From Brachionus manjavacas (taxonomy: Eukaryota; Rotifera; Eurotatoria; Ploima; Brachionidae), in contig JAHQIY010000007.1 of the NCBI GenBank assembly GCA_019054805.1, forward strand, positions 4,593,501 to 4,657,500: a DNA stretch of 64,000 nucleotides. The letters are read 5' to 3'. How positions within the stretch are numbered: position 1 is the stretch's first letter; every line of letters begins with the position of its first letter. The notes under the pieces were generated by a model, which had not been told where the DNA came from, did not search any database, and saw only the letters and a list, made by a program, of their open reading frames with translations. Made by a program: the position numbers and the translations under genes. Of this stretch, positions 1 through 64,000 are shown one piece after another.

Positions 1-3000
1 ACAAAGAAATAGATTTACTTTTAGGTCTATCTAGTGAACGAGTCAAAAAAGTGTTGACTCAAAACTATACAAACCCGAACATTAAAATCATCTTACATCC
101 TAAAAATAATGCGCCAAATTTTTCCATGTGGTCACATCACGAAAAAATTGTGGTTATTGATCAATCGATTGCTTTTTTTGGAGGAATAGACTTGTGCTTT
201 GGAAGATGGGATGATGAAGAGCATAGGTTGGTCGATGTCTATGACAACATTGATAACATTGATATTAAAAAATATCCTTTTATGTGCGAATCAATAGAGC
301 ATGATATAAGGGTGCTGTTTTGAATTCAAAAATAAAAAAAATTTAGTTTTTATTTAAGAGGGATAAGGTAATGAATTTGAATGAAGCTCTGTCAAAAATT
401 ATTAGAAACTCGGCTATTACTTGCAAGCTAGCCGCTAATGTTAACAACGATTCAATGCTAGAGTTGGAAGAGACAATTTTTACTTTTAATAAAATGAATC
501 CAAAATTAGGGGAAATAGAAAAGTCGCGATCTGACACGATTAAAAAAAAATTTCGTAGATTTAAAAAAGTAAAAAAAAGAAATCTTTATGAAAGATCATT
601 AAAAAAAAATTATATTTAAGATATTAGAACATAAAGGAGGTCTTAATAAAATCGAGTCGTTTAGTGGAAATTTTTCAGAGACTGAAGATGAGCTAATTAA
701 AGATCCGGCGGTCGAAATTCGATTTTGGATGGGTAAGGACTATACGAATTGTTACGTTGAGGATTTTAAAAACATACATGATTTTTCAACAGGTTTTTTT
801 TTAAATTGTCTCAATTTTATTATTTTTTAATTATTTTTTAGACCAATTTGATAGAAATGAAACTCCTAGGATGCCATGGAGGGATCAAGGAGCTGTGACA
901 TTAGGAGAATCAGCACGAGATTTAGCGCGTCATTTTATTCAACGATGGAATCAAGCTAAAGTAATGAGGTGGAAATTTTAATTCAAAATGTTTATTTGTC
1001 AAATTAGATAGAAATGGCTGAAAAAAATATGGATTATCCTTTTCTATTACCGAAAGGGTATCATTATCCTATTGAAGTCGATACTGATTTTTTAGGAAAA
1101 AAATTGTCAAAATGTTCTATTCAAGTATAGTTTGATATTCTTTCATTTTAAATTTTTTTTATATTTAATTAAGATATTACGCTCATTAGATTTATGGTCT
1201 GGAGGCTTACTAAATACGGAGTCATCAATTTTAAATGCCTATTGCCATTTAATTGAAAATTCGGATCACTATATTTATATTGAAGTAAGTTTAAAAATAA
1301 AGCTTTTTTAATGACTTTAATTAGTTAGAATCAATTTTTTGTTACAACTTGTAACACTGAAAAGGATACGATGGTAAAAAATTGTATCGGAAGTTTTTTG
1401 GTCAAAAGAATATCACGTGCATTTAGGTAATTTAAAATATTCAAATTGTATGATCCCACTAGCTTTATCTGATTTTAAAAGTTTAAAAATAAATTATATT
1501 ATTCTTTGCAACTCAGAAGCCAAAAATTAATTAGGCACTTATAAGATCTTGTAAGAAATAACAAGAATTATAGATTAAAAACTACCTTTGATTAGAGCTA
1601 ATACATCCATATTTATTAGCTCTCAAAGAAAAATACAATGACTTATTAATTAATTATTAATGAAAATTAATGATTTCAAATCAGTATAGTTATTCTAAAA
1701 TCATCCAGTTTGCTTCATATACCGATAAAATATAAAGAATGTTACCCCGTTTTTTTTATCCCGAAAATATACAAATTATTAAGACAATTATATTTTATCT
1801 TTTAAAACAAAAAAATTTAAATTAAAAAAAAATGCTAATAATTTGGATTAATTTAATATCCTTTCAAAAAGTTTAAGTCTTTTCTTTGATTTTCTTCGGT
1901 TCTAATTTTAACTGATCAGAGTTACTTTTGCTGACTATCGGTCATTTTTTTTAATTTTTTTTTGACAATTTTGTTAATATGATACCATTTTTCGCTGATA
2001 ATCTATTTGTTTCATTCTGATCTGTATCTTTTAAGGCTGCTATTCAGTATTTGCTTTACCCAAAGGTTCTAATTCTTCTCTTTTAGCTTATCTCATTCTT
2101 TCTAAATTTTCATCAATTTTCAAGGACTCAATTTTGTTAAAAAGAGAATCAATTTATTTTGAATATTTTTTTCTGGTATAGATAAATTATGTTCTGGTAG
2201 TTAAGGTTCTTCGTCTTCTACTTCGATTTCACCAAATTGGGCCATGTCTTGACTATTAAACCGATTCTCATAAAAATTCAATACAAAGACTCAAATGATT
2301 TAAAATTTTTTTAATTCATTTGAGTCGTTGTATTGAATCTTTAAGGGTTTAATCGAAAATCTTTTTCGTTTCGTTCTGACTGTCCTCGAACAACTTAAGC
2401 TTGTTTGACTCATTCATTATCTATCAATACTCCTGCTTGTTGTAGTTTTATGCATCTTATTGATGATAATGTATTTGGATGATTTCTGTTGATTTTATTG
2501 TTTAATTCTAAATGGAATCCTTCGATTATATTTTTGATTCTTATTTCTGTATCAAAATGGTTCTACATCTGCAATTCATTCCCTAAACTATATTTTTTCG
2601 AAAAAGTTTATCAATTATTCACAATTGCTGCACACTGGAAAGTGTATTTTGATAATCTTCTTGAACTCTTTTACCGGATCAGTGGAAGTAACCTAACAGA
2701 TTAATAAACTCTATGAACTCGTCTTTTTTATATCGATGTTTTAAACCAAAGGGGATTGCTCCTCAAAAAAACGTCCGCTTGAAGTGAATTACATTTTGAA
2801 AAAATTTCCTAATTCCAAAAATGCATTCTTCAAAATCAACCATAATTGACATTAGAAGGTATTGATTAAATGTTGCTTTTTTTTATCAAATATTTCTTTA
2901 TGTTTTTTTTTAGATCATTCTTAAGTTAGAACAAAAACACATGATAATGTAACTGTTTCGTAAAGATTTCGAAGATTGTAAATAATTCTATCATTCTTAG

Positions 3001-4463
3001 AGGTTCACACTATAACTCTTTCACTAACTCCACTTTTACTAAATTTTTCTAAAATTCTTATTGTGTCACTTATTAATTTTATTTTTTCATTATTTTTTTC
3101 GAAAATAAATTTCTTACATTAAATACAAATTAGTTAAGATTAACCTTAAAATATTCATCTAAAATAATTTTTTAAAATGTATGATTTAAAATTATGGTAA
3201 GTACATAGCCCGAAAAATACTAGTTTCTTAATTAAGTAGCCTTTTTTGTTAAGATATAGAAATTATGTTATTATAGAACTTTCTATTTCTTATAAAATTA
3301 AAATTTACTTTATTCGGAAATAAAAATCAATTAATTAAAAACTTTTTTTTAAAGTTTCAAATAAATATTATTATTTCAGAAAAAAAATGCGTATTATTAA
3401 AAGTTTCTTTAGTTGTTTAATTTAAAATTTAAATGGTCAAAGTAAAGCAAATTACACATTTTTAAAATATTAGGTGTTGCTCTGATTCTTACAAGATTTT
3501 TGTAAATAAATTTTTTTAATCTTTTAATTTTAATTTTTAAGGGAAAATAAAAAATTCAGAGTATATATAGTAATTCCACTATTACCAGGTTTTGACAATT
3601 TCAATACAATTTTAGCTGTTCAATATTTTAACTTAAGATCTATTAAATTTGGAAATTTTTCAATATTTAAAGAGCTAGAAAATCAAGGTAAATTTAAAAT
3701 TTAATCTTTTTATTTTCTTATTTAAATTTCAAAGGAATTGATCCATTTGATTATATAACGTTTCATGGAATGAGAAATTGGTCAGTATTGATGGGAAAAC
3801 TTGTCCAAGAAATTGTTTATGTTCATTCTAAGCTAATGATTGTGGACGACCGTCATGTTATTTGCGGCTCAGCGAATATCAATGACCGAAGTATGCTAGG
3901 CAAACGTGATTCAGAAATAGCTGCTCTTGTTCATGATGAGGATTTTGTTGATTCAAAATTAGATAATAAAAATGTTAAAGTAGGAAAATATGCATTTAAT
4001 CTGAGATCAAAAATTTTTAAGTAACTAGTGAAAAATAACAAAAAATTCTTAAAAAATTTTGTAAGACTTCATTTAGGAATTTATTTTAACAATCCTGAGT
4101 TGATAGATGTGTCCGATTGTGTTTGCGATGAATTTTTCTATAACTTTAAATTGGTTTCAAACAAAAATACGCAGATTTACGATCAAGTTTTCAAATGTTT
4201 GCCTTCTGATAATGCTGAAACGTTACAAACTCTGAAAACGTACTCATACCAACCCTGTTTAAACAAATCAGATCCAATTCAAGTAAATTTATTTTTCTAC
4301 TTATCGAATCTTATAATTTTAGAAATTCTAGGCCAAATCGAACCTCGAAAATGTGATGGGTTTTATTGTTGATTTTCCGCTAAATTTTTTATCAAAAGAA
4401 GAGAATTTCTTTCCGAACATTACAACCCCTGAAGGATTGGTTCCAACCTCTACATGGACTTAA
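1..4463 (+). CDS. Phospholipase D (PLD1/2-type), 5'-partial, 11 exons
   Basis: Phosphatidylcholine-hydrolysing phospholipase D, which makes phosphatidic acid at membranes. I read exons 1-311, 359-568, 621-792, 842-960, 1008-1124, 1174-1284, 1329-1426, 3542-3687, 3735-4020, 4066-4282 and 4332-4463. All junctions are GT...AG and keep phase, giving 638 visible residues. The first catalytic HxKxxxxD motif lies near 140-165 (HHEKIVVID), followed by [13 protein letters not shown] lysine/serine-rich variable loop (359-650) separates it from the RFWMGKDY block. The second HKD motif ([10 protein letters not shown], about 3820-3850) is followed by [17 protein letters not shown]. The protein ends in ...STWT, as animal PLDs do; the extreme C-terminus is known to matter for activity. 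The N-terminal PX/PH part lies off the window. Introns are 45-52 bp except intron 7 (1427-3541), which carries transposon debris. The donor of intron 1 (GTGCTG at 312) is weak. Confidence 0.93.
1890..2780 (-). pseudogene. Decayed MULE-type transposase relic inside PLD intron 7
   Basis: Read on the minus strand, broken frames resemble the C-terminal part of MULE/FLYWCH-type transposases. A stretch near 2500-2570 reads [20 protein letters not shown], followed by a helical [10 protein letters not shown] segment. This corresponds to the 'N..EGFHn.l...i...HPn' block of that family. Further downstream (about 2090-2250) come [35 protein letters not shown] and ERMR, with stops and frameshifts between them. 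It sits antisense to the host gene and explains much of the 2.1-kb intron. Family assignment is from remembered motif patterns only. Confidence 0.45.
2276..2338. repeat. 23-bp inverted repeat in PLD intron
   Basis: Arms 2276-2298 and 2316-2338 are complementary at 22 of 23 positions around a 17-nt A/T loop. It lies within the MULE relic and may be an internal or terminal repeat of that element. Confidence 0.7.
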
Positions 4464-4938
4464 TCAATTTTATTCTAATTAGGATGATAAATGAAATAAT
4501 TTTTTTGTAATAAAATTTTTTTAGAATTATTATTTTTGAAAAAGTATTAGAAATCGATAAAGTTTCGTAAAATTGTAGAATAAGAAGGCAGAATAAAACA
4601 TAAATTCTAAAAATCCAAAAAGAGAAAAAACATAAATTTAAAGAAAAAAATTATATAGTTAAAATGAGGCGAAAATTAATTAAAGAATTTGGCAACCAAA
4701 ATACCTTAAGACATTTATTTCCTCTTCAGTTGACACAGTCTCTTATGATTCAAATCAGTATTAAAAAAAGTTAGTCTTTCATTTTTTAACGAAAAGTCAA
4801 ACAACTCGCTAGCTTTATACAAGTGTACACACATTCAATAAGCCAAAAACCAATGACAGCTACAACTTTTGCTTAAAATATTAATCGTTTGAATAGGAGT
4901 TAGGCCTTGATGGACTATTAACCTTGAGCTATGTCAAG
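4464..4938. other. Intergenic, no gene seen
   Basis: AT-rich spacer between the PLD stop and the 3' end of the minus-strand LINE. AATAAAA near 4509 is a plausible PLD poly(A) signal. No other feature was recognised. Confidence 0.5.
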
Positions 4939-7715
4939 TTAGTAGTAGTAGTAGTAAAAAAAACCGCGGCATGAAATTGATCATGCGGAGCGCGTCAACA
5001 GTAGATGACGCCCTGTAGCGGTGGCGAGATGCTTGTCGAGATTGTTCTTGAATGAGTTGACTGTAGTTGAGTTGATGACTTCGTCTGGTAGGCCGTTCCA
5101 AAAGTTAACAATTCTATTATTGAAAAAATTGTGCCTTGGATTACATCATCTAACTATTTCACGCCTGAAAAGTCCTCTATGACCCCCTCGCGGCTCCGAG
5201 CATAGCGGTTTTGCGTACCAGTTTATGTGCTCTAAATTTGATTCAAGCTTAAATTTCTGTATTATGTCTCCGCGGATACGCCTTATTTTTAGTGTAGTTA
5301 GCCCTAATTTGCTGCATCGATCTTCGTAGTTTAAGCTTTTGAACTCATGTATGGTTTTCGTGGCTCTGTGTTGTACTTTTTCTAGCAATTTTATATCTTT
5401 CTGGGTGTATGGACTCCAGGCCGAGCTTGCAAATTCCAAGTGCGGTCTAATATAACATGTGTAAAGCTTTTTCCAGAGTTTTGCGTCTCTTAGGGTAAAA
5501 GCGTTCTTTAATGAGCTGAGTATAAAGTTTGCGTTAGCAGCGGCTTTACAGACTTGGTGTGATGGCTTAAGATCATTAGAGATAAAAATGCCGAGGTCTC
5601 TTTCGCTTGTAGTTTCAGTTATTCTAATGTTTGTATTTGAGCTGTGGTCTGACATTGTGTAGGTTGCTTTTGGGTTGTTTTTGCCGATGTCGTTGATGTA
5701 GATTACGAAGAGTGTAGGGCCGAGTACAGATCCTTGTGGTACACCGCTTAGTACCGGTAGCCAATCTGATTCGTGTTCGCCTAGAATTACTTTTTGCTTC
5801 CTGTTTTGTAAGAATGAGCGTATCCAGCATAGGAGTTTCGATTTGATGCCATATTGTTCAAGCTTGTATATAGCTTGTATGAGGCGAGCGTGTGTTACGG
5901 TGTCGAAAGCTTTGGCGAAATCGAGGAACAGAATGTCCAGCGGGTGATTCGAGGCTGATGCTTTTGTTGCGTAGTCCATTGTTTCTAAAAGATTAGTTAC
6001 GCATGCTTTTTTATTGACGAAGCCATGTTGATTTTCGGATATAAGCTTATTTTGTGACAAGAACGACATGATTTCTCTTTTATGTCAGTGAAATAGACCT
6101 GTAGTTCGATGGGTCGGTATTGTTGCCTTTTTCTAGGATTGGAGTTACTAATGATTCTCTCCATTTATCTGGAACACTTCCAGTGTCTAACGAGAGCTGG
6201 AAAATGCGTGTTAAGGGAAGGGCGAGCGTGTTTGCGCATTCTTTAAGTACGTGAGGATGGATACCGTCCGTGCCGATTGATTTATGGGGGTTTAGTTGGC
6301 TAAGAATCAGTATAACATCAGAGGCTGTTACTTTTATTGTGGAGATAGAGTTGGGTGTTCTCGAGGCGAAGACTGGCATTCCTTCGATTGTCTCCTCTTG
6401 AACGAATACGGAGTTAAAGTGTTGGTTTAAAATGTTCGCGATCGTGGTTTTGTCTTGTTGAGCAATTCCTTGTTCATCTTTCATTAAATTGATATGAGGT
6501 TTAACCTTTTGCTTGCTATTTAAGTTAGGATACAGTCGTTTCGGGTTGTTTTTGTCTGATGCTAGCTTGTATTCGTAGTTTCTAGTAGCCTCGCGAGTTT
6601 TTTTTTCTTCTTCAAGTTTTGCCTTAGTGTATTCGAGTTGTAGCTGACTATTTTTTCCACCTGGGGCTCGAACTTTGTTCCAGCTAGTTTTTTTTTCATT
6701 ATCAGTTGCTTTAGTTCTTGGTTCATCCACGGAACTTTTTTTCTAATGACTTTGTGGTGTTTTATTTTCGGAATAAAAGTGTCGCATGCTGAGTTATATA
6801 TCCTGATGAAAGAATTGTAGCAGCTGTTAACGTCCTGTTCAGTGAAAATTTTGTCCCAGTTGGCAGTTTCAAAGGCTTTGTTCAATTTGGCATACTCGCT
6901 CTGGTTATACTTGTACCTACAGCTTATAGAAACTTCTGATGTGCAAGTAGCAAGTTGGTACTCCCATGTTAGCGTTATGTGTGCTTGTTCTCGCGCTCCG
7001 AGGGGAGCAGAGTCGTTTACGTTGTGTATTCGATAGGGTGAGTCAGTGACAATGTAGTCGAGAGTGTTAGACAGACTTCCGTTGGCTTTGCGAAATGTAG
7101 GTTTGTTTACGTGCTGGTAGAGTGATTCGCTGTTTAGCAGGTCAATAAATTTGCTTCCTGGACTGTCCTCGTTCCCAAACACAGACACGGACCCGTCGTT
7201 GAGCCACTTTACGTAAGGGAAGTTGAAGTCCCCGGCGATAATTAATCCTGTGTTTTTCTTGTGGTGTACGGCTGATTTGGCGGCTCTCAAGGCTAAATTT
7301 ATTTCGTTGTCGACTAGGGAGTTAGCAGCGAAGTTATTTCCTGGTGGTGGGCGGTATATACAGCCTACGATTACAGTTTCCTTTTTCAAGTTGATTTGAC
7401 ACCAGAGTTGTTCTGATATTGAGCTATTATTTATGTTCGAAAGAACTTTGATAGTTGTGTTTGTGTGATTGAGATCGTTCCTGATGTATATTGCTACTCC
7501 GCCTCCGTAAGTAGGCCTGTCGTTTCTGTACACGTAGTAGTCAGCTAATGATGAGTTGGAGACGTTGGTAAACCAAGTTTCAGTGATAAGAATAACGTGC
7601 GGACGCTCTTGAGCGATTCGGCCCTCGAGTTCATTGATCTTAGATGTAAAAGTTAAAGCTTGGTTCGGGATTAATTTTGATATTTCCTTAATTAAGTGTT
7701 TGGAATTTTTTTCTT
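4939..7715 (-). mobile_element. Non-LTR retrotransposon (CR1/L2/Jockey group), broken copy
   Basis: Endonuclease plus reverse transcriptase pol read right to left. The endonuclease begins near 7700 and carries ITETWF, YGGGVAIYI, IYRPPPGNN, AGDFNFP and NTLDYI. The RT follows at 6650-5640, with SIGTDGIHPHVLK, NYRSISLT, FLDFAKAFD and SGVPQGSVLGPTLFVIYIND. The C-terminal tail (5640-4981) includes FFNNRIVNFWNGLPDEV. Damage: a frameshift near 6655, a deletion and frameshift near 6070-6080, loss of the YADD-containing segment near 5645, and an in-frame TGA near 5147. The 3' end on this strand finishes in a (TAC)n run (4940-4955). The copy is clearly GC-richer than its surroundings, so it is probably a fairly recent arrival. 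The 5' end is truncated and non-functional. Confidence 0.9.
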
Positions 7716-7937
7716 TAAAAAAATTATACTTTCAAAGAAAATGTTTATACTTTGTTAAATTTTTATATTCTCTTTCAAATTTTTTGATATAATATATATA
7801 TAAATTACTTTAAAAAATTCAACATGGTTGTATTTGACAAATAATCAAAACCCGTTCGCCATGTTAAAAGATATGTATATGAGAATGGGCGTTGTTAAGT
7901 CTTTTTCAATACTTCACATTTATTTTAAAAAATAAAT
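7716..7937. repeat. Short spacer with one arm of a 20-bp inverted repeat
   Basis: AT-rich sequence between the LINE 5' truncation point and the tandem repeat. Positions 7891-7910 are a perfect reverse complement of 7936-7955, the beginning of the first tandem unit, leaving a 25-nt loop. Confidence 0.75.
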
Positions 7938-8871
7938 TGAAAAAGACTTAACAACAGTCTTATTCTTACTATTTAAAATAAAGAGTGGCATCTTTATTTC
8001 AATTGAACAAAGCGCTAATTTTTTTTTGAGATATTTTTCATAGAATCAGACTTTTAATTTATTTCCAAATTTGAATATTGAAATGAAAGAATATAAAAAT
8101 TTTGTTGATAATGTTGAAAAATTTTATGACCAAAAGAATGAATTAATAGAATTATTAGTTAATTTAAAGCAATCTTTGATTAGTAAAAAAAAGAATTAAT
8201 AGATTATTCTCGTTTATATTATAAGTTCTTAAAAAAAAATTGTCCAAAATTGAAAAGACTTAACAACAGTCTTATTCTTACTATTTAAAATAAAGAGTGG
8301 CATCTTTATTTCAATTGAACAAAGCGCTAATTTTTTTGAGATATTTTTCATAGAATCAGACTTTTAATTTATTTCCAAATTTGAATATTGAAATGAAAGA
8401 ATATAAAAATTTTGTTGATAATGTTGAAAAATTTTATGACCAAAAGAATGAATTAATAGAATTATTAGTTAATTTAAAGCAATCTTTGATTAGTAAAAAA
8501 AAAGAATTAATAGATTATTCTCGTTTATATTATAAGTTCTTAAAAAAAATTGTCCAAAATTGAAAAAGACTTAACAACAGTCTTATTCTTACTATTTAAA
8601 ATAAAGAGTGGCATCTTTATTTCAATTGAACAAAGCGCTAATTTTTTTTTGAGATATTTTTCATAGAATCAGACTTTTAATTTATTTCCAAATTTGAATA
8701 TTGAAATGAAAGAATATAAAAACTTTGTTGATAATGTTGAAAAATTTTATGACCAAAAGAATGAATTAATAGAATTATTAGTTAATTTAAAGCAATCTTT
8801 GATTAGTAAAAAAAAAGAATTAATAGATTATTCTCGTTTATATTATAAGTTCTTAAAAAAAATTGTCCAAA
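7938..8871. repeat. Tandem triplication, unit about 310 bp, carrying a coiled-coil-like reading frame
   Basis: Three nearly identical units start at 7938, 8251 and 8561. The differences I can see are homopolymer length changes and one silent T-to-C. On the plus strand each unit contains a frame after a splice-acceptor-like ...TTTTTCATAG. It begins NQTFNLFPNLNIEMKEY and continues for about 75 residues rich in K, E, L, Y and N, with a heptad-like look, ending IVQN. In unit 1 one A is missing from an A run (8 versus 9), which closes the frame early. No family was recognised. The frame could be a real repeated exon or chance in AT-rich DNA. The near identity means a recent duplication or an assembly artefact. 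Confidence 0.85.
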
Positions 8872-9489
8872 ATTTTAAATGGCTTTATTACTATAATTAA
8901 TATAATCAACTATTAGAACAATTCAATTCTAACGACTAATTCTTTTAAAAAATTAATTTTGTTTTTTTAGTTTGAAATTAAGTTGTTAATTATTCTATAA
9001 TATTTTTCAAAATATGTAACCCATCCACAAATATAATGGCTATTAGTTTATAAAATAATAATTCTACCTGTATCAACTATTATTGACCTGAATTTACCTT
9101 AAATGTTGAGTTGGTTCGCCTTAAATAAAACACAGAATCGTTATCAATTTTTAATCAACAGAGTTGTTGGATCATTTAATTAACTACAAAATGAAACAAA
9201 ATCAGCAAGGCTCAAATCGATAAAAAAATAATCTAACTGAATACATTACGACTGCAATAGCCTTAATGACTAAACGCGAATTTTGCGCCGTTATAAATCA
9301 CCATACCGCAGGAACCTCTGCTTCTTCTTTTATTACTTTTATTTTAAAAATTAAATCAAAGAATTTTAAATAATTTGAATCTTGTATTTAGGTTTTTTAC
9401 CTTTTAATTTGTTCCGTTCTATATGTCTCCTTTATTATAATCTAAATGAGCGGAAAAGTTTATTGAAATTTGGACTTAACTTTGATTTA
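8872..9489. other. Intergenic, no gene seen
   Basis: AT-rich sequence with no convincing reading frame or RNA gene. Confidence 0.4.
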
Positions 9490-9781
9490 AAGTTCTGATT
9501 TGATGCTAGGGTTTTTGGTAATTTTTCGAAAACTTGGTAAATTTACGTAATAATTTGAAAAATTACATATTAAAAGCCATGGTCTCATTTAAATTATCTA
9601 GGAATTTTTCTCTTAATTTATTTTGTAATTCTTAAGTATTCTTGAACACATTTTTACCAAAATTTTCTAAATTATACTGGATTTTACCGTTCCAAAATTC
9701 GTTGTTTACGTAAATTTACGTAAAAATAGTTAAATTTTTTTTGTTAAAATTACCAAAAACCCTAGTATCAAATCAGCACTC
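9490..9781. mobile_element. MITE with ~35-bp terminal inverted repeats and TA flanks (mariner/Tc1-like)
   Basis: Left end 9490-9526 and right end 9745-9781 are inverted copies with a few mismatches (core GATTTGATGCTAGGGTTTTT on the left). TA dinucleotides at 9488-9489 and 9782-9783 fit a TA target duplication. Subterminal TTTACGTAA motifs occur on both sides (about 9540 and 9710-9725). The interior has no coding capacity, so it is non-autonomous. Confidence 0.75.
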
Positions 9782-10155
9782 TAATTAAAAGAGATTTATG
9801 TAAGGTATAATTTTAAAGAAAGATAACAAAATAATGAGACAAATATTTTGTCGAAACTTTTTACGATTAAAATTACAAAGAAAGGTAATATTCACAAATA
9901 ATTGATGATAATATTTTAAATATTAAATTAAGAACAAAAATTTAGAATTTTTAAGATGAAAAACGTTTTTTTTTAATTAAAATTTAAAAAAGAGTCCATT
10001 TATAATTCAAAAAAGTAATATCAAAATTATGATTTAAATCTAAATTAATTAAATAAGATAGAAAAAATAAATTTTATTTATAAACTTAAGAAACTTATAG
10101 ATAAAAATCAGTCAAAAAATAGTTTGGTAATCTTATCAAAGATAAAATTAATGTA

Positions 10156-10554
10156 TTTGACAATTGTCAAATTTCAAGTATGGCTTTTGAACTTATTTTT
10201 GAGAAGGATTTCTAAGTTTAGTCGAAAAACTTAAGAATAAAGCTGTATCACAAGTCGAAAGGAACATAAAAAAATATTTTTAATTTAAAAAAAATCTTAA
10301 TTTGTATTTCAGATGCAGCAACAGTGTCGGACTTATGTTTTAATTTTTTATAACAAGGAATAAATTTATGTCTTTGCATGCGCTTAAACTATTTTTTCAG
10401 TATTAAGTGCACTCGTTTTTAGGCTCGGAAATACCGTATTAGAGTAAAAATTTACAAAAATTAAAAAAATTAGACTTAAATTCTCCGACTAAACTTAGCA
10501 ATCCTTCTCAAAAATAAGTTCAAAAGCCATACTTGAAATTTGACAATTGTCAAA
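10156..10554. mobile_element. MITE with ~70-bp terminal inverted repeats and TA flanks
   Basis: Left arm about 10156-10224 and right arm 10486-10554 are reverse complements with a single mismatch seen. The ends start TTTGACAATTGTCAAATTTC, itself containing a palindrome. TA lies immediately outside each end, as for Tc1/mariner insertions. The 260-bp interior is non-coding. High arm identity argues for recent activity. Confidence 0.8.
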
Positions 10555-11481
10555 TACAAATTATTGTTGGCAAACGAGATACCATAATTCTTGTTTAAAT
10601 TTCAATAGAAATTAGATAAATGCCAACTGGTGTTGCTCAATCTCGGATAAAATGAGCAAAAAAAAAAATCTTAAAAGATAGAGTTTTTCACTTAATTTTC
10701 ATTGTCCATTTTTATTCTTTTAATTTATTTGAATATGTCAATTGGGAATGCAAAAGAAAGCAAAATAGTAAAAGTATTTAAAAAAAAATTTAGCATATAT
10801 TTTGTTTCAAAAATTTTTTTAATTTATTTTATATTTTTTTTAATTTTTCTCTTAATTCAGGAATATTTTTGTTTGTCTTTTTTGGTTCAATTCCTTCATT
10901 TTTCAAAGTAAAATTCTTTATTATTATTTTTGATCATACTTTTAGATAGATCAGGTTTACTAGAGAACCAAACTTTTAGTTTTGTTATTTATTCAATTAA
11001 TTAGAAAAAAATTGAAAAAAAAAACTTTGAAAACTTTATTAAAACTATTTATTAAATCAATATTTTGGTGGTCTGAACTCTTGGCGATGAATGAAAAGGA
11101 ATTCATACTTTCGATATTAAAAGCAACTCAAATTTGTTCTATGTTCTTTCTTTTCAAAATATTAGTATTTTGTTTAGAATTTATTTAAATTTTTTTTTTT
11201 TTTATGTTTTTAGTCGTCACCCTAATAATTTCAAGGCTTAAAATCAGCCTATTTTAATAAACGCGTGCAAAATTTAGCATTCAAAAGTTGCAATCAAAAA
11301 ATTCTTGCAAATATGTGTGTACGTGTATTTGATATTTTTTTTTCTAAACCACGTCGTCACTGCTTAATGAAATGATGATTAAAATATGAAAATACTTCAA
11401 ACGATCAAACTTTAAATTTTATGTAAAGTCTACGCTACATTATTTTAATTTCAGATAAAATTTTGATCGCAAGTAGCAAAA
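10555..11481. other. Intergenic and 5' region of delta-COP gene
   Basis: AT-rich. TTAATTTCAG just before 11455 looks like a splice acceptor, so the delta-COP mRNA may have a non-coding 5' exon upstream. Short reading frames here are low-complexity K/F/L/I runs and were not called. Confidence 0.35.
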
Positions 11482-13396
11482 ATGGTACTTTTAGCGGCGG
11501 CAATTTGCACCAAAAATGGAAAAGGTAGGAAATTTTTTAAGTCAAAATTAGAAGTTTTTTTTAATTTATGAATCCCAGCTCTTGTCTCTAGACAGTTCGT
11601 CGAAATGACCAGAGCTCGAATCGAGGGTCTCCTGGCCTCATTTCCCAAGCTAATAGGATCGGGAAGTAGGCAGCACACTTTTATTGAGACCGAGAGTGTC
11701 CGATATGTCTACCAACCTATGGATAAATTATACATGGTTCTGATTACGACCAAAGCCAGCAACATTCTCGAAGACTTGGAAACTCTCAGGCTTTTTTCCC
11801 GTGTTGTAAGATCATCTGCATTTTTAAATTAGTTTCACTCATAAAATTCCGTTAGATTCCGGAGTATTGTAAAACTGTTGAGGAAAAAGAAATAAATGAG
11901 CATTGCTTTGAACTTTTGTTTGCTTTTGATGAAATAGTGGCCTTAGGCTACCGAGAGAATGTTAATTTGGCACAAATAAGAACATTTACAGACATGGACT
12001 CGCATGAAGAAAAAGTCTACAAAGCAATGAGAGAGGTCTGAATTAAAACAAAAAAAAATTAAAATAATATTAAAATTGTGTTGATTGTTTGTAGACTCAA
12101 GAAAAAGAGGCCAAGCAAAAAATGCTGGAGCGAGCCGAAGAAATCCGCAAGTCAAAAATCCAGGCCGAGAAAGGCTTTAGCAAAGGCTCAAGTCAATATT
12201 CAGGTGGTTTTGGTTCTTCGTCAAGCATGTCCTCTAACACTTATTCAACATCAACACACGATACCCCATCATACGATTCTCACTCGTCTCACTATAGCTC
12301 CAATTTTTCTTCATCAACTTTGAATTCATCAAAACCTAACAAAGCCATGAAATTGGGCTCTAACAAAGATGTTCTTCCGGCTTTTATTGAACAGCAAATC
12401 AAGCAGACATTGCCATCCACCCAGCCCTCATCTTCTTCAGCATTTTCCTCTACTCCTGCTATAAACGCCGAAAAAGTCCATCTAAAAGCGGACGAAAAAA
12501 TTAATCTTACCTGCGGAAAAGATGGTGGCGTGCAAAACTTAGAAGTGCTGGGAGTTCTATCAGTGAGAATTACTAGTGAAGATGAAGCCCGGATTAAAAT
12601 TGGTCTTTTGAACAATGACACCAGAAACCTACAAATTCAAGTGGGATTTTTTTTTTTTAATAAATTTTTAGAAAATAATTTTTACTTAAAGACAAATCCG
12701 AATATTGACAAAAATTTATTCAAAAACAATTCAGTTATAGCTTTGAAAGATCAATCGAAAAGTTTTCCTATTGGAACCGATGTTGGTATACTTAAATGGA
12801 GATTCCAAACAAACGAGGAGTCAGAGATACCCCTTACAAGTATTCTAGACTACTTGGATTTGTGTTTAATTTAGATTTTGTTTTTAGTTAATTGTTGGCC
12901 TTCGGAGACCAGAAACGGTTGCGAAGTCAGTATTGAGTATGAGCTTCAAAAACTTAGTTTAGAATTAAACAATGTTTCCATTGTTATCCCTTTGCCGTAA
13001 GGAAAAATATTTTTTTTAATTTTTTTAAGAATTGATTTTTAAAAGGTCGAATCAAGCTCCTATTGTTAAAAATTGTGATGGAGACTTTCAGCATGAAAAG
13101 TACAAAAATTGCATCATATGGCGAATTCCGATGATCGATCAATCGAACTCGACTGGTTCTTTTGAGTTTACAGTAAATGGCCATGCAAATGAATTTTTCC
13201 CAATAAATGTAAATTTTGTTTCGCCAAAACCATACTGCGATATTCAGGTAATTTAAGTGAAATTAAAATTAAATTTTAATATTAAATTAAAATATTTGTG
13301 TAGCCTGACGCTGTGTCCCATGCAGATAATTCGTCTCAATCAATCAAATTTTCGGTTGAGAGCACATTTAGTGTTGATAGATATGAAATTGTTTAA
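11482..13396 (+). CDS. ARCN1: Coatomer subunit delta (delta-COP/archain)
   Basis: Subunit of the COPI coat for retrograde Golgi-to-ER transport; delta-COP pairs with beta-COP in the F-subcomplex. Exons read 11482-11524, 11579-11805, 11856-12035, 12095-12640, 12692-12839, 12888-12996, 13046-13247 and 13304-13396. All are GT...AG and in phase, giving 515 residues (animal orthologues are about 510). The N-terminal longin-type domain begins [14 protein letters not shown] and includes [48 protein letters not shown] and [11 protein letters not shown] Ser-rich linker (exon 4) follows. The mu-homology domain starts near [19 protein letters not shown] and includes [31 protein letters not shown] and the closing VDRYEIV. 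The start is the canonical MVLLAAA. Intron 5 (12641-12691) is 51 bp with no stop in frame, so the gene can be read through it. Confidence 0.96.
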
Positions 13397-14920
13397 ATTT
13401 ATCTATTTTTAATTTCTAAAATACTTTTATTTTATTCTTATTTCATTTTTCGTAATTTAAAAAAAATAAAAAATCGGTATTTATTTAAAATTATTAGTTG
13501 ATTTTGACATTAACAAGAAGTGCCTTTTCAAATTATTAACAATATAAACAGATTGAAATCTTAAATATTTTAAATTTAAAAATTCCAATTTCGAATAATT
13601 TGTTTAATTTCTTTGTTTTATCAACTTTTTGATGTTAAAAATACTAATAAATTTACTGACTGTCTTAGTCATCATTTATTTTCAACAAAATAAATTAAAG
13701 AATTTAATGTTTGAAATCAATTTTATAAAATAACTGTAGACAAAATTATTTTTTTAAACAAACTTCAACAACTGAACGAATTCTTTTTTAAAATAATTAA
13801 AGCTGAATTTAATTTTTTTACTCAAAACTAGATAGTTATAAATATATTTATATTTTTAAAATTAAGATCGTTTTATAATCTTATTTTAAATTAGATTAAT
13901 AAAAATCTCTTTTTATTATCTTACCAAAGTATTCTAACTATTTAAATTTTCCTCATGCAAAAAATATAAAATAATCTGATAAAACATTGCAATTGTCCAT
14001 TTGTTATCAAAAAATCAAAAAATCTTTAAAATTTTATATCAATATCTGCATTTTGCTCATAAAAGAAAATTGAGATTATCCGTCATTTTCTTTTTCTGTT
14101 CTCACATTGAGCGAGTGGAATTTCAAATCGGTTTTGAAAGTGCAATAGGAAAATCACTTTTTATCACACTGTTTTTTTTTTACAAATTTATTAAATTAAA
14201 TCAAAAAATATTTAATTATTAAAAAATGTCTGAATAATTGTCTTATTCAACTTATTCATTAATTCAAGAACTATTTGCTTTTTTTAAACGCTAATGAATT
14301 GTAAATTTATCAATAAATTTTTTTTGTAAATGAATAAATAAATTCTAAACTAGCCAATTTGTGTCGTTAAATAAAAAATGATCTTTAAAAATATTTTAAA
14401 GATCATTTTGCTTAAAATCCGGTTCTAAATTCGAATCGGTTTTTCAACTTGTTCAGAAATCAGTCTTAAAAAACTCGGTTTCCAAATGGTTTGGTTTGGT
14501 TTGAACAAGCACCGACCAAAGAAATTAAAGATAATTAATTGAAGTAATTAATAAATGATAGGAGATTGTAAATTTTTTTAAATTTTTTGTGCAAAATGAT
14601 TGAATTTTTTGTTTTGTCAAATTAAATTATTTTTTTCAAAATTTTCTTGTGAAAAATCATTTCATATCTAAATAAAACATTTAAAAAAATTCAATGCTAA
14701 GATCTTATTAAATTAAACGGAAGTAATCATTTTTCCATTTCTTTATTTTTCATTAAAAAAAATATAAAATTTTGTTTTTTTTATTTTCCTAATATAAAAA
14801 GTTATCAAGAATTAAGTTTATTTTTTTAGCTAGCTTAAATTTAGAATGCTGAATCGCATTAAGTCAACCTTTATTTTGTTAGCTTTTTAAAAGTTAAATC
14901 TGAGAAAATTTAATACAAAT
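13397..14920. other. Intergenic, convergent 3' ends of delta-COP and P450
   Basis: About 1.5 kb of very AT-rich DNA between two genes transcribed toward each other. A perfect hairpin lies at 14375-14409. No other gene or repeat was recognised. Confidence 0.45.
14375..14409. repeat. Perfect 16-bp hairpin with 3-nt loop
   Basis: Arms AAAATGATCTTTAAAA and its exact reverse complement flank ATA. It lies in the convergent intergenic region. It could be a relic of a palindromic element or a 3'-end structure. Confidence 0.7.
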
Positions 14921-17180
14921 TTAATTGTTGATCTTCGGAGCAATGGATATAACAACAGGAGAAGTAGGTTGTGTGAATAAAATATCCTTGGTCTCAACTG
15001 AATCAGCAAAAGCAGCTCTTATCTTGCTATCACTAATTGATGGTTCGTCAATAATATAATTCTGAAGTATTCTTACCACAAAAAGCTTCATCTGACTCAT
15101 TGCTAGCTTAATGCCCAAACATTTACGGCTTCCAATTCCTAAATAAATTTTTTTACAAAACATTAAAATCAAGCAATTAATTACCAAATGCAAGCCAGGC
15201 AGCCGGGTGTCTTTCTGTCAAAAATCTTTCGGGATAAAATTCTTTTGGATCAACCGGGCCCCACCACACTGGATCATAATGAATACTCAATACATCTACA
15301 ACTACATTCATATCCTTTGGAATTCTGTAGCTTCCATTGTTAATTACCAAATTATCGACCACACATTTTCTGGACACCATTGAATTGGCTATGGGATACA
15401 TTCTCAACACTTCTTTGACAAACATGTCCAAATACTTCATATTTTCCAACGCTTCATACAAATCATTCCATTCATCTAAACTGTTTGTACTAGTGGTTTT
15501 TTTTTCATCCTCAAAGACATCATCGTCTTCTGAATCATTCAAATCAACACTCGAATCAACTTCTGACAGACTTGAAGTTTTTTTAACTCTAGCTGGCTTA
15601 ATTTTAAATTTTTCCAAATTGAATTTTAATTTATCCCAATTTTGGCTTATTTCATCCAACAACTTTTCTCTCTGCTCAGGCATGGTCGAGATGGCTTTGC
15701 AGCAAAAAGTAATAGCTGTGCTGGTTGTCTCATATCCGGCAAAAAACATCAGCAGTGTGTTACTTAGTGCTTCATTTACCGTTAATTTCCAGTTTTCGAA
15801 ATCCTCTGATTCCAAATCATTTAGAATAAGAGTACTTGACTTAAGTCGAGATCTAGACTCAGGCCTGCTAAAGCGATCTATTGATGAAAGTCTTGCTCGA
15901 TTTTCTTCTTTTTTTGGAGACGAAAAATCTCCACATTTTTTCTTAATTTCATCTATTTTACTCAACGAGGGCAATCGAGCTGGCCTTCGACTTTCACCTA
16001 AATCCCTTACTGAATTTAGCATTCTTCTTCCATTTTCATTCTGGGTGTATTTTAAAATTGGAATATAGGTAAGATTTAAAAATGAGTTTAGGTAGCAAAA
16101 TTGTTTTCGATTTATGAAATTATTTAAGTTTTGGGACTGAGACTGGAGTCGGACATGGGCTCGATTCGGCTCGGCCCTAAAGCTTAAATAAGACTCGGTG
16201 TCTTCAGGTGTCTGTCTTAATCTAGAAATCTCATCATTTTCTTGAGTGTATATAATTAGGTGCTTTTGAATAAAGTTAGAGTAGAACCAGCTCATGGGAT
16301 CAGCAAAATAAGCTATGTGGAATATGTAAGAATTAAAAAAGAATTTAAATTGGTCGCAAAATCTCCAAAGAAAAGCAAGTTCTGGTGTAATCAAGGCCAA
16401 AAATTTAAGAATAGAAAATGTCTCAAAATCTTCAAATGCTTCGTCGAATTTGTGGCAGACCGCTCTTGTAAAATATAAATTATTAGCTTCGGCCAATTTA
16501 AAATCTTCGAGTTCTTGGCGCTTGAAAACTGTGTGTATGTGAGGTTTTTTTTGAAGAAAGCTGTTCAATTCAGTGCCGAATATTACCGTAAAAATTGCCT
16601 GAATCATGAAATATTTTGTCTGTCGGCAAATGTCTATTTTTTTTTCCCCTTTACACAAATCGGTCTGGGCCGTGAACGTGTTCATGAAACTAGTGTCCGC
16701 GTACTCGAGACACTTGGCATTGTTTTTGCTATTGAGCATTATTTTTTCAAGTCCGTAGCGAAGGCGAAGCCAGCGTATTCCGTTGCTGACAAAGATGTCC
16801 GCGTTCGGGTCGGATGACTTTTTGGACATGGGAAAGGAGCGGCGAAATGTGACCAGTTTATTTTGGTTGAGAAAAACATCGGCAACAAGGTCCGGATCAG
16901 CAAGAACCAATACAGGCGAGTGTCCCTCGTAGAAACCATATATTTTGCCAAATTTATTTGTCCAGCGTTGTAGAGTCTTTGAATAATGAGACAAACTTGA
17001 ATTTTGAATGGAATTTTTTTCCGATGAGAACTCGAGGAGATTTCCAATTAAAAATCTTGGCCTCGGACCGTCATATCCAAGCGATTTAAGGTAATTGTAG
17101 CAGATTCTTATATAATAAAGGTATCCAAACAGTGCCACTGAAGCCGAGCCTAAAATAATTGAGCAATTTTTTGAAACCAT
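14921..17180 (-). CDS. Cytochrome P450, microsomal type, with two unusual insertions
   Basis: Haem-thiolate monooxygenase anchored in the ER. Exons are 17180-15185 and 15138-14921, joined over a 46-bp intron that falls inside the haem loop; the protein is about 737 residues. The start chosen is the ATG at 17180, and a TTG nine bases upstream was not used. An N-terminal membrane helix (about residues 8-30) is followed by a GPRPRFLIGNLLE hinge. Near residue 480 is the I-helix FFAGYETTSTA, near 590 the K-helix KEVLRMYP (ExxR), then FYPERF. The spliced haem motif is FGIGSRKCLG with ligand Cys near 672. Typical P450s have about 500 residues. The excess is an R/S-rich stretch of over 100 residues before the I-helix (RRPARLPSLS, SRPESRSRLKSS) and an acidic/Ser loop after the J region (SSLSEVDSSVDLNDSEDDDV). 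The hinge resembles clan 3 (CYP3/CYP6), but subfamily cannot be given. Confidence 0.92.
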
Positions 17181-19734
17181 GCTTTGCAATCGAAAAACTT
17201 TTTTATTTTTCTTAATTTTGATAAAGTTGGAACAAAAAAAATTGCTGAATTTAAGGTAATGATAAGCTATAATTAAAAATTCTAGGACTTTTTAACAAAA
17301 AAATTTATTTATTAATTGTTTAGAGAAATTTTTGGGTTCTAGATTGGCCGTGGCTGTTGAACAATTGGATTTGTTGACTAACGCTTAAGCTTTTATGCTG
17401 AGTTATTTTTTTGCTCATGATATTTGATATTTTCTATTGTTAAAGTTCATTTTCTTGAAATTTTTTCAATTATTTTCCTCTAAGAAATTTTCAGATTATA
17501 TGATTTCTTAAAATTCCTCTTAAAATTTGCAGTTCAATTGGAAAAATTTTAAAATTTGTATAATTTCAAAAAATAAGAGCTAAATTAAGAACGAAATGAT
17601 AAGATTTAATGTTATATTTTTAAAGTTTTTTATACTCGTTATTTAAATCAGGAATTTAAAAAATTTGAATCTAATGTAACCAGAATTATCACTTTTTTTA
17701 GACTTTTTTAGCAATGAACATATCTAAAAACCAGTATGAGTTAACATACATAAATTAAATATAACCAAGATCTATTTTAAAAAGAAAAAAGCTCAAATAA
17801 AAATATTTCTTTAAAAAAATTTCAATTTTTTTGGGCTAAAAAGCTTTATAAAATGAATATAATTTTCTGACTATAACTAATTTTCCCAAAAAAATAATTT
17901 AATAAAAAATCAACCCAATTGATAGATTTAATTTTGAGTCAAGAGGGTTAAAACAAAAAAATCCATACTGATATATCCATACATACATTATCTGTGTTTT
18001 TTTATTCTCTTTTTCAAAATATTTTTTAAAATTTGCTTAAAAATTTATTGATATTTTCATTGATTAGTTCCGTAATTCATCATCCCGTCTATAAAAAAAG
18101 AAGACGTGAATGACAGCAAATGTTTCAAGAATTCACTTATAATGTTTCTCTCTAAATTTTTATACAAAAATTCAATTATATTTTTCTGTTATAATTAGGG
18201 ATTTCAAAATATTTAAATAATTGGTCGTATTAATCAGATTTTTTAAAAAGTCCCAAATTAAAGTACAAGTCCGGCCTTTAATTTAAAGAAAAATTAAAGC
18301 CTTTGATTTGGACTTTTGAAAAAAAAAGTCCGGACTTGTACCGGACTTGATACTTGTGACTTTAAGCAACTCTGGTATAAATAATAAGATAACGACTAAG
18401 ATTAGGTCATAGCTTGTTCTTGACTTGTTAAAAAATATCATTTATAATAATCAAGAAGCTATCTCGATCTGTTTTGAGAGTGAAAAATCCATGAAGACAT
18501 TTGGTGCAAAAGTAAACCCATTTCATTGATAGCGATATCTTTTTTTTTTAGAATTCAATACATTATATTTTACTATCCAAATTTTTATTTTAGATTTACT
18601 TGTAATAATCGTTAAATTTTTTTTATTTTAATATTATATCCTCATTTTTATCTTTTTTACACCATAAAAATAAAGAGAATAGAAAGACCACAAATGTTTG
18701 CGCCTTGACCAAAGTTTGTTAAAAAATTAATTTAAGAAATAATATAACACCAGTCTTTTATTTATTAGATGCTTACTACATGATTTTTATTATAGTGAAA
18801 ACTTGTTTTTTTGGAATTCGATTATCTAATAATTTTGAAAAAATCCCTTTGTGAAAAAGTAAGCTTACTTTCAAACACGAAAAAATATTCAAACAATTAA
18901 ACGATTTTTTAAAGTAATTAAATTAGACTCTTAGAAATGTATTATCATTTAATATAACAAAAATTTGTTCTTTTTTGATAATCATTTTTAAAACAAATTA
19001 AAAATTGGTTGGACTTTTCCAAAATAAATTTAGATATTTCAAAATTTTCATTATATATTACGGTAAATTATGAAATTAAATCAATATAAAAACCTGGTAT
19101 TTTTTTCTCTTACTAATATTTATACTGTACCATTCTTAATGTAAGATTTATCATTTAATAAGAAAATTTTTGAACTAAACCAACTCAAATGAAAAAACTT
19201 TCCAGCCTAAGAGTTAAATTACTCAAATAATTATTTAAACTATTTAAATAAACTATTTTGAAAAGAAAATAGTTAATTAATAAGGAGATATTTAGTAAAA
19301 TTTTAAGAAGTCATGTCAGATCCTAAATATTTGAAAGCTGGCCAGAATTGAAGGAAAGATATTTGTAATTACGAAAAGGAAATGAATTTTTTTAATCCAA
19401 AAATGTATCTCTGCATTCTATCTTTTAATAAATAACATTTAATTAAATTATCAAAGCTTAATTTAATCATTTTAAGCATTAAACGTTGGTCACGAACTTC
19501 AAAGTGCCTAATTTAATGTCATATTTGTTTAAATTAAGTTTTATACTTTTAAAACTATTTAAATTATTAGAAAGTTGGTTAATTTTTCATACTGGGATTT
19601 TAATTTAAAAGTCTAATTTATAAAATTTGTTCGACCAATCTCAATCTCTTTGTTTAGCTACCTTCATTGCCTTTTCAATCAAATTTATTTAATAAATATT
19701 AACTATGTTGTTTTTTTTCTTTTTTAAAATGATA
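17181..19734. other. Gene-poor AT-rich region
   Basis: No gene seen. Around 18240-18365 several copies of CAAGTCCGG/CCGGACTTG occur in both orientations, with short AATTAAAG/CTTTAATT pairs. This may be a decayed terminal-inverted-repeat element. Confidence 0.4.
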
Positions 19735-19990
19735 AATATAGGCTTGACATTGCCTTGGAGTAAGAGTTTTTTTTAATTCAAATATTGCTTTTACTACATC
19801 TTCTTCAGCTTTAATATTTTATTTTTTATTTTATTCTTTTAATTCGTTCCAGACTATTTCTATAGGATTTAGATCCGGTGATTTTGATAAAGATTTTACC
19901 TATTTAAATTTTTTTTTGTTTATTTGACGATCTTTTGCCTCAAAAAAATTCTTTAAGTAATTTTTCGTAAAATCACAATATATATCTTTT
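19735..19990 (-). pseudogene. Tc1/mariner transposase C-terminal relic
   Basis: The minus strand reads DFTKNYLKNFFEAKDRQINK, then after a one-base shift VKSLSKSPDLNPIEIVWNEL. The latter is the SPDLNPIE.vW signature carrying the last acidic residue of the DDE/D catalytic triad. After a stop it continues IKAEEDVVKAIFELKKTLTP, RQCQAY, matching the family's C-terminal helix. Stops and frameshifts make it non-functional. No terminal repeats were located. Confidence 0.8.
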
Positions 19991-21659
19991 GTTTTTCTGT
20001 TATTTTGTGAAAAAATTGGAAAATCAAATTTTTAGTGGAAAGGCCCAAAAAAGAGCCCAAATCTAGCGACTTTTTGACATTTTTAAAAATCTACTATATT
20101 TTACAAAATCTATCGTAAAATATCGTCAAATCTTCGTAGCTGTAAATAATAAGATATAAATTAAAAATTATTAAAAATCTAATATTTGATTCAAAATTAA
20201 CATTTATTTTAAATAAGAATATTTTGTTTTATATCAAAGTTCTAAAAAAAGCTCAACTTTGTAAGATCTAATTTATGCTAAAGAATTGGATTTTTAATTT
20301 TTTGGAAGGTTCGCATGGGAACTCACAATGTAAAATTTTTTAGTCTAAAATATGAAGTTTAAAATAATAGGTGTTTGACCAAAATTTGAATTTCTCATGA
20401 ATAAATTTCTCAGAAATAAAATTTTACGAATTTGCTCGAGTGAATATTAAGTTTTCAAAACTAAACGTTATTAACACAAGTCATTTTTATATCAAAGTTG
20501 TATGATTAGTTTGAAAAACCCATGATTTATTCAATGTAAACTAGGATGTTCCGACAATCAGTTTCGACCCTTTTACTTTGACTCTTAATATTTGCGCACA
20601 ATTTTTTTAGTAAAAATTACACAGGATTAATATAAAATGGCCAAAAAAAAAATGCTATTATAAGGTTAATATTGTGTCAATTTTTTTATTTAAAATAAAC
20701 ATAATTAGTAAAAGTACCAAAAAAATTTAATTTTTCTTCTTAGTAGAACCATTTGTTCGGGATGATTCGAATGAGTCTCATCTGATTATTTGAATTTGCA
20801 TCGATTATCATTGATCATTTCTAAAACCAAAGCTGACCTATGAACCGACAATAACATCGACTAATCCCATCTTGTTTGCTCTTTAACTCTCAGAAATTCC
20901 CTTTTATCTCACCGTTTTGCACTTTTGATTTCATTTCCTTAAAAATTATCAAAAAATTCAGGTAGTTTAAATTCAATATTCTTGCCTCTTATCCTTTTGT
21001 TAGACTTTTATGATATGGAAATGAATCCGCGTCATTAAGAGTTTCGTCTTCAAGATTGAGTAATACGCTTTCACTTGATTTTGTCTGATCGACGGATTGC
21101 ATAAAAATGTTCAATTTTATCAATAAAAACTTCAAGTCATTTACTATTTGAATGAGTGCTTAATTAGTTATCAATTAAAAATATTGAGATTTTAAGATTT
21201 TAGTTGCAATTTATTTGATAAAAGTTGTAAATTTAATAAATTTTTTATGTTTTCATTGATTTAATTATTTTATTTATAATATGTTCGGAAAAAAAATAAA
21301 GAGTTTGTGGTAATTTTTACTAAATTTATTGTGTTCGATACTGACAACCTTTTACTTTCAACCCTTTTTTTAAAATAGATTTCGTAAATTATAATCATTA
21401 AAGAAAATTTTCTATCAAAATTTTTCAATTGATAATTCCTAAAAGGTAGGTCTAAACTGTGAAAAGTTTAATTTGCTAGCAATCTATTTAAAGGTTAAGA
21501 ATTTTTTTTTTCATTAAAGAAAATAATTATTTTGAGTAAAAATAGGCATTAAAATAAAAAAAATCTTATTTTTATTTTTTCATTAACCCAAAATCATAAA
21601 ATAAAAAAAAATACAATTAATCTACAAAATAAACGGCTCAAGAGTTTAGAAATTTTTAA
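19991..21659. other. Gene-poor AT-rich region
   Basis: No gene recognised. Part may be the remaining body of the flanking Tc1 relic, but no clear transposase motif was seen. Confidence 0.35.
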
Positions 21660-22025
21660 AAATTTCCGCTTTTGGTGTTGTAACAAGGCAAAACTCTGTA
21701 TAAAATCAATCAAATTCTTTTCGTACTCAGTCGGAATTTTTTACCGCTATTTGTGTAAAACTTCCATTAAGAGTACAATTGATTGGATTTTTTATGTTTG
21801 CCATTTTGGCATCCATATATGACCATAAACCATCAGATTGAGATATGGTCAGCTGGCACATCATTGAAGGCGTCAGCGTTCTGCTCCTTTAACCAGTCGA
21901 TTACTGAGCGATCTGTATATAACAAAACGTAATCTCGTTTTGAAAATCCAATGGTCATTTGGCTCAAAAAGTAGTCGAAAAGGTGGTAAAAGATTGTTTT
22001 CCTAGGTGTTGAAGTACTCAAATAA
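21660..22025 (-). pseudogene. Mariner-family transposase relic, copy 1
   Basis: Reads STSTPRKTIFYHLFDYFLSQ, then RSVIDWLKEQNADAFNDVPA. After a stop or shift comes DGLWSYMDAKMANIKNP, and then a KNSD-stop-VRKEFD tail that aligns with the KIPTEY block of copy 2. The first block matches the plus-strand relic at 52.25 kb, so both belong to one family. Several stops are present. Assignment to the mariner group rests on the DxSLWSYMxAK and IPTEY-like C-terminal pattern. Confidence 0.65.
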
Positions 22026-24520
22026 ATTAATTCATTCAGGTAAATGTTGCATGTACCCGTGCCTTTATACTTCAGAGTTTTGTAACCTATTTAACTTTTT
22101 CACAAAAATAGATTTTTTTGTTAAATTTTATTATTTTCTGATAAAGAATCAGCCTTATTATTTTTATAAAAAACATTACTTTTGATTTGGTTATTAAATG
22201 CGTCCTCTCTTGGCTAGAAAATAAATCAAATTTTAAAAATTTTCTTCAAGGAAGTCAATTGACATATTTTACTCTTTTATAATCGAATACGTTATGATCT
22301 TCTCAAGTATAAGATTTCATGTGTCAAAGCATTAAAATAAACTGTAATGTGTGTATTTGAATAATTAAAATTCTGGACTAAATGGACCGAATAATTCAAT
22401 TTAATTAAAATATTCGTTTTCTAGCATTGTATTTCAATTAGGAGAATATTTTAGGATCGAATTAAACAGGAAATGAAAAGGTGAACACAAAATTTAAAAT
22501 CGGAGCATTTGTTTATATGAATAGTTAAATTTGAGAATACTAAATATATTTGACATTCATTAATGTCCAAACAAAAATAAAGAGCCTCTTAAATTAGGCT
22601 AATTTTTTTAATCATGAAAATTTTTTATTTAGTGAACAGCATGACTCGTGTTGACTCGTGTCATAGCGATATTAAGAAAATTCTCTCCGCTGCTTGTTCA
22701 ATTAATCTACACTCAAAAATAAATATTGATTTTAAGTTTTAAATCTTAAATAAAAACTAGAAAAAGTACACTCAATTAAAGAAATTTGAGTCCTTTTATT
22801 ATTAAAAAAAATTGTTTGAGAAAATGCGTCTCAAGTACCATTGATTTACATCTTCGTAATTAGACAAGTGTCTTAATTTTCTGTCCCATATCTGACTTTT
22901 TCAAGTGCATTAATCTATAAGGATTTGACAAATTATTCCTTTTAATTTTTATCGGACATCAAATGTATCAGGATAAAGCGGATTTTTTTGTTCCAGATGT
23001 TTAAAACTTAATTACTGAAGCTTTAGGATCAATTAAACGCAATACCTAGAGTATTTTAGACTCAATCAATATGTTATTACTTTGATTGATTCGCAAGGGA
23101 TTATTTCTAATCTCTTAAAATCATCAATATGCAAATGAAGCAGATGGAATTTATTAAAAAAATAATGTTGCTCAAGTTTAATTAATTTTATGAATAAAAA
23201 TATTAATTTTCTCAAAATTTTAAATTATTTTTTTTAATATTCTAAGACTTTCAGACTAATCTGGAACTAAGTTTATAAGAATTAAATGATTATGCATCAA
23301 AATTTATTGAATAATAAAATAAATATTCTCTGAAAATTAATAATTTAATTATTTATCGAAAATTTGAACTGAAGGTCTCAAACAAAAGGTACAAACGAAA
23401 ATTTCTGAATATCAATTTAATTATCTAGAATAAAATTTTAGTCCTATCTAACCAATATTTGTTTCCGACTAAGCAAACTTGTTTTCAAAAACACGTAGTT
23501 CAATTAAAAGCTAATATTTAGCCATTAATTAGACATATGCTAAATTATTTTTTTGAATTTTTAAATCGAAGTTTTAAGTTCAAGAAATTAGATTTGGAAA
23601 AAAAATTAACAAGTTTCCGATGTTTTGAAAATATATAAATTAAATCAATTAAATTTAAATTAAACTATATAGACTCTTTTAATTTAATTAGCTTTTATGA
23701 AAAAATTTTGAAAGAAATTTTAAAAAGCACTAATATATTCATTTTCCTGATACAATTCTTAAGCTAATAAATAATATATAGAATAAATTCTGATAAATGA
23801 CAAAAAGTACAGAAAGGACAGAATCAGACTTTGTACAGAAAGTCTAATTCTGTCTTGCCGATTTATCTCAAAAAAGATTAGATTTCGCCAAATTTAAATT
23901 TAATAATTTAAGTTTTAAAAAATTTTTTTCATCATTAAATTTAGCAAAGTAGTAAGTTTTTTTTATTAGGATTTGAAGCAGGTTTTGATTTCGGATAAGT
24001 ATTATCAGCTGTCAAAGTGCGACTTACAGCACACTCCCTGGCCTTTATATTTTGGCAAGCACAGCTTTTTACTAATACTACCAAGAAGATATTTTACTTT
24101 TCAGAATTAAAGGTTTTTTCTTAGTTAGAAAAATTAAATTTTGATAAAAATTCTCAATAAAAAAACTAAAAAACTGAGCTTTTTTTTTTAAATTTCACCG
24201 ATTATTATTTTTTTAGTGTTGAAAAATGAAATTTGTTTAATAACGCAAAAAATCGTAATTTTACTTGTACAATTACTCAAAAATATTTGATTAAATCACC
24301 ACTGTAGAACTTAAATTAAGGATACAAAAAACGAGAAGGAATAGAAAATTTTTTCAAAGTTTTTTAATATAATTTCAATTTTTTCATTATATTTAGCTAA
24401 TTGATGAAAAATTAAGATCAGAATCAATTTATTTTATCAATTCAGTAAAAAACATTGCTAATGGGTCTAAAAAAAAATTCAATAAAAACAAAATCTGTAA
24501 GTTTTATAAACTTTTTTATT
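22026..24520. other. Gene-poor AT-rich region
   Basis: About 2.5 kb with no convincing coding sequence, RNA gene or transposon end. Confidence 0.35.
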
Positions 24521-24754
24521 TTATATAAAAAAAAATTCAAAGTATACAATTCTTGAAAAAAAAATATTCAAAAAAAAATCCTGATTAGATGAGGTATATT
24601 GCCAGTGTGTGTGTATGAGTGTGTCGTGGACTTGGTCAAAGCGTTGGTGCAATCTCAAACGGCTTTTGACCAAGTCGTCTTCAATTAAAATTATTATACA
24701 ACAATAAAATACAATTAAAAAAAATAAAAAAACAATTAATTTACTACTGAACAT
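24521..24754 (-). CDS. Possible small membrane protein, or 3'UTR of the Ig gene
   Basis: A 77-codon frame starts MFSSKLIVFLFFLIVFYCC, a hydrophobic signal-anchor-like segment, then a charged EDDLVKSRLRLHQRFDQVHD stretch. It lies about 235 bp downstream of the Ig gene on the same strand. The middle is GC-richer than its surroundings and contains a strong hairpin (24629-24676). It is equally possible that the hairpin is the functional part, or that this is 3'UTR of the neighbour. No homologue was recognised. Confidence 0.2.
   Translation of the reverse strand: MFSSKLIVFLFFLIVFYCCIIILIEDDLVKSRLRLHQRFDQVHDTLIHTHWQYTSSNQDFFLNIFFSRIVYFEFFFI
24629..24676. repeat. 48-nt imperfect hairpin, microRNA-like
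   Basis: GACTTGGTCAAAGCGTT pairs with AACGGCTTTTGACCAAGTC with two single-base bulges around a 12-nt loop. It stands out in base composition from the AT-rich flanks. It is shorter than a usual animal pre-miRNA stem, and I recognise no known mature sequence. Confidence 0.55.
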
Positions 24755-24988
24755 AGAATTCTAGTTAATTTTGTTTCGAAACTAATTCGAGTGGAATATT
24801 CATTCTCTTTAGCGAGCCCGACAAAATACTGCCCTTCATTTAATTCTTTGAATTTAATTTTATATAAATTTAATCAAGCATTTGAAAAACTAATCATTTA
24901 ATATATAGAAATATTTTTTCGCTTTTGTTAAAACACTTTGAACGGCTCTGTTAAAATTCCAACGATAGAAAAAGCAAAATAAAAAATT

Positions 24989-26521
24989 TTAAAAAATCCA
25001 AAATAAAGCAAAAACGCTTAGATTAAATAAAAATGTACACTCCACAAACGAAGCCGAATTAAGATAGGTATTAAATCTTTTGCCACTTAGATCCCTCGAT
25101 CCGGCCTGTTGGGCCAAATTTTTATGAAACTTGTGGTGTCTGTGATTATAAATTTGAGATCTGTGTCTAATTGACTTGTCCTCACTCTGTTCCGAATGGG
25201 TCCTTACAGTCAAATTTCTTGACCACTGCGACCACTCGCTCATCTCATTTTTTACTCTCAAACGAACAGTGTAAGTCGAATTGGCCTGCAGCTTGGTCAA
25301 ATCAAAATAGTCTTTGTAGACTACATTTTCGTTATGATAAGTTGGAATCGACTCGGAGCCGTCTGATTGAACCTGTCTTGTTTTTGTCACCAAATTGGTA
25401 GCATTGGTGCCATTGGAACCGAAAACTTGGACATTCAGCTCTTGAATCGGTGATCCCGAGTACACAGACCATTCAAATACGGCTGCATCACTGTAAATCG
25501 GTAGTTTGTCTCCGGTAAGACTCACATCCGAAGTCGAACCGGTCACTTTTACTTCTGCCACACTACTTCCCAATTCATTTTCAGCAATGCATTTGTAAAC
25601 TCCATAATTGTCCTCACCACCACTAAACCTATATTTCAAAGTGTACTGGTGTTGGTCAGGCTGGGTCTGTTCAAAAGAATAGCTTGACTCCGACAATGGA
25701 ACATCATTGTGCATTAGGGTGATCTTTGGCTCCGGATAAGACTTGACAATACATCTAAAGTGTTCCTTTTTGTCAACCGCTGAATACATCACACTTTGGT
25801 GTATATTAACTTGGCTCGCAAATGTGACTCTGGGTCTGAATTTCACCAAAACCTGAAATTCACTGGTCACCGGATTTCCAACTTCATTTTTAGCAATGCA
25901 TCGATAAGTGTCCGAATGGGTCTGATCCACACTGCCCAGAGTCAGTGTGTGCTTCAACTCATCTATTATAGTGTGTCCCGGTTTGACTCCTGTTTTGCTC
26001 CATGTCAATGAAGGCTTCGGGTTGCCGTGAGTGATGCATTGAATTGTGATGGAATCGCCCTCATCTAAAGTGATCACATCACTGCTTGGAATCCGAGTGA
26101 TAGTCGGCGGAACCAGGACATCAAGATTGTACTCCAAATTTTTGGTTTCTTTGGATATTATTTGGCACCTGTAAAGGCCTTTGTGAGAGGTGTCTATGGA
26201 CTTGATTCTGAGGTTAAATTTGGTCTCAGAATCAGTGACTAGTTGCAAGTTTGAGTCCGGCACCAGGACCCGGTCATTTAGTGATATCAGTTGATTTTCG
26301 TGCAGCCAAGCGACTGAAATTGAGTCCTTGTTTTGCACATAGCACTCGAACTCGACTGATTTTTCCACTTGGGCGCGCTTGTTCAGGTCATAATTGAACT
26401 GTTCGAGATCAAAGCACGGTTCGGTAGTTTGAGCGTGCGAGTTTTGCTGACAAATGTCGCTGCTGGTCACTGCACATGCCATCAGCGCAGAGATGATGAG
26501 AATTTTTTGTAAAATTTTCAT
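24989..26521 (-). CDS. Secreted/GPI-anchored protein with three Ig domains and one FN3 (Klingon/Wrapper-like)
   Basis: Cell-surface adhesion or recognition protein of 510 residues in a single exon. Signal peptide: residues 1-20 (MKILQKILIISALMACAVTS). Ig1 about 40-137, with FECYV and GLYRCQI. Ig2 about 140-227, with ITIQCITHGNPKPSLTW and DTYRCIAKNEVG. Ig3 about 230-328, with HFRCIVKSYPEPKI and GVYKCIAENELGSS. FN3 about 335-440, ending MSEWSQWSRNLTVRT and so containing WSxWS. A His/Arg-rich spacer follows, then a C-terminal hydrophobic run (CTFLFNLSVFALFWIF) with no charged tail, typical of a GPI-attachment signal. Several N-glycosylation sequons lie in the FN3 (NGT, NAT, NST, NLT). The 3 Ig + 1 FN3 + GPI architecture is that of insect Klingon and Wrapper; orthology is inference. 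It is intronless, unlike its neighbours, and flanked by long gene-poor DNA. Confidence 0.9.
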   Translation of the reverse strand: MKILQKILIISALMACAVTSSDICQQNSHAQTTEPCFDLEQFNYDLNKRAQVEKSVEFECYVQNKDSISVAWLHENQLISLNDRVLVPDSNLQLVTDSETKFNLRIKSIDTSHKGLYRCQIISKETKNLEYNLDVLVPPTITRIPSSDVITLDEGDSITIQCITHGNPKPSLTWSKTGVKPGHTIIDELKHTLTLGSVDQTHSDTYRCIAKNEVGNPVTSEFQVLVKFRPRVTFASQVNIHQSVMYSAVDKKEHFRCIVKSYPEPKITLMHNDVPLSESSYSFEQTQPDQHQYTLKYRFSGGEDNYGVYKCIAENELGSSVAEVKVTGSTSDVSLTGDKLPIYSDAAVFEWSVYSGSPIQELNVQVFGSNGTNATNLVTKTRQVQSDGSESIPTYHNENVVYKDYFDLTKLQANSTYTVRLRVKNEMSEWSQWSRNLTVRTHSEQSEDKSIRHRSQIYNHRHHKFHKNLAQQAGSRDLSGKRFNTYLNSASFVECTFLFNLSVFALFWIF

Positions 26522-27339
26522 TTTAATTTCTATCTAAATTGAAATAAAATGTTGAAAAATATTCAGGTGTTTATTGTTTGGTTTGGGCAAAAGGATATTG
26601 ACTTAGCGAGTCTTAAAATCAGAATGATTAGTTCCAGCTAGGTTTATACGGATCTTGGAATTATTGATTTTTAATCGAAAAATTTATTGGCTATTGTTTT
26701 AAATAGCTCCAGTCTAGATTTTGATTGATCGATGAGCATTTAGATGGCATGTGGCGAAGCAGAGTTTTGCAGAATTTTTAGTGTTTTTTTTTTTTTTAAA
26801 TGACAATTTCTCAATTAAATATTAAAATTAAACATTTTAATTAGAGTTAGTTTATTTTTTAATCAAAATTCCGAGAATAGTATTCCTAATAAAATTTGTA
26901 TACTCAATTGTTTACTGTTTAGCATCGTGTCGGCTAAATTCCAAAATCGTTTTTAAATTGCGGCCCTATGAGTTAAATTACATTTATTTTTCATTTTCCC
27001 AATATTCTCTTTTTAAAATAGAAAAAAAAAAAGAAAAAATTGTTTATTTACTCAACTCAAAATTTACATTCAAATCTCTAAAAAAATAAACATTTTTATT
27101 TTGGTTGGACTCGGATTAAAGAAATTTCAATTTTGCGCTAGATAAAATCTTGATTGAAAAACCTGCTTTGATTAATTGAATTTTAATCCGCTTTTTTTTT
27201 ACTACTCTAATCTCTTATCTTAGCAAATTTTTAGTTTACTAAATTTGATATTAGATACTCTCAAGTTTATTGTCTCTTCTAATCATAAGCTCATAAAATT
27301 AATATTTTCTTTTATGTTCTAGTTAAGGTTTAAATTGGA
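26522..27339. other. Upstream region of the Ig gene
   Basis: AT-rich. It presumably contains the promoter, but no specific element was identified. Confidence 0.3.
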
Positions 27340-27490
27340 AATCTTTACTCTCCAATATACATCTTACGTAGCTACAATCCTAAATTCTACATTCTAGATT
27401 CTACATTTTACGTAGCTTCAATTCTACATTCTACATTTTACGTAGCTACAATTCTACATTCTACATTATATAAAATTAGGATTCTACAAT
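27340..27490. repeat. Minisatellite, ATTCTACATT/ACGTAGCTACA units
   Basis: Irregular tandem copies of a roughly 25-35-bp unit containing ATTCTACATTCTACATTTT and ACGTAGCTACAA. Related units recur at about 28150-28330 and once near 28605-28640, on the far side of a LINE fragment. Confidence 0.75.
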
Positions 27491-27742
27491 ACTAAATTTT
27501 ATTTATTTATTAATAATTAACCTCATTCAGGAGAAGTAAAGTAAAGATAAAAAAAAATTAGAATTTAAAAAAATGTAAAAAAGTCAATTAAGTTCTTATA
27601 CCCATGAAAGATCTCATGCTCGATACAGATATACAAATAGATAAAATAAGTAGTCAAAAAAAAAAATAAAAATAGAAAAAGAAAGGAAAAAGAATTTACA
27701 GTTTAAGTTAAGTAAAGTTTAGTTGACCAAGAAAGGTGAGTC

Positions 27743-28138
27743 TCAATTAGGTTCAATAAGTTGGTTTAATAAAATTCTATAGTTTTTAAATCTCAAGTTG
27801 CTCAAACACAGTTCAATAGAGTCAGAGACACCATCACGGAGGTAGAAATGCCGCTTCATCTCCATTTTAAGCCCATTCACTCTTTCAAGTAGGGAAGATA
27901 AGTTTAAATTAAAAAATGAACTTAGTCTTTTAATGTCTGTTTCAAAGGAGACAGAAGAACATGGGGAGTTAATTGAGGCATTATAACAGAGTGAGTTAAT
28001 GATAGAGGAGGCGATTCCATTGAATTTAAGTGAAGGAATAAATGATAATTTTGAGTAAATATAAAGTTGATCAAATTTCAAAATTCTTAGAACTTTGAGG
28101 ATGCTAGATATGTGGCAATTCCATTTTAAATTTAGCAT
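27743..28138 (-). pseudogene. LINE 3' pol fragment inside the minisatellite
   Basis: A 131-codon open frame on the minus strand. ISSILKVLRILKFDQLYIYS and RDGVSDSIELCLSNLRFKNY match the C-terminal end of the LINE at 42.2-44.9 kb (MSRVLKVLKVFKFDELYLFS; NDGISDSISLCLFNLKLKHY). It is therefore a severely 5'-truncated copy of the same or a sister family. It is not a host gene, although it is still open. Confidence 0.75.
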
Positions 28139-28149
28139 CTGTCTTAATA

Positions 28150-28330
28150 AGTTGTTTTGGTAATACTAAATTTTATGTAACTACAATTTTACATTCTAAA
28201 GCTACTAAATTTAATTAAAAACATTAAATAATAAGTAACAAAGGTTAAAAATAAATTTGAAAATTGGAAATCTTAATTCTACATTCTACATTATATGTAG
28301 CCACAATTCTTCATTCTACATTTTATTTTT
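28150..28330. repeat. Minisatellite, second block
   Basis: Contains TTCTACATTCTACATTATAT and ATGTAGCCACAATTCTTCATTCTACATTTT units similar to the block at 27340-27490, suggesting one array split by the LINE fragment. Confidence 0.6.
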
Positions 28331-28549
28331 ACTGCAATTGAAATTTTGATTTAACTTAAGTATTAAAGCTGTGCCGAGCTGAATTTCTTTCATAACAAAA
28401 AAAATCAAAAAAAAAGAAAGTAAAATAATAAGTAATAAAGGTTAACAAAAATGTAAAAGAGAATAGATAAATCAGATAGTTTGATAAGAGTAATCACTGT
28501 TTATAAATGTACTAGCATTGAACTGTCCAGAAAAGAAAGAAGAAAATAC

Positions 28550-28612
28550 AATTTCACAATGGAGTCGGGTATTCTATATATCCTGACTCATAACCCGCAT
28601 TGTATACAATTC
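28550..28612. mobile_element. Solo fragment of the 40.4-kb MITE terminal repeat
   Basis: CACAATGGAGTCGGGTATTC and the following ATATATCCTGACTCA closely match the terminal repeat at 40450-40490. The fragment then folds back (ACCCGCATTGT), suggesting a deleted copy that kept only its tips. Confidence 0.55.
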
Positions 28613-30519
28613 TTCATTCTACATTTTATGTATACTACAATTGAAATTTTGATTCAAGTTAAATATTGATACGATTCTCGAAAACAGCATGTTACAAAAT
28701 TTTCACGATTAGTTAAATACTTGAGTAAATATTAGCTCTTTGGCTAAATTAGTATGGAAATCTATCAAATTTGACAAGTGATGTTATTCTGTAACCAATA
28801 AGTCTTGTAATTAAAATCTAGCCTTGAGGGGTAAATTAGACCGAGTGTCGTTGTTCGATACAATTTAGACACGTTTGCAGTGTTAGAATATCGAAACAAA
28901 TTTTAATAATGGTTTTCAATTTTATTCATTTAATCTATCATATAATCTACAGACTAAACTGAAAATAATAAAATTAATTTTGGTCTAGTTGTTTTTTAAG
29001 ATTATTTGTTGATTATTTGTAACCAAATAACAATTGCGATTCTAATCTAACCGAGTATAAAAAAAAGCGAATAAATGACCAAAATTCCCTAATTAACAAT
29101 TCAGAAAAGCTAAATCGCTTGATTCCAATTAATTTGCTTTTTTAACAAAAAAATGGTAATCTAAACTGTAAATTATTTACAGTCGAAAAATTCAATGAAT
29201 TAATGAATAGCCTAGACGGTTTGTTTTAATTCAATTTACGTGAAATTACCATATAGATAGCTTGGTAGTAGTTGAAGCATGAAAAAAACATCTAACCACA
29301 AGATAATGACAGTATGCGAATTCAATTAAAATGGAAATGGAGCACTTTTGCGGACACATGCATTTGTGAAAAAAAAATTATTTTCTCAACTCGTATCTAA
29401 AGCAACATTAAAAATCTTGAGATATAAAAAAAATGATAAAAATTAATTTTTAGTTTCTTGGCGAAGATAAACTCTAGAGCGTTTGTATGCTTGTGGATAT
29501 TTATGAATTTAAAGCCCCAATTTTTAGTAATTAAAAACAAGATAAAATTTTTTGGGTTCCTATTTTATCAGCTGAACTTGGCTCGTTCTTAAATTAATCA
29601 TTAAAAATTAATTTCGTTTAATGTAATTAATCATATCCTATTATTTAATGGAATATTTTTACAGTCGTTTTTATTTTCTTCAGCGAGTGTTATCTATCAA
29701 AAATTATCTTAGCCAGAGATATACCCCTAACATAAACAAATGTGTACTAAATCACTGGTCACTGATTAGAAAATATTCAAGCCATTATCCACTTACCAAA
29801 ACTTCAATGACTTCTTGGTAATTACTTCTGAACCACGAAGTCAATTTAATATTTTTAACTCTTTTTTCTTACAAAATATTAAAACTTATTCTGTGCACTT
29901 TTTTAAATAAAAAAAATAATAATTGAATAAGGTGGAATCAGCACAAAAATTATTTACATTTGACAATGATTGGAATGGTCCTTGCTTTCAGTCAAATGGT
30001 TAAAATTTCTTGCGAGGGAAAAACTAAATTAAAAGAGAGTGATTAACACTTGTAAAAGTAAAGATTAAATTTTAAATTTATTATTCTTCAAATGCTATTT
30101 TTCATTATTGTGTTATAACTTAAAATATTTAAAGCTAGCGGCTTGTAATGGAGCCTTCCTTCTAAGCAAAAAGAAAAATTAACCTCAAAGAAAATAAATA
30201 CAAGAAGTTAAATCGTTAAGCTATTTGGGATAAGTGTTTCCAAAAATATGACCTTTGAATGCCAATGTCTAAATTGCTTAGTTATTTTTTGCGATTTGAT
30301 TAAAAAAAATAGAATAAAAATTTTAAATTTATTATTAATTATTAAAATAATTACATGATAAATTTATTACTCGATTTCATTTTTGAAATCACTTATCTAA
30401 ATCAAAACAATTTTTCCAACTTGCCTTAAATAATTTGAAAATTTTTTTATCAAACTGTAATAAAAATATTTAATTTTGATTTTAAAATCAGTTTTAGCTT
30501 TTGGTTTAGTTTTTGATTT

Positions 30520-30790
30520 ATGAATGTCTCAAAAGCTTAACACCGAAGGCTAAAGCTGCTCCGACAAAACCTTTGTTTTCCATAATTAATTTCTAAAGAA
30601 AATTAATAAAAAATTCTTAAAGCAAATTATATCTTCAAAACTGTTATCTTTATCCAGAGGCGCTTTGGTTGACAATTCCAATTTAGTCACCAAGTCTCCA
30701 GACATCTTTAGAATCAAATTGAGTGCCAAAAATCGAACACTATTCTGCAACAGCTCTAGAGATTCTGTGACAAATATTCCCAAATGAGAT
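30520..30790 (-). CDS. Possible small gene or exon, unresolved
   Basis: Two open stretches on the minus strand. First (30790-30630), ESLELLQNSVRFLALNLILK followed by MSGDLVTKLELSTKAPLDKD. Then, after an AT-rich gap ending TTTCTTTAG, MENKGFVGAALAFGVKLLRH and a stop near 30520. Base and residue composition look coding against the surroundings. I could not find a donor that joins the two parts in phase, so the model is incomplete. No family was recognised. Confidence 0.25.
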
Positions 30791-31960
30791 ATTATTTTTT
30801 AAATTTTTCCAATTTTTCTCTCAATGATATAATAAGCCCTATTACAAGCATGATATTTGCTAATTCATTTGATTTAATTAAGCAAATGCTTATCTTTAAG
30901 GGTTCTAATTGAATCTTAAATTTCTACTAAGGCAAATAGTGCTGAAAATCGAAACAAAAAATTGTCACGAATAGAGCAAAAAATGAATTGTGAAAAAAAC
31001 GTAGCTAATGGATTAATGAATAGCTGGCTCTAGGGTTTCAATTACAAAAATTTCATTTAGATAACTACTCGACTAGGAGAAAATGAAAATATACAAGGAA
31101 ATTGATTAATTTGAAATCCCATTCTTAAATATTCGAAATTAGATATTTAGCTTTGGTTCCAATAAGCATATTTTAGATTAGAATTGCGGGCGTTTTTGCT
31201 TGAATTAGCCCGTTTTATAGGACCTAATAAACGAGCATTTAAAAACTCTCATATTACCTAACCTTAAGTGCTTCAGATAAGTTTGATTGAGCTCGTTTCG
31301 GTTTCAACTTTGTAATAAATCGTATGCTATTTATCTCATCAGCAGCAATTATTATTTACTTTAATATCATAATCTCTTTTGTTAAAACACGTTTTAACTC
31401 CTGCTTAACTTGGCTTACGGACTGTTTTTATCCGATTTTGTGTGACTTTGATCCAAGTATGCCCTCGGCCATCTTAATGATACACGATTACAACTTAAGA
31501 GTTTAATTAAAATTCATCCTGTTACACAAATTTTTCCGATTAAATCCATTAATTTTAATAAAACAAAAAAAAAAGAAAAATTTATTTTTTATTTAAAATT
31601 TAATAAAGACTTTGATTTAATTGACTCGGAAAACGAGTTTGAGTGCTCGAGTTCCGATGAATTTAAAAATTAATAAAAAAAATGACCAAAATCTAGGCCT
31701 GTAGACAGTCTTTGGTCCATTGAAAGTGAAAAGACGTTGGAAACAAAAGAGAGAATTATCGGGATTCTTTTTAAAAAAAAAGCCATTAATTTAAAAATAT
31801 TTCTTTGAGAGTTTATATAAGAAAATCTTGCAGGGATATTCTAAAAATCCCTACAAGTAAAGGTGTTTATTTTGACCAAGCTAAAAACACAATTTATTTT
31901 TTCTAAAATAGTTGTAAACTTATGCTCGAGTGCTATTAAGAGTTTTTAAAGAGACTCGAC

Positions 31961-32354
31961 AATTTAATTTTCGCCTTGATTAGATTTAATTTTGCTACAA
32001 CTCAACAAAGATAGAAAAAAGCAAAATAATTATTTTTGAAAAATTAAAAAAAATCTCCAAAATTTTATTAAATCGAAATTTTTGCCTTTTTTTCCTTTAT
32101 TTATTTTGCTTTTATTCTAATACATAATTAAGGAGAAAACCTCAGGGTTCGTCCGAATGCTATGAGCATTCTTTTAAACCCTCAAGTTTAATTTTAAGAA
32201 AAAAAACTTTGATAAATAAAAAAATTACATAAAAAATGGAAAATTTCTTAAAATTAAATTTTCGCCTTGATTAGATTTAATTTTGGTCCGACTTAATAAT
32301 GATAAGAAATAACAAAATATGCTTTCTGAAAAATAATAAAAATCTCCAAAATTG
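31961..32354. repeat. Direct duplication (~105 bp, two copies) with a structured spacer
   Basis: Copy 1 at 31961-32064 and copy 2 at 32250-32354 share AATTTTCGCCTTGATTAGAT and the ending AAATCTCCAAAATT, with scattered differences. Between them, 32144-32182 folds into a two-part stem: AGGGTT/AACCCT outside and GAATGC/GCATTC inside. Confidence 0.65.
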
Positions 32355-35300
32355 TAAGCTCATTGAATAACACAAAAATTCGATTAACAATACCTTGGCC
32401 GATAATTAAAACTAAATTACAATTATCTCTTAAATAAAACTATGTTTTTTCAACCATTATTATTTAATAAAAATTTGATAAATATTTTTGAATTAGATAT
32501 TTTCTGGTTTTGGTGTTTATTATTTTAAAAATTAATTATACTAGGACCGTATGATTGTTGAAAAAATCAATCAATATTCTATAACAAATGCAATTAGATT
32601 TTTTGATTAGAATAGCTTAGGCACACGTCAGCCGAGTTATATAATTAAAAAAATAATCCCGAGCCGGTTGGATTTTCAGCCATTTTTTGTCAATTAGCTC
32701 GGCAGCAATATGATGATTTGCAAAAAAGTCCCAATTAATTATTTCAATTCTGAGTCCGCGAGTTCCGCTGGACTCCATCTCGTCTATTTATAATCAATCA
32801 ATAGAAAATTGCAAGTGAAAATTTTGGTCATAAAGAAAAAAAATAGAAAAAATTTAATAAAATCGGAAATAAATGTATTAATTTATGGATTTATAATAGT
32901 CGAGGATAATGGTAGTTTATGACTTTGAGCGCTATTGACACACATAGCAAGAGACTTGGAGATCTCTTATCAAGAAAACTAGTCGAATAGCAAAATTAAT
33001 CAAATATTAAGTGTTTTATGCTTATATGACCCTTGTGATAATGATAAGGAACAATGATATATTTTCGAATAAATTTCTTAAATTGAACATTTAATTAAAC
33101 TGAGAGTGTTTACGGAGATCCGCTTTTTTTCATTAATATATCAATAGCCAAATTTGTTTTAAAGTTGAATCTTGAAATCACAGTTGGTTCCTATCTTTGT
33201 TTGACTTTTGTTCAATTTTTCCACTCTAATGAGTATAAAATTTCCTCCAAAAATTAATTGATTTAAAGCCTTTTTTTCTAATTCCATGTCAATTTATTCA
33301 AATCCCTTGAATTTTAAAAGCTTAAAAGACATGAACAAAATTCGATCCATATTTGAACATTTGACAGGCAGGAAATATTAGCCGCCTAGATGAACATTCA
33401 CACATCCCAAATTACTCAAATTTTACCCAACTATTAATCAAATTTTAAAAGTCAAAATCTAAAAAAATTTAAATGCCAAATAAAAATCTCTTATCAATTT
33501 ATCCCAATCAATCTTTAAAATTATTAATAAAAATAAAAATAATAAATGCATTAATCACCACTTTGCAAATATTCAGTATTTGGTTGCTATTTGGAAAAGA
33601 AAATTAAATTACTCTAATAAAACTTGATATTTGTGTTTGTGGCTCATCGAAATCACCGTAGATCTAAAACTTCAGTATAAGTACGCGTGGTTGGGTGCTA
33701 TAAACTATTTACCTTTTAATAACTGTGGTGAAAATTCTATTTCCTGTTTTCAGGGTTTTCTTTGTAAACAATCAAAAGGATTAATTCAGATTCAACTAAG
33801 GATTTTTAAAATTTAATTAATTCAGAAGCCTAAATAAAAAAAAAGTAAGCTATTTGGTTCTATTTTGTATTTCGACCAAATTTTAAGGGTCATCTATTAT
33901 TTGAATGAACAGTTCAATAGATTTCTTTTAATTTTTAATAATCGAGTTTGCATCTGATTTTGTTTTGTTCATTCATAGAAAAAAGAAAAAAACTAATTTT
34001 AAATTTCAACCAATTTTCGAATTCACTAAATATTTAACTTAAAAATTAAAGCAAATAAAAGTTTGTGAAAAAAAAATTAATCTATCCATTAAGTTTATTG
34101 AAGAACAAACTTTTACCTGTCAAAAAAAAAATAAACTAAACTCATGGGAACTCTAATTTGACTTGGACTCGAGTTTCATTAAAAAAAAAAGGTTTTTAGC
34201 CAAATATTAGTCTTATTCAATTAAGATGTTAAACAAATATATTTATTCATGTAAGCACGTGAGGATTTTTCAGCTTCATGAGTTGGTAATAGACCCCTTG
34301 GTTTACTGATATATTATTCATTGTCTTTAGAAACAAAAATTGGAACTAGAATGAAACAAAGATGACTTGTTTAACTTGAGTAGAAATTTTAATTAACTTG
34401 GACAAATGCAATTTATTTTATTGAATTTAAAATTATTAAATAAATTTTTGTTCGCGGATTCATTAGGGATCTCAGCGCGCTTATCAAACAAAAGACTAGA
34501 TTCAATTTGCGTGATTTGTTTTACAAATAGACAAAGAAAATATCTTTAAACAATTTGAATAGATAATATATATTCTATTTTTATCAAAGAAATGCTAATT
34601 TGAAAAATTTTGCTTTCTCAATGTTCAGGTCACTCGGTTGCAAAGCCCAAGTATCGTGTGTCTAGCTAGTGTTTGCCCAATTAATTAGCAGATAAACCGA
34701 TTATATAAAGCAAACTAACTCATGAGCCTATTTGAGACAATATTAAACAAATAGTGGGAAAAATAAAGAAATTTAAATATTAATTTTAATTAATCGATTT
34801 TAAAGATTAGTATTTTAATGAAAAAAATGAATAGAAAAAATTAATAAATTTTTACAAAAGCTTTTAGATCAAAAATTGACTTCTTTGAAGTATCATGCTA
34901 ACTTTTAAATTAAAATGTAAATAGAAGAAAATAAAATGAATAATCAATGAATAAAAACACAAAAGTTCTATCATTTATTCCACAATGAATATTATATTCT
35001 TTTAACAACTATTGAAAAATAAGGATTTTTAAAAATAAAATTTCACCAGGAGAAAACGGAAGAAAAAATTAATGACTTAAATTGTCAAAAATATTCACAA
35101 CGAATTTATTTTTCTGAAGTTAAATTAGTTTAATTTAAATCTTACGCAGTGTTGCTCAATCAAAAAAATTCAAGTCATTAAAAGTAAAATAAAAAGCCTC
35201 GTAAACCTGCCAAAATTATTGATTGCAAAAATTAATATAATAAGCAAATATTGTCGCCAATTTTGACAACTAAATTCGCGAAAAAAAAACCTATGGCACC

Positions 35301-38300
35301 AAGAGAGAAAATTTAAAAAAAATTTCCGTTAATTAAAAAAAAGTCATTGTATTAAAAATATTGGGTGGAAATTTGATTAAAATTAAAATCTCCTTTGGCT
35401 AATTTAGCCCTCAAATACAAGCTATTTCTATTAAAAATTTTTAATAATAAATATATTTTTTTTGCTACTTTCTCAAATTTCTTGTAAATTTTATTGTAAA
35501 ATTATGGTTTATTTGCTTGAAATTTTATATCATTTGCCAAAATCTAATAATCTTTTAATTATTGAAAAAAGATGGTTTGAAAAACACAACATTTGAAGCC
35601 CGTCAAACAATGACTAAAGATTTGTTTAAGATTAACAAGCTCACTTTCATTATTTCGACTGATTTTTAGATAGATTTTGTATGGATATCTATAATTGTAA
35701 AATTCCCCTAATAAAAAAAATTAACCTTTAAATCCAGTGATTATGGCAAAGTAGATCATGACTTTGCCCTTATGGTAAAAAAATTTGAAAATTTCCGCAA
35801 ATCTAAATTTAAAAAAAATTCTGATTGTAAAAATTGTAAAAAATTTAGCTGATTAGAGCTAGCATGTGAAATTAATAGGAAATCTTGTCTAGAATTGAAT
35901 TAAAGAAAAAGAAAGCTTCTGGAACCGGGCTGAGCTAGTGCCGTATATCTTTCTATCATGTCCGAAAATAAGTGTTGCAGTGTTGTCTAAAATTTAGCTT
36001 CAAATTCTGGCAGTTTTCATTTTCTAATTTAGAATCATGATGCGTCCAAACGAAAAACAATGCTCGCATGTGTGTTTGCGCTAATCACGTACTTTTATTT
36101 GCCAAATGAAATCTAATCCATAATCACGTTTGAAGCGGAACAAGCTTAAACTTCCGTTTACAAAACGAAATTTAAATTTTAATTAACATTTTGTTAAAAA
36201 TTTTAATCTGACCAAACAAACCTAAATTGTAGCTGTTCATTTAAAATTAGTTTACTTTGCGAACAGTTTAAATAAAAGAAGAGAAAACCCTGTGTAAACA
36301 TTTAAATATCAATCAAGTGGAAACTTGGATCTTTGGTCTAATTGGAATTTTATTAGTCTTTTAATTAAAATTAAACCTTCGACGTGAGATCAAAGTGTGT
36401 CGATATGTAACCATCTTTTTAAGCTTTGGTTGAATTTAATTGCAAACAAACAATACAGCTTGCAAATCTGATAAAATATTGACTTGAAATCGCTTTGGAT
36501 GAAATGATTTATTGGCAATAGGTTAATTTTATCGATTTAGTTTCTCACCAGCATCTTTTTTTCTTCTACTGCCGCACTCTACCTAAAGTCATACCGCGCT
36601 CATTTACAAAAATTAATAACATTTGAGTGATCGTTTACAAAATTTATCTTTTTGAGATTTTTACTCATCAAAATCAAATTTGTTTTTATATTCAACGATA
36701 TGAAACACTTGAATTTTTGACAAGTGGACCAAACGTCAACATCAACAATTTTATTGAAAAAAAGATAAAATTTACGTGAATCAAGTGAGAATAGATAGTT
36801 TTCATTAAGCTAATAGTTCAGTCTATGCTCCATCGATGTTTGTTGCCTATTGAGAAAAAAGGCTATTTTTTTAAATAAAAAAAATCTAAATCTTGATATG
36901 ATCGCAATAAAATTCAATAACTAGATGGATAAATTTTTTTTTTCTTTTTTATCCAAAAAAAACTTTTAATCTTTAGATTAATTAAACTATAGTAGTAGAA
37001 GTGGTCTCGTTATGGTGCAAATTCAACATAAGACTGTACGAAGCTTAGGGCCTAAAGTGAGCGATATTTAGAAACTGTAAATAAAACCGAGACTAGTCGG
37101 CTTTCTTATTGAATCACAAATAGGCTTCGACTTGCATTAAGAAGATAAATCCCCACAATTTTAATTACTGTCTCTTGGTTATACATAAACAAAATTTGCA
37201 CTGTCTTAAAGTTGGTATTGTTAGTGTTTGGACAATTAGACCGGTTTGTAAAGATGGCAAGAAATGGATACTTTTATATATTTAGAGCAGGTATTGTGTT
37301 TATCAAAATAGAAGCTTATCTAAACGCTTTTAATACAAAGCTATTTTTATTTTGGTTTTATATGAAGCTAATAATCTACTTTTATCTTAAAGTTTATTAT
37401 TATATTTTAATAGCTCCTTTTAATCTAAGAGAAACGAGTCTTTAATTTACATTTTATACTGTAACCTATTTTAAATTCAGCATATCCATTGAATTTTTTT
37501 CACATTCAAACAATCAATTTTTATCAACTTAAATTCAAATTTTATTAATTTTGAAAAAATTAAAAAAAAATTAGATCCCAACAACACTTGATTTTTTAAT
37601 TGTTTAGAAGTTTTTGAATTTTTTTGAACAAGTCATTAACAAGACAGGAAGTTCTAGCATATTAAAAAAAATATAAATTAAAAATATAAATAAAAATGGA
37701 ATTTGAATCATATCTGAATTTAAATAAAAATTTATATTAAAAAATTAATAGTTAAATGAACTAAAATTTTTGTTACATCGTTATTTATTAATTTCTATCA
37801 CGAATTAGTAACTTAATCTTATGTCACTGAGTTTAACGCACCAAAAACTCCATATATCATTTACAATCGGTGCAAACAAATGCTTTCAAAAACTTTATTT
37901 TGATTTATTAAGAGATTTATGTCAACAATTTTTGAAAAATGATTTTCCCTTTGTGAATGGATTTGCTGAATAAAATTGGATGCGGTCTTTTAGAGGTTTA
38001 GGATATATAAGATGCCCATATAAAATTAAATATTCCTTTTTTAAAAATATGTAAATTTTAAACATAGTTACAAAACGTTTGCTTAATTCATTTTCTTTAA
38101 AAATATTTTTCTCCTAGTTAAAAAAAAACAAACAAACTCTCATTATTGCAATCTAAAAATAAAAAATAAATGACCAAAAGTAAGCTGCTCGAAGGAAGCA
38201 CTCCTCTCTATCAGCATTTTTTTAAACATATTTGAATAAATAAATAAAAATAAAATAAATAATTGAAATTAAAAATTATTTAAAATTTTTTTTTAAGTTC

Positions 38301-40229
38301 ATTAGGTATATTCCTTTAATTTAAAAGTTGTTAATTTTCTTTGAATTTGATCATTTCAATTCCGCTAAATTTGAATAATTTTCAAATAGACTCTTCTATT
38401 AGAAATATTTTTAATCTCATTTCTTGTTAGAATATTTGATTCTATAAAAAACAGAAACTTGTATCATTAATTATTGCTTCACTCAAAAATACAAGCCTTC
38501 TAAAATTCAGAAATTCTCTATATTTTCTATTAATTGTGCATTTGAATTTTTAATATTTTAACTGATTTAAAAATGAAACGATTACCAGAGTCTTAGAAGA
38601 CAAGTATTTTTAAGAGACACTTAGAAGACATGAAAAATTTGCATTGTGGATTTTAGAACAAAAAACATAAAAAAAATAGTCAAAAATCAATAATTATTTT
38701 TAAAAAGACCAAAATTGCTTCTGAAATTTATCAACTTTTTTATTTTTTTTTTAAATCACAAATTTGAAAGATCAAAATGATTATAACAATTGTAAATTAT
38801 TTGATCTTTGCTGCGGCTTGTTAATAAATAATTAAAACAATTTAATCACTTTGATTCTTTAAATTTGCAGTGTTTATAGAGTGATTAATTTTAGCTGATA
38901 CCTAGTTTGAATCAACTGATAGATTTTTAAAAATCAAATAAAGAATTTAAAAAAAAATATTATAATGATTATTTTCTACTAAAATGTACAGTACCCTTTT
39001 TTTGAAAAAATTCAACCTAAATCCTATCAAAAATTACTTCCGCCATTTATTTTGGATCTAATATTTGAAGTAATGAATAAAAAAAATTAATTTTTTTTTA
39101 ATTAATTTTCAAATTAAGCCTATAAAATTATAGAAATTAAATTTTTTTAAAAAAACTAAATAATAATTTTATCTTAACATAATTGATAAAGAAATTTAAA
39201 TTTGACTTAGTAAAAAAAATTATCGAACAAAAAATAATTTTCACCCTTTAAATTTTTTTATCACCCTATTCTGATTGAAAAATAAGGTTTGTCCAAATAT
39301 AATATATTGATATTGTTTTTTGAAAAAAATTTCGTCAATAAAAACCGGAAGAAAAATCAAAAATTCTAAAGTGTTGAAATTCTTGACAACCAGAAAAAAC
39401 GTAGCTTTAATCATTTCAAAAAGTGATTAAAAAGGAATAACAGAAATTTTGAAATATTAATTTATTCTAAATAAGGACTTAAATGTTCAAAAGAGTTTGT
39501 GGGCTAAATATTGAATTTCGATCAAAGAGGATCAAAGACATCGAGTTCATACTTTATTCTAAATATTCAATATTTGAACATTTAAGCTTTGTTTTTTAAA
39601 CTCAAATCTCTTAAATAAATAAGCTTTATTGATTTATCTAAATTCTTTCCGAACCCTTATTAACCTGTCAATTCTTTACAAATAAACAAATAAGCGCTAA
39701 AATTTGTACAAAATAATAGAAATTGAATTTTTTTCTTTTGAAATGAACCTTATTGAAATATTTCCAGTATTTATATGAACTAATCAATTTATTTTCAGAT
39801 TTAAAAATTTCTGAATGATTACGTAAAATCATATTTAAATAGGTAATCAAAATAAACTTTCAAAGCCAAGATAGAATGAATTTTTCTTCAAGTAAATTTT
39901 TAAGATTTCTTATTTTAAAATTAAATCTATGTTTTGTACAAAATGACTTGTAAATTGCCTATAATTCATTTCACTTAAGTTGAATTGAATGATTTTAGTT
40001 ACCATAAAAATTGTTTGAACATAAAATAAAAATCTAAATAACGCTTAGACAATAGTATGTTTCTTCAATGCCAAAAATATATGTATTGGTAATTTTTTTG
40101 TTTTTGCTAATTTAACATGAATGTCTTTTTGGGACCGAAATTTAGAAAATTTAAGCAGTTTTCTAATTAACCTTAATAATGACATCTTTATCTAGGAAAG
40201 GTGATACGGTACTATTTTTTTTATTTTAT

Positions 40230-40330
40230 TATTATTTATTTGTTTATCTGTACCAAGCTAATTCTTCTTCAGAATATAAAAACAAATAAAATAGAGTTAA
40301 ATAAGATAAAATAAAATAAAAAAAAATAAG
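40230..40330 (-). mobile_element. Retroelement 3'-end fragment (minus orientation)
   Basis: TTTATTTGTTTATCTGTACC followed by AAGCTAATTCTTCTTCAGAA is an inverted, diverged copy of the 40.88-40.92 kb sequence that ends in an (AAAT)n tail. It therefore looks like the 3' end of a LINE or SINE in reverse orientation. Confidence 0.5.
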
Positions 40331-40439
40331 TAAAAATTAAAAAAGAATAAATAAGTCAAAAGAAAATTAAAAACGATAAGTTGAAATAGTGCGAGGTAAG
40401 ACATGTTTAAATACATGAAAGTTAAAAAAAAAAAAATTG

Positions 40440-40701
40440 TTAGGTAGCTATTACACAATGGAGTTGGATATTCGATATATCTTGATTCGAAACCTTCTCT
40501 TTTTTTTCTACTTTATTCGTCTGACGACCAGTGGTCATATCTCTCACTCTACTATAAATATTTTTGAGTTGAGTGAGAGATATGTTGGGATAGGACTGAG
40601 ACATTCTATTCCATTGGTTGTAAGACTGGTGGAGGAATACAAAGAAGGTTTCGAATCGAGATATATTGAATACCCAACTCCATTGTGTAATTGCTACCTT
40701 A
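40440..40701. mobile_element. MITE, 262 bp, ~55-bp terminal inverted repeats with a nested inner hairpin
   Basis: The left arm 40440-40496 (ACACAATGGAGTTGGATATT...GATTCGAAACCTT) and right arm 40644-40701 are reverse complements with about five differences. A second perfect 14-bp inverted pair (CATATCTCTCACTC / GAGTGAGAGATATG) lies inside. A 97-codon frame crosses it but is explained by the repeat. No clear target duplication was found. Confidence 0.8.
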
Positions 40702-40732
40702 CTATTTCCTCCTTTTTTCCTGAAACCTGAAC

Positions 40733-40931
40733 TATGTAAACATTTGCCACATGTAACAATCTATGTCCTCTAAACTTTAATTTTTTTTTTTTTAGCTTAT
40801 TTACTTTATTTTGATTTTTTTTATCTCATTTTTTTAACTTTAATTTAATTTTTTATTTTGATTTTGATTTTTTTTAATTTATTCTGAAGGAGCCCTAGCT
40901 CGGTACAGAAAACAAATAAATAAATAAATAT
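40733..40931 (+). mobile_element. Retroelement 3' end with (AAAT)n tail
   Basis: CACATGTAACAATCTATG near 40750 recurs at about 56316, in another retroelement 3' region. The fragment ends GAGCCCTAGCTCGGTACAGA followed by AAACAAATAAATAAATAAAT, the microsatellite-like tail of a LINE or SINE. Confidence 0.55.
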
Positions 40932-41254
40932 AGAAAACAGACCTTCTCCAAAACCACCCTTCAAACCACTCCAAACCAAAACCACTTTTAGATTTCACAA
41001 AAATAAGATATCGTTAAAATCTTCTAAAAAATAAATAATACAAGGTAAATGAGTACAATTCCAGTGTGTAGTTACTTACCTGTTTTTTGAAAAAGATTTG
41101 TTTGAAAATTTTTATTCATTTGCTTAAATTGATTGAACTAAGATTGATTTTATTTTTTCACAGTTTTTTTCTTTAATGGTTTAAGCTATTTTGACTACGG
41201 GTTTCTTCATTAGCGTCCAAGAATGCATTATCATCTATTGAACTTTTACTTTTT

Positions 41255-41470
41255 CGGTAAAGCGGGAATTTGCAATGATAGAGGGGAACTCTGGTCAATA
41301 GTAATTTGGGTGGCAGTTTCCACAGCAGGATCCAAGCTTTCAATAAAGCTGTCTAGTGGGTGTTGTTCGATTTGTTTTGTTTTTTCTCCATTATCTCCGT
41401 CGAAAGGATAGGAGAGTTCTGAAATGCCATCGTTTAAATTGTTAATAAAGCGAGTAATTATTAATTTTCG
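41255..41470 (-). other. Unassigned open reading frame fragment, no start codon
   Basis: Read from about 41470 downward, one frame stays open for about 70 codons. It reads ITRFINNLNDGISELSYPFD, then ESLDPAVETATQITIDQSSP, ending QIPALPKK and a stop. Composition is GC-richer and protein-like. It abuts the RT fragment on the other strand. It may be a piece of a retroelement protein or an exon remnant; no family was recognised. Confidence 0.35.
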
Positions 41471-42170
41471 TTGATTTTGGCGAACAATGCTAAACCATCT
41501 GGACTCGAAATAAATGGGACCAAAACGTTAGTTATGTGCATTAACACCAAATTGGATACTCCGATCACCATCGATGGTATGCAAATCAAGTGTGTAAGTG
41601 AATTTACATACTTAGGAAGCATCATCAGTAAAGCGCTGGGAACACACAGAGACATTCAGAGTAGACTTGCCAAAGCAAAAAGTGCCTTTGCTAGACTCCG
41701 ACCAGCATGGAAATCAAACAGCTACAGCAAGGAAACAAAACTTAAACTATACAACAGTGTAGTAAAAGCAACACTGATGTTCGAAAGTGAACGTTGGGGA
41801 ATGTGTGAATTTGACAGGAAAAGCCTTAACACCTTCCACACTGGAAGCCTGCGGAGAATTCTCGGGATACACTGGTCTAAGACATTCTGACCTTTACAGA
41901 AGAACAAATTCAGAGGCATTAAGTCAGTGCATTATAAATAAAAGACTGCGATGGCTTGGCCATGTACTAAGAATCAAAGAAACACGGATACCAAAAAGAG
42001 CCCTTCAATGGACACCTCAAAGGCGTCTTAAGGTAGGATCGGTATATCAGGTTTAGAAATTGGCATAGCATATAAGGATTTAGCTGATATAATGTAGCCT
42101 TATAAACTGCGTTCACACAGGTTCGCCTGTGTCACAGCTTTCAATACTACTACAATACTACTACTACTAC
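41471..42170 (+). mobile_element. Non-LTR retrotransposon 3' fragment (RTE-like)
   Basis: The RT thumb and C-terminal region reads EINGTKTLVM, CVSEFTYLGSIISKALGTHR and SYSKETKLKLYNSVVKATLM. After a frameshift near 41870 it continues DLYRRTNSEALSQC, NKRLRWLGHVLRI and RIPKRALQWTPQ, a C-terminal block I associate with RTE-type elements. The 3'UTR contains a perfect 7-bp hairpin with a TTCG loop (42115-42132) and finishes in TAC repeats (42144-42170). It is 5'-truncated and frameshifted. Confidence 0.8.
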
Positions 42171-42231
42171 ATGAAAGTAAGAAAATTTGGACCAAAATTA
42201 ATAAATTTCTCTTATTTTGAATTAGTTCATT

Positions 42232-44860
42232 TTAGAGAGTTCTATAATGTTTTAATTTTAAATTGAAAAGACATAGCGAAATTGAATCAGATATACCATC
42301 ATTACAAATCGGATTAATCTTAAGATTTTCTTTAAGTTGGTTTATATTTACTGTAATTTTTGAGGTTTCAATTTTAAAGTACTTGGAAATAAGAACCAAG
42401 TCGGAGGAAAAAGATTTATTAGAGGGGGGGTTATTTAGCATATATTTTAAAAATTGTGATGATAAATAATTATATTTAATTGTATCAATAAAAGTTAGTT
42501 TTGAAAATAGATAAAGTTCATCAAATTTGAATACTTTCAGTACTTTTAAGACTCGTGACATGTGACAGTAGGCTTTTAAACCAAACATTTTAATTAAGCT
42601 GTTTTGTAATATATTTATTGAATCCTTTGTGTTCGAATTAAGAGTGAGGGCCTCAAGACCATATGTGAATTTAGAAAAGCAATAGGTTTGTATATAAATG
42701 ATTTGAATTTAGGTGAAGAGGTAGGACTATTTTTAGGCAGAAAATACGAGATTCCAAAAAAACTGCTCTGAACTTTTTTAAATTTATAACTGCCTGTGAG
42801 TTAAGGTCAAGATTAGAATCTATGATGAAGCCTAAGTATTTTAACTGATTTGCTTCTTTAAGTTCGGATCCATTAAAGTGAAATAAAGACTTAAATAATT
42901 GAATGCCAAAGTTAACAACTTTTGTTTTATTAGGGTTAAATTTTATTCTCCATTTATTCCCATAAGACCCACAAATATCCAAAAGCATCTGTAGATGGGA
43001 GTCAACTGAGCTTATTAAGATTATATCATCTGCGTAGAAAATGATAGAAACATTAAGATTTTTATAAAAAGCTCCAAGCTCATTGTTTAGGCATTCTATT
43101 ATAAGATCATCAATATATATGTTAAAAAGAAATCAAGATAAAATGCCTCCTTGATTTACACCAGTTTCAATTTTAAAGGGTTTTGTTGTTAGATTATTTG
43201 GAAGAGATAAAACAGCTAGTGCTGAGTTATAATAAATCCTAAGCAATACCCAGTAGGAAGTATGCAGTCTCTTTAATAATTTATATAGAATAATAAAATT
43301 ATAGATTTCATCGCCAATATTGGCGTTTATTTTTTTGAAATAATAATAATAATAATAATAATAAAATTATAGAATAAGCCATCACGCCATATTTTGTCAA
43401 AGGCCTTTTCTGCATCTAAAGATGCTATCCTTCATCCAGAGCCTTTATTGATGTAGTTAAGAATTGTTTCTTTCAATACAAAAATGGCATGGTTACATGA
43501 GGTTTTTTTTCTAAAACCAAATTGGTTATTACTAACTTTATAAAGCTCGAAGAGTTAATTAGAATTAGTTTTTCTAGGATTTGAGCAAAGTAGTTTAAAA
43601 TAGAAATAGGTCTTATATTGTTTAGATCATAGCTGTTTTTCATGTTGTCTTTTAGAATAGGATTAATTTTTGAAGTATTAAAATTTTTTGGGATCTTATT
43701 TAAAAGTAGAAGTTGGTTGAAGAATTCAAGTAGAATTTCATGAAAACCAACAAAATTAACATTTTTTAAAGGGTTATAGGATATTTTGTCAAAGCCAGTT
43801 ACTTTTGAGTTATCAAGCTCTGATATCATTTTCTTTAGTTGAGACAGCTCAAAAAAAGGCAGAGTATCAGGACGAGTGTAATTCACAAATGCTTCATTCA
43901 CCTGTTTTTTTTATATAGTTAATCACTTGAGAGAGTAGATTCATTCTCTTAGAGTAAATTTAATAAGTGAGAAAAGAGTTTATCCGGTGGGAGGGTTTTT
44001 TCTTTTCTTACATTTCTTTTATTTTAGACTGTGCAAGCCTTTTCCAAAATCTATTTCTATCTTTTAAAGAGAAAAGATTTTCTATTTTTGCTTGCTCTTT
44101 TAGCATTCAAATACTTTAGCTATTTCAAATTTTAGTCTGGGTTAGACTTGAGGCTTAACAAATAAAGAATCAATCTCACAGTAGAGATTTTCATAAGTAA
44201 CATCCAATTTAAGGGCGAGGTGATCACTTAGATTTCCCAAGTCACTTATTATGTTACATTGAATAGATTTTAAGATATTCCCATGATCTGAGACTAATAT
44301 ATGGTCAAGATGAGCATTATATGGTGGAGAATTTTTTTTATGCTTTGTATAGGTATACGGAGTAAATTATGTGTTTAATGAGTCCAGTAGGACCAGGTCA
44401 TTATCATTAATAAAATGTTTATAGTAGAGTATCTATCTAATTTTTGGCAAGTGATCCTGAAAGGATCTGCATTGAAGTCACCTATAATGAACATTGGAAT
44501 ATTATTATCTTTATAAAATTTCATGTGAGCTATTTAGATTGATAGAGAAATCCTATATAAAGCTATCGAATTAGCCTTATGCTTGCTTTTATAAAAGGGC
44601 ATATAAACCCCAAAAATTACAAATTCTTGACCCTTGATTTTTAAATGAACATAGCTCGAATGTCTATTAAAAAAGCCACTATCAATTAAATCACAAGAGT
44701 CATCAAGAAACCAACATTGGCCACCATAAGGTCGCCTTGAAGATTTACCTAAAAAATCGGGCATATCTGACTTATAGAGTGGAGTATTTTTATGAAACTT
44801 AAATGAAGCTAAATCTTTTATAATATGAAATTCATTTTTTTTTGGTCCATAATTCATTGA
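42232..44860 (-). mobile_element. Decayed Jockey-type LINE
   Basis: Read leftward. Endonuclease pieces at 44857-44450 carry RRPYGGQCWFL, FVIFGVYMPFYKSKHK and FIIGDFNADPF. RT pieces at 43901-43473 carry NSKVTGFDKISYNPLKN and NNIRPISILNYFAQILEKLI. The catalytic FYADDIIL is at about 43030, then KWRIKFNPNKTKVVNF and LKYLGFIIDSNLDL at 42988-42671. The C-terminal tail is at 42588-42232. Frames are separated by many stops and shifts, and an (AAT)n microsatellite lies at about 43343-43365. An old, non-functional copy. Confidence 0.85.
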
Positions 44861-46112
44861 AATAACAAATATTTGAAAAATTAACTAAATGATTACAAAA
44901 GGATGATTTGAATGTTTAGGCTTTTTATTTTTCCCTTTTTTTATATCTGAATCAATTTATTTTTCACATAGAAAGATTTGATTGTTAGGAAAAACAATTA
45001 CAAGTTTTTGTTTGCACATCCAAGTTTTAAAATAATCAAGCAAGGACACTTGGAGAACTTTCAGTTATCTGGATTAGTTCTAAGAATCCAAATACTTTAT
45101 TTAACTCAAAGAAAGCATCGAATGTCGAATGAATTGTTATTATAATCATCGTCGTTGGTACTTTCTTTCAACTTTTTTTTGCTAATTCAAATAAGTATTA
45201 GAGCCTAATAATTCAAATAAGTATTTTGATAAAGAAACAGTCAAAGCACTTTAACTGCCAAAGTATGTGGTCTAGATCGGCATAGGCAGAGCTAAGAGAA
45301 TTTGAAAAAGTCAAGAGAAAAGAATCACCAAGGAAGCTAAATAAATCTTGAATTAAGTTTGTTGAGTCTTGGAAACAGAAAAATAAGAGATTATATGATT
45401 CAAATAAACAACACTTAAGAAATTAAAACAGAGAATAGAATAAACTCTTCTAAAATTTTTATATTTAAATTTAAGAGGTTTGTGAATTTTCCACGAAAAA
45501 AACAACAATTTTTGCATTAAATGTTGAAAAATTCAAAAATCCAACTTAATTAAAATTTGTAGCTATTTTTCTATGAAGATAAAAACGTAGATTGTATTTA
45601 TAAGAAATTTTTTAAATCATCATATCAAAATCAAATTTATATTCTCTATATTAGATTTTTGTTTTAATTTTTTTTGGAACATTAATTAGTAAGCATTTTT
45701 TATTAATTTAATTAAAAAATCAAGAAAAAATCAAAATCTTTGATGAATCGATGGCCAGATGGAAATATGGTGAAAAAGTCTTTGAATATTCCTTTTCAAG
45801 ACTAATAAATTTCTTTAGGATTAAAATATCAATAATGAAGTTTTCCACATTTAAGCTGTCAATTTTCAAAAATTAATTAATTTTTGGACAGAATTGCATT
45901 TATTTAACGGCCACAAATTATTTTAGTATCTAATTTATTTTAATCCATATCTAATAAAAATAAAAAAAAATATCTAATAAAATTTCATAGTATCTAATAA
46001 AATAATATTTGTTTCAAATAAAAAATAAAATATCACACTCAAGTAAAAAAAAAAATAGTAAAAATGTGAGAAAAAAATTAAACGGCTCTATTAAAGAGCT
46101 TAATTTATTTGT
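44861..46112. other. Intergenic, no gene seen
   Basis: AT-rich sequence with no recognisable gene or repeat end. Confidence 0.4.
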
Positions 46113-46858
46113 TTATTTGTTTTTCGAAATTTTTCTTCGTTTGCTTGGATTCTCAACGGTTTGTTCATTAACTTCATTGCGATTTTTAGGTGGTCTTCCT
46201 CTTGAAGGATGAAAACTTTTATTTTTCTCAGTCGAGCCACACATCAGCACTGGATAATTGAGCCATGTTAGTTTATATGTTGCATCCGCGGCTACATGGT
46301 TCGCTTTTCGAGTATTCGAGATTAGCCTTTTAGTATTGAAAAATACTTTGAAGTCTATTTTTTCTGGTGTAATAGACCAGCTAGAGACTGTGAACAACTC
46401 GTCATCATTGTCTGGAATTTGACTTTTACTTTCAAACCAATTCTTAAGCCCGGCTAAATCTAACTTTATAAAATCAGCTTTTTTCTTTTTTTGTTGTTGA
46501 ATAAAGTTGTTGAGTTCGATCGCATCGACTTCAACATAACCTTCATTAAGGTGATCTCTTAACCAACGCATTTTCTTTTTTGGTGCTAATTTTTCATCGA
46601 AATATTTTGTGAGAATAGCATTTTTGGTTTTATCTGGAATAACATTTGTCCTGAAATGGTTATGGTTACAGTCTTTAACAAAAATAATGCTTCTTGATAA
46701 GAAGCAAAGCGTTGAAACTCATCGTAAACTTTTGATTTGCCCCGCTTAGGTTTTAGATCGACTTCGATGCTGTCTATTTCGTCGTCAGTATCCAAACCTG
46801 GCTGATTTTGTGTAGCAGGTCGAAGAATTGAAGTTGAAGAAGATTCTGAATCACTCAT
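46113..46858 (-). pseudogene. MULE/FLYWCH-type transposase-derived gene, frameshifted and internally deleted
   Basis: The start at 46858 gives MSDSESSSTSILRPATQNQP, then a KPKRGKSKVYDEFQRFASYQ module. A one-base shift in a short T run near 46678 leads to VKDCNHNHFRTNVIPDKTKN, a Cys/His-containing FLYWCH-like end. The frame continues to VAADATYKLTWLNYPVLMCG and EKNKSFHP, which matches the beginning of MULE transposase domains. From there it jumps straight to a basic tail GRPPKNRNEVNEQTVENPSK, RRKISKNK. The core catalytic domain and SWIM finger are missing, so this is a deleted relic or a domesticated remnant. The minus strand is the coding strand. Confidence 0.65.
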
Positions 46859-46914
46859 TTTAATATTTTGTAATGTTTTTTCAAAAATTTTAGATGATGA
46901 TGATAAACGTCTTT

Positions 46915-46975
46915 ATTTAAATAAATAAATAAATATTGGCTCGAGCTTTCGCTCCTTTGCCAAGCTTAAATAAAA
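46915..46975 (-). mobile_element. Retroelement 3' tail fragment
   Basis: On the minus strand: AAGCTTGGCAAAGGAGCGAA, then AGCTCGAGCC, then (TATT/TAAA)n. This looks like the hairpin-plus-tetranucleotide end of a LINE or SINE. Confidence 0.45.
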
Positions 46976-47092
46976 TGTTTCAAAAAAACAAAAATAAGAA
47001 ATATAAAATAAAATTATTAAATACGAAAAAAAAGAAAATAGAACATAAAAAAAAAACGGAATATTTACAAAAAAATAAAAATAAAAAGTAAG

Positions 47093-47103
47093 ATTTTTTT
47101 TTT

Positions 47104-47135
<32 letters not shown>

Positions 47136-47140
47136 TTATA
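47093..47140. repeat. Poly(T) tract
   Basis: About 45 T residues interrupted by one C. It could be the reversed poly(A) tail of a retroposed copy on the minus strand. Confidence 0.8.
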
Positions 47141-47411
47141 ATTACAAAAATTTTAGTTTTAGTGTGACAAATTTATATAAAAAATCGATCATATTAATTG
47201 ATTAATTTATCAAAATTACATATGTTGATTTGATACTCAATGTATTAAATTAGATACTTATCAATTAGTTTAGATATTGATTAAATAAATTAGGTGCCAA
47301 TAAAATAAAATAGATATTATCAAAATTAGATACTAAATTAATTAAAATTAGGTACTGAATTAAATAGTAGCCTTATTTAACTTGATTATTTTTTTGCTAA
47401 AAATTTTCAAA

Positions 47412-49526
47412 CAACTGTGGTTGTAATGTAACAAATCAAAACGGAAAAATTCTTGAAAGTCCTAAAATGCTATTAATTAACGACGAAACGCCAACATATA
47501 CTTCAAGGAGTCATTGCTATTCATCAGTCTTAGATCTTTTTATTCTCTCTAGTAATTTAGGATCATCTTTAAATTCTTTCTTTGTTATGGACGATGACTT
47601 AACAAGCGATCATTTTCCAATTTTTCTCTCTTTGGACTTTTCCGTTCTCAAAATTGATCAGAATAAAAAAGTTAAATTTAATTACGAAAAAGCAGATTGG
47701 GATCTATTTAAGAGAAAATTAAATCGGTACTGTCCGGATCTCGAAACTGAAAATGACAATATAGACAAAATTAATACTGAGATAACCTCACTCATTTTGA
47801 AGGCAGCCTACGGTTCAATTCCAAGATTCTCAAACAAGAAATTTAAAAAATCCTGCCCAAAACATATTCTTGAAATTGTCTTAGAGTGGAAAAAGCTTAA
47901 GAGACTAATCCAAAGGGACCACTTCAGTATTAATAGCCTTTCTCTAAAAAAAGAGTGTAATATTCTGACTAATAGATTTCGCTTTGAGCAAGAAAAGATA
48001 GAAAATGAAAATATGGACAAATTTGTAAGCAAATTAGGACATCATCCTTGCTCGTCTAGGCCTTTTTGGAAAAAAATAAATAAAGTTAGAACTAATATTT
48101 CAAATTCCCAAATTCCAAACCTTATCTATGTAAATAAAGAATACAAATCTGACGAAGAAAAGCCTAATCTTTTTAAAGTTCTCTTGATGAAAACTTTCTC
48201 GTCTGATGATTTAAGCATCTCAGATCGAAGTCACGCTCAATTCATTGACCTATTTATTCAAAGTAAGCAATATTTATCCCTTTATCCTCAATCTAACAAT
48301 ACTTTCCCAAAAATAGAGATTGCTGAAATTAAAAAAACCTTAAAAATCTTAAAAAATGAATCAGCGCCTGGCCCGGACATGATTAGTTACAAAATGTTAA
48401 AAAACCTCCCAGATTCCTTTCTCCGAAAAATTTTAAAATTTTTTAACTATTGTCTTTTAACAGCGACCTTACCTTTAGAATGGAAAGTCTCAAAAATAAC
48501 CATGATTCCAAAAAAGAAAGTTTCAAACGACCCATTAAAATATCGTCCAATTAGTGTCACCAGCTGTCTTGGTAAACTCTTAGAGCGAATAGTTCGGAAT
48601 AGGCTTTACAAATTCCTTGAAGAAAATAACCTGATCTGTGCCGAACAATCTGGTTTTCGTTCTCGAAGACGTACAACAGATAACCTTATTTTTATGACTC
48701 AAAAAATCTCTGAATCTCTTAATAGGAAAAAAAGGTTTGTTCTCTTTTTTTTGATATCTCCCAAGCTTTTGATAAAACCTGGCATAACGGTATCCTATAT
48801 AAAATGTCCCTGCTTAAAGTTCCTCTCTATATCCTTGAGTGGGTTAAGCATTTTTTACAAAATAGGAAATTTTTTGTAAGTGTAAATAATTTTTGTACTA
48901 ATCAGGGTTGTATTTTTACAGGTGTTCCTCAGGGTGCTGTTATTAGCCCAATACTCTTTACCCTCTTTATAAACGACATTCCTAAAGTAAATTCAAAAAA
49001 TAAGAACTATTCTCTTCTTTTTGCGGATGACCTTGTATCTTTTTTTATCTTTAAAAAATATGGAAATATTCCCAATACAATAAATAATTACCTTAAAAAA
49101 ATAGAAGAATGGCTTATAAAATGGAAAATGAAGATGGCCCCTGAAAAATGTAGCTATACCATATTCTCTGGGAACTCTTCTAAATATCAACCTTTAAATA
49201 TTAAAATTTTTAAGAAAACCATTCCTTATGATAAAAATCCTGTTTTTTTAGGAATAACTTTTGATGAAAGTTTATGCTTTAATGCTCATGTAAATTTTGT
49301 TCGTTCTCGATGTGCTGATCGTATTAATATTTTAAAAGTGTTGTCCCGTAAATCATGGAAATTAAACCCTCATACTCTAGTTACAATATACAAGTCCCTT
49401 ATCGGTTCAATCATTGATTATAGTTTTTTTACTCCTATCCTAATCTCAGATACAAATTTTTCCCGTATCCAAACTATTCAAAATGTCTCAATTAAATCAA
49501 TTTATAAATTTAAGTTTCCATATTAA
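47412..49526 (+). mobile_element. Jockey-type LINE, near-intact RT with one frameshift, both ends truncated
   Basis: Begins within the end of the endonuclease domain (NCGCNVTNQNGKILESP, then SVLDLFILSSNLGSSL and LTSDHFPIFLSL). RT follows: ESAPGPDMISYKMLKNLP, YRPISVTSCLGKLLERIV and SGFRSRRRTTDNLIF. A single-base shift in the T run near 48750 follows. The frame then resumes with DISQAFDKTWHNGILYKMSL, GVPQGAVISPILFTLFINDI and the catalytic LLFADDLVSF, then MKMAPEKCSYTIFSG and PVFLGITFDESLCF. It ends at 49526 in KFKFPY, short of a normal C-terminus. Apart from the one indel the RT is open for over 680 codons, so it is a young relic. Confidence 0.9.
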
Positions 49527-49953
49527 ACTTAAATTTTTCAAAATTGCAGACGTATTGCTATTACAAAAATTCATTAATTCTATGTATTAAAAAGGACTTG
49601 TTTTTAACTCAAAAGTTAAAGTTGAATTAAAATTTTAACTTTTAACAAAGTTTTTAACTCAAACTATTTTTACCAAACACGACCACAACCAGCCAAATTT
49701 TTGATGTTCTAATTTAACACAGTAAGACAAATTAAAGATTTGATTTAAGAAAAAAATAATCATTGTCTTGACTTGTGAATCGTTAATCGGTCTTTAATGA
49801 CAAGGGCACTAGCCTTTTGATTAACCATGAAATTACAAAAAAAAATATTAACTATCATTGAGATTTTCATGCAAAAATAAAAAATTTTATTAATTCTAAA
49901 AATAATATAAAAACTATAATTCTTTAAGATTTTTAAAATATAGAAAAATAAAT
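49527..49953. other. Intergenic, no gene seen
   Basis: AT-rich spacer between the LINE and the cysteine-rich peptide gene. Confidence 0.4.
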
Positions 49954-50323
49954 TTATTCTACAACATTTAATCTTTCAAAATATTTTTCTAATTGCCTTC
50001 CTCTAATGCCACCACAAGAACAAATACGACCACATGGAGTTAACACTCTGTTGACTTGACAATACCTTTTTCTCGCATAGCAATATCCACCTAAAAAAAT
50101 TTTAATTTTCAATTCGTAATTTATTAGAAAATGTTTATGAAAAAAACTTAATTCTACACCAAAGTCTAGCTATCTTTTAATAAAGAATTTAATAAAGTTA
50201 TAAACCATTTCGGCTGCATCCACTATCTTGACATCCCCAGCCAGTACTCCAGCAAAGTCCATTTACTTCATCAAATATTTCCAATATCAAGAATAAATAA
50301 AAAATTAATGCGATGATCCTCAT
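49954..50323 (-). CDS. Small secreted peptide with eight cysteines, two exons
   Basis: Exon 1 is 50323-50206 and exon 2 is 50090-49954, joined over a 115-bp intron (donor GTTTAT, acceptor TTTTTTTAG, phase 1). The product has 84 residues. Residues 1-21 form a signal peptide (MRIIALIFYLFLILEIFDEV, then N), probably cleaved around 21-23. The mature part has cysteines at 24, 31, 36, 43, 50, 59, 63 and 65, spacing C-x6-C-x4-C-x6-C-x6-C-x8-C-x3-C-x-C. It has a basic middle (YARKRYC) and a C-terminal extension GGIRGRQLEKYFERLNVVE. This is the layout of a disulfide-stabilised extracellular peptide (defence, inhibitor or signalling type), but I do not recognise the family. The stop codon overlaps an AATAAA poly(A) signal (49957-49952). 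GC content is above the flanks. The neighbours are transposons. Confidence 0.72.
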
Positions 50324-52229
50324 TTTTAAATTTTTTTTTCTACAATTAAAAAATTTTCCTTTAAAGATGTTTATCTAATTTTTTTTTCATTAAAAAAAAA
50401 TTAAAATTGATTGAAGACTAGTTAAGTATATTCAAAAAATTAAATTTAGGCGTTTATTGATGTTCTTTTTATTTCCTTGATTAAACAATGAAAGCAAATA
50501 AGCAAAATAAAAAAATTATTATTAGAAATCTAAAAAAAAACATTTTTTGTGCTTTTTAAAAAAAAATAATTCATTAATTTATTTACGATAATTAACTGGA
50601 AATTCTAATCATCTTCAGAAATTCAAAAATTTCATATGGCTTATAGAATTACGTTAAGAAAACAAAATCCAATAATTTAAATTAGTTATTTTTTCAGTTA
50701 AAAATAAAATTTATATGCATAAACTAATGCCTTATTTTTCTAATTTTCTTCCTGGAATCAAATAAAATTTAGTAAGATTATTTTAGTAAAAGAATTAGAT
50801 TAAAAGATTTGAAAAAAAATAATTAAATAAATCCAACCTAATTGAGCAAATATATAAAAGTTCTTAAATCGAATTTAAAAAAATAATTTTTAATGATTTA
50901 AAAATTAATTAAAAAATACTTAAGATTTAAAATTACAATCGCCATGGTATGATTTGATGTTGATTCTAAGAACTTTTTATTTGTCCGCATTTTTTTAGTA
51001 GAACTGCAAAATAGTATGTTATTAATAAAACTAAGTGGTGTTCCGCTTTTTGTATTTTACCTTATTTTATCTTAAATTTTGAAAAATTCACAAAGGAAAA
51101 AAATCATTTTATTTACCATTTTTTACGTAAAATAAGGTAAATTTCAATTTTTTACGTTAACTGTTTTAAAAATTTCCAAAATATTGAAGAATTTTGACGC
51201 CAAAAAAAAAATTAAAAGAACTTCTTACATTTATTTATTTTAGAATTTGACTAAAATTTTTAATGATTTACGAAAATTTTATCTGGACCGAACCTTTCCG
51301 TCTAACTTATCCAGAAGCTATTGTAAAGAGATAGCAGAGAGATTTCATTAATGGGTTCAACAGATTTTGAAAATTGTTTTTAAAAATTTTGATTAATTCT
51401 GTACAAAAGAAAAGAGCGAAATTTTTTTGAAGATTGCTATTCAATCTTGAAGAATTTTGAATAGAAATTGTGCTTTTTTAGGGCATTGTGAAATTTCATT
51501 TAGAACTTCCAATACTCAAAGAAAATTTTTTTATAACTTTTGCTCTAATGATCAAAAACTTGTTCTGCAGATGAACAAAGTAAAGTGACTTTTGTTTCAC
51601 CCATTGAGGAATTCTGCAAAATCTGTGCAAATTAATTGAGTTTTTAATTTTTGATACTTTTAGATAGGGTACAATTTTTCAGAATTCGCACTTGTCTTTA
51701 AGAATAAATAACCTGAATTTGTTTAAAAAATAAAAACTCCGGACTTATAAGTGTCTTGTCACTAAAAGAATTAAATGACATGTCAAAAAATTCGCGCAAA
51801 TACGTTTCTTATCTAAATTTTTCCAAATGGATAACCAGACTTCTTCAATAATTTATATATTAATTTATAGGAAAAATTACTAATGAAGGCAAACAAGTAT
51901 GGAGATGAGAACAAAATTTAAAAAAAAAAGAGATTAACTTTAAGGTTTTAGCCTTTACGAAAGGTGATTCAGTACTTGCTGTTAGAAGTTTATTTAATTA
52001 CGGTAAACTGAAAAAAAAGTGATATCATCATAATAAACAGCAAAAATGATTTTAAAAAAAAGTGTTAAAAAGACACATATTTCCTGTTTGACGATGAATT
52101 TGGCAAGCCATTTAAGATAATAAATTGTCAAATGAAGAAACTGCTGAACATACTCTTAAGCATAAAAATGCAAAATAAACTGTATAAAATTAGATCATAT
52201 ATAAATAAATACTAATGCGCTGGTAAATG
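50324..52229. other. Intergenic, no gene seen
   Basis: AT-rich. Short inverted pairs (TTTTACCTTATTTTATC near 51055 and GTAAAATAAGGTAAA near 51127) hint at a decayed element. The right part probably contains the degraded N-terminal region of the following mariner relic. Confidence 0.35.
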
Positions 52230-53070
52230 CAACATTTATACAGCACGAATTAATTTCTTTGTCTACATCAATACCTTGGAAAACAATCTTTTATCATTTG
52301 TTAAACTTCTATTTGAGCCAAATGGCCTTGGATTTTTCAACAAGATGGCACTTCCGCACATTCCACTCACTCATTCATGGATGCCAAAATACTAAAGTAA
52401 CCACTTTTGACTGAGCATTTAAAATTAGTGTTGGATAAGGTCAAGACAAACCAGTCAAATACACGGACGGTTTTTTGCGGTCATTTTGCCGGTCAGCTAG
52501 GCGGTCTATTTTTTGGACTGCCAAAATATACGGGCGGCCAAAAAAACCGGTCTAAAAAATACGGACGGCCAAAAATACGGCCAAATTTTTGGCGGTTAGC
52601 TACTTAAATTTATATTTTTTCAAAATAATGTTTTTAATTTTAAAAAAAATAAATAATTAAAATGATAAAAAAAATAAAAAAAATTTTCTTTATTTATTTT
52701 AAAAAGTTTTTTAAGATTTTTTTTTTATTTTTCAAAATTTTACAAAAAATTTTGTTGAAAAGTTGGCCGCCCGTATATTTTAGACCGTTTATTTTGGCGG
52801 TCTAAAAAATAGACCGCCTAGCTAACCGGCCAAATGACCGCCCGCTTAAAGGTTGTCCGGCTAATGCGGACACGGTCACGGTTTCTGAAAATTTTGGCCG
52901 GTTAAGTGTCCGCTTGTACGAATCCCAACTCGTTTTAAAATGGGTTTTACAGAAAGAGTGGTTAAAGATTCCGACTGAGTACGTACAAAATTGATTTAAT
53001 TTTTGTCAAAAGAGTTTTAGCTTGTTATAGCGCCAAAGGCGATCATTTCAAATATTAAATTGTAAAACTT
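52230..53070 (+). pseudogene. Mariner-family transposase relic, copy 2, interrupted by a MITE
   Basis: LSTSIPWKTIFYHLLNFYLS matches the 21.9-kb relic. Next is DFQQDGTSAHSTHSFMDAKI, which holds the second catalytic Asp region (FQQDG.saH). The MITE at 52426-52933 interrupts it, after which the frame resumes with KIPTEYVQN and an SFSLL tail that also matches the other copy. Stops are present, so it is non-functional. Confidence 0.75.
52426..52933. mobile_element. hAT-type MITE, 508 bp, nested in the mariner relic
   Basis: Flanked by an exact 8-bp direct repeat TTTAAAAT (52418-52425 and 52934-52941), the target-duplication size of hAT elements. The ends are TAGTGTTGGAT... and, reversed, ACGAGTTGGGAT..., so the left end fits the hAT YAGNG tip. 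Long imperfect inverted arms follow, with GGCGGTCTATTTTTTGGACT on the left mirrored by GGCGGTCTAAAAAATAGACC on the right. They include many CGG/CCG-rich blocks (GCGGTCATTT, CGGGCGGCC). The interior is AT-rich and non-coding. Confidence 0.82.
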
Positions 53071-53338
53071 TCTAAACTATAGAACCGTTTTTTTCCTTAA
53101 CTAATGTAATTGTAATTTGGGGCTATAAAGTCTTCCAATCCAACAATACTGTTAGCATCACCATTTTTTTTTTCGTCTATATTTTTAAAAACATTGTATT
53201 TTAGTTAATTTTGGCATTAATGGGTCTTGATTATTATCAAGTAATAGTTTTTGATAAATGATATAAGATTTTGAAATGTTTTTGACGAAAATGAGTTCGT
53301 ATTTTAATAGCTAAAACTGGATTTTTTTCATTTGTTGA
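53071..53338. other. Spacer up to the piggyBac left end
   Basis: AT-rich, no gene. It ends in TTGA (53335-53338), an apparently mutated TTAA target site. Confidence 0.5.
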
Positions 53339-55862
53339 CACTAGAAGCACCAAAATTTTTTAATAATAGAAGCATCAAAACGAGTCAAATGACTCGTTTT
53401 GGAAATAAAAGGAAATAATCTACTATTTTGAAAAATTATTTATTATTAAATGAAAATTAATTAGTAAAAAATACAAAATTAATCAAATTTAAGTTTTTTG
53501 AAAAAAAATACCTAAGACCCTTCACATTTCTTACAAACACACTCATTTTCTTTAGTACAAAACCACACACTGCTTTTTTAAATTTTGAACACACATTATT
53601 TGCTTTATAATTACTGCATAAACGAACCTGGCAAGAAACTCGCTTAGGGGATAAATTTTCTTGATTATCCTGACTCAATACTCTTTTACGGGCGCTCTTT
53701 GAGGTACCAGATGAAGAGATAATTTGATTTTTTTTGAAATTAGCTTTAATTTCTTCGATTAATTTTATAAGAAAATCTCTTCTTGAAACATTACTTTTGC
53801 TCTTGTATAAAATCCAACTATTGATACAAGCTTAATTAACAATGTTAAAGAACACCTGCATTGGCCAACGTCTTGTTGGAGCCTTGATCGAATAAAATTT
53901 GGCATTGTCAGATGTAATTGAAAAAATTTTGTGTTTGATTCCATATTCAGAGAATATTAGATTTAGCATGTCCGATATTGTGATATAGTCATGAACACCA
54001 GGAAATGGTCTCATATCCAGTAGTAACTTCTTCGGTTTGTTTTGATTATCGATAAAATGAAGCGTAACATTTATATATGGATCACCAGGATTTGAGGTCC
54101 AAATGTCTGTCGTGACATTGAATTTACCTAGTAAATGATTAAAATTATTTAGATTATTTAGAAAAATTTTAGTTTATTATCAAATTACTTTTAATTTTTT
54201 GAAGAATTTCTTTTTTGTCTTTTAAGCTTTTTTCATAAAAATTATCAATCAGATATTCAATTTTAGATAAACACGGAACTTGATAACTTGAATCCAATAT
54301 ATTCACAAGATCAATAAACTTTTGACCCTCAACAACACTCAATGGCTGAAGATCATCAATAATCCATTCAACAAGTTTTTCGTCTACATCCGGTTTTACT
54401 TTTTTGTTCGATTCCCATTCTTTAAACACAAAGCCATGTTCATTTACCAAATGGTATTTTAACGATGAATTGCTTGAGTTTAGACTATACTGTCTATTAC
54501 AAATTTTTTATTCGGCAATACAAACTTGCAAATTTTACTTTCTCTTTCTTTCACAAAAGTTTTTTTAATCGCTTCCAAATAATCTTTTTTGTTTTTTTTA
54601 GAATTTTCATTGTTTTTTCTTTTTCTTTTATTTTGACTAGCACCAGTACTAGATTCTTGATTAGAGTTTAAACTTGTGAAATTAGAACTTTGTGCTTCAG
54701 TTTGTGAACGTACACTTGAACATCCATATCCAGACTCTGTTTGTGTATTTTGTAAATTAACGGTCCCAAAATCGGAATCGTTATCACTCAAATCGGTTGA
54801 GCTATACCTCTCGTCCGATTCACTTTCTGTGTCACTTGAATAAGTTGACGAATCGTTATGTGCCATTTTTTCAAAATTTCAAAAAAAATTAGGATTTAAG
54901 AAATTTAAGACTAATATTTGTATATTTCAAACCAAAAATAAATCGTATGATTTTTAATTCTAAAGACGAAGCTATTTTTTTGAAAATTTTTAGTTTTATA
55001 ATTTTAAAGAAAAAGTTCTAAAGAGAGTCAAATGAATCTATATTTAATTTTTTGTTTGGTCTCTTCAACCTAATACATTTTTTAAAATAATTAATTTAAG
55101 AAATTCAATAAATATTAATGTTCTATATAATAAAAAAGGATTGAAAAACTTTTAATGAGGAACTAAAACGTTAAATTTTAATGATTACTTGATCTTTCTT
55201 AAAAAAAAAATTTAATTGAAAACGGTTAACTCGGTTAGTCGCGGTTAACCGAAATCATAAAAATCGGTTAACGGTTAACCGATAGTTGACTAAACAGCTA
55301 AAAGTTAACTTAGAATTAGTCGAAAAAGTTAACAGTTACGACTCCCTAGGTTAGATGAATCCACGATAATATCGATTATTGATTTATCAATAACTGTTTG
55401 AAAAGCCGAAAGAGCACTCGAGTCTACACGCCTTGCATCAAAAGCGGTCGGACCAGGTTTGCCTGAAAATTTAACTTGATTTGCGATGCGTTTGTTCGAT
55501 CTAATTACTACTCCAGCCTTAGATGATTTATCCGCTGTATCTGGAAACTCACGGACTGACTGATCACCAATAGCTCGCTCTATAGTCATTTCGATAGCTT
55601 CATCGATTTCTTTGGCATTTAGAGCAGATTTACGAGCCAAATTCATGATTACAATTTATAAATTTAATTCAAAATTAATTAATTCAATGCAAAATTTATG
55701 CGCAAAGAGAAAGTCTTTGACATAATCTCTCATTAATTTTACAAAATTTAATGTTTTTTTATGCTGAAAAATAAATTTCGTGTTCATATCATTTAAAATA
55801 ATTTAAATATTAGTGATTAAAAATCGAAAAAGAGTCATTTTGACTCGTTGGTGCTTCTAGTG
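53339..55862 (-). mobile_element. piggyBac element with both ends, invaded by a hAT element
   Basis: Ends CACTAGAAGCACCAA are found at 53339 and, inverted, at 55862. TTAA follows on the right (55863-55866) and TTGA sits on the left, fitting piggyBac's TTAA target site. CGAGTCAAA..TGACTC subterminal palindromes lie near both ends. The N-terminal coding part (55646 down to about 55350) contains GKPGPTAFDARRVDSSALSA and IDKSIIDIIVDSSN. The C-terminal part (about 53898-53457) contains FYSIKAPTRRWPMQVFFNIV, INSWILYKSKSNVSRRDFLI and a degenerate Cys-rich end (VCSKFKKAVCG). The middle, including the DDD catalytic region, is gone, replaced by hAT sequence. Confidence 0.85.
53899..55348 (-). mobile_element. 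hAT (ZBED-type) transposon remnant nested in piggyBac
   Basis: The 5' end on the minus strand is TAGGGAGTCGTAAC at 55348, interrupting the piggyBac frame after DSSN. A subterminal region rich in GGTTAACCG repeats (55215-55290) follows. Coding starts at 54866 with an acidic Ser-rich leader (MAHNDSSTYSSDTESESDER), then KKTFVKERESKICKFVLPNK. After a stop, DEKLVEWIIDDLQPLSVVEG comes next. Then the transposase core: KFNVTTDIWTSNPGDPYINV, TLHFIDNQNK and MRPFPGVHDYI, up to SITSDNAK. There the sequence joins piggyBac directly. The 3' half and right end are deleted. Confidence 0.85.
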
Positions 55863-55866
55863 TTAA

Positions 55867-56179
55867 GCGCTTATCGAAATCAATTACCCAATTTTTTAAT
55901 AGAATACCACAATTTTTTAGCAAAATACAATTAATATTAAATTATAAGTGTGAAAGTAGTGAAAGTTATGAGGGTTTTTTGTGTTGTTTTTTTTTCATTC
56001 GAAATCTAAAGGTGATGAAAATTTTTTTTTTAGATGAAAATGGATGTACAGTAAAATTCACATAATTAAAAAAAAAAATTTTTGCGATTTACATCTGGTG
56101 TTGTTTTTATGCAATCTTGATGGGTGTATTTTTAAATATAATCAAATAACTTAATATAAAAGTAAAATTAAATTATATT
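55867..56179. other. Intergenic, no gene seen
   Basis: AT-rich sequence without recognisable features. Confidence 0.4.
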
Positions 56180-56730
56180 ATAACTGGTTAACGTCTAACC
56201 TTTCTTTATGTACATTCTTGTAACTATATATTAGAAATTTCCTATCTTTATTTTAAATTTGTAAATTTAATTAAATGTTAAAAAAAAAAAAAAATAAATA
56301 AATGCTGTAACACATGTAACAATCTATTACAATTTAAGTCTTCTTAACATTCATTTATTTAGCTAATTTTTTTTTTTTTTTTTTTTTTTAATCATATAAT
56401 CAATAATCAATTGTAACTAACCTATTTATGTAATTAATCATCTCTTAGTTTTTTATACTATTGAACCATTATTTAATTCATTTTTTATTTATTTCTTATT
56501 CATGACTAATTTTTTGAATTACTTTTAATCTACTTAATCACATTAATCTGTATAATCTCTCGTATTCGTCTTGTACCTCAGTTTCGTCACTGTTACTTTC
56601 ATTGTAGTTCCTTAATTAATCTCTCGATTTTTGCGCAATTAGCTACCATAGATGGCTTCCGAGTAAGTCATCTCCGCAAGCTCGCTTGCTGTAGCTTTTT
56701 ATTATTATTATTATTATTATTATTTAATGA
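56180..56730 (+). mobile_element. LINE/SINE 3'-region ending in a (TTA)n tail
   Basis: CACATGTAACAATCTATTAC (about 56316) is shared with the fragment at 40.75 kb. The 3' end has a GC-richer block with the perfect hairpin GCAAGC-TC-GCTTGC, then GTAGCTTTT and (TTA)n to about 56728. No coding part remains. Confidence 0.55.
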
Positions 56731-57238
56731 AAAATTAGCTTTAAAATGTCAAGTGCAAGCATTTTAGAATATACATTATAACGACACAGAAAAAGACCAG
56801 AAAAAGAACTTTAAGAGCATTATAAAAATGAGTAACAACAGTGCCAAACAAAGAAAATATAAAAAATTACCAATTGATAAATTTAACAAATTTGATTAAA
56901 TTTTCATATAAATTTTTTTTAAACAATCACTTTTGATAGAATTTATTTTAGTTTCTAGCACAAAGATTAGAGTTGATTTCGGTTAAAATTCATTGTTATG
57001 TTAATATTTTATTCATAATATTTTCAATAGTTAAAATCTAAGAATTTTTTCGAAATTAAATTTATTTACATAGAAAACAAACAACATTAGGATCTAAAAA
57101 AGACAATTGTTTTAAAGTGATTTAAATTTTTTATAAAAACGGAAAAGAATTATGATATTGCTACATTTAAGTTTAAAAAAAAAATTTGCAAAAATAACAC
57201 GCTTATTTAACGTCTAACATTTAAGAAAAAAAAAACAA
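56731..57238. other. Intergenic, downstream of the dioxygenase gene
   Basis: AT-rich. It would contain the 3'UTR of the minus-strand gene. Confidence 0.4.
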
Positions 57239-60200
57239 TTAAGATTTGATGAGCTTCTTGAGATCTTCTAGCTCTGATTTCATTGTTTTTAAATTTTTGA
57301 CCCTTGAGTCAAAGTAATCTCTAGTCTTTGTTATATGCACAATAACTCTTGAGCCAGTGCCCGTATAGTTCATATATACCGAAAAATCTTTTTTAATTCC
57401 AGAATAAGAACTAATAAATCTTCTTGCTTGAGCAACACCATTTAAAACGCCACTGTAGACCATTTTCATATCATCACTCTTTAAAAACTGTTCAAATCGT
57501 GGATGTCCATGAATAGTTGCATTCATTCTCCAGCTGAATTCGAGACTTGGTCGAATTTGCGCTTCAAGAAAATTGATCCGCATTTGAATTAGGGACAAAA
57601 CGGATGGCGAAACTTTGTAAAATTCAAAATTATTATTAATTGTTTGCACGAAATTCTTTATGCTATCTCCAGACAAGTTCATATCGGTAAGCATCTGAAT
57701 CAGCTTTTTTAGATATTCCTCAAAATCTGGCCTTTTAAACAAGAGCAAAGTGTCCGAAATGGCAAAAAAATGATTTTCCAATGTATCACAGTAAAGACTG
57801 GTCAATCTCTTAAAATAATTAACATCATCAAAGATTGGTAGTAAAAATTTTTCACAGAACTTTAATGCCAGCTCAAACTGATTTAATTCAATCATTATCT
57901 AAAAGTAATCGAATTTTATTACAGTAGATAAACCCCGGGTGCGGATTAAAAAACAAATAAAAAAAATTAAATTGAACAAAACAAAACATCAAATAAATAT
58001 TTTTAATTTGCATTCTTAATTTTTTAAATTTAAATTTTATTTTTTTTATGTGTTTTTGACTCTTTTTGAATTAAAAAATTTGAATTTAGATCTATAAAAT
58101 GAAAATGATAATTAAAAAATGCCTAAAAACTTTTAAAAGCCAGATATTAGTGACAATTAATAATAAATAAAACTCAGAATCCATTTTTCATTAAAATTAT
58201 TGACTAAATATTTTATCTTATTTTTTTATCTTTTTGGTATACGAAAATTGATCAATGCAATTTTCATATTTCAAAAAATTCATTTTATACATTTTTCATC
58301 ATTTTGAATTAATGGATTTCTTTTTGTATGTGAATCACATTTTTCATGAATTTTAATCTATTTTTATTTGTTTTTTATGCTTGCCCAAATGCCCAAAGAC
58401 TTACTTTTACTAGTTTACTGGTGGAAAATATATAATTTTGTTGATTTAGCAAAGAACCAAACGAATCTTCAAGTTCATTCCATCCAAAAGTGAGAATGAG
58501 ATACACAAAACCCTTCAGCAGCCCATCACCAATTCGTGGTAATTTACTGAAAAATAATTTTACCAATGGCAAGTCACCAGTTTTGGGTAATAGTTTTAAA
58601 ATAGTAACTAAAGACGAGTCTAGAATCATTTTATCGCGGCTAAGTTGCATCACGCACTTTCTTAGTTTTTCAGTAAAAGACTCAATAGGCATCGAATCAT
58701 AGGCAGTACCCAAGTACTCTATGGCGAAACTTAGATTCGCTTTACAATACAGTTCGAATTGATGAGTTTTAGGCATCAAAATCATCAAGTATCTATTGTA
58801 GACGGTAGTTCTATTAAGGCCCTCATTGCCTGTATAACCATCAATCTCATCATGCATATCCTTTTTTCCAAAAGTTTTCTCATGTCTAAAATCATCATCG
58901 AGTAGTACATGATGTCTGTTTACATCAATTACATAGTCAAAAATGCGAGAGCTGAAGCTCACTTTATTCAAATTGGCTTTGAGCTTGCCATCTGAGTCAT
59001 ACCATTCCTTTATCTCGGTAAAGCGTTCATTTTCTTCCCATTCATAATCCGAAGCATTATATTCATTATATCCATAGCTTTCACTGTAGTTACCACTTAC
59101 ATCGTAGGTCTCAACTGTTAAACATGCATGAACCAGATTAAAGTCAAATTTCTCTTCATCCTTTAATTTCTGATTTGCATAATGCAACATATTGTATCGG
59201 TCATTATCAATGCCTTTGAGTGCCCCAATACCATTCTGCTGAAAAGATCTAGGCGTATATCGGTGTTCGAGCATAATACCGATTATTTTATCTTTATTTT
59301 TTAGTTTATCCAATGCCTGATGCAAGCCATGGTCTTCACTATTGAAAGTACAAATACCATTACCATTAATCCAGCAAAGTGAATAGACCAGTGCGAGGCG
59401 ATATCCACTAGTTATTTCGGTTAATTCATGCTCAGCGTCAGCGTAATGGCCAGCATAGTGAATTGCAAAAGCTGCATTATTGCTACTTTTACCAAAGTCG
59501 TGTATGGTTGTACTTTTATCAGGATTGTGTATGACTAAATCACCGCCTGTGTGAATACTTGGCAATTGTAAAACTAGCGTGGCGAACATGTTTTGGTCTT
59601 TTTCTGTATCACGGTGCTTTTTGAAGTGTCCACCGGTTTTGTACAGCAAAAGCTTGTAAAGCTTGGCCTCAGCTTTACCCCTGCAGCCCAGTTGAGTGCA
59701 CACTCTGTCCACTAGTTCTTGGAGCTTTGATGACCAATCGGGATTTTTAATTTCGATGGAGGATGGTTCGAGTTGGTACGAGTCACGTACTTCTGTGTTA
59801 ACCAAAGTGTCAAAGTTATGACCATAAGGAGCTTGGACGCATTTTTTGATAAGTTCTTCTGCTTGAAGAGCATTTATTGGCAACGATACATCACCGAAAT
59901 TTTTAATGTGCAAGCCTAGCATAGTGGGCAGTTCGCCTGCTTCACCGCTTGCTGAATATTGACCTGAAGGTGGCGCTTTTGAAAGAGCTTCTTTGAGAAT
60001 TTCGATTCCATCCGGGTACTCGGTTTCATCTGCAGATTTTAGAAGAAAAAATTTGGTGATTGTGAAAAAAATATTTTATTTTAAACCTTTTTTAAATTTT
60101 TTAAATGATTTAGGGTCAGCTACTGATGATGAGATGTGAACAATGCTATTTTCTTTGTTGCTGGAATCACTTTCTTCGTTTGATTCTTCATCGGACATTT

Positions 60201-60261
60201 GTTCGGATGAAGAGTCGCCGTCTTCATCCCAATATGAATGATGACTTCGTTTGCAGGCCAT
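57239..60261 (-). CDS. 2OG-Fe(II) dioxygenase (prolyl-4-hydroxylase-like), three exons
   Basis: Exons are 60261-60087, 60029-58405 and 57898-57239, joined over 57-bp and 506-bp introns. The second donor is a perfect GTAAGT, and phases are 1 and 0. The product has 819 residues. The N-terminus is acidic and Ser-rich (MACKRSHHSYWDEDGDSSSE). The double-stranded beta-helix domain spans about 145-275. Iron ligands are His197-x-Asp199 (FKKHRDTEKD) and His259 (DAEHELTEITSGYRLAL), with Arg269 for 2-oxoglutarate. After it come about 330 residues with no recognised motif (YDVSGNYSESYGYNEYNASD, then NRYLMILMPKTHQFELYC). The helical end is encoded by exon 3 (MIELNQFELALKFCEKFLLP ... SELEDLKKLIKS). There is no signal peptide, so it is likely cytosolic or nuclear. 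The substrate is unknown. All catalytic residues are present. Confidence 0.88.
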
Positions 60262-62394
60262 TTCATCAATAAAATAAGACTAGTCTAAATTGAATAAAAA
60301 ATAAGATTTTTTTTTACTTATTTTGTAAACCAGAAAGAATTTAAAAGCTGCATGTGCAATTGGTATGTGTTTTAGAGTTTAAAGATGAAAAAAAATTAAG
60401 ATTTTCTATAATACATGCTATTTTTCATTTTACAAATTTTCAAACGTTGATTTCAACTTTTTAAATGTATTTTAATCAAAAATGTATTAACTTGCAAATT
60501 CTATTGACTGAGTATGATAATTTTTTAAGAAAAAATTAATTTTTTTACAGAAAAAATTTGCTTTCATATTATTGTGCATAATTATAAATATTAAAATAAA
60601 ATGTTAAAAAGGATATTCTGAGTAGAATTTACAGAAATTTTTTGATTAAAAAATAGATTACTTTTTGTATTTTTGTATTTCTTTTTGAATAGAAGGAATT
60701 AAAAGGTATCAATTACAATGTAGGTATAAATAGATATCAAGATTTGAATTAAAGAGTTCTAAAGCTTTCGACTGACTTATTTCCCAGTCACAAAAAAAAC
60801 GATGATTAATCGATGAAAATTTATAGAACCATTTCATCGAAAATTATCGATGAAAAATTTCTTAAATATATCATGATTTATTTGATTTTTAATTTTTTCT
60901 TTTTTAATTTTTCAAATAATTTTTAAGATAATAATAAGCAAAAATATATTTAAAAATTTAAGCTAATCGACTTCTTAGTGGTCTAAGGTTCTAATTATAT
61001 TTTATAATAAAAATAATTCTAATTGTCCCTTATCTCCCTTAATTTTTAGCATCAATTTACTTGTCTAAAAAATTAAGAATCCTTTTTTCTCGATATTAAT
61101 AAAAAAAAATTACGATTTAATATTTTTTTTACTATTTTACTTATTCTTTCAAAATTAAAAAATAAAATCAAAAACGGATAAGTTTGATGAGATTTAGATT
61201 TTGGGTTCAAAAACTGAAAGCAGCAGTTGACAGTTTATTTACATGCATTTATCCGCTAGTATATTAGTCTTACATCAATCCAATTGCTGTATAAAGCTTA
61301 TCAAGTGAACATTTAACTTCATACATTATTTACAATCGTCCTAGTGACTCACAGAAACGTGGGGTCACTTCTTTCTTTATATTTTTAGAATAAACTCTTT
61401 GCCTTCAACTAATCTTTTAATCTACAAATTCCCTATAAAAAAACCGTAGAATATAAACTAATATTATTATTATTAAAAAGATACAGCAACAGTTCATTTC
61501 CTCAAATTTATCAACAATAAGAAACTACAAATAATCAGCAAGAAACGATCAATCGTCAAAATAATCGAATTCTTGAGCTTGAAAATCAAGTTGGTCAACA
61601 ATCATAAGTGATAAAAGTATTTTCGAATTTAAGATCAACAGATACTAATTCAAAACTATCAAATCGAAATAATCAAATAATTTTGAGAATCTCTTAACAG
61701 CATTTGAAATTGATGAAGAAAAATCAAATTTTTTTTATTGTTATTTAATTATTTATTTTGATTTATTTATTGTTAATTAAATTTAACTAGAATTTTTTTT
61801 TTAATTTTTATTTTCATTTAATAAATTTTAGTTTTGAATTTATCACTTTTTTTTTAATTTTTAATTTAAAAAACTCAATTAATTAATTTTAAGAAACCAA
61901 TCGCTCATGATTAAACAAAAAACTTATATAATGTTATGTTTAAGTTTCTTTAAAAAAAAAAAAGATTTTTAATACTTAAGTTTTATTTAATTTAAATTAG
62001 AATCAGAAAACAGTCAAGTATAAAGAATAAGTTGAAATGGAAACATTCATAGACTAAGCTCTAAATTGTTTAAAGTTTTTGCCTTACATATATAATATTA
62101 TAATATGATTATGTTTGAAGCTTGTCTTAGCGTGGTATGAGAGAAAAGTGTGTTTGTGGTTAAATTTAGCGGATATGCAAATATGATGCTGTATGAAGTG
62201 TAAAATAGCGTGAAAATTAATATTTTGATTATGAAAAATGTACATATTAAGTAAAAGAAGTTTAAACTAGCTGAAATTTTAGTTATCATTTGTGGTTGCA
62301 ACACCACATATATTAAAAAACAATTAAATACTAAAGATTATTTAAATATTTTAAATAATAAATAAATCGAATCTCTAAAAAAATTTTGTAAAAA
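60262..62394. other. Intergenic, no gene seen
   Basis: AT-rich. A Gln/Asn-codon-rich patch at about 61490-61690 could be a decayed coding fragment, but it is full of stops. Confidence 0.35.
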
Positions 62395-62690
62395 AAAATT
62401 TTATAATCCACAGCCATTATACCAACCCTCACAGCCTCAACCATCATAAAACCCAGTAAAACCATAAGTCTCGTCAAATTCGTGCGGTGGCGGCTACCAA
62501 AACCAATGTACAAAAGTGGAACGCCAATCTTAGCCTTCATATCCTCAACCAGAACCACCATCAAATTGACATGGTGATAATTCACTTTATTGCTATTCAT
62601 AATCAACCAGCTTGTCAAAGTCCTTATAGTTATAGGTTCCATGCAACAGGCAATGTATCCGATAACAAAATCCAAATGACAGATACAGTA
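62395..62690 (+). pseudogene. Pro/Gln/Tyr-rich coding relic with stops
   Basis: The plus strand reads FYNPQPLYQPSQPQPS-stop-NPVKP-stop-VSSNSCGGGYQNQCTKVERQS-stop-PSYPQPEPPSN. After a shift it gives NQPACQSPYSYRFHATGNVS, DNKIQM. Several stops sit where the local pattern suggests tyrosine (S-stop-NP, S-stop-PSYPQP). Composition is GC-richer than its surroundings. It looks like a former secreted or structural low-complexity protein with some cysteines. No family was recognised. Confidence 0.45.
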
Positions 62691-63433
62691 ACATCTATTA
62701 ATTACTTATTATTTTACATTGTAAATTTTGGCAAAAAAGTCACAGCAATTCTTAAAAAAAAATCATATAGTTTTTATTTTAGCGTTCAAATCTTGTTCTG
62801 CAAATTTGAATTTAACATTTTTTTGCTTAATTTGCTAATCTTCGTAAAAAATTTAAATAATAGACTTTTTCCCTTTTTTGAAATTTGAAATTTTTGAGCA
62901 AAAAGAGCAATTTTTAAATATTAAATTTAAAGCAAGTAAATTTAATTATGTAAAAAGATGGAGAAAAAAGGGAATGTTATTTTTTAAGCATTCTCGTTTT
63001 TATGAAATTTAAAAAGATTTTGAATCGTTGAGATATTTTTTCAAAAAAATTTAGATCCATTATTTTCGTAAAATTTTTTTTTTACATTTTTACATTCATG
63101 ACGAAAATCTTCTTTAAATTATTGAAATTTACGTAAAACGTAATTTAAATAAGAAAAATTAATTTTTGAATAATCTTTTTTTCCAATTTACAAAAAGATA
63201 TTTTTTGAGCTCGTGTTTTTATTCAAGACTAATTTTAAAAATAAAAAAAAATTTAGTCAATGTTTTGGCTCATTATTTATGACTCAAAAGCATCTCTACA
63301 TTATTTGTTTGAGAATTGTTAAAAATCTGAAAGTTGATCAAAATAATCTTAATCTAAAAAATTTTTTATATAAAATCTAAACCTAAAATAAAAACTGTTT
63401 GTTGCAATTTATTTCACTTCAAACACTATTAAG
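62691..63433. other. Intergenic, no gene seen
   Basis: AT-rich spacer before the hydrolase stop codon. Confidence 0.4.
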
Positions 63434-64000
63434 CTAAATTGATATTTCATGAATCCATTTCTGAATAGCCTCCAAAAGAATAGGTGAAATTGTTTCTTCT
63501 GATACTTCATATTCATTAGGTAAACCTGTTATACTTTTCTGCATTCCATGATTTAGTTGATCGATGACTATCAATTTAAATTTTTTATTTCTTGCCAATT
63601 CTAAAGCATTTTTCATCGGTACAAGATTCACACTTGGTGGGACTACCAAGTCGTTAGACCCCCAAATGCCCAAAACAGGAATTTTTGTTCGAGATAATAT
63701 TTTGTCAGGCTGAAGTTTGATTGCACTTTTTAACATTGGACTGAAAAGATTATCCAAATCAGTTAAGAATTTATTTTTCAAATTTTCCCAATTTTGCTTC
63801 ATTTGTCCTGATGAATTTAATAGACGGCCTTCAAAAAATAATTTTATCCTATCTAAAATAATCGAATTATTTTTTTCTGCTTTTAAAATTTTAAAAATAT
63901 ATGAGTTAGCTTCAATTACAGCTTCGATTAAAACTTCAGGTGTGTTTTTAGCCCTTTGTTCAAGCTTTATTTGTTGGTAATAATTCTCTTCTAATGGTAT
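63434..64000 (-). CDS. Alpha/beta hydrolase, C-terminal part (5' end beyond window)
   Basis: 188 residues are visible and the frame stays open to the window edge. A helical cap-like region (YYQQIKLEQRAKNTPEVLIE) leads into KIPVLGIWGSNDLVVPPSVN, which carries the catalytic acid in the usual G.kD..vPp strand-loop. Then come FKLIVIDQLNHGMQKSITGL with the catalytic His, PNEYEVSEETISPILLEAIQ and KWIHE. The serine nucleophile elbow lies off the window. The 'LNH..q...tG...EY...eEtisp..l..i..Wi' ending is one I associate with bacterial, especially Bacteroidetes-like, hydrolases. Horizontal transfer is therefore possible but not shown. The substrate is unknown. No intron lies in the visible part. Confidence 0.8.
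   Translation of the reverse strand: MPLEENYYQQIKLEQRAKNTPEVLIEAVIEANSYIFKILKAEKNNSIILDRIKLFFEGRLLNSSGQMKQNWENLKNKFLTDLDNLFSPMLKSAIKLQPDKILSRTKIPVLGIWGSNDLVVPPSVNLVPMKNALELARNKKFKLIVIDQLNHGMQKSITGLPNEYEVSEETISPILLEAIQKWIHEISI

Follow-up and report, generated by a model that had tools for sequence, protein, structure and literature searches.

A candidate small family of secreted eight-cysteine peptides in the rotifer Brachionus manjavacas, with a possible role in host defence

The 64,000-nucleotide stretch of the Brachionus manjavacas genome analysed here (the window; C7:4593501-4657500 in an assembly of 114 Mb and 61 contigs) carries on its minus strand a short two-exon gene, gene A, in which 50323-50206 spliced to 50090-49954 is translated into 84 residues followed by a stop codon. 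Exon 1 (50206..50323) encodes the start codon, a hydrophobic stretch and Cys1-Cys3 and ends in phase 1; exon 2 (49954..50090) encodes Cys4-Cys8, the motif P-C-G-x2-C-x-C, a tail and the stop, and both exons have counterparts in three further loci, B, C and D, described below. The phase-1 intron between Cys3 and Cys4 (50091..50205, 115 bp) starts with GTTTAT, ends in TTTTTTTAG and has GT-AG borders. Translation agrees with the splice model that an earlier note had proposed for this DNA (two exons joined at 50090/50206 across a 115-bp intron, 84 residues), and our recount of the eight cysteines gave the spacing x6-x4-x6-x6-x8-x3-x1, identical to the one reported there. The N-terminus is hydrophobic (peak 11-residue Kyte-Doolittle mean 3.2, residues 3-13). 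Residues 1-22 (50258..50323, minus strand) form a putative signal peptide, judged from hydropathy and from the I-D-G found in the same place in C and D, and cleavage probably occurs after ...VNG. On the same strand an AATAAA read from the sequence at 49958-49953 (49953..49958) overlaps the stop codon, as the earlier note had it, and is a possible polyadenylation signal; a second AATAAA, 3' of the stop at 49886..49891, could serve as an alternative.

What is left of a non-LTR retrotransposon occupies 47401-49526 (+), where two frames that overlap each other match RVT_1; it ends about 430 bp from the stop codon of gene A, which is on the opposite strand. Further reverse-transcriptase-like frames, judged by eye from their translations, lie at 5146-7731 (-), 41465-41890 (+) and 42232-43910 (-). 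Terminal inverted repeats at 52477-52841, with 57-nt arms that are 91% complementary and 251 nt between them, suggest a short non-autonomous DNA element. Protein-coding frames include a cytochrome P450 (15177-17291, minus strand; PF00067, E 2.8e-45) encoded by one open frame of 704 residues whose middle is unusually long, an immunoglobulin-domain protein with three I-set stretches that is secreted or at the surface (24989-26533, minus strand), and a large frame at 58375-60075 (-) whose 2OG-Fe(II) oxygenase match falls just below the Pfam cut-off (26.7 vs 27 bits). An exon at 12095-12874 (+) matches the adaptor medium subunit (PF00928, E 9.8e-12) and presumably belongs to coatomer delta. The G+C content of the window, in 2-kb steps, is 20-38%; a passage of PMC11954553 gives 24.95-31.14% for monogonont rotifers.

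A scan of the window looked for spliced products of 60-120 residues that have an ATG and a hydrophobic N-terminus, contain a single GT-AG intron (about 40-150 bp) and carry eight or more cysteines beyond residue 20. A single product was returned, that of gene A, and none was present in 30 windows simulated from the first-order base transitions of this window. Searching the genome with A identified locus B on contig C7 at 2.898 Mb, as two adjacent matches (E 4.7e-5 and 8.4e-4), and locus C on contig C18 at 0.877 Mb (E 0.076, weak on its own); exon 2 of B as the query identified locus D on contig C28 at 0.603 Mb (E 0.006). A match on contig C37 (E 0.147) lacks such cysteines, and the full D product matched D alone. 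The family therefore comprises at least four loci, a lower bound because the genome search scores no more than its top candidates and every query overlooked some of the loci. Because related loci exist elsewhere in the genome, a chance origin of gene A is untenable.

At C and at D the DNA reads as a complete gene of two exons, from start codon to stop. In both, the hydrophobic N-terminus ends in I-D-G, Cys1-Cys3 lie in exon 1 and Cys4-Cys8 in exon 2, and a phase-1 intron of 48 bp (C) or 49 bp (D) occupies the same place as in A. The cysteine spacing of C is exactly that of A; D has longer loops (x10, x9, x6, x7, x11, x3, x1). The splice acceptor of C is purine-rich (AAAAAAAG), which calls for caution over where exactly it is spliced. 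Locus B (C7:2896806-2899934, minus strand) keeps the cysteine-bearing exon stretches, with the start codon and the cysteines out of frame with each other and an acceptor-like AG that breaks the frame, and we left its pieces unspliced in the analysis. On sequence, B looks broken, either as a pseudogene or through assembly errors. The suggestion that gene A might be one of a larger family is thus borne out by C and D, in which all eight cysteines and the phase-1 intron are preserved, and by the cysteine-bearing stretches of B. As paralogues within one genome, these loci stand in for the sister-species homologues that the note had named as a test.

In pattern searches of the DNA, P-C-G-x2-C-x-C occurs at seven places in the genome, namely the four loci, an EGF-repeat protein and two stop-ridden repeat copies (a control pattern occurs at nine), and three of the 15 places with P-C-x3-C-S-C are A, B and C. 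A looser cysteine pattern gave 122 places vs 69 for its control; from those of the 122 that were listed, 30 were taken as loci. Among 83 loci, D not being one of them, a strict search for the exon 2 spacing picked out A, B and C alone, and D would fail so strict a pattern. Among 35 pattern stretches in viral_contigs there was no relative, and the sole match among 34 in genome_contigs is 10 residues long, in a betaproteobacterial bin, and its frame does not continue the peptide. At C14:984213-984641 cysteine-pattern matches recur mostly every 30 bp, in a tandem repeat whose units might be translated as C-G-G-T-C-T-C or similar. Other observations on the assembly are the 5' end of 18S rRNA, present at four places on contig C10 (about 7.7-84 kb, both orientations) and once, with two mismatches, at C9:3778777, and a cluster of class A receptors (7tm_1) on contig C4, with at least eight places within about 180 kb (about 8.15-8.33 Mb). 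The 18S rRNA sequence resembles that of Brachionus, and assembly size and G+C suit a monogonont rotifer.

Single pairwise comparisons of the spliced products give E 1e-15 for A against C (26 identities in 79 aligned residues) and E 7e-10 for A against D (27 identities in 74 columns). When residues were shuffled with the cysteines fixed, in no pairing of A, C and D did any of 1000 shuffles score as high as the real sequences (z 4.7-7.8); therefore these three products have more in common than their cysteine pattern. At the DNA level the best local match between A and B is in exon 1 and that between B and C in exon 2, and several cysteine codons differ synonymously among the loci. Between A and C the best match falls outside the exons, in AT-rich DNA, indicating that these two are too distant for DNA comparison. 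That gene A is no gene, but a chance open frame or a mere decayed relic, is hardly credible: its relative B does look broken, whereas C and D read intact with an identical architecture and the same intron place and phase, and neither the simulated windows nor the shuffles yielded anything comparable. The related loci together with these controls rule out the chance component of that reading, and gene A very probably belongs to a real gene family, one that is small and possibly lineage-restricted.

Common to A, C and D are the hydrophobic N-terminus, the phase-1 intron between Cys3 and Cys4, the eight cysteines and P-C-G-x2-C-x-C, and the framework of the family can be written C-x(6,10)-C-x(4,9)-C-x6-C-x(6,7)-C-x(8,11)-C-x3-C-x-C. 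An aromatic residue follows Cys1 and another precedes Cys5 in all four loci, and the alignment shows a conserved G at the intron boundary. The segment from Cys4 to Cys8 contains five, six, five and three K/R in A, B, C and D and none, none, none and one D/E, which agrees with the basic middle segment that had been described for A. From residue 23 onward the products are net basic (K/R vs D/E 10/4 in A, 11/3 in C and 11/6 in D). The likely secretion of the gene A product, also proposed earlier, is in keeping with its hydrophobic N-terminus and with those of C and D.

Some of these features would also suit a signalling role, in which a small secreted ligand rich in disulfides acts on a receptor. 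The products are compact and would be secreted, the tails of A, B and D are basic and carry R-G-R or R-G-G-R, and the copies are few and of one conserved architecture. However, no hormone or growth-factor family of Pfam is matched, and loops and non-cysteine residues differ strongly among the copies, a variability that ligands show less often; we regard such a function as fairly unlikely.

Searches of family databases placed the peptides nowhere. Pfam scans of A, C, D and the pieces of B, up to E 10, gave only matches far below cut-off, and NCBIfam, searched with A only, gave none. Sequence searches of the PDB reached at best E 0.19 with A and 0.74 and 0.92 with two profiles, with no credible relative. 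We took as chance the sub-threshold Pfam matches to Tesmin CXC (E 7.1 and 2.2 for A, 0.22 for C) and, for D, to DUF3005 (E 0.23), as well as the PDB matches to Hrip2 (E 0.19 and 0.74) and, for the profile including D, to Hd1a (E 0.92) and BIRC6 (E 1.4). Our search of one open-licence library found no paper describing such a peptide family in rotifers. Inhibitor families are likewise missing from the Pfam matches up to E 10. A protease inhibitor with a disulfide-bound reactive loop would be a compact cysteine-rich secreted peptide of this kind, with variable loops, the longest here lying between Cys5 and Cys6 (x8 or x11), but the alignment has no evident conserved reactive-site residue, and this function appears distinctly unlikely.

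Several known cysteine-rich systems resemble the family in part. We aligned A, C and D with hydramacin (sequence confirmed against PDB 2k35), hevein (confirmed against PDB 1hev) and an LDL-receptor class A (LDLa) repeat, and compared each score with those of 1000 cysteine-fixed shuffles of each peptide. Of these three look-alikes hydramacin is the nearest, with 124, 181 and 125 of the 1000 shuffles of A, C and D reaching the real score, which is not above chance. The macins, such as hydramacin-1 and theromacin, are cationic and secreted like the family, and hydramacin-1 also has eight cysteines; shared as well are C-x6-C with an aromatic after the first cysteine, loops of x6 then x8, and a C-x-C near the end. 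Unlike macins, the family lacks the C-x3-C helix pair in the macin place and the long loop after Cys2, and has an extra C-x3-C ahead of the C-x-C. Macin (PF14865) is absent from the Pfam scans of A, C, D and the B pieces up to E 10, and its one match in the genome, on contig C1, is below cut-off and coincides with none of the four loci, although the exon-by-exon reading used may miss split domains.

Peptides of the CS-alpha-beta type (defensins, ABF, mytilins) share with the family a complement of six to ten cysteines and a final C-x-C, and in A, B and D also a GXC ahead of the basic hairpin. Their cysteine-stabilised helix has C-x3-C spacing and is paired with the C-x-C. This helix feature is absent from A, B, C and D, where the corresponding pair is spaced x4 (A, B, C) or x9 (D) instead of x3; the ending carries an extra C-x3-C-x-C, and the sole C-x3-C shares a cysteine with the final C-x-C. 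In the cysteine array given in part of PMC5116183, the CS-alpha-beta cysteines are C3, C4, C8 and C9, and the same part of that source assigns the fourth disulfide of macins to C1-C7. The gamma-core, defined as GXC-x3-9-C in a passage of PMC6062912, is usual in CS-alpha-beta peptides, not obligatory. In A, B and D a corresponding GXC-x(3,9)-C begins at Cys4, whereas C has none; since 41-60% of cysteine-fixed shuffles contain one somewhere, the motif is weak evidence.

The hevein domain (PF00187) has in common with the family a C-x4-C, an aromatic residue before a cysteine and a C-x3-C near the end. The hevein core is C-x4,5-C-C-S-x2-G-x-C-G; it is absent from A, C and D, which lack the CC pair and have an extra terminal cysteine. 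The scores of the real alignments to hevein were reached by 338, 757 and 667 of 1000 shuffles of A, C and D, again not above chance, and Chitin_bind_1 (PF00187) has no match in the genome, the exon-by-exon reading being one that may miss split domains. A chitin- or glycan-binding peptide acting like hevein, for example in the cuticle, egg shell or gut lining, could account for the aromatics that all four loci have beside Cys1 and ahead of Cys5, and for the short resemblance in spacing; in view of the shuffles, the empty genome search and the missing CC pair, we consider it improbable.

LDLa repeats share the start C-x6-C-x4-C-x6-C with the family, and A has C-Q-D-x2-C in common with LDL-receptor repeat 1 (repeat sequence confirmed in the PDB). 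Such repeats carry acidic calcium-binding residues between their later cysteines. The family, which has two cysteines more, lacks an acidic calcium site, the few D/E counted above lying in a segment that is basic. The real LDLa score was reached by 831 (A), 915 (C) and 807 (D) of 1000 shuffles and does not exceed chance. The Pfam scans likewise gave no match of A, C, D or the B pieces to the hevein, LDLa or CS-alpha-beta families. Judged by their sequences and on the features tested, A, C and D are not members of the macin, hevein, LDLa or CS-alpha-beta families, and they may still work in a similar way. The Pfam and PDB searches, the shuffles and the CS-alpha-beta spacing all agree with the earlier note, which could place the spacing in no defensin or macin pattern.

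A single-sequence structure model of exon 2 alone has two strands, at residues 2-12 and 15-26. Overall confidence is low, at a mean pLDDT of 64 and a pTM of 0.32; for the first 20 residues the block means are 71 and 87. This model fits a basic beta hairpin, which we infer for exon 2, and is silent on disulfides; the eight cysteines presumably pair into four of them.

Host defence by acting on microbial surfaces is a common role of compact, cationic, cysteine-rich peptides secreted by invertebrates. The N-terminal hydropathy of 3.0-3.2 corresponds to the secretion signal of that class, with cleavage predicted, and the predicted mature parts of A, C and D appear cationic and cysteine-rich, as is typical of it. 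Our best explanation is that the loci encode secreted disulfide-rich cationic peptides and that these act in host defence, a joint claim whose chances we put at slightly less than even. The folded peptide would be released onto the body surface, into the gut or into the body fluid, where the basic hairpin and the conserved aromatics could bind negatively charged microbial surfaces, and it might then damage or clump microbes, by analogy with other cationic cysteine-rich host-defence peptides. Speaking for such a function are the K/R-rich segment from Cys4 to Cys8, the net basic charge from residue 23 onward, the hairpin model of exon 2 and, weakly, the GXC-x(3,9)-C of A, B and D. The joint explanation is weakened by the low confidence of the exon 2 model, the broken look of B, the purine-rich acceptor of C and the finding of only four loci, fewer than in many defence-peptide families.

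Small spliced cysteine-rich genes tend to be missed by automatic annotation; such families are a main source of antimicrobial peptides and ligands, and orphan cysteine-rich families are common among invertebrates. Little is known about the peptide defences of rotifers, and part of PMC7203481 states that big defensins are absent from rotifer genomes. More tentatively, the peptides could represent a new four-disulfide host-defence family, distinct in its cysteine framework and perhaps also in its fold, that is confined to rotifers or part of them and there takes the place of known defensin types. The peptide of gene A is small enough to be synthesised and assayed, and the signature of the family, a phase-1 intron between Cys3 and Cys4, P-C-G-x2-C-x-C and eight cysteines, can be used as a search pattern on other genomes.
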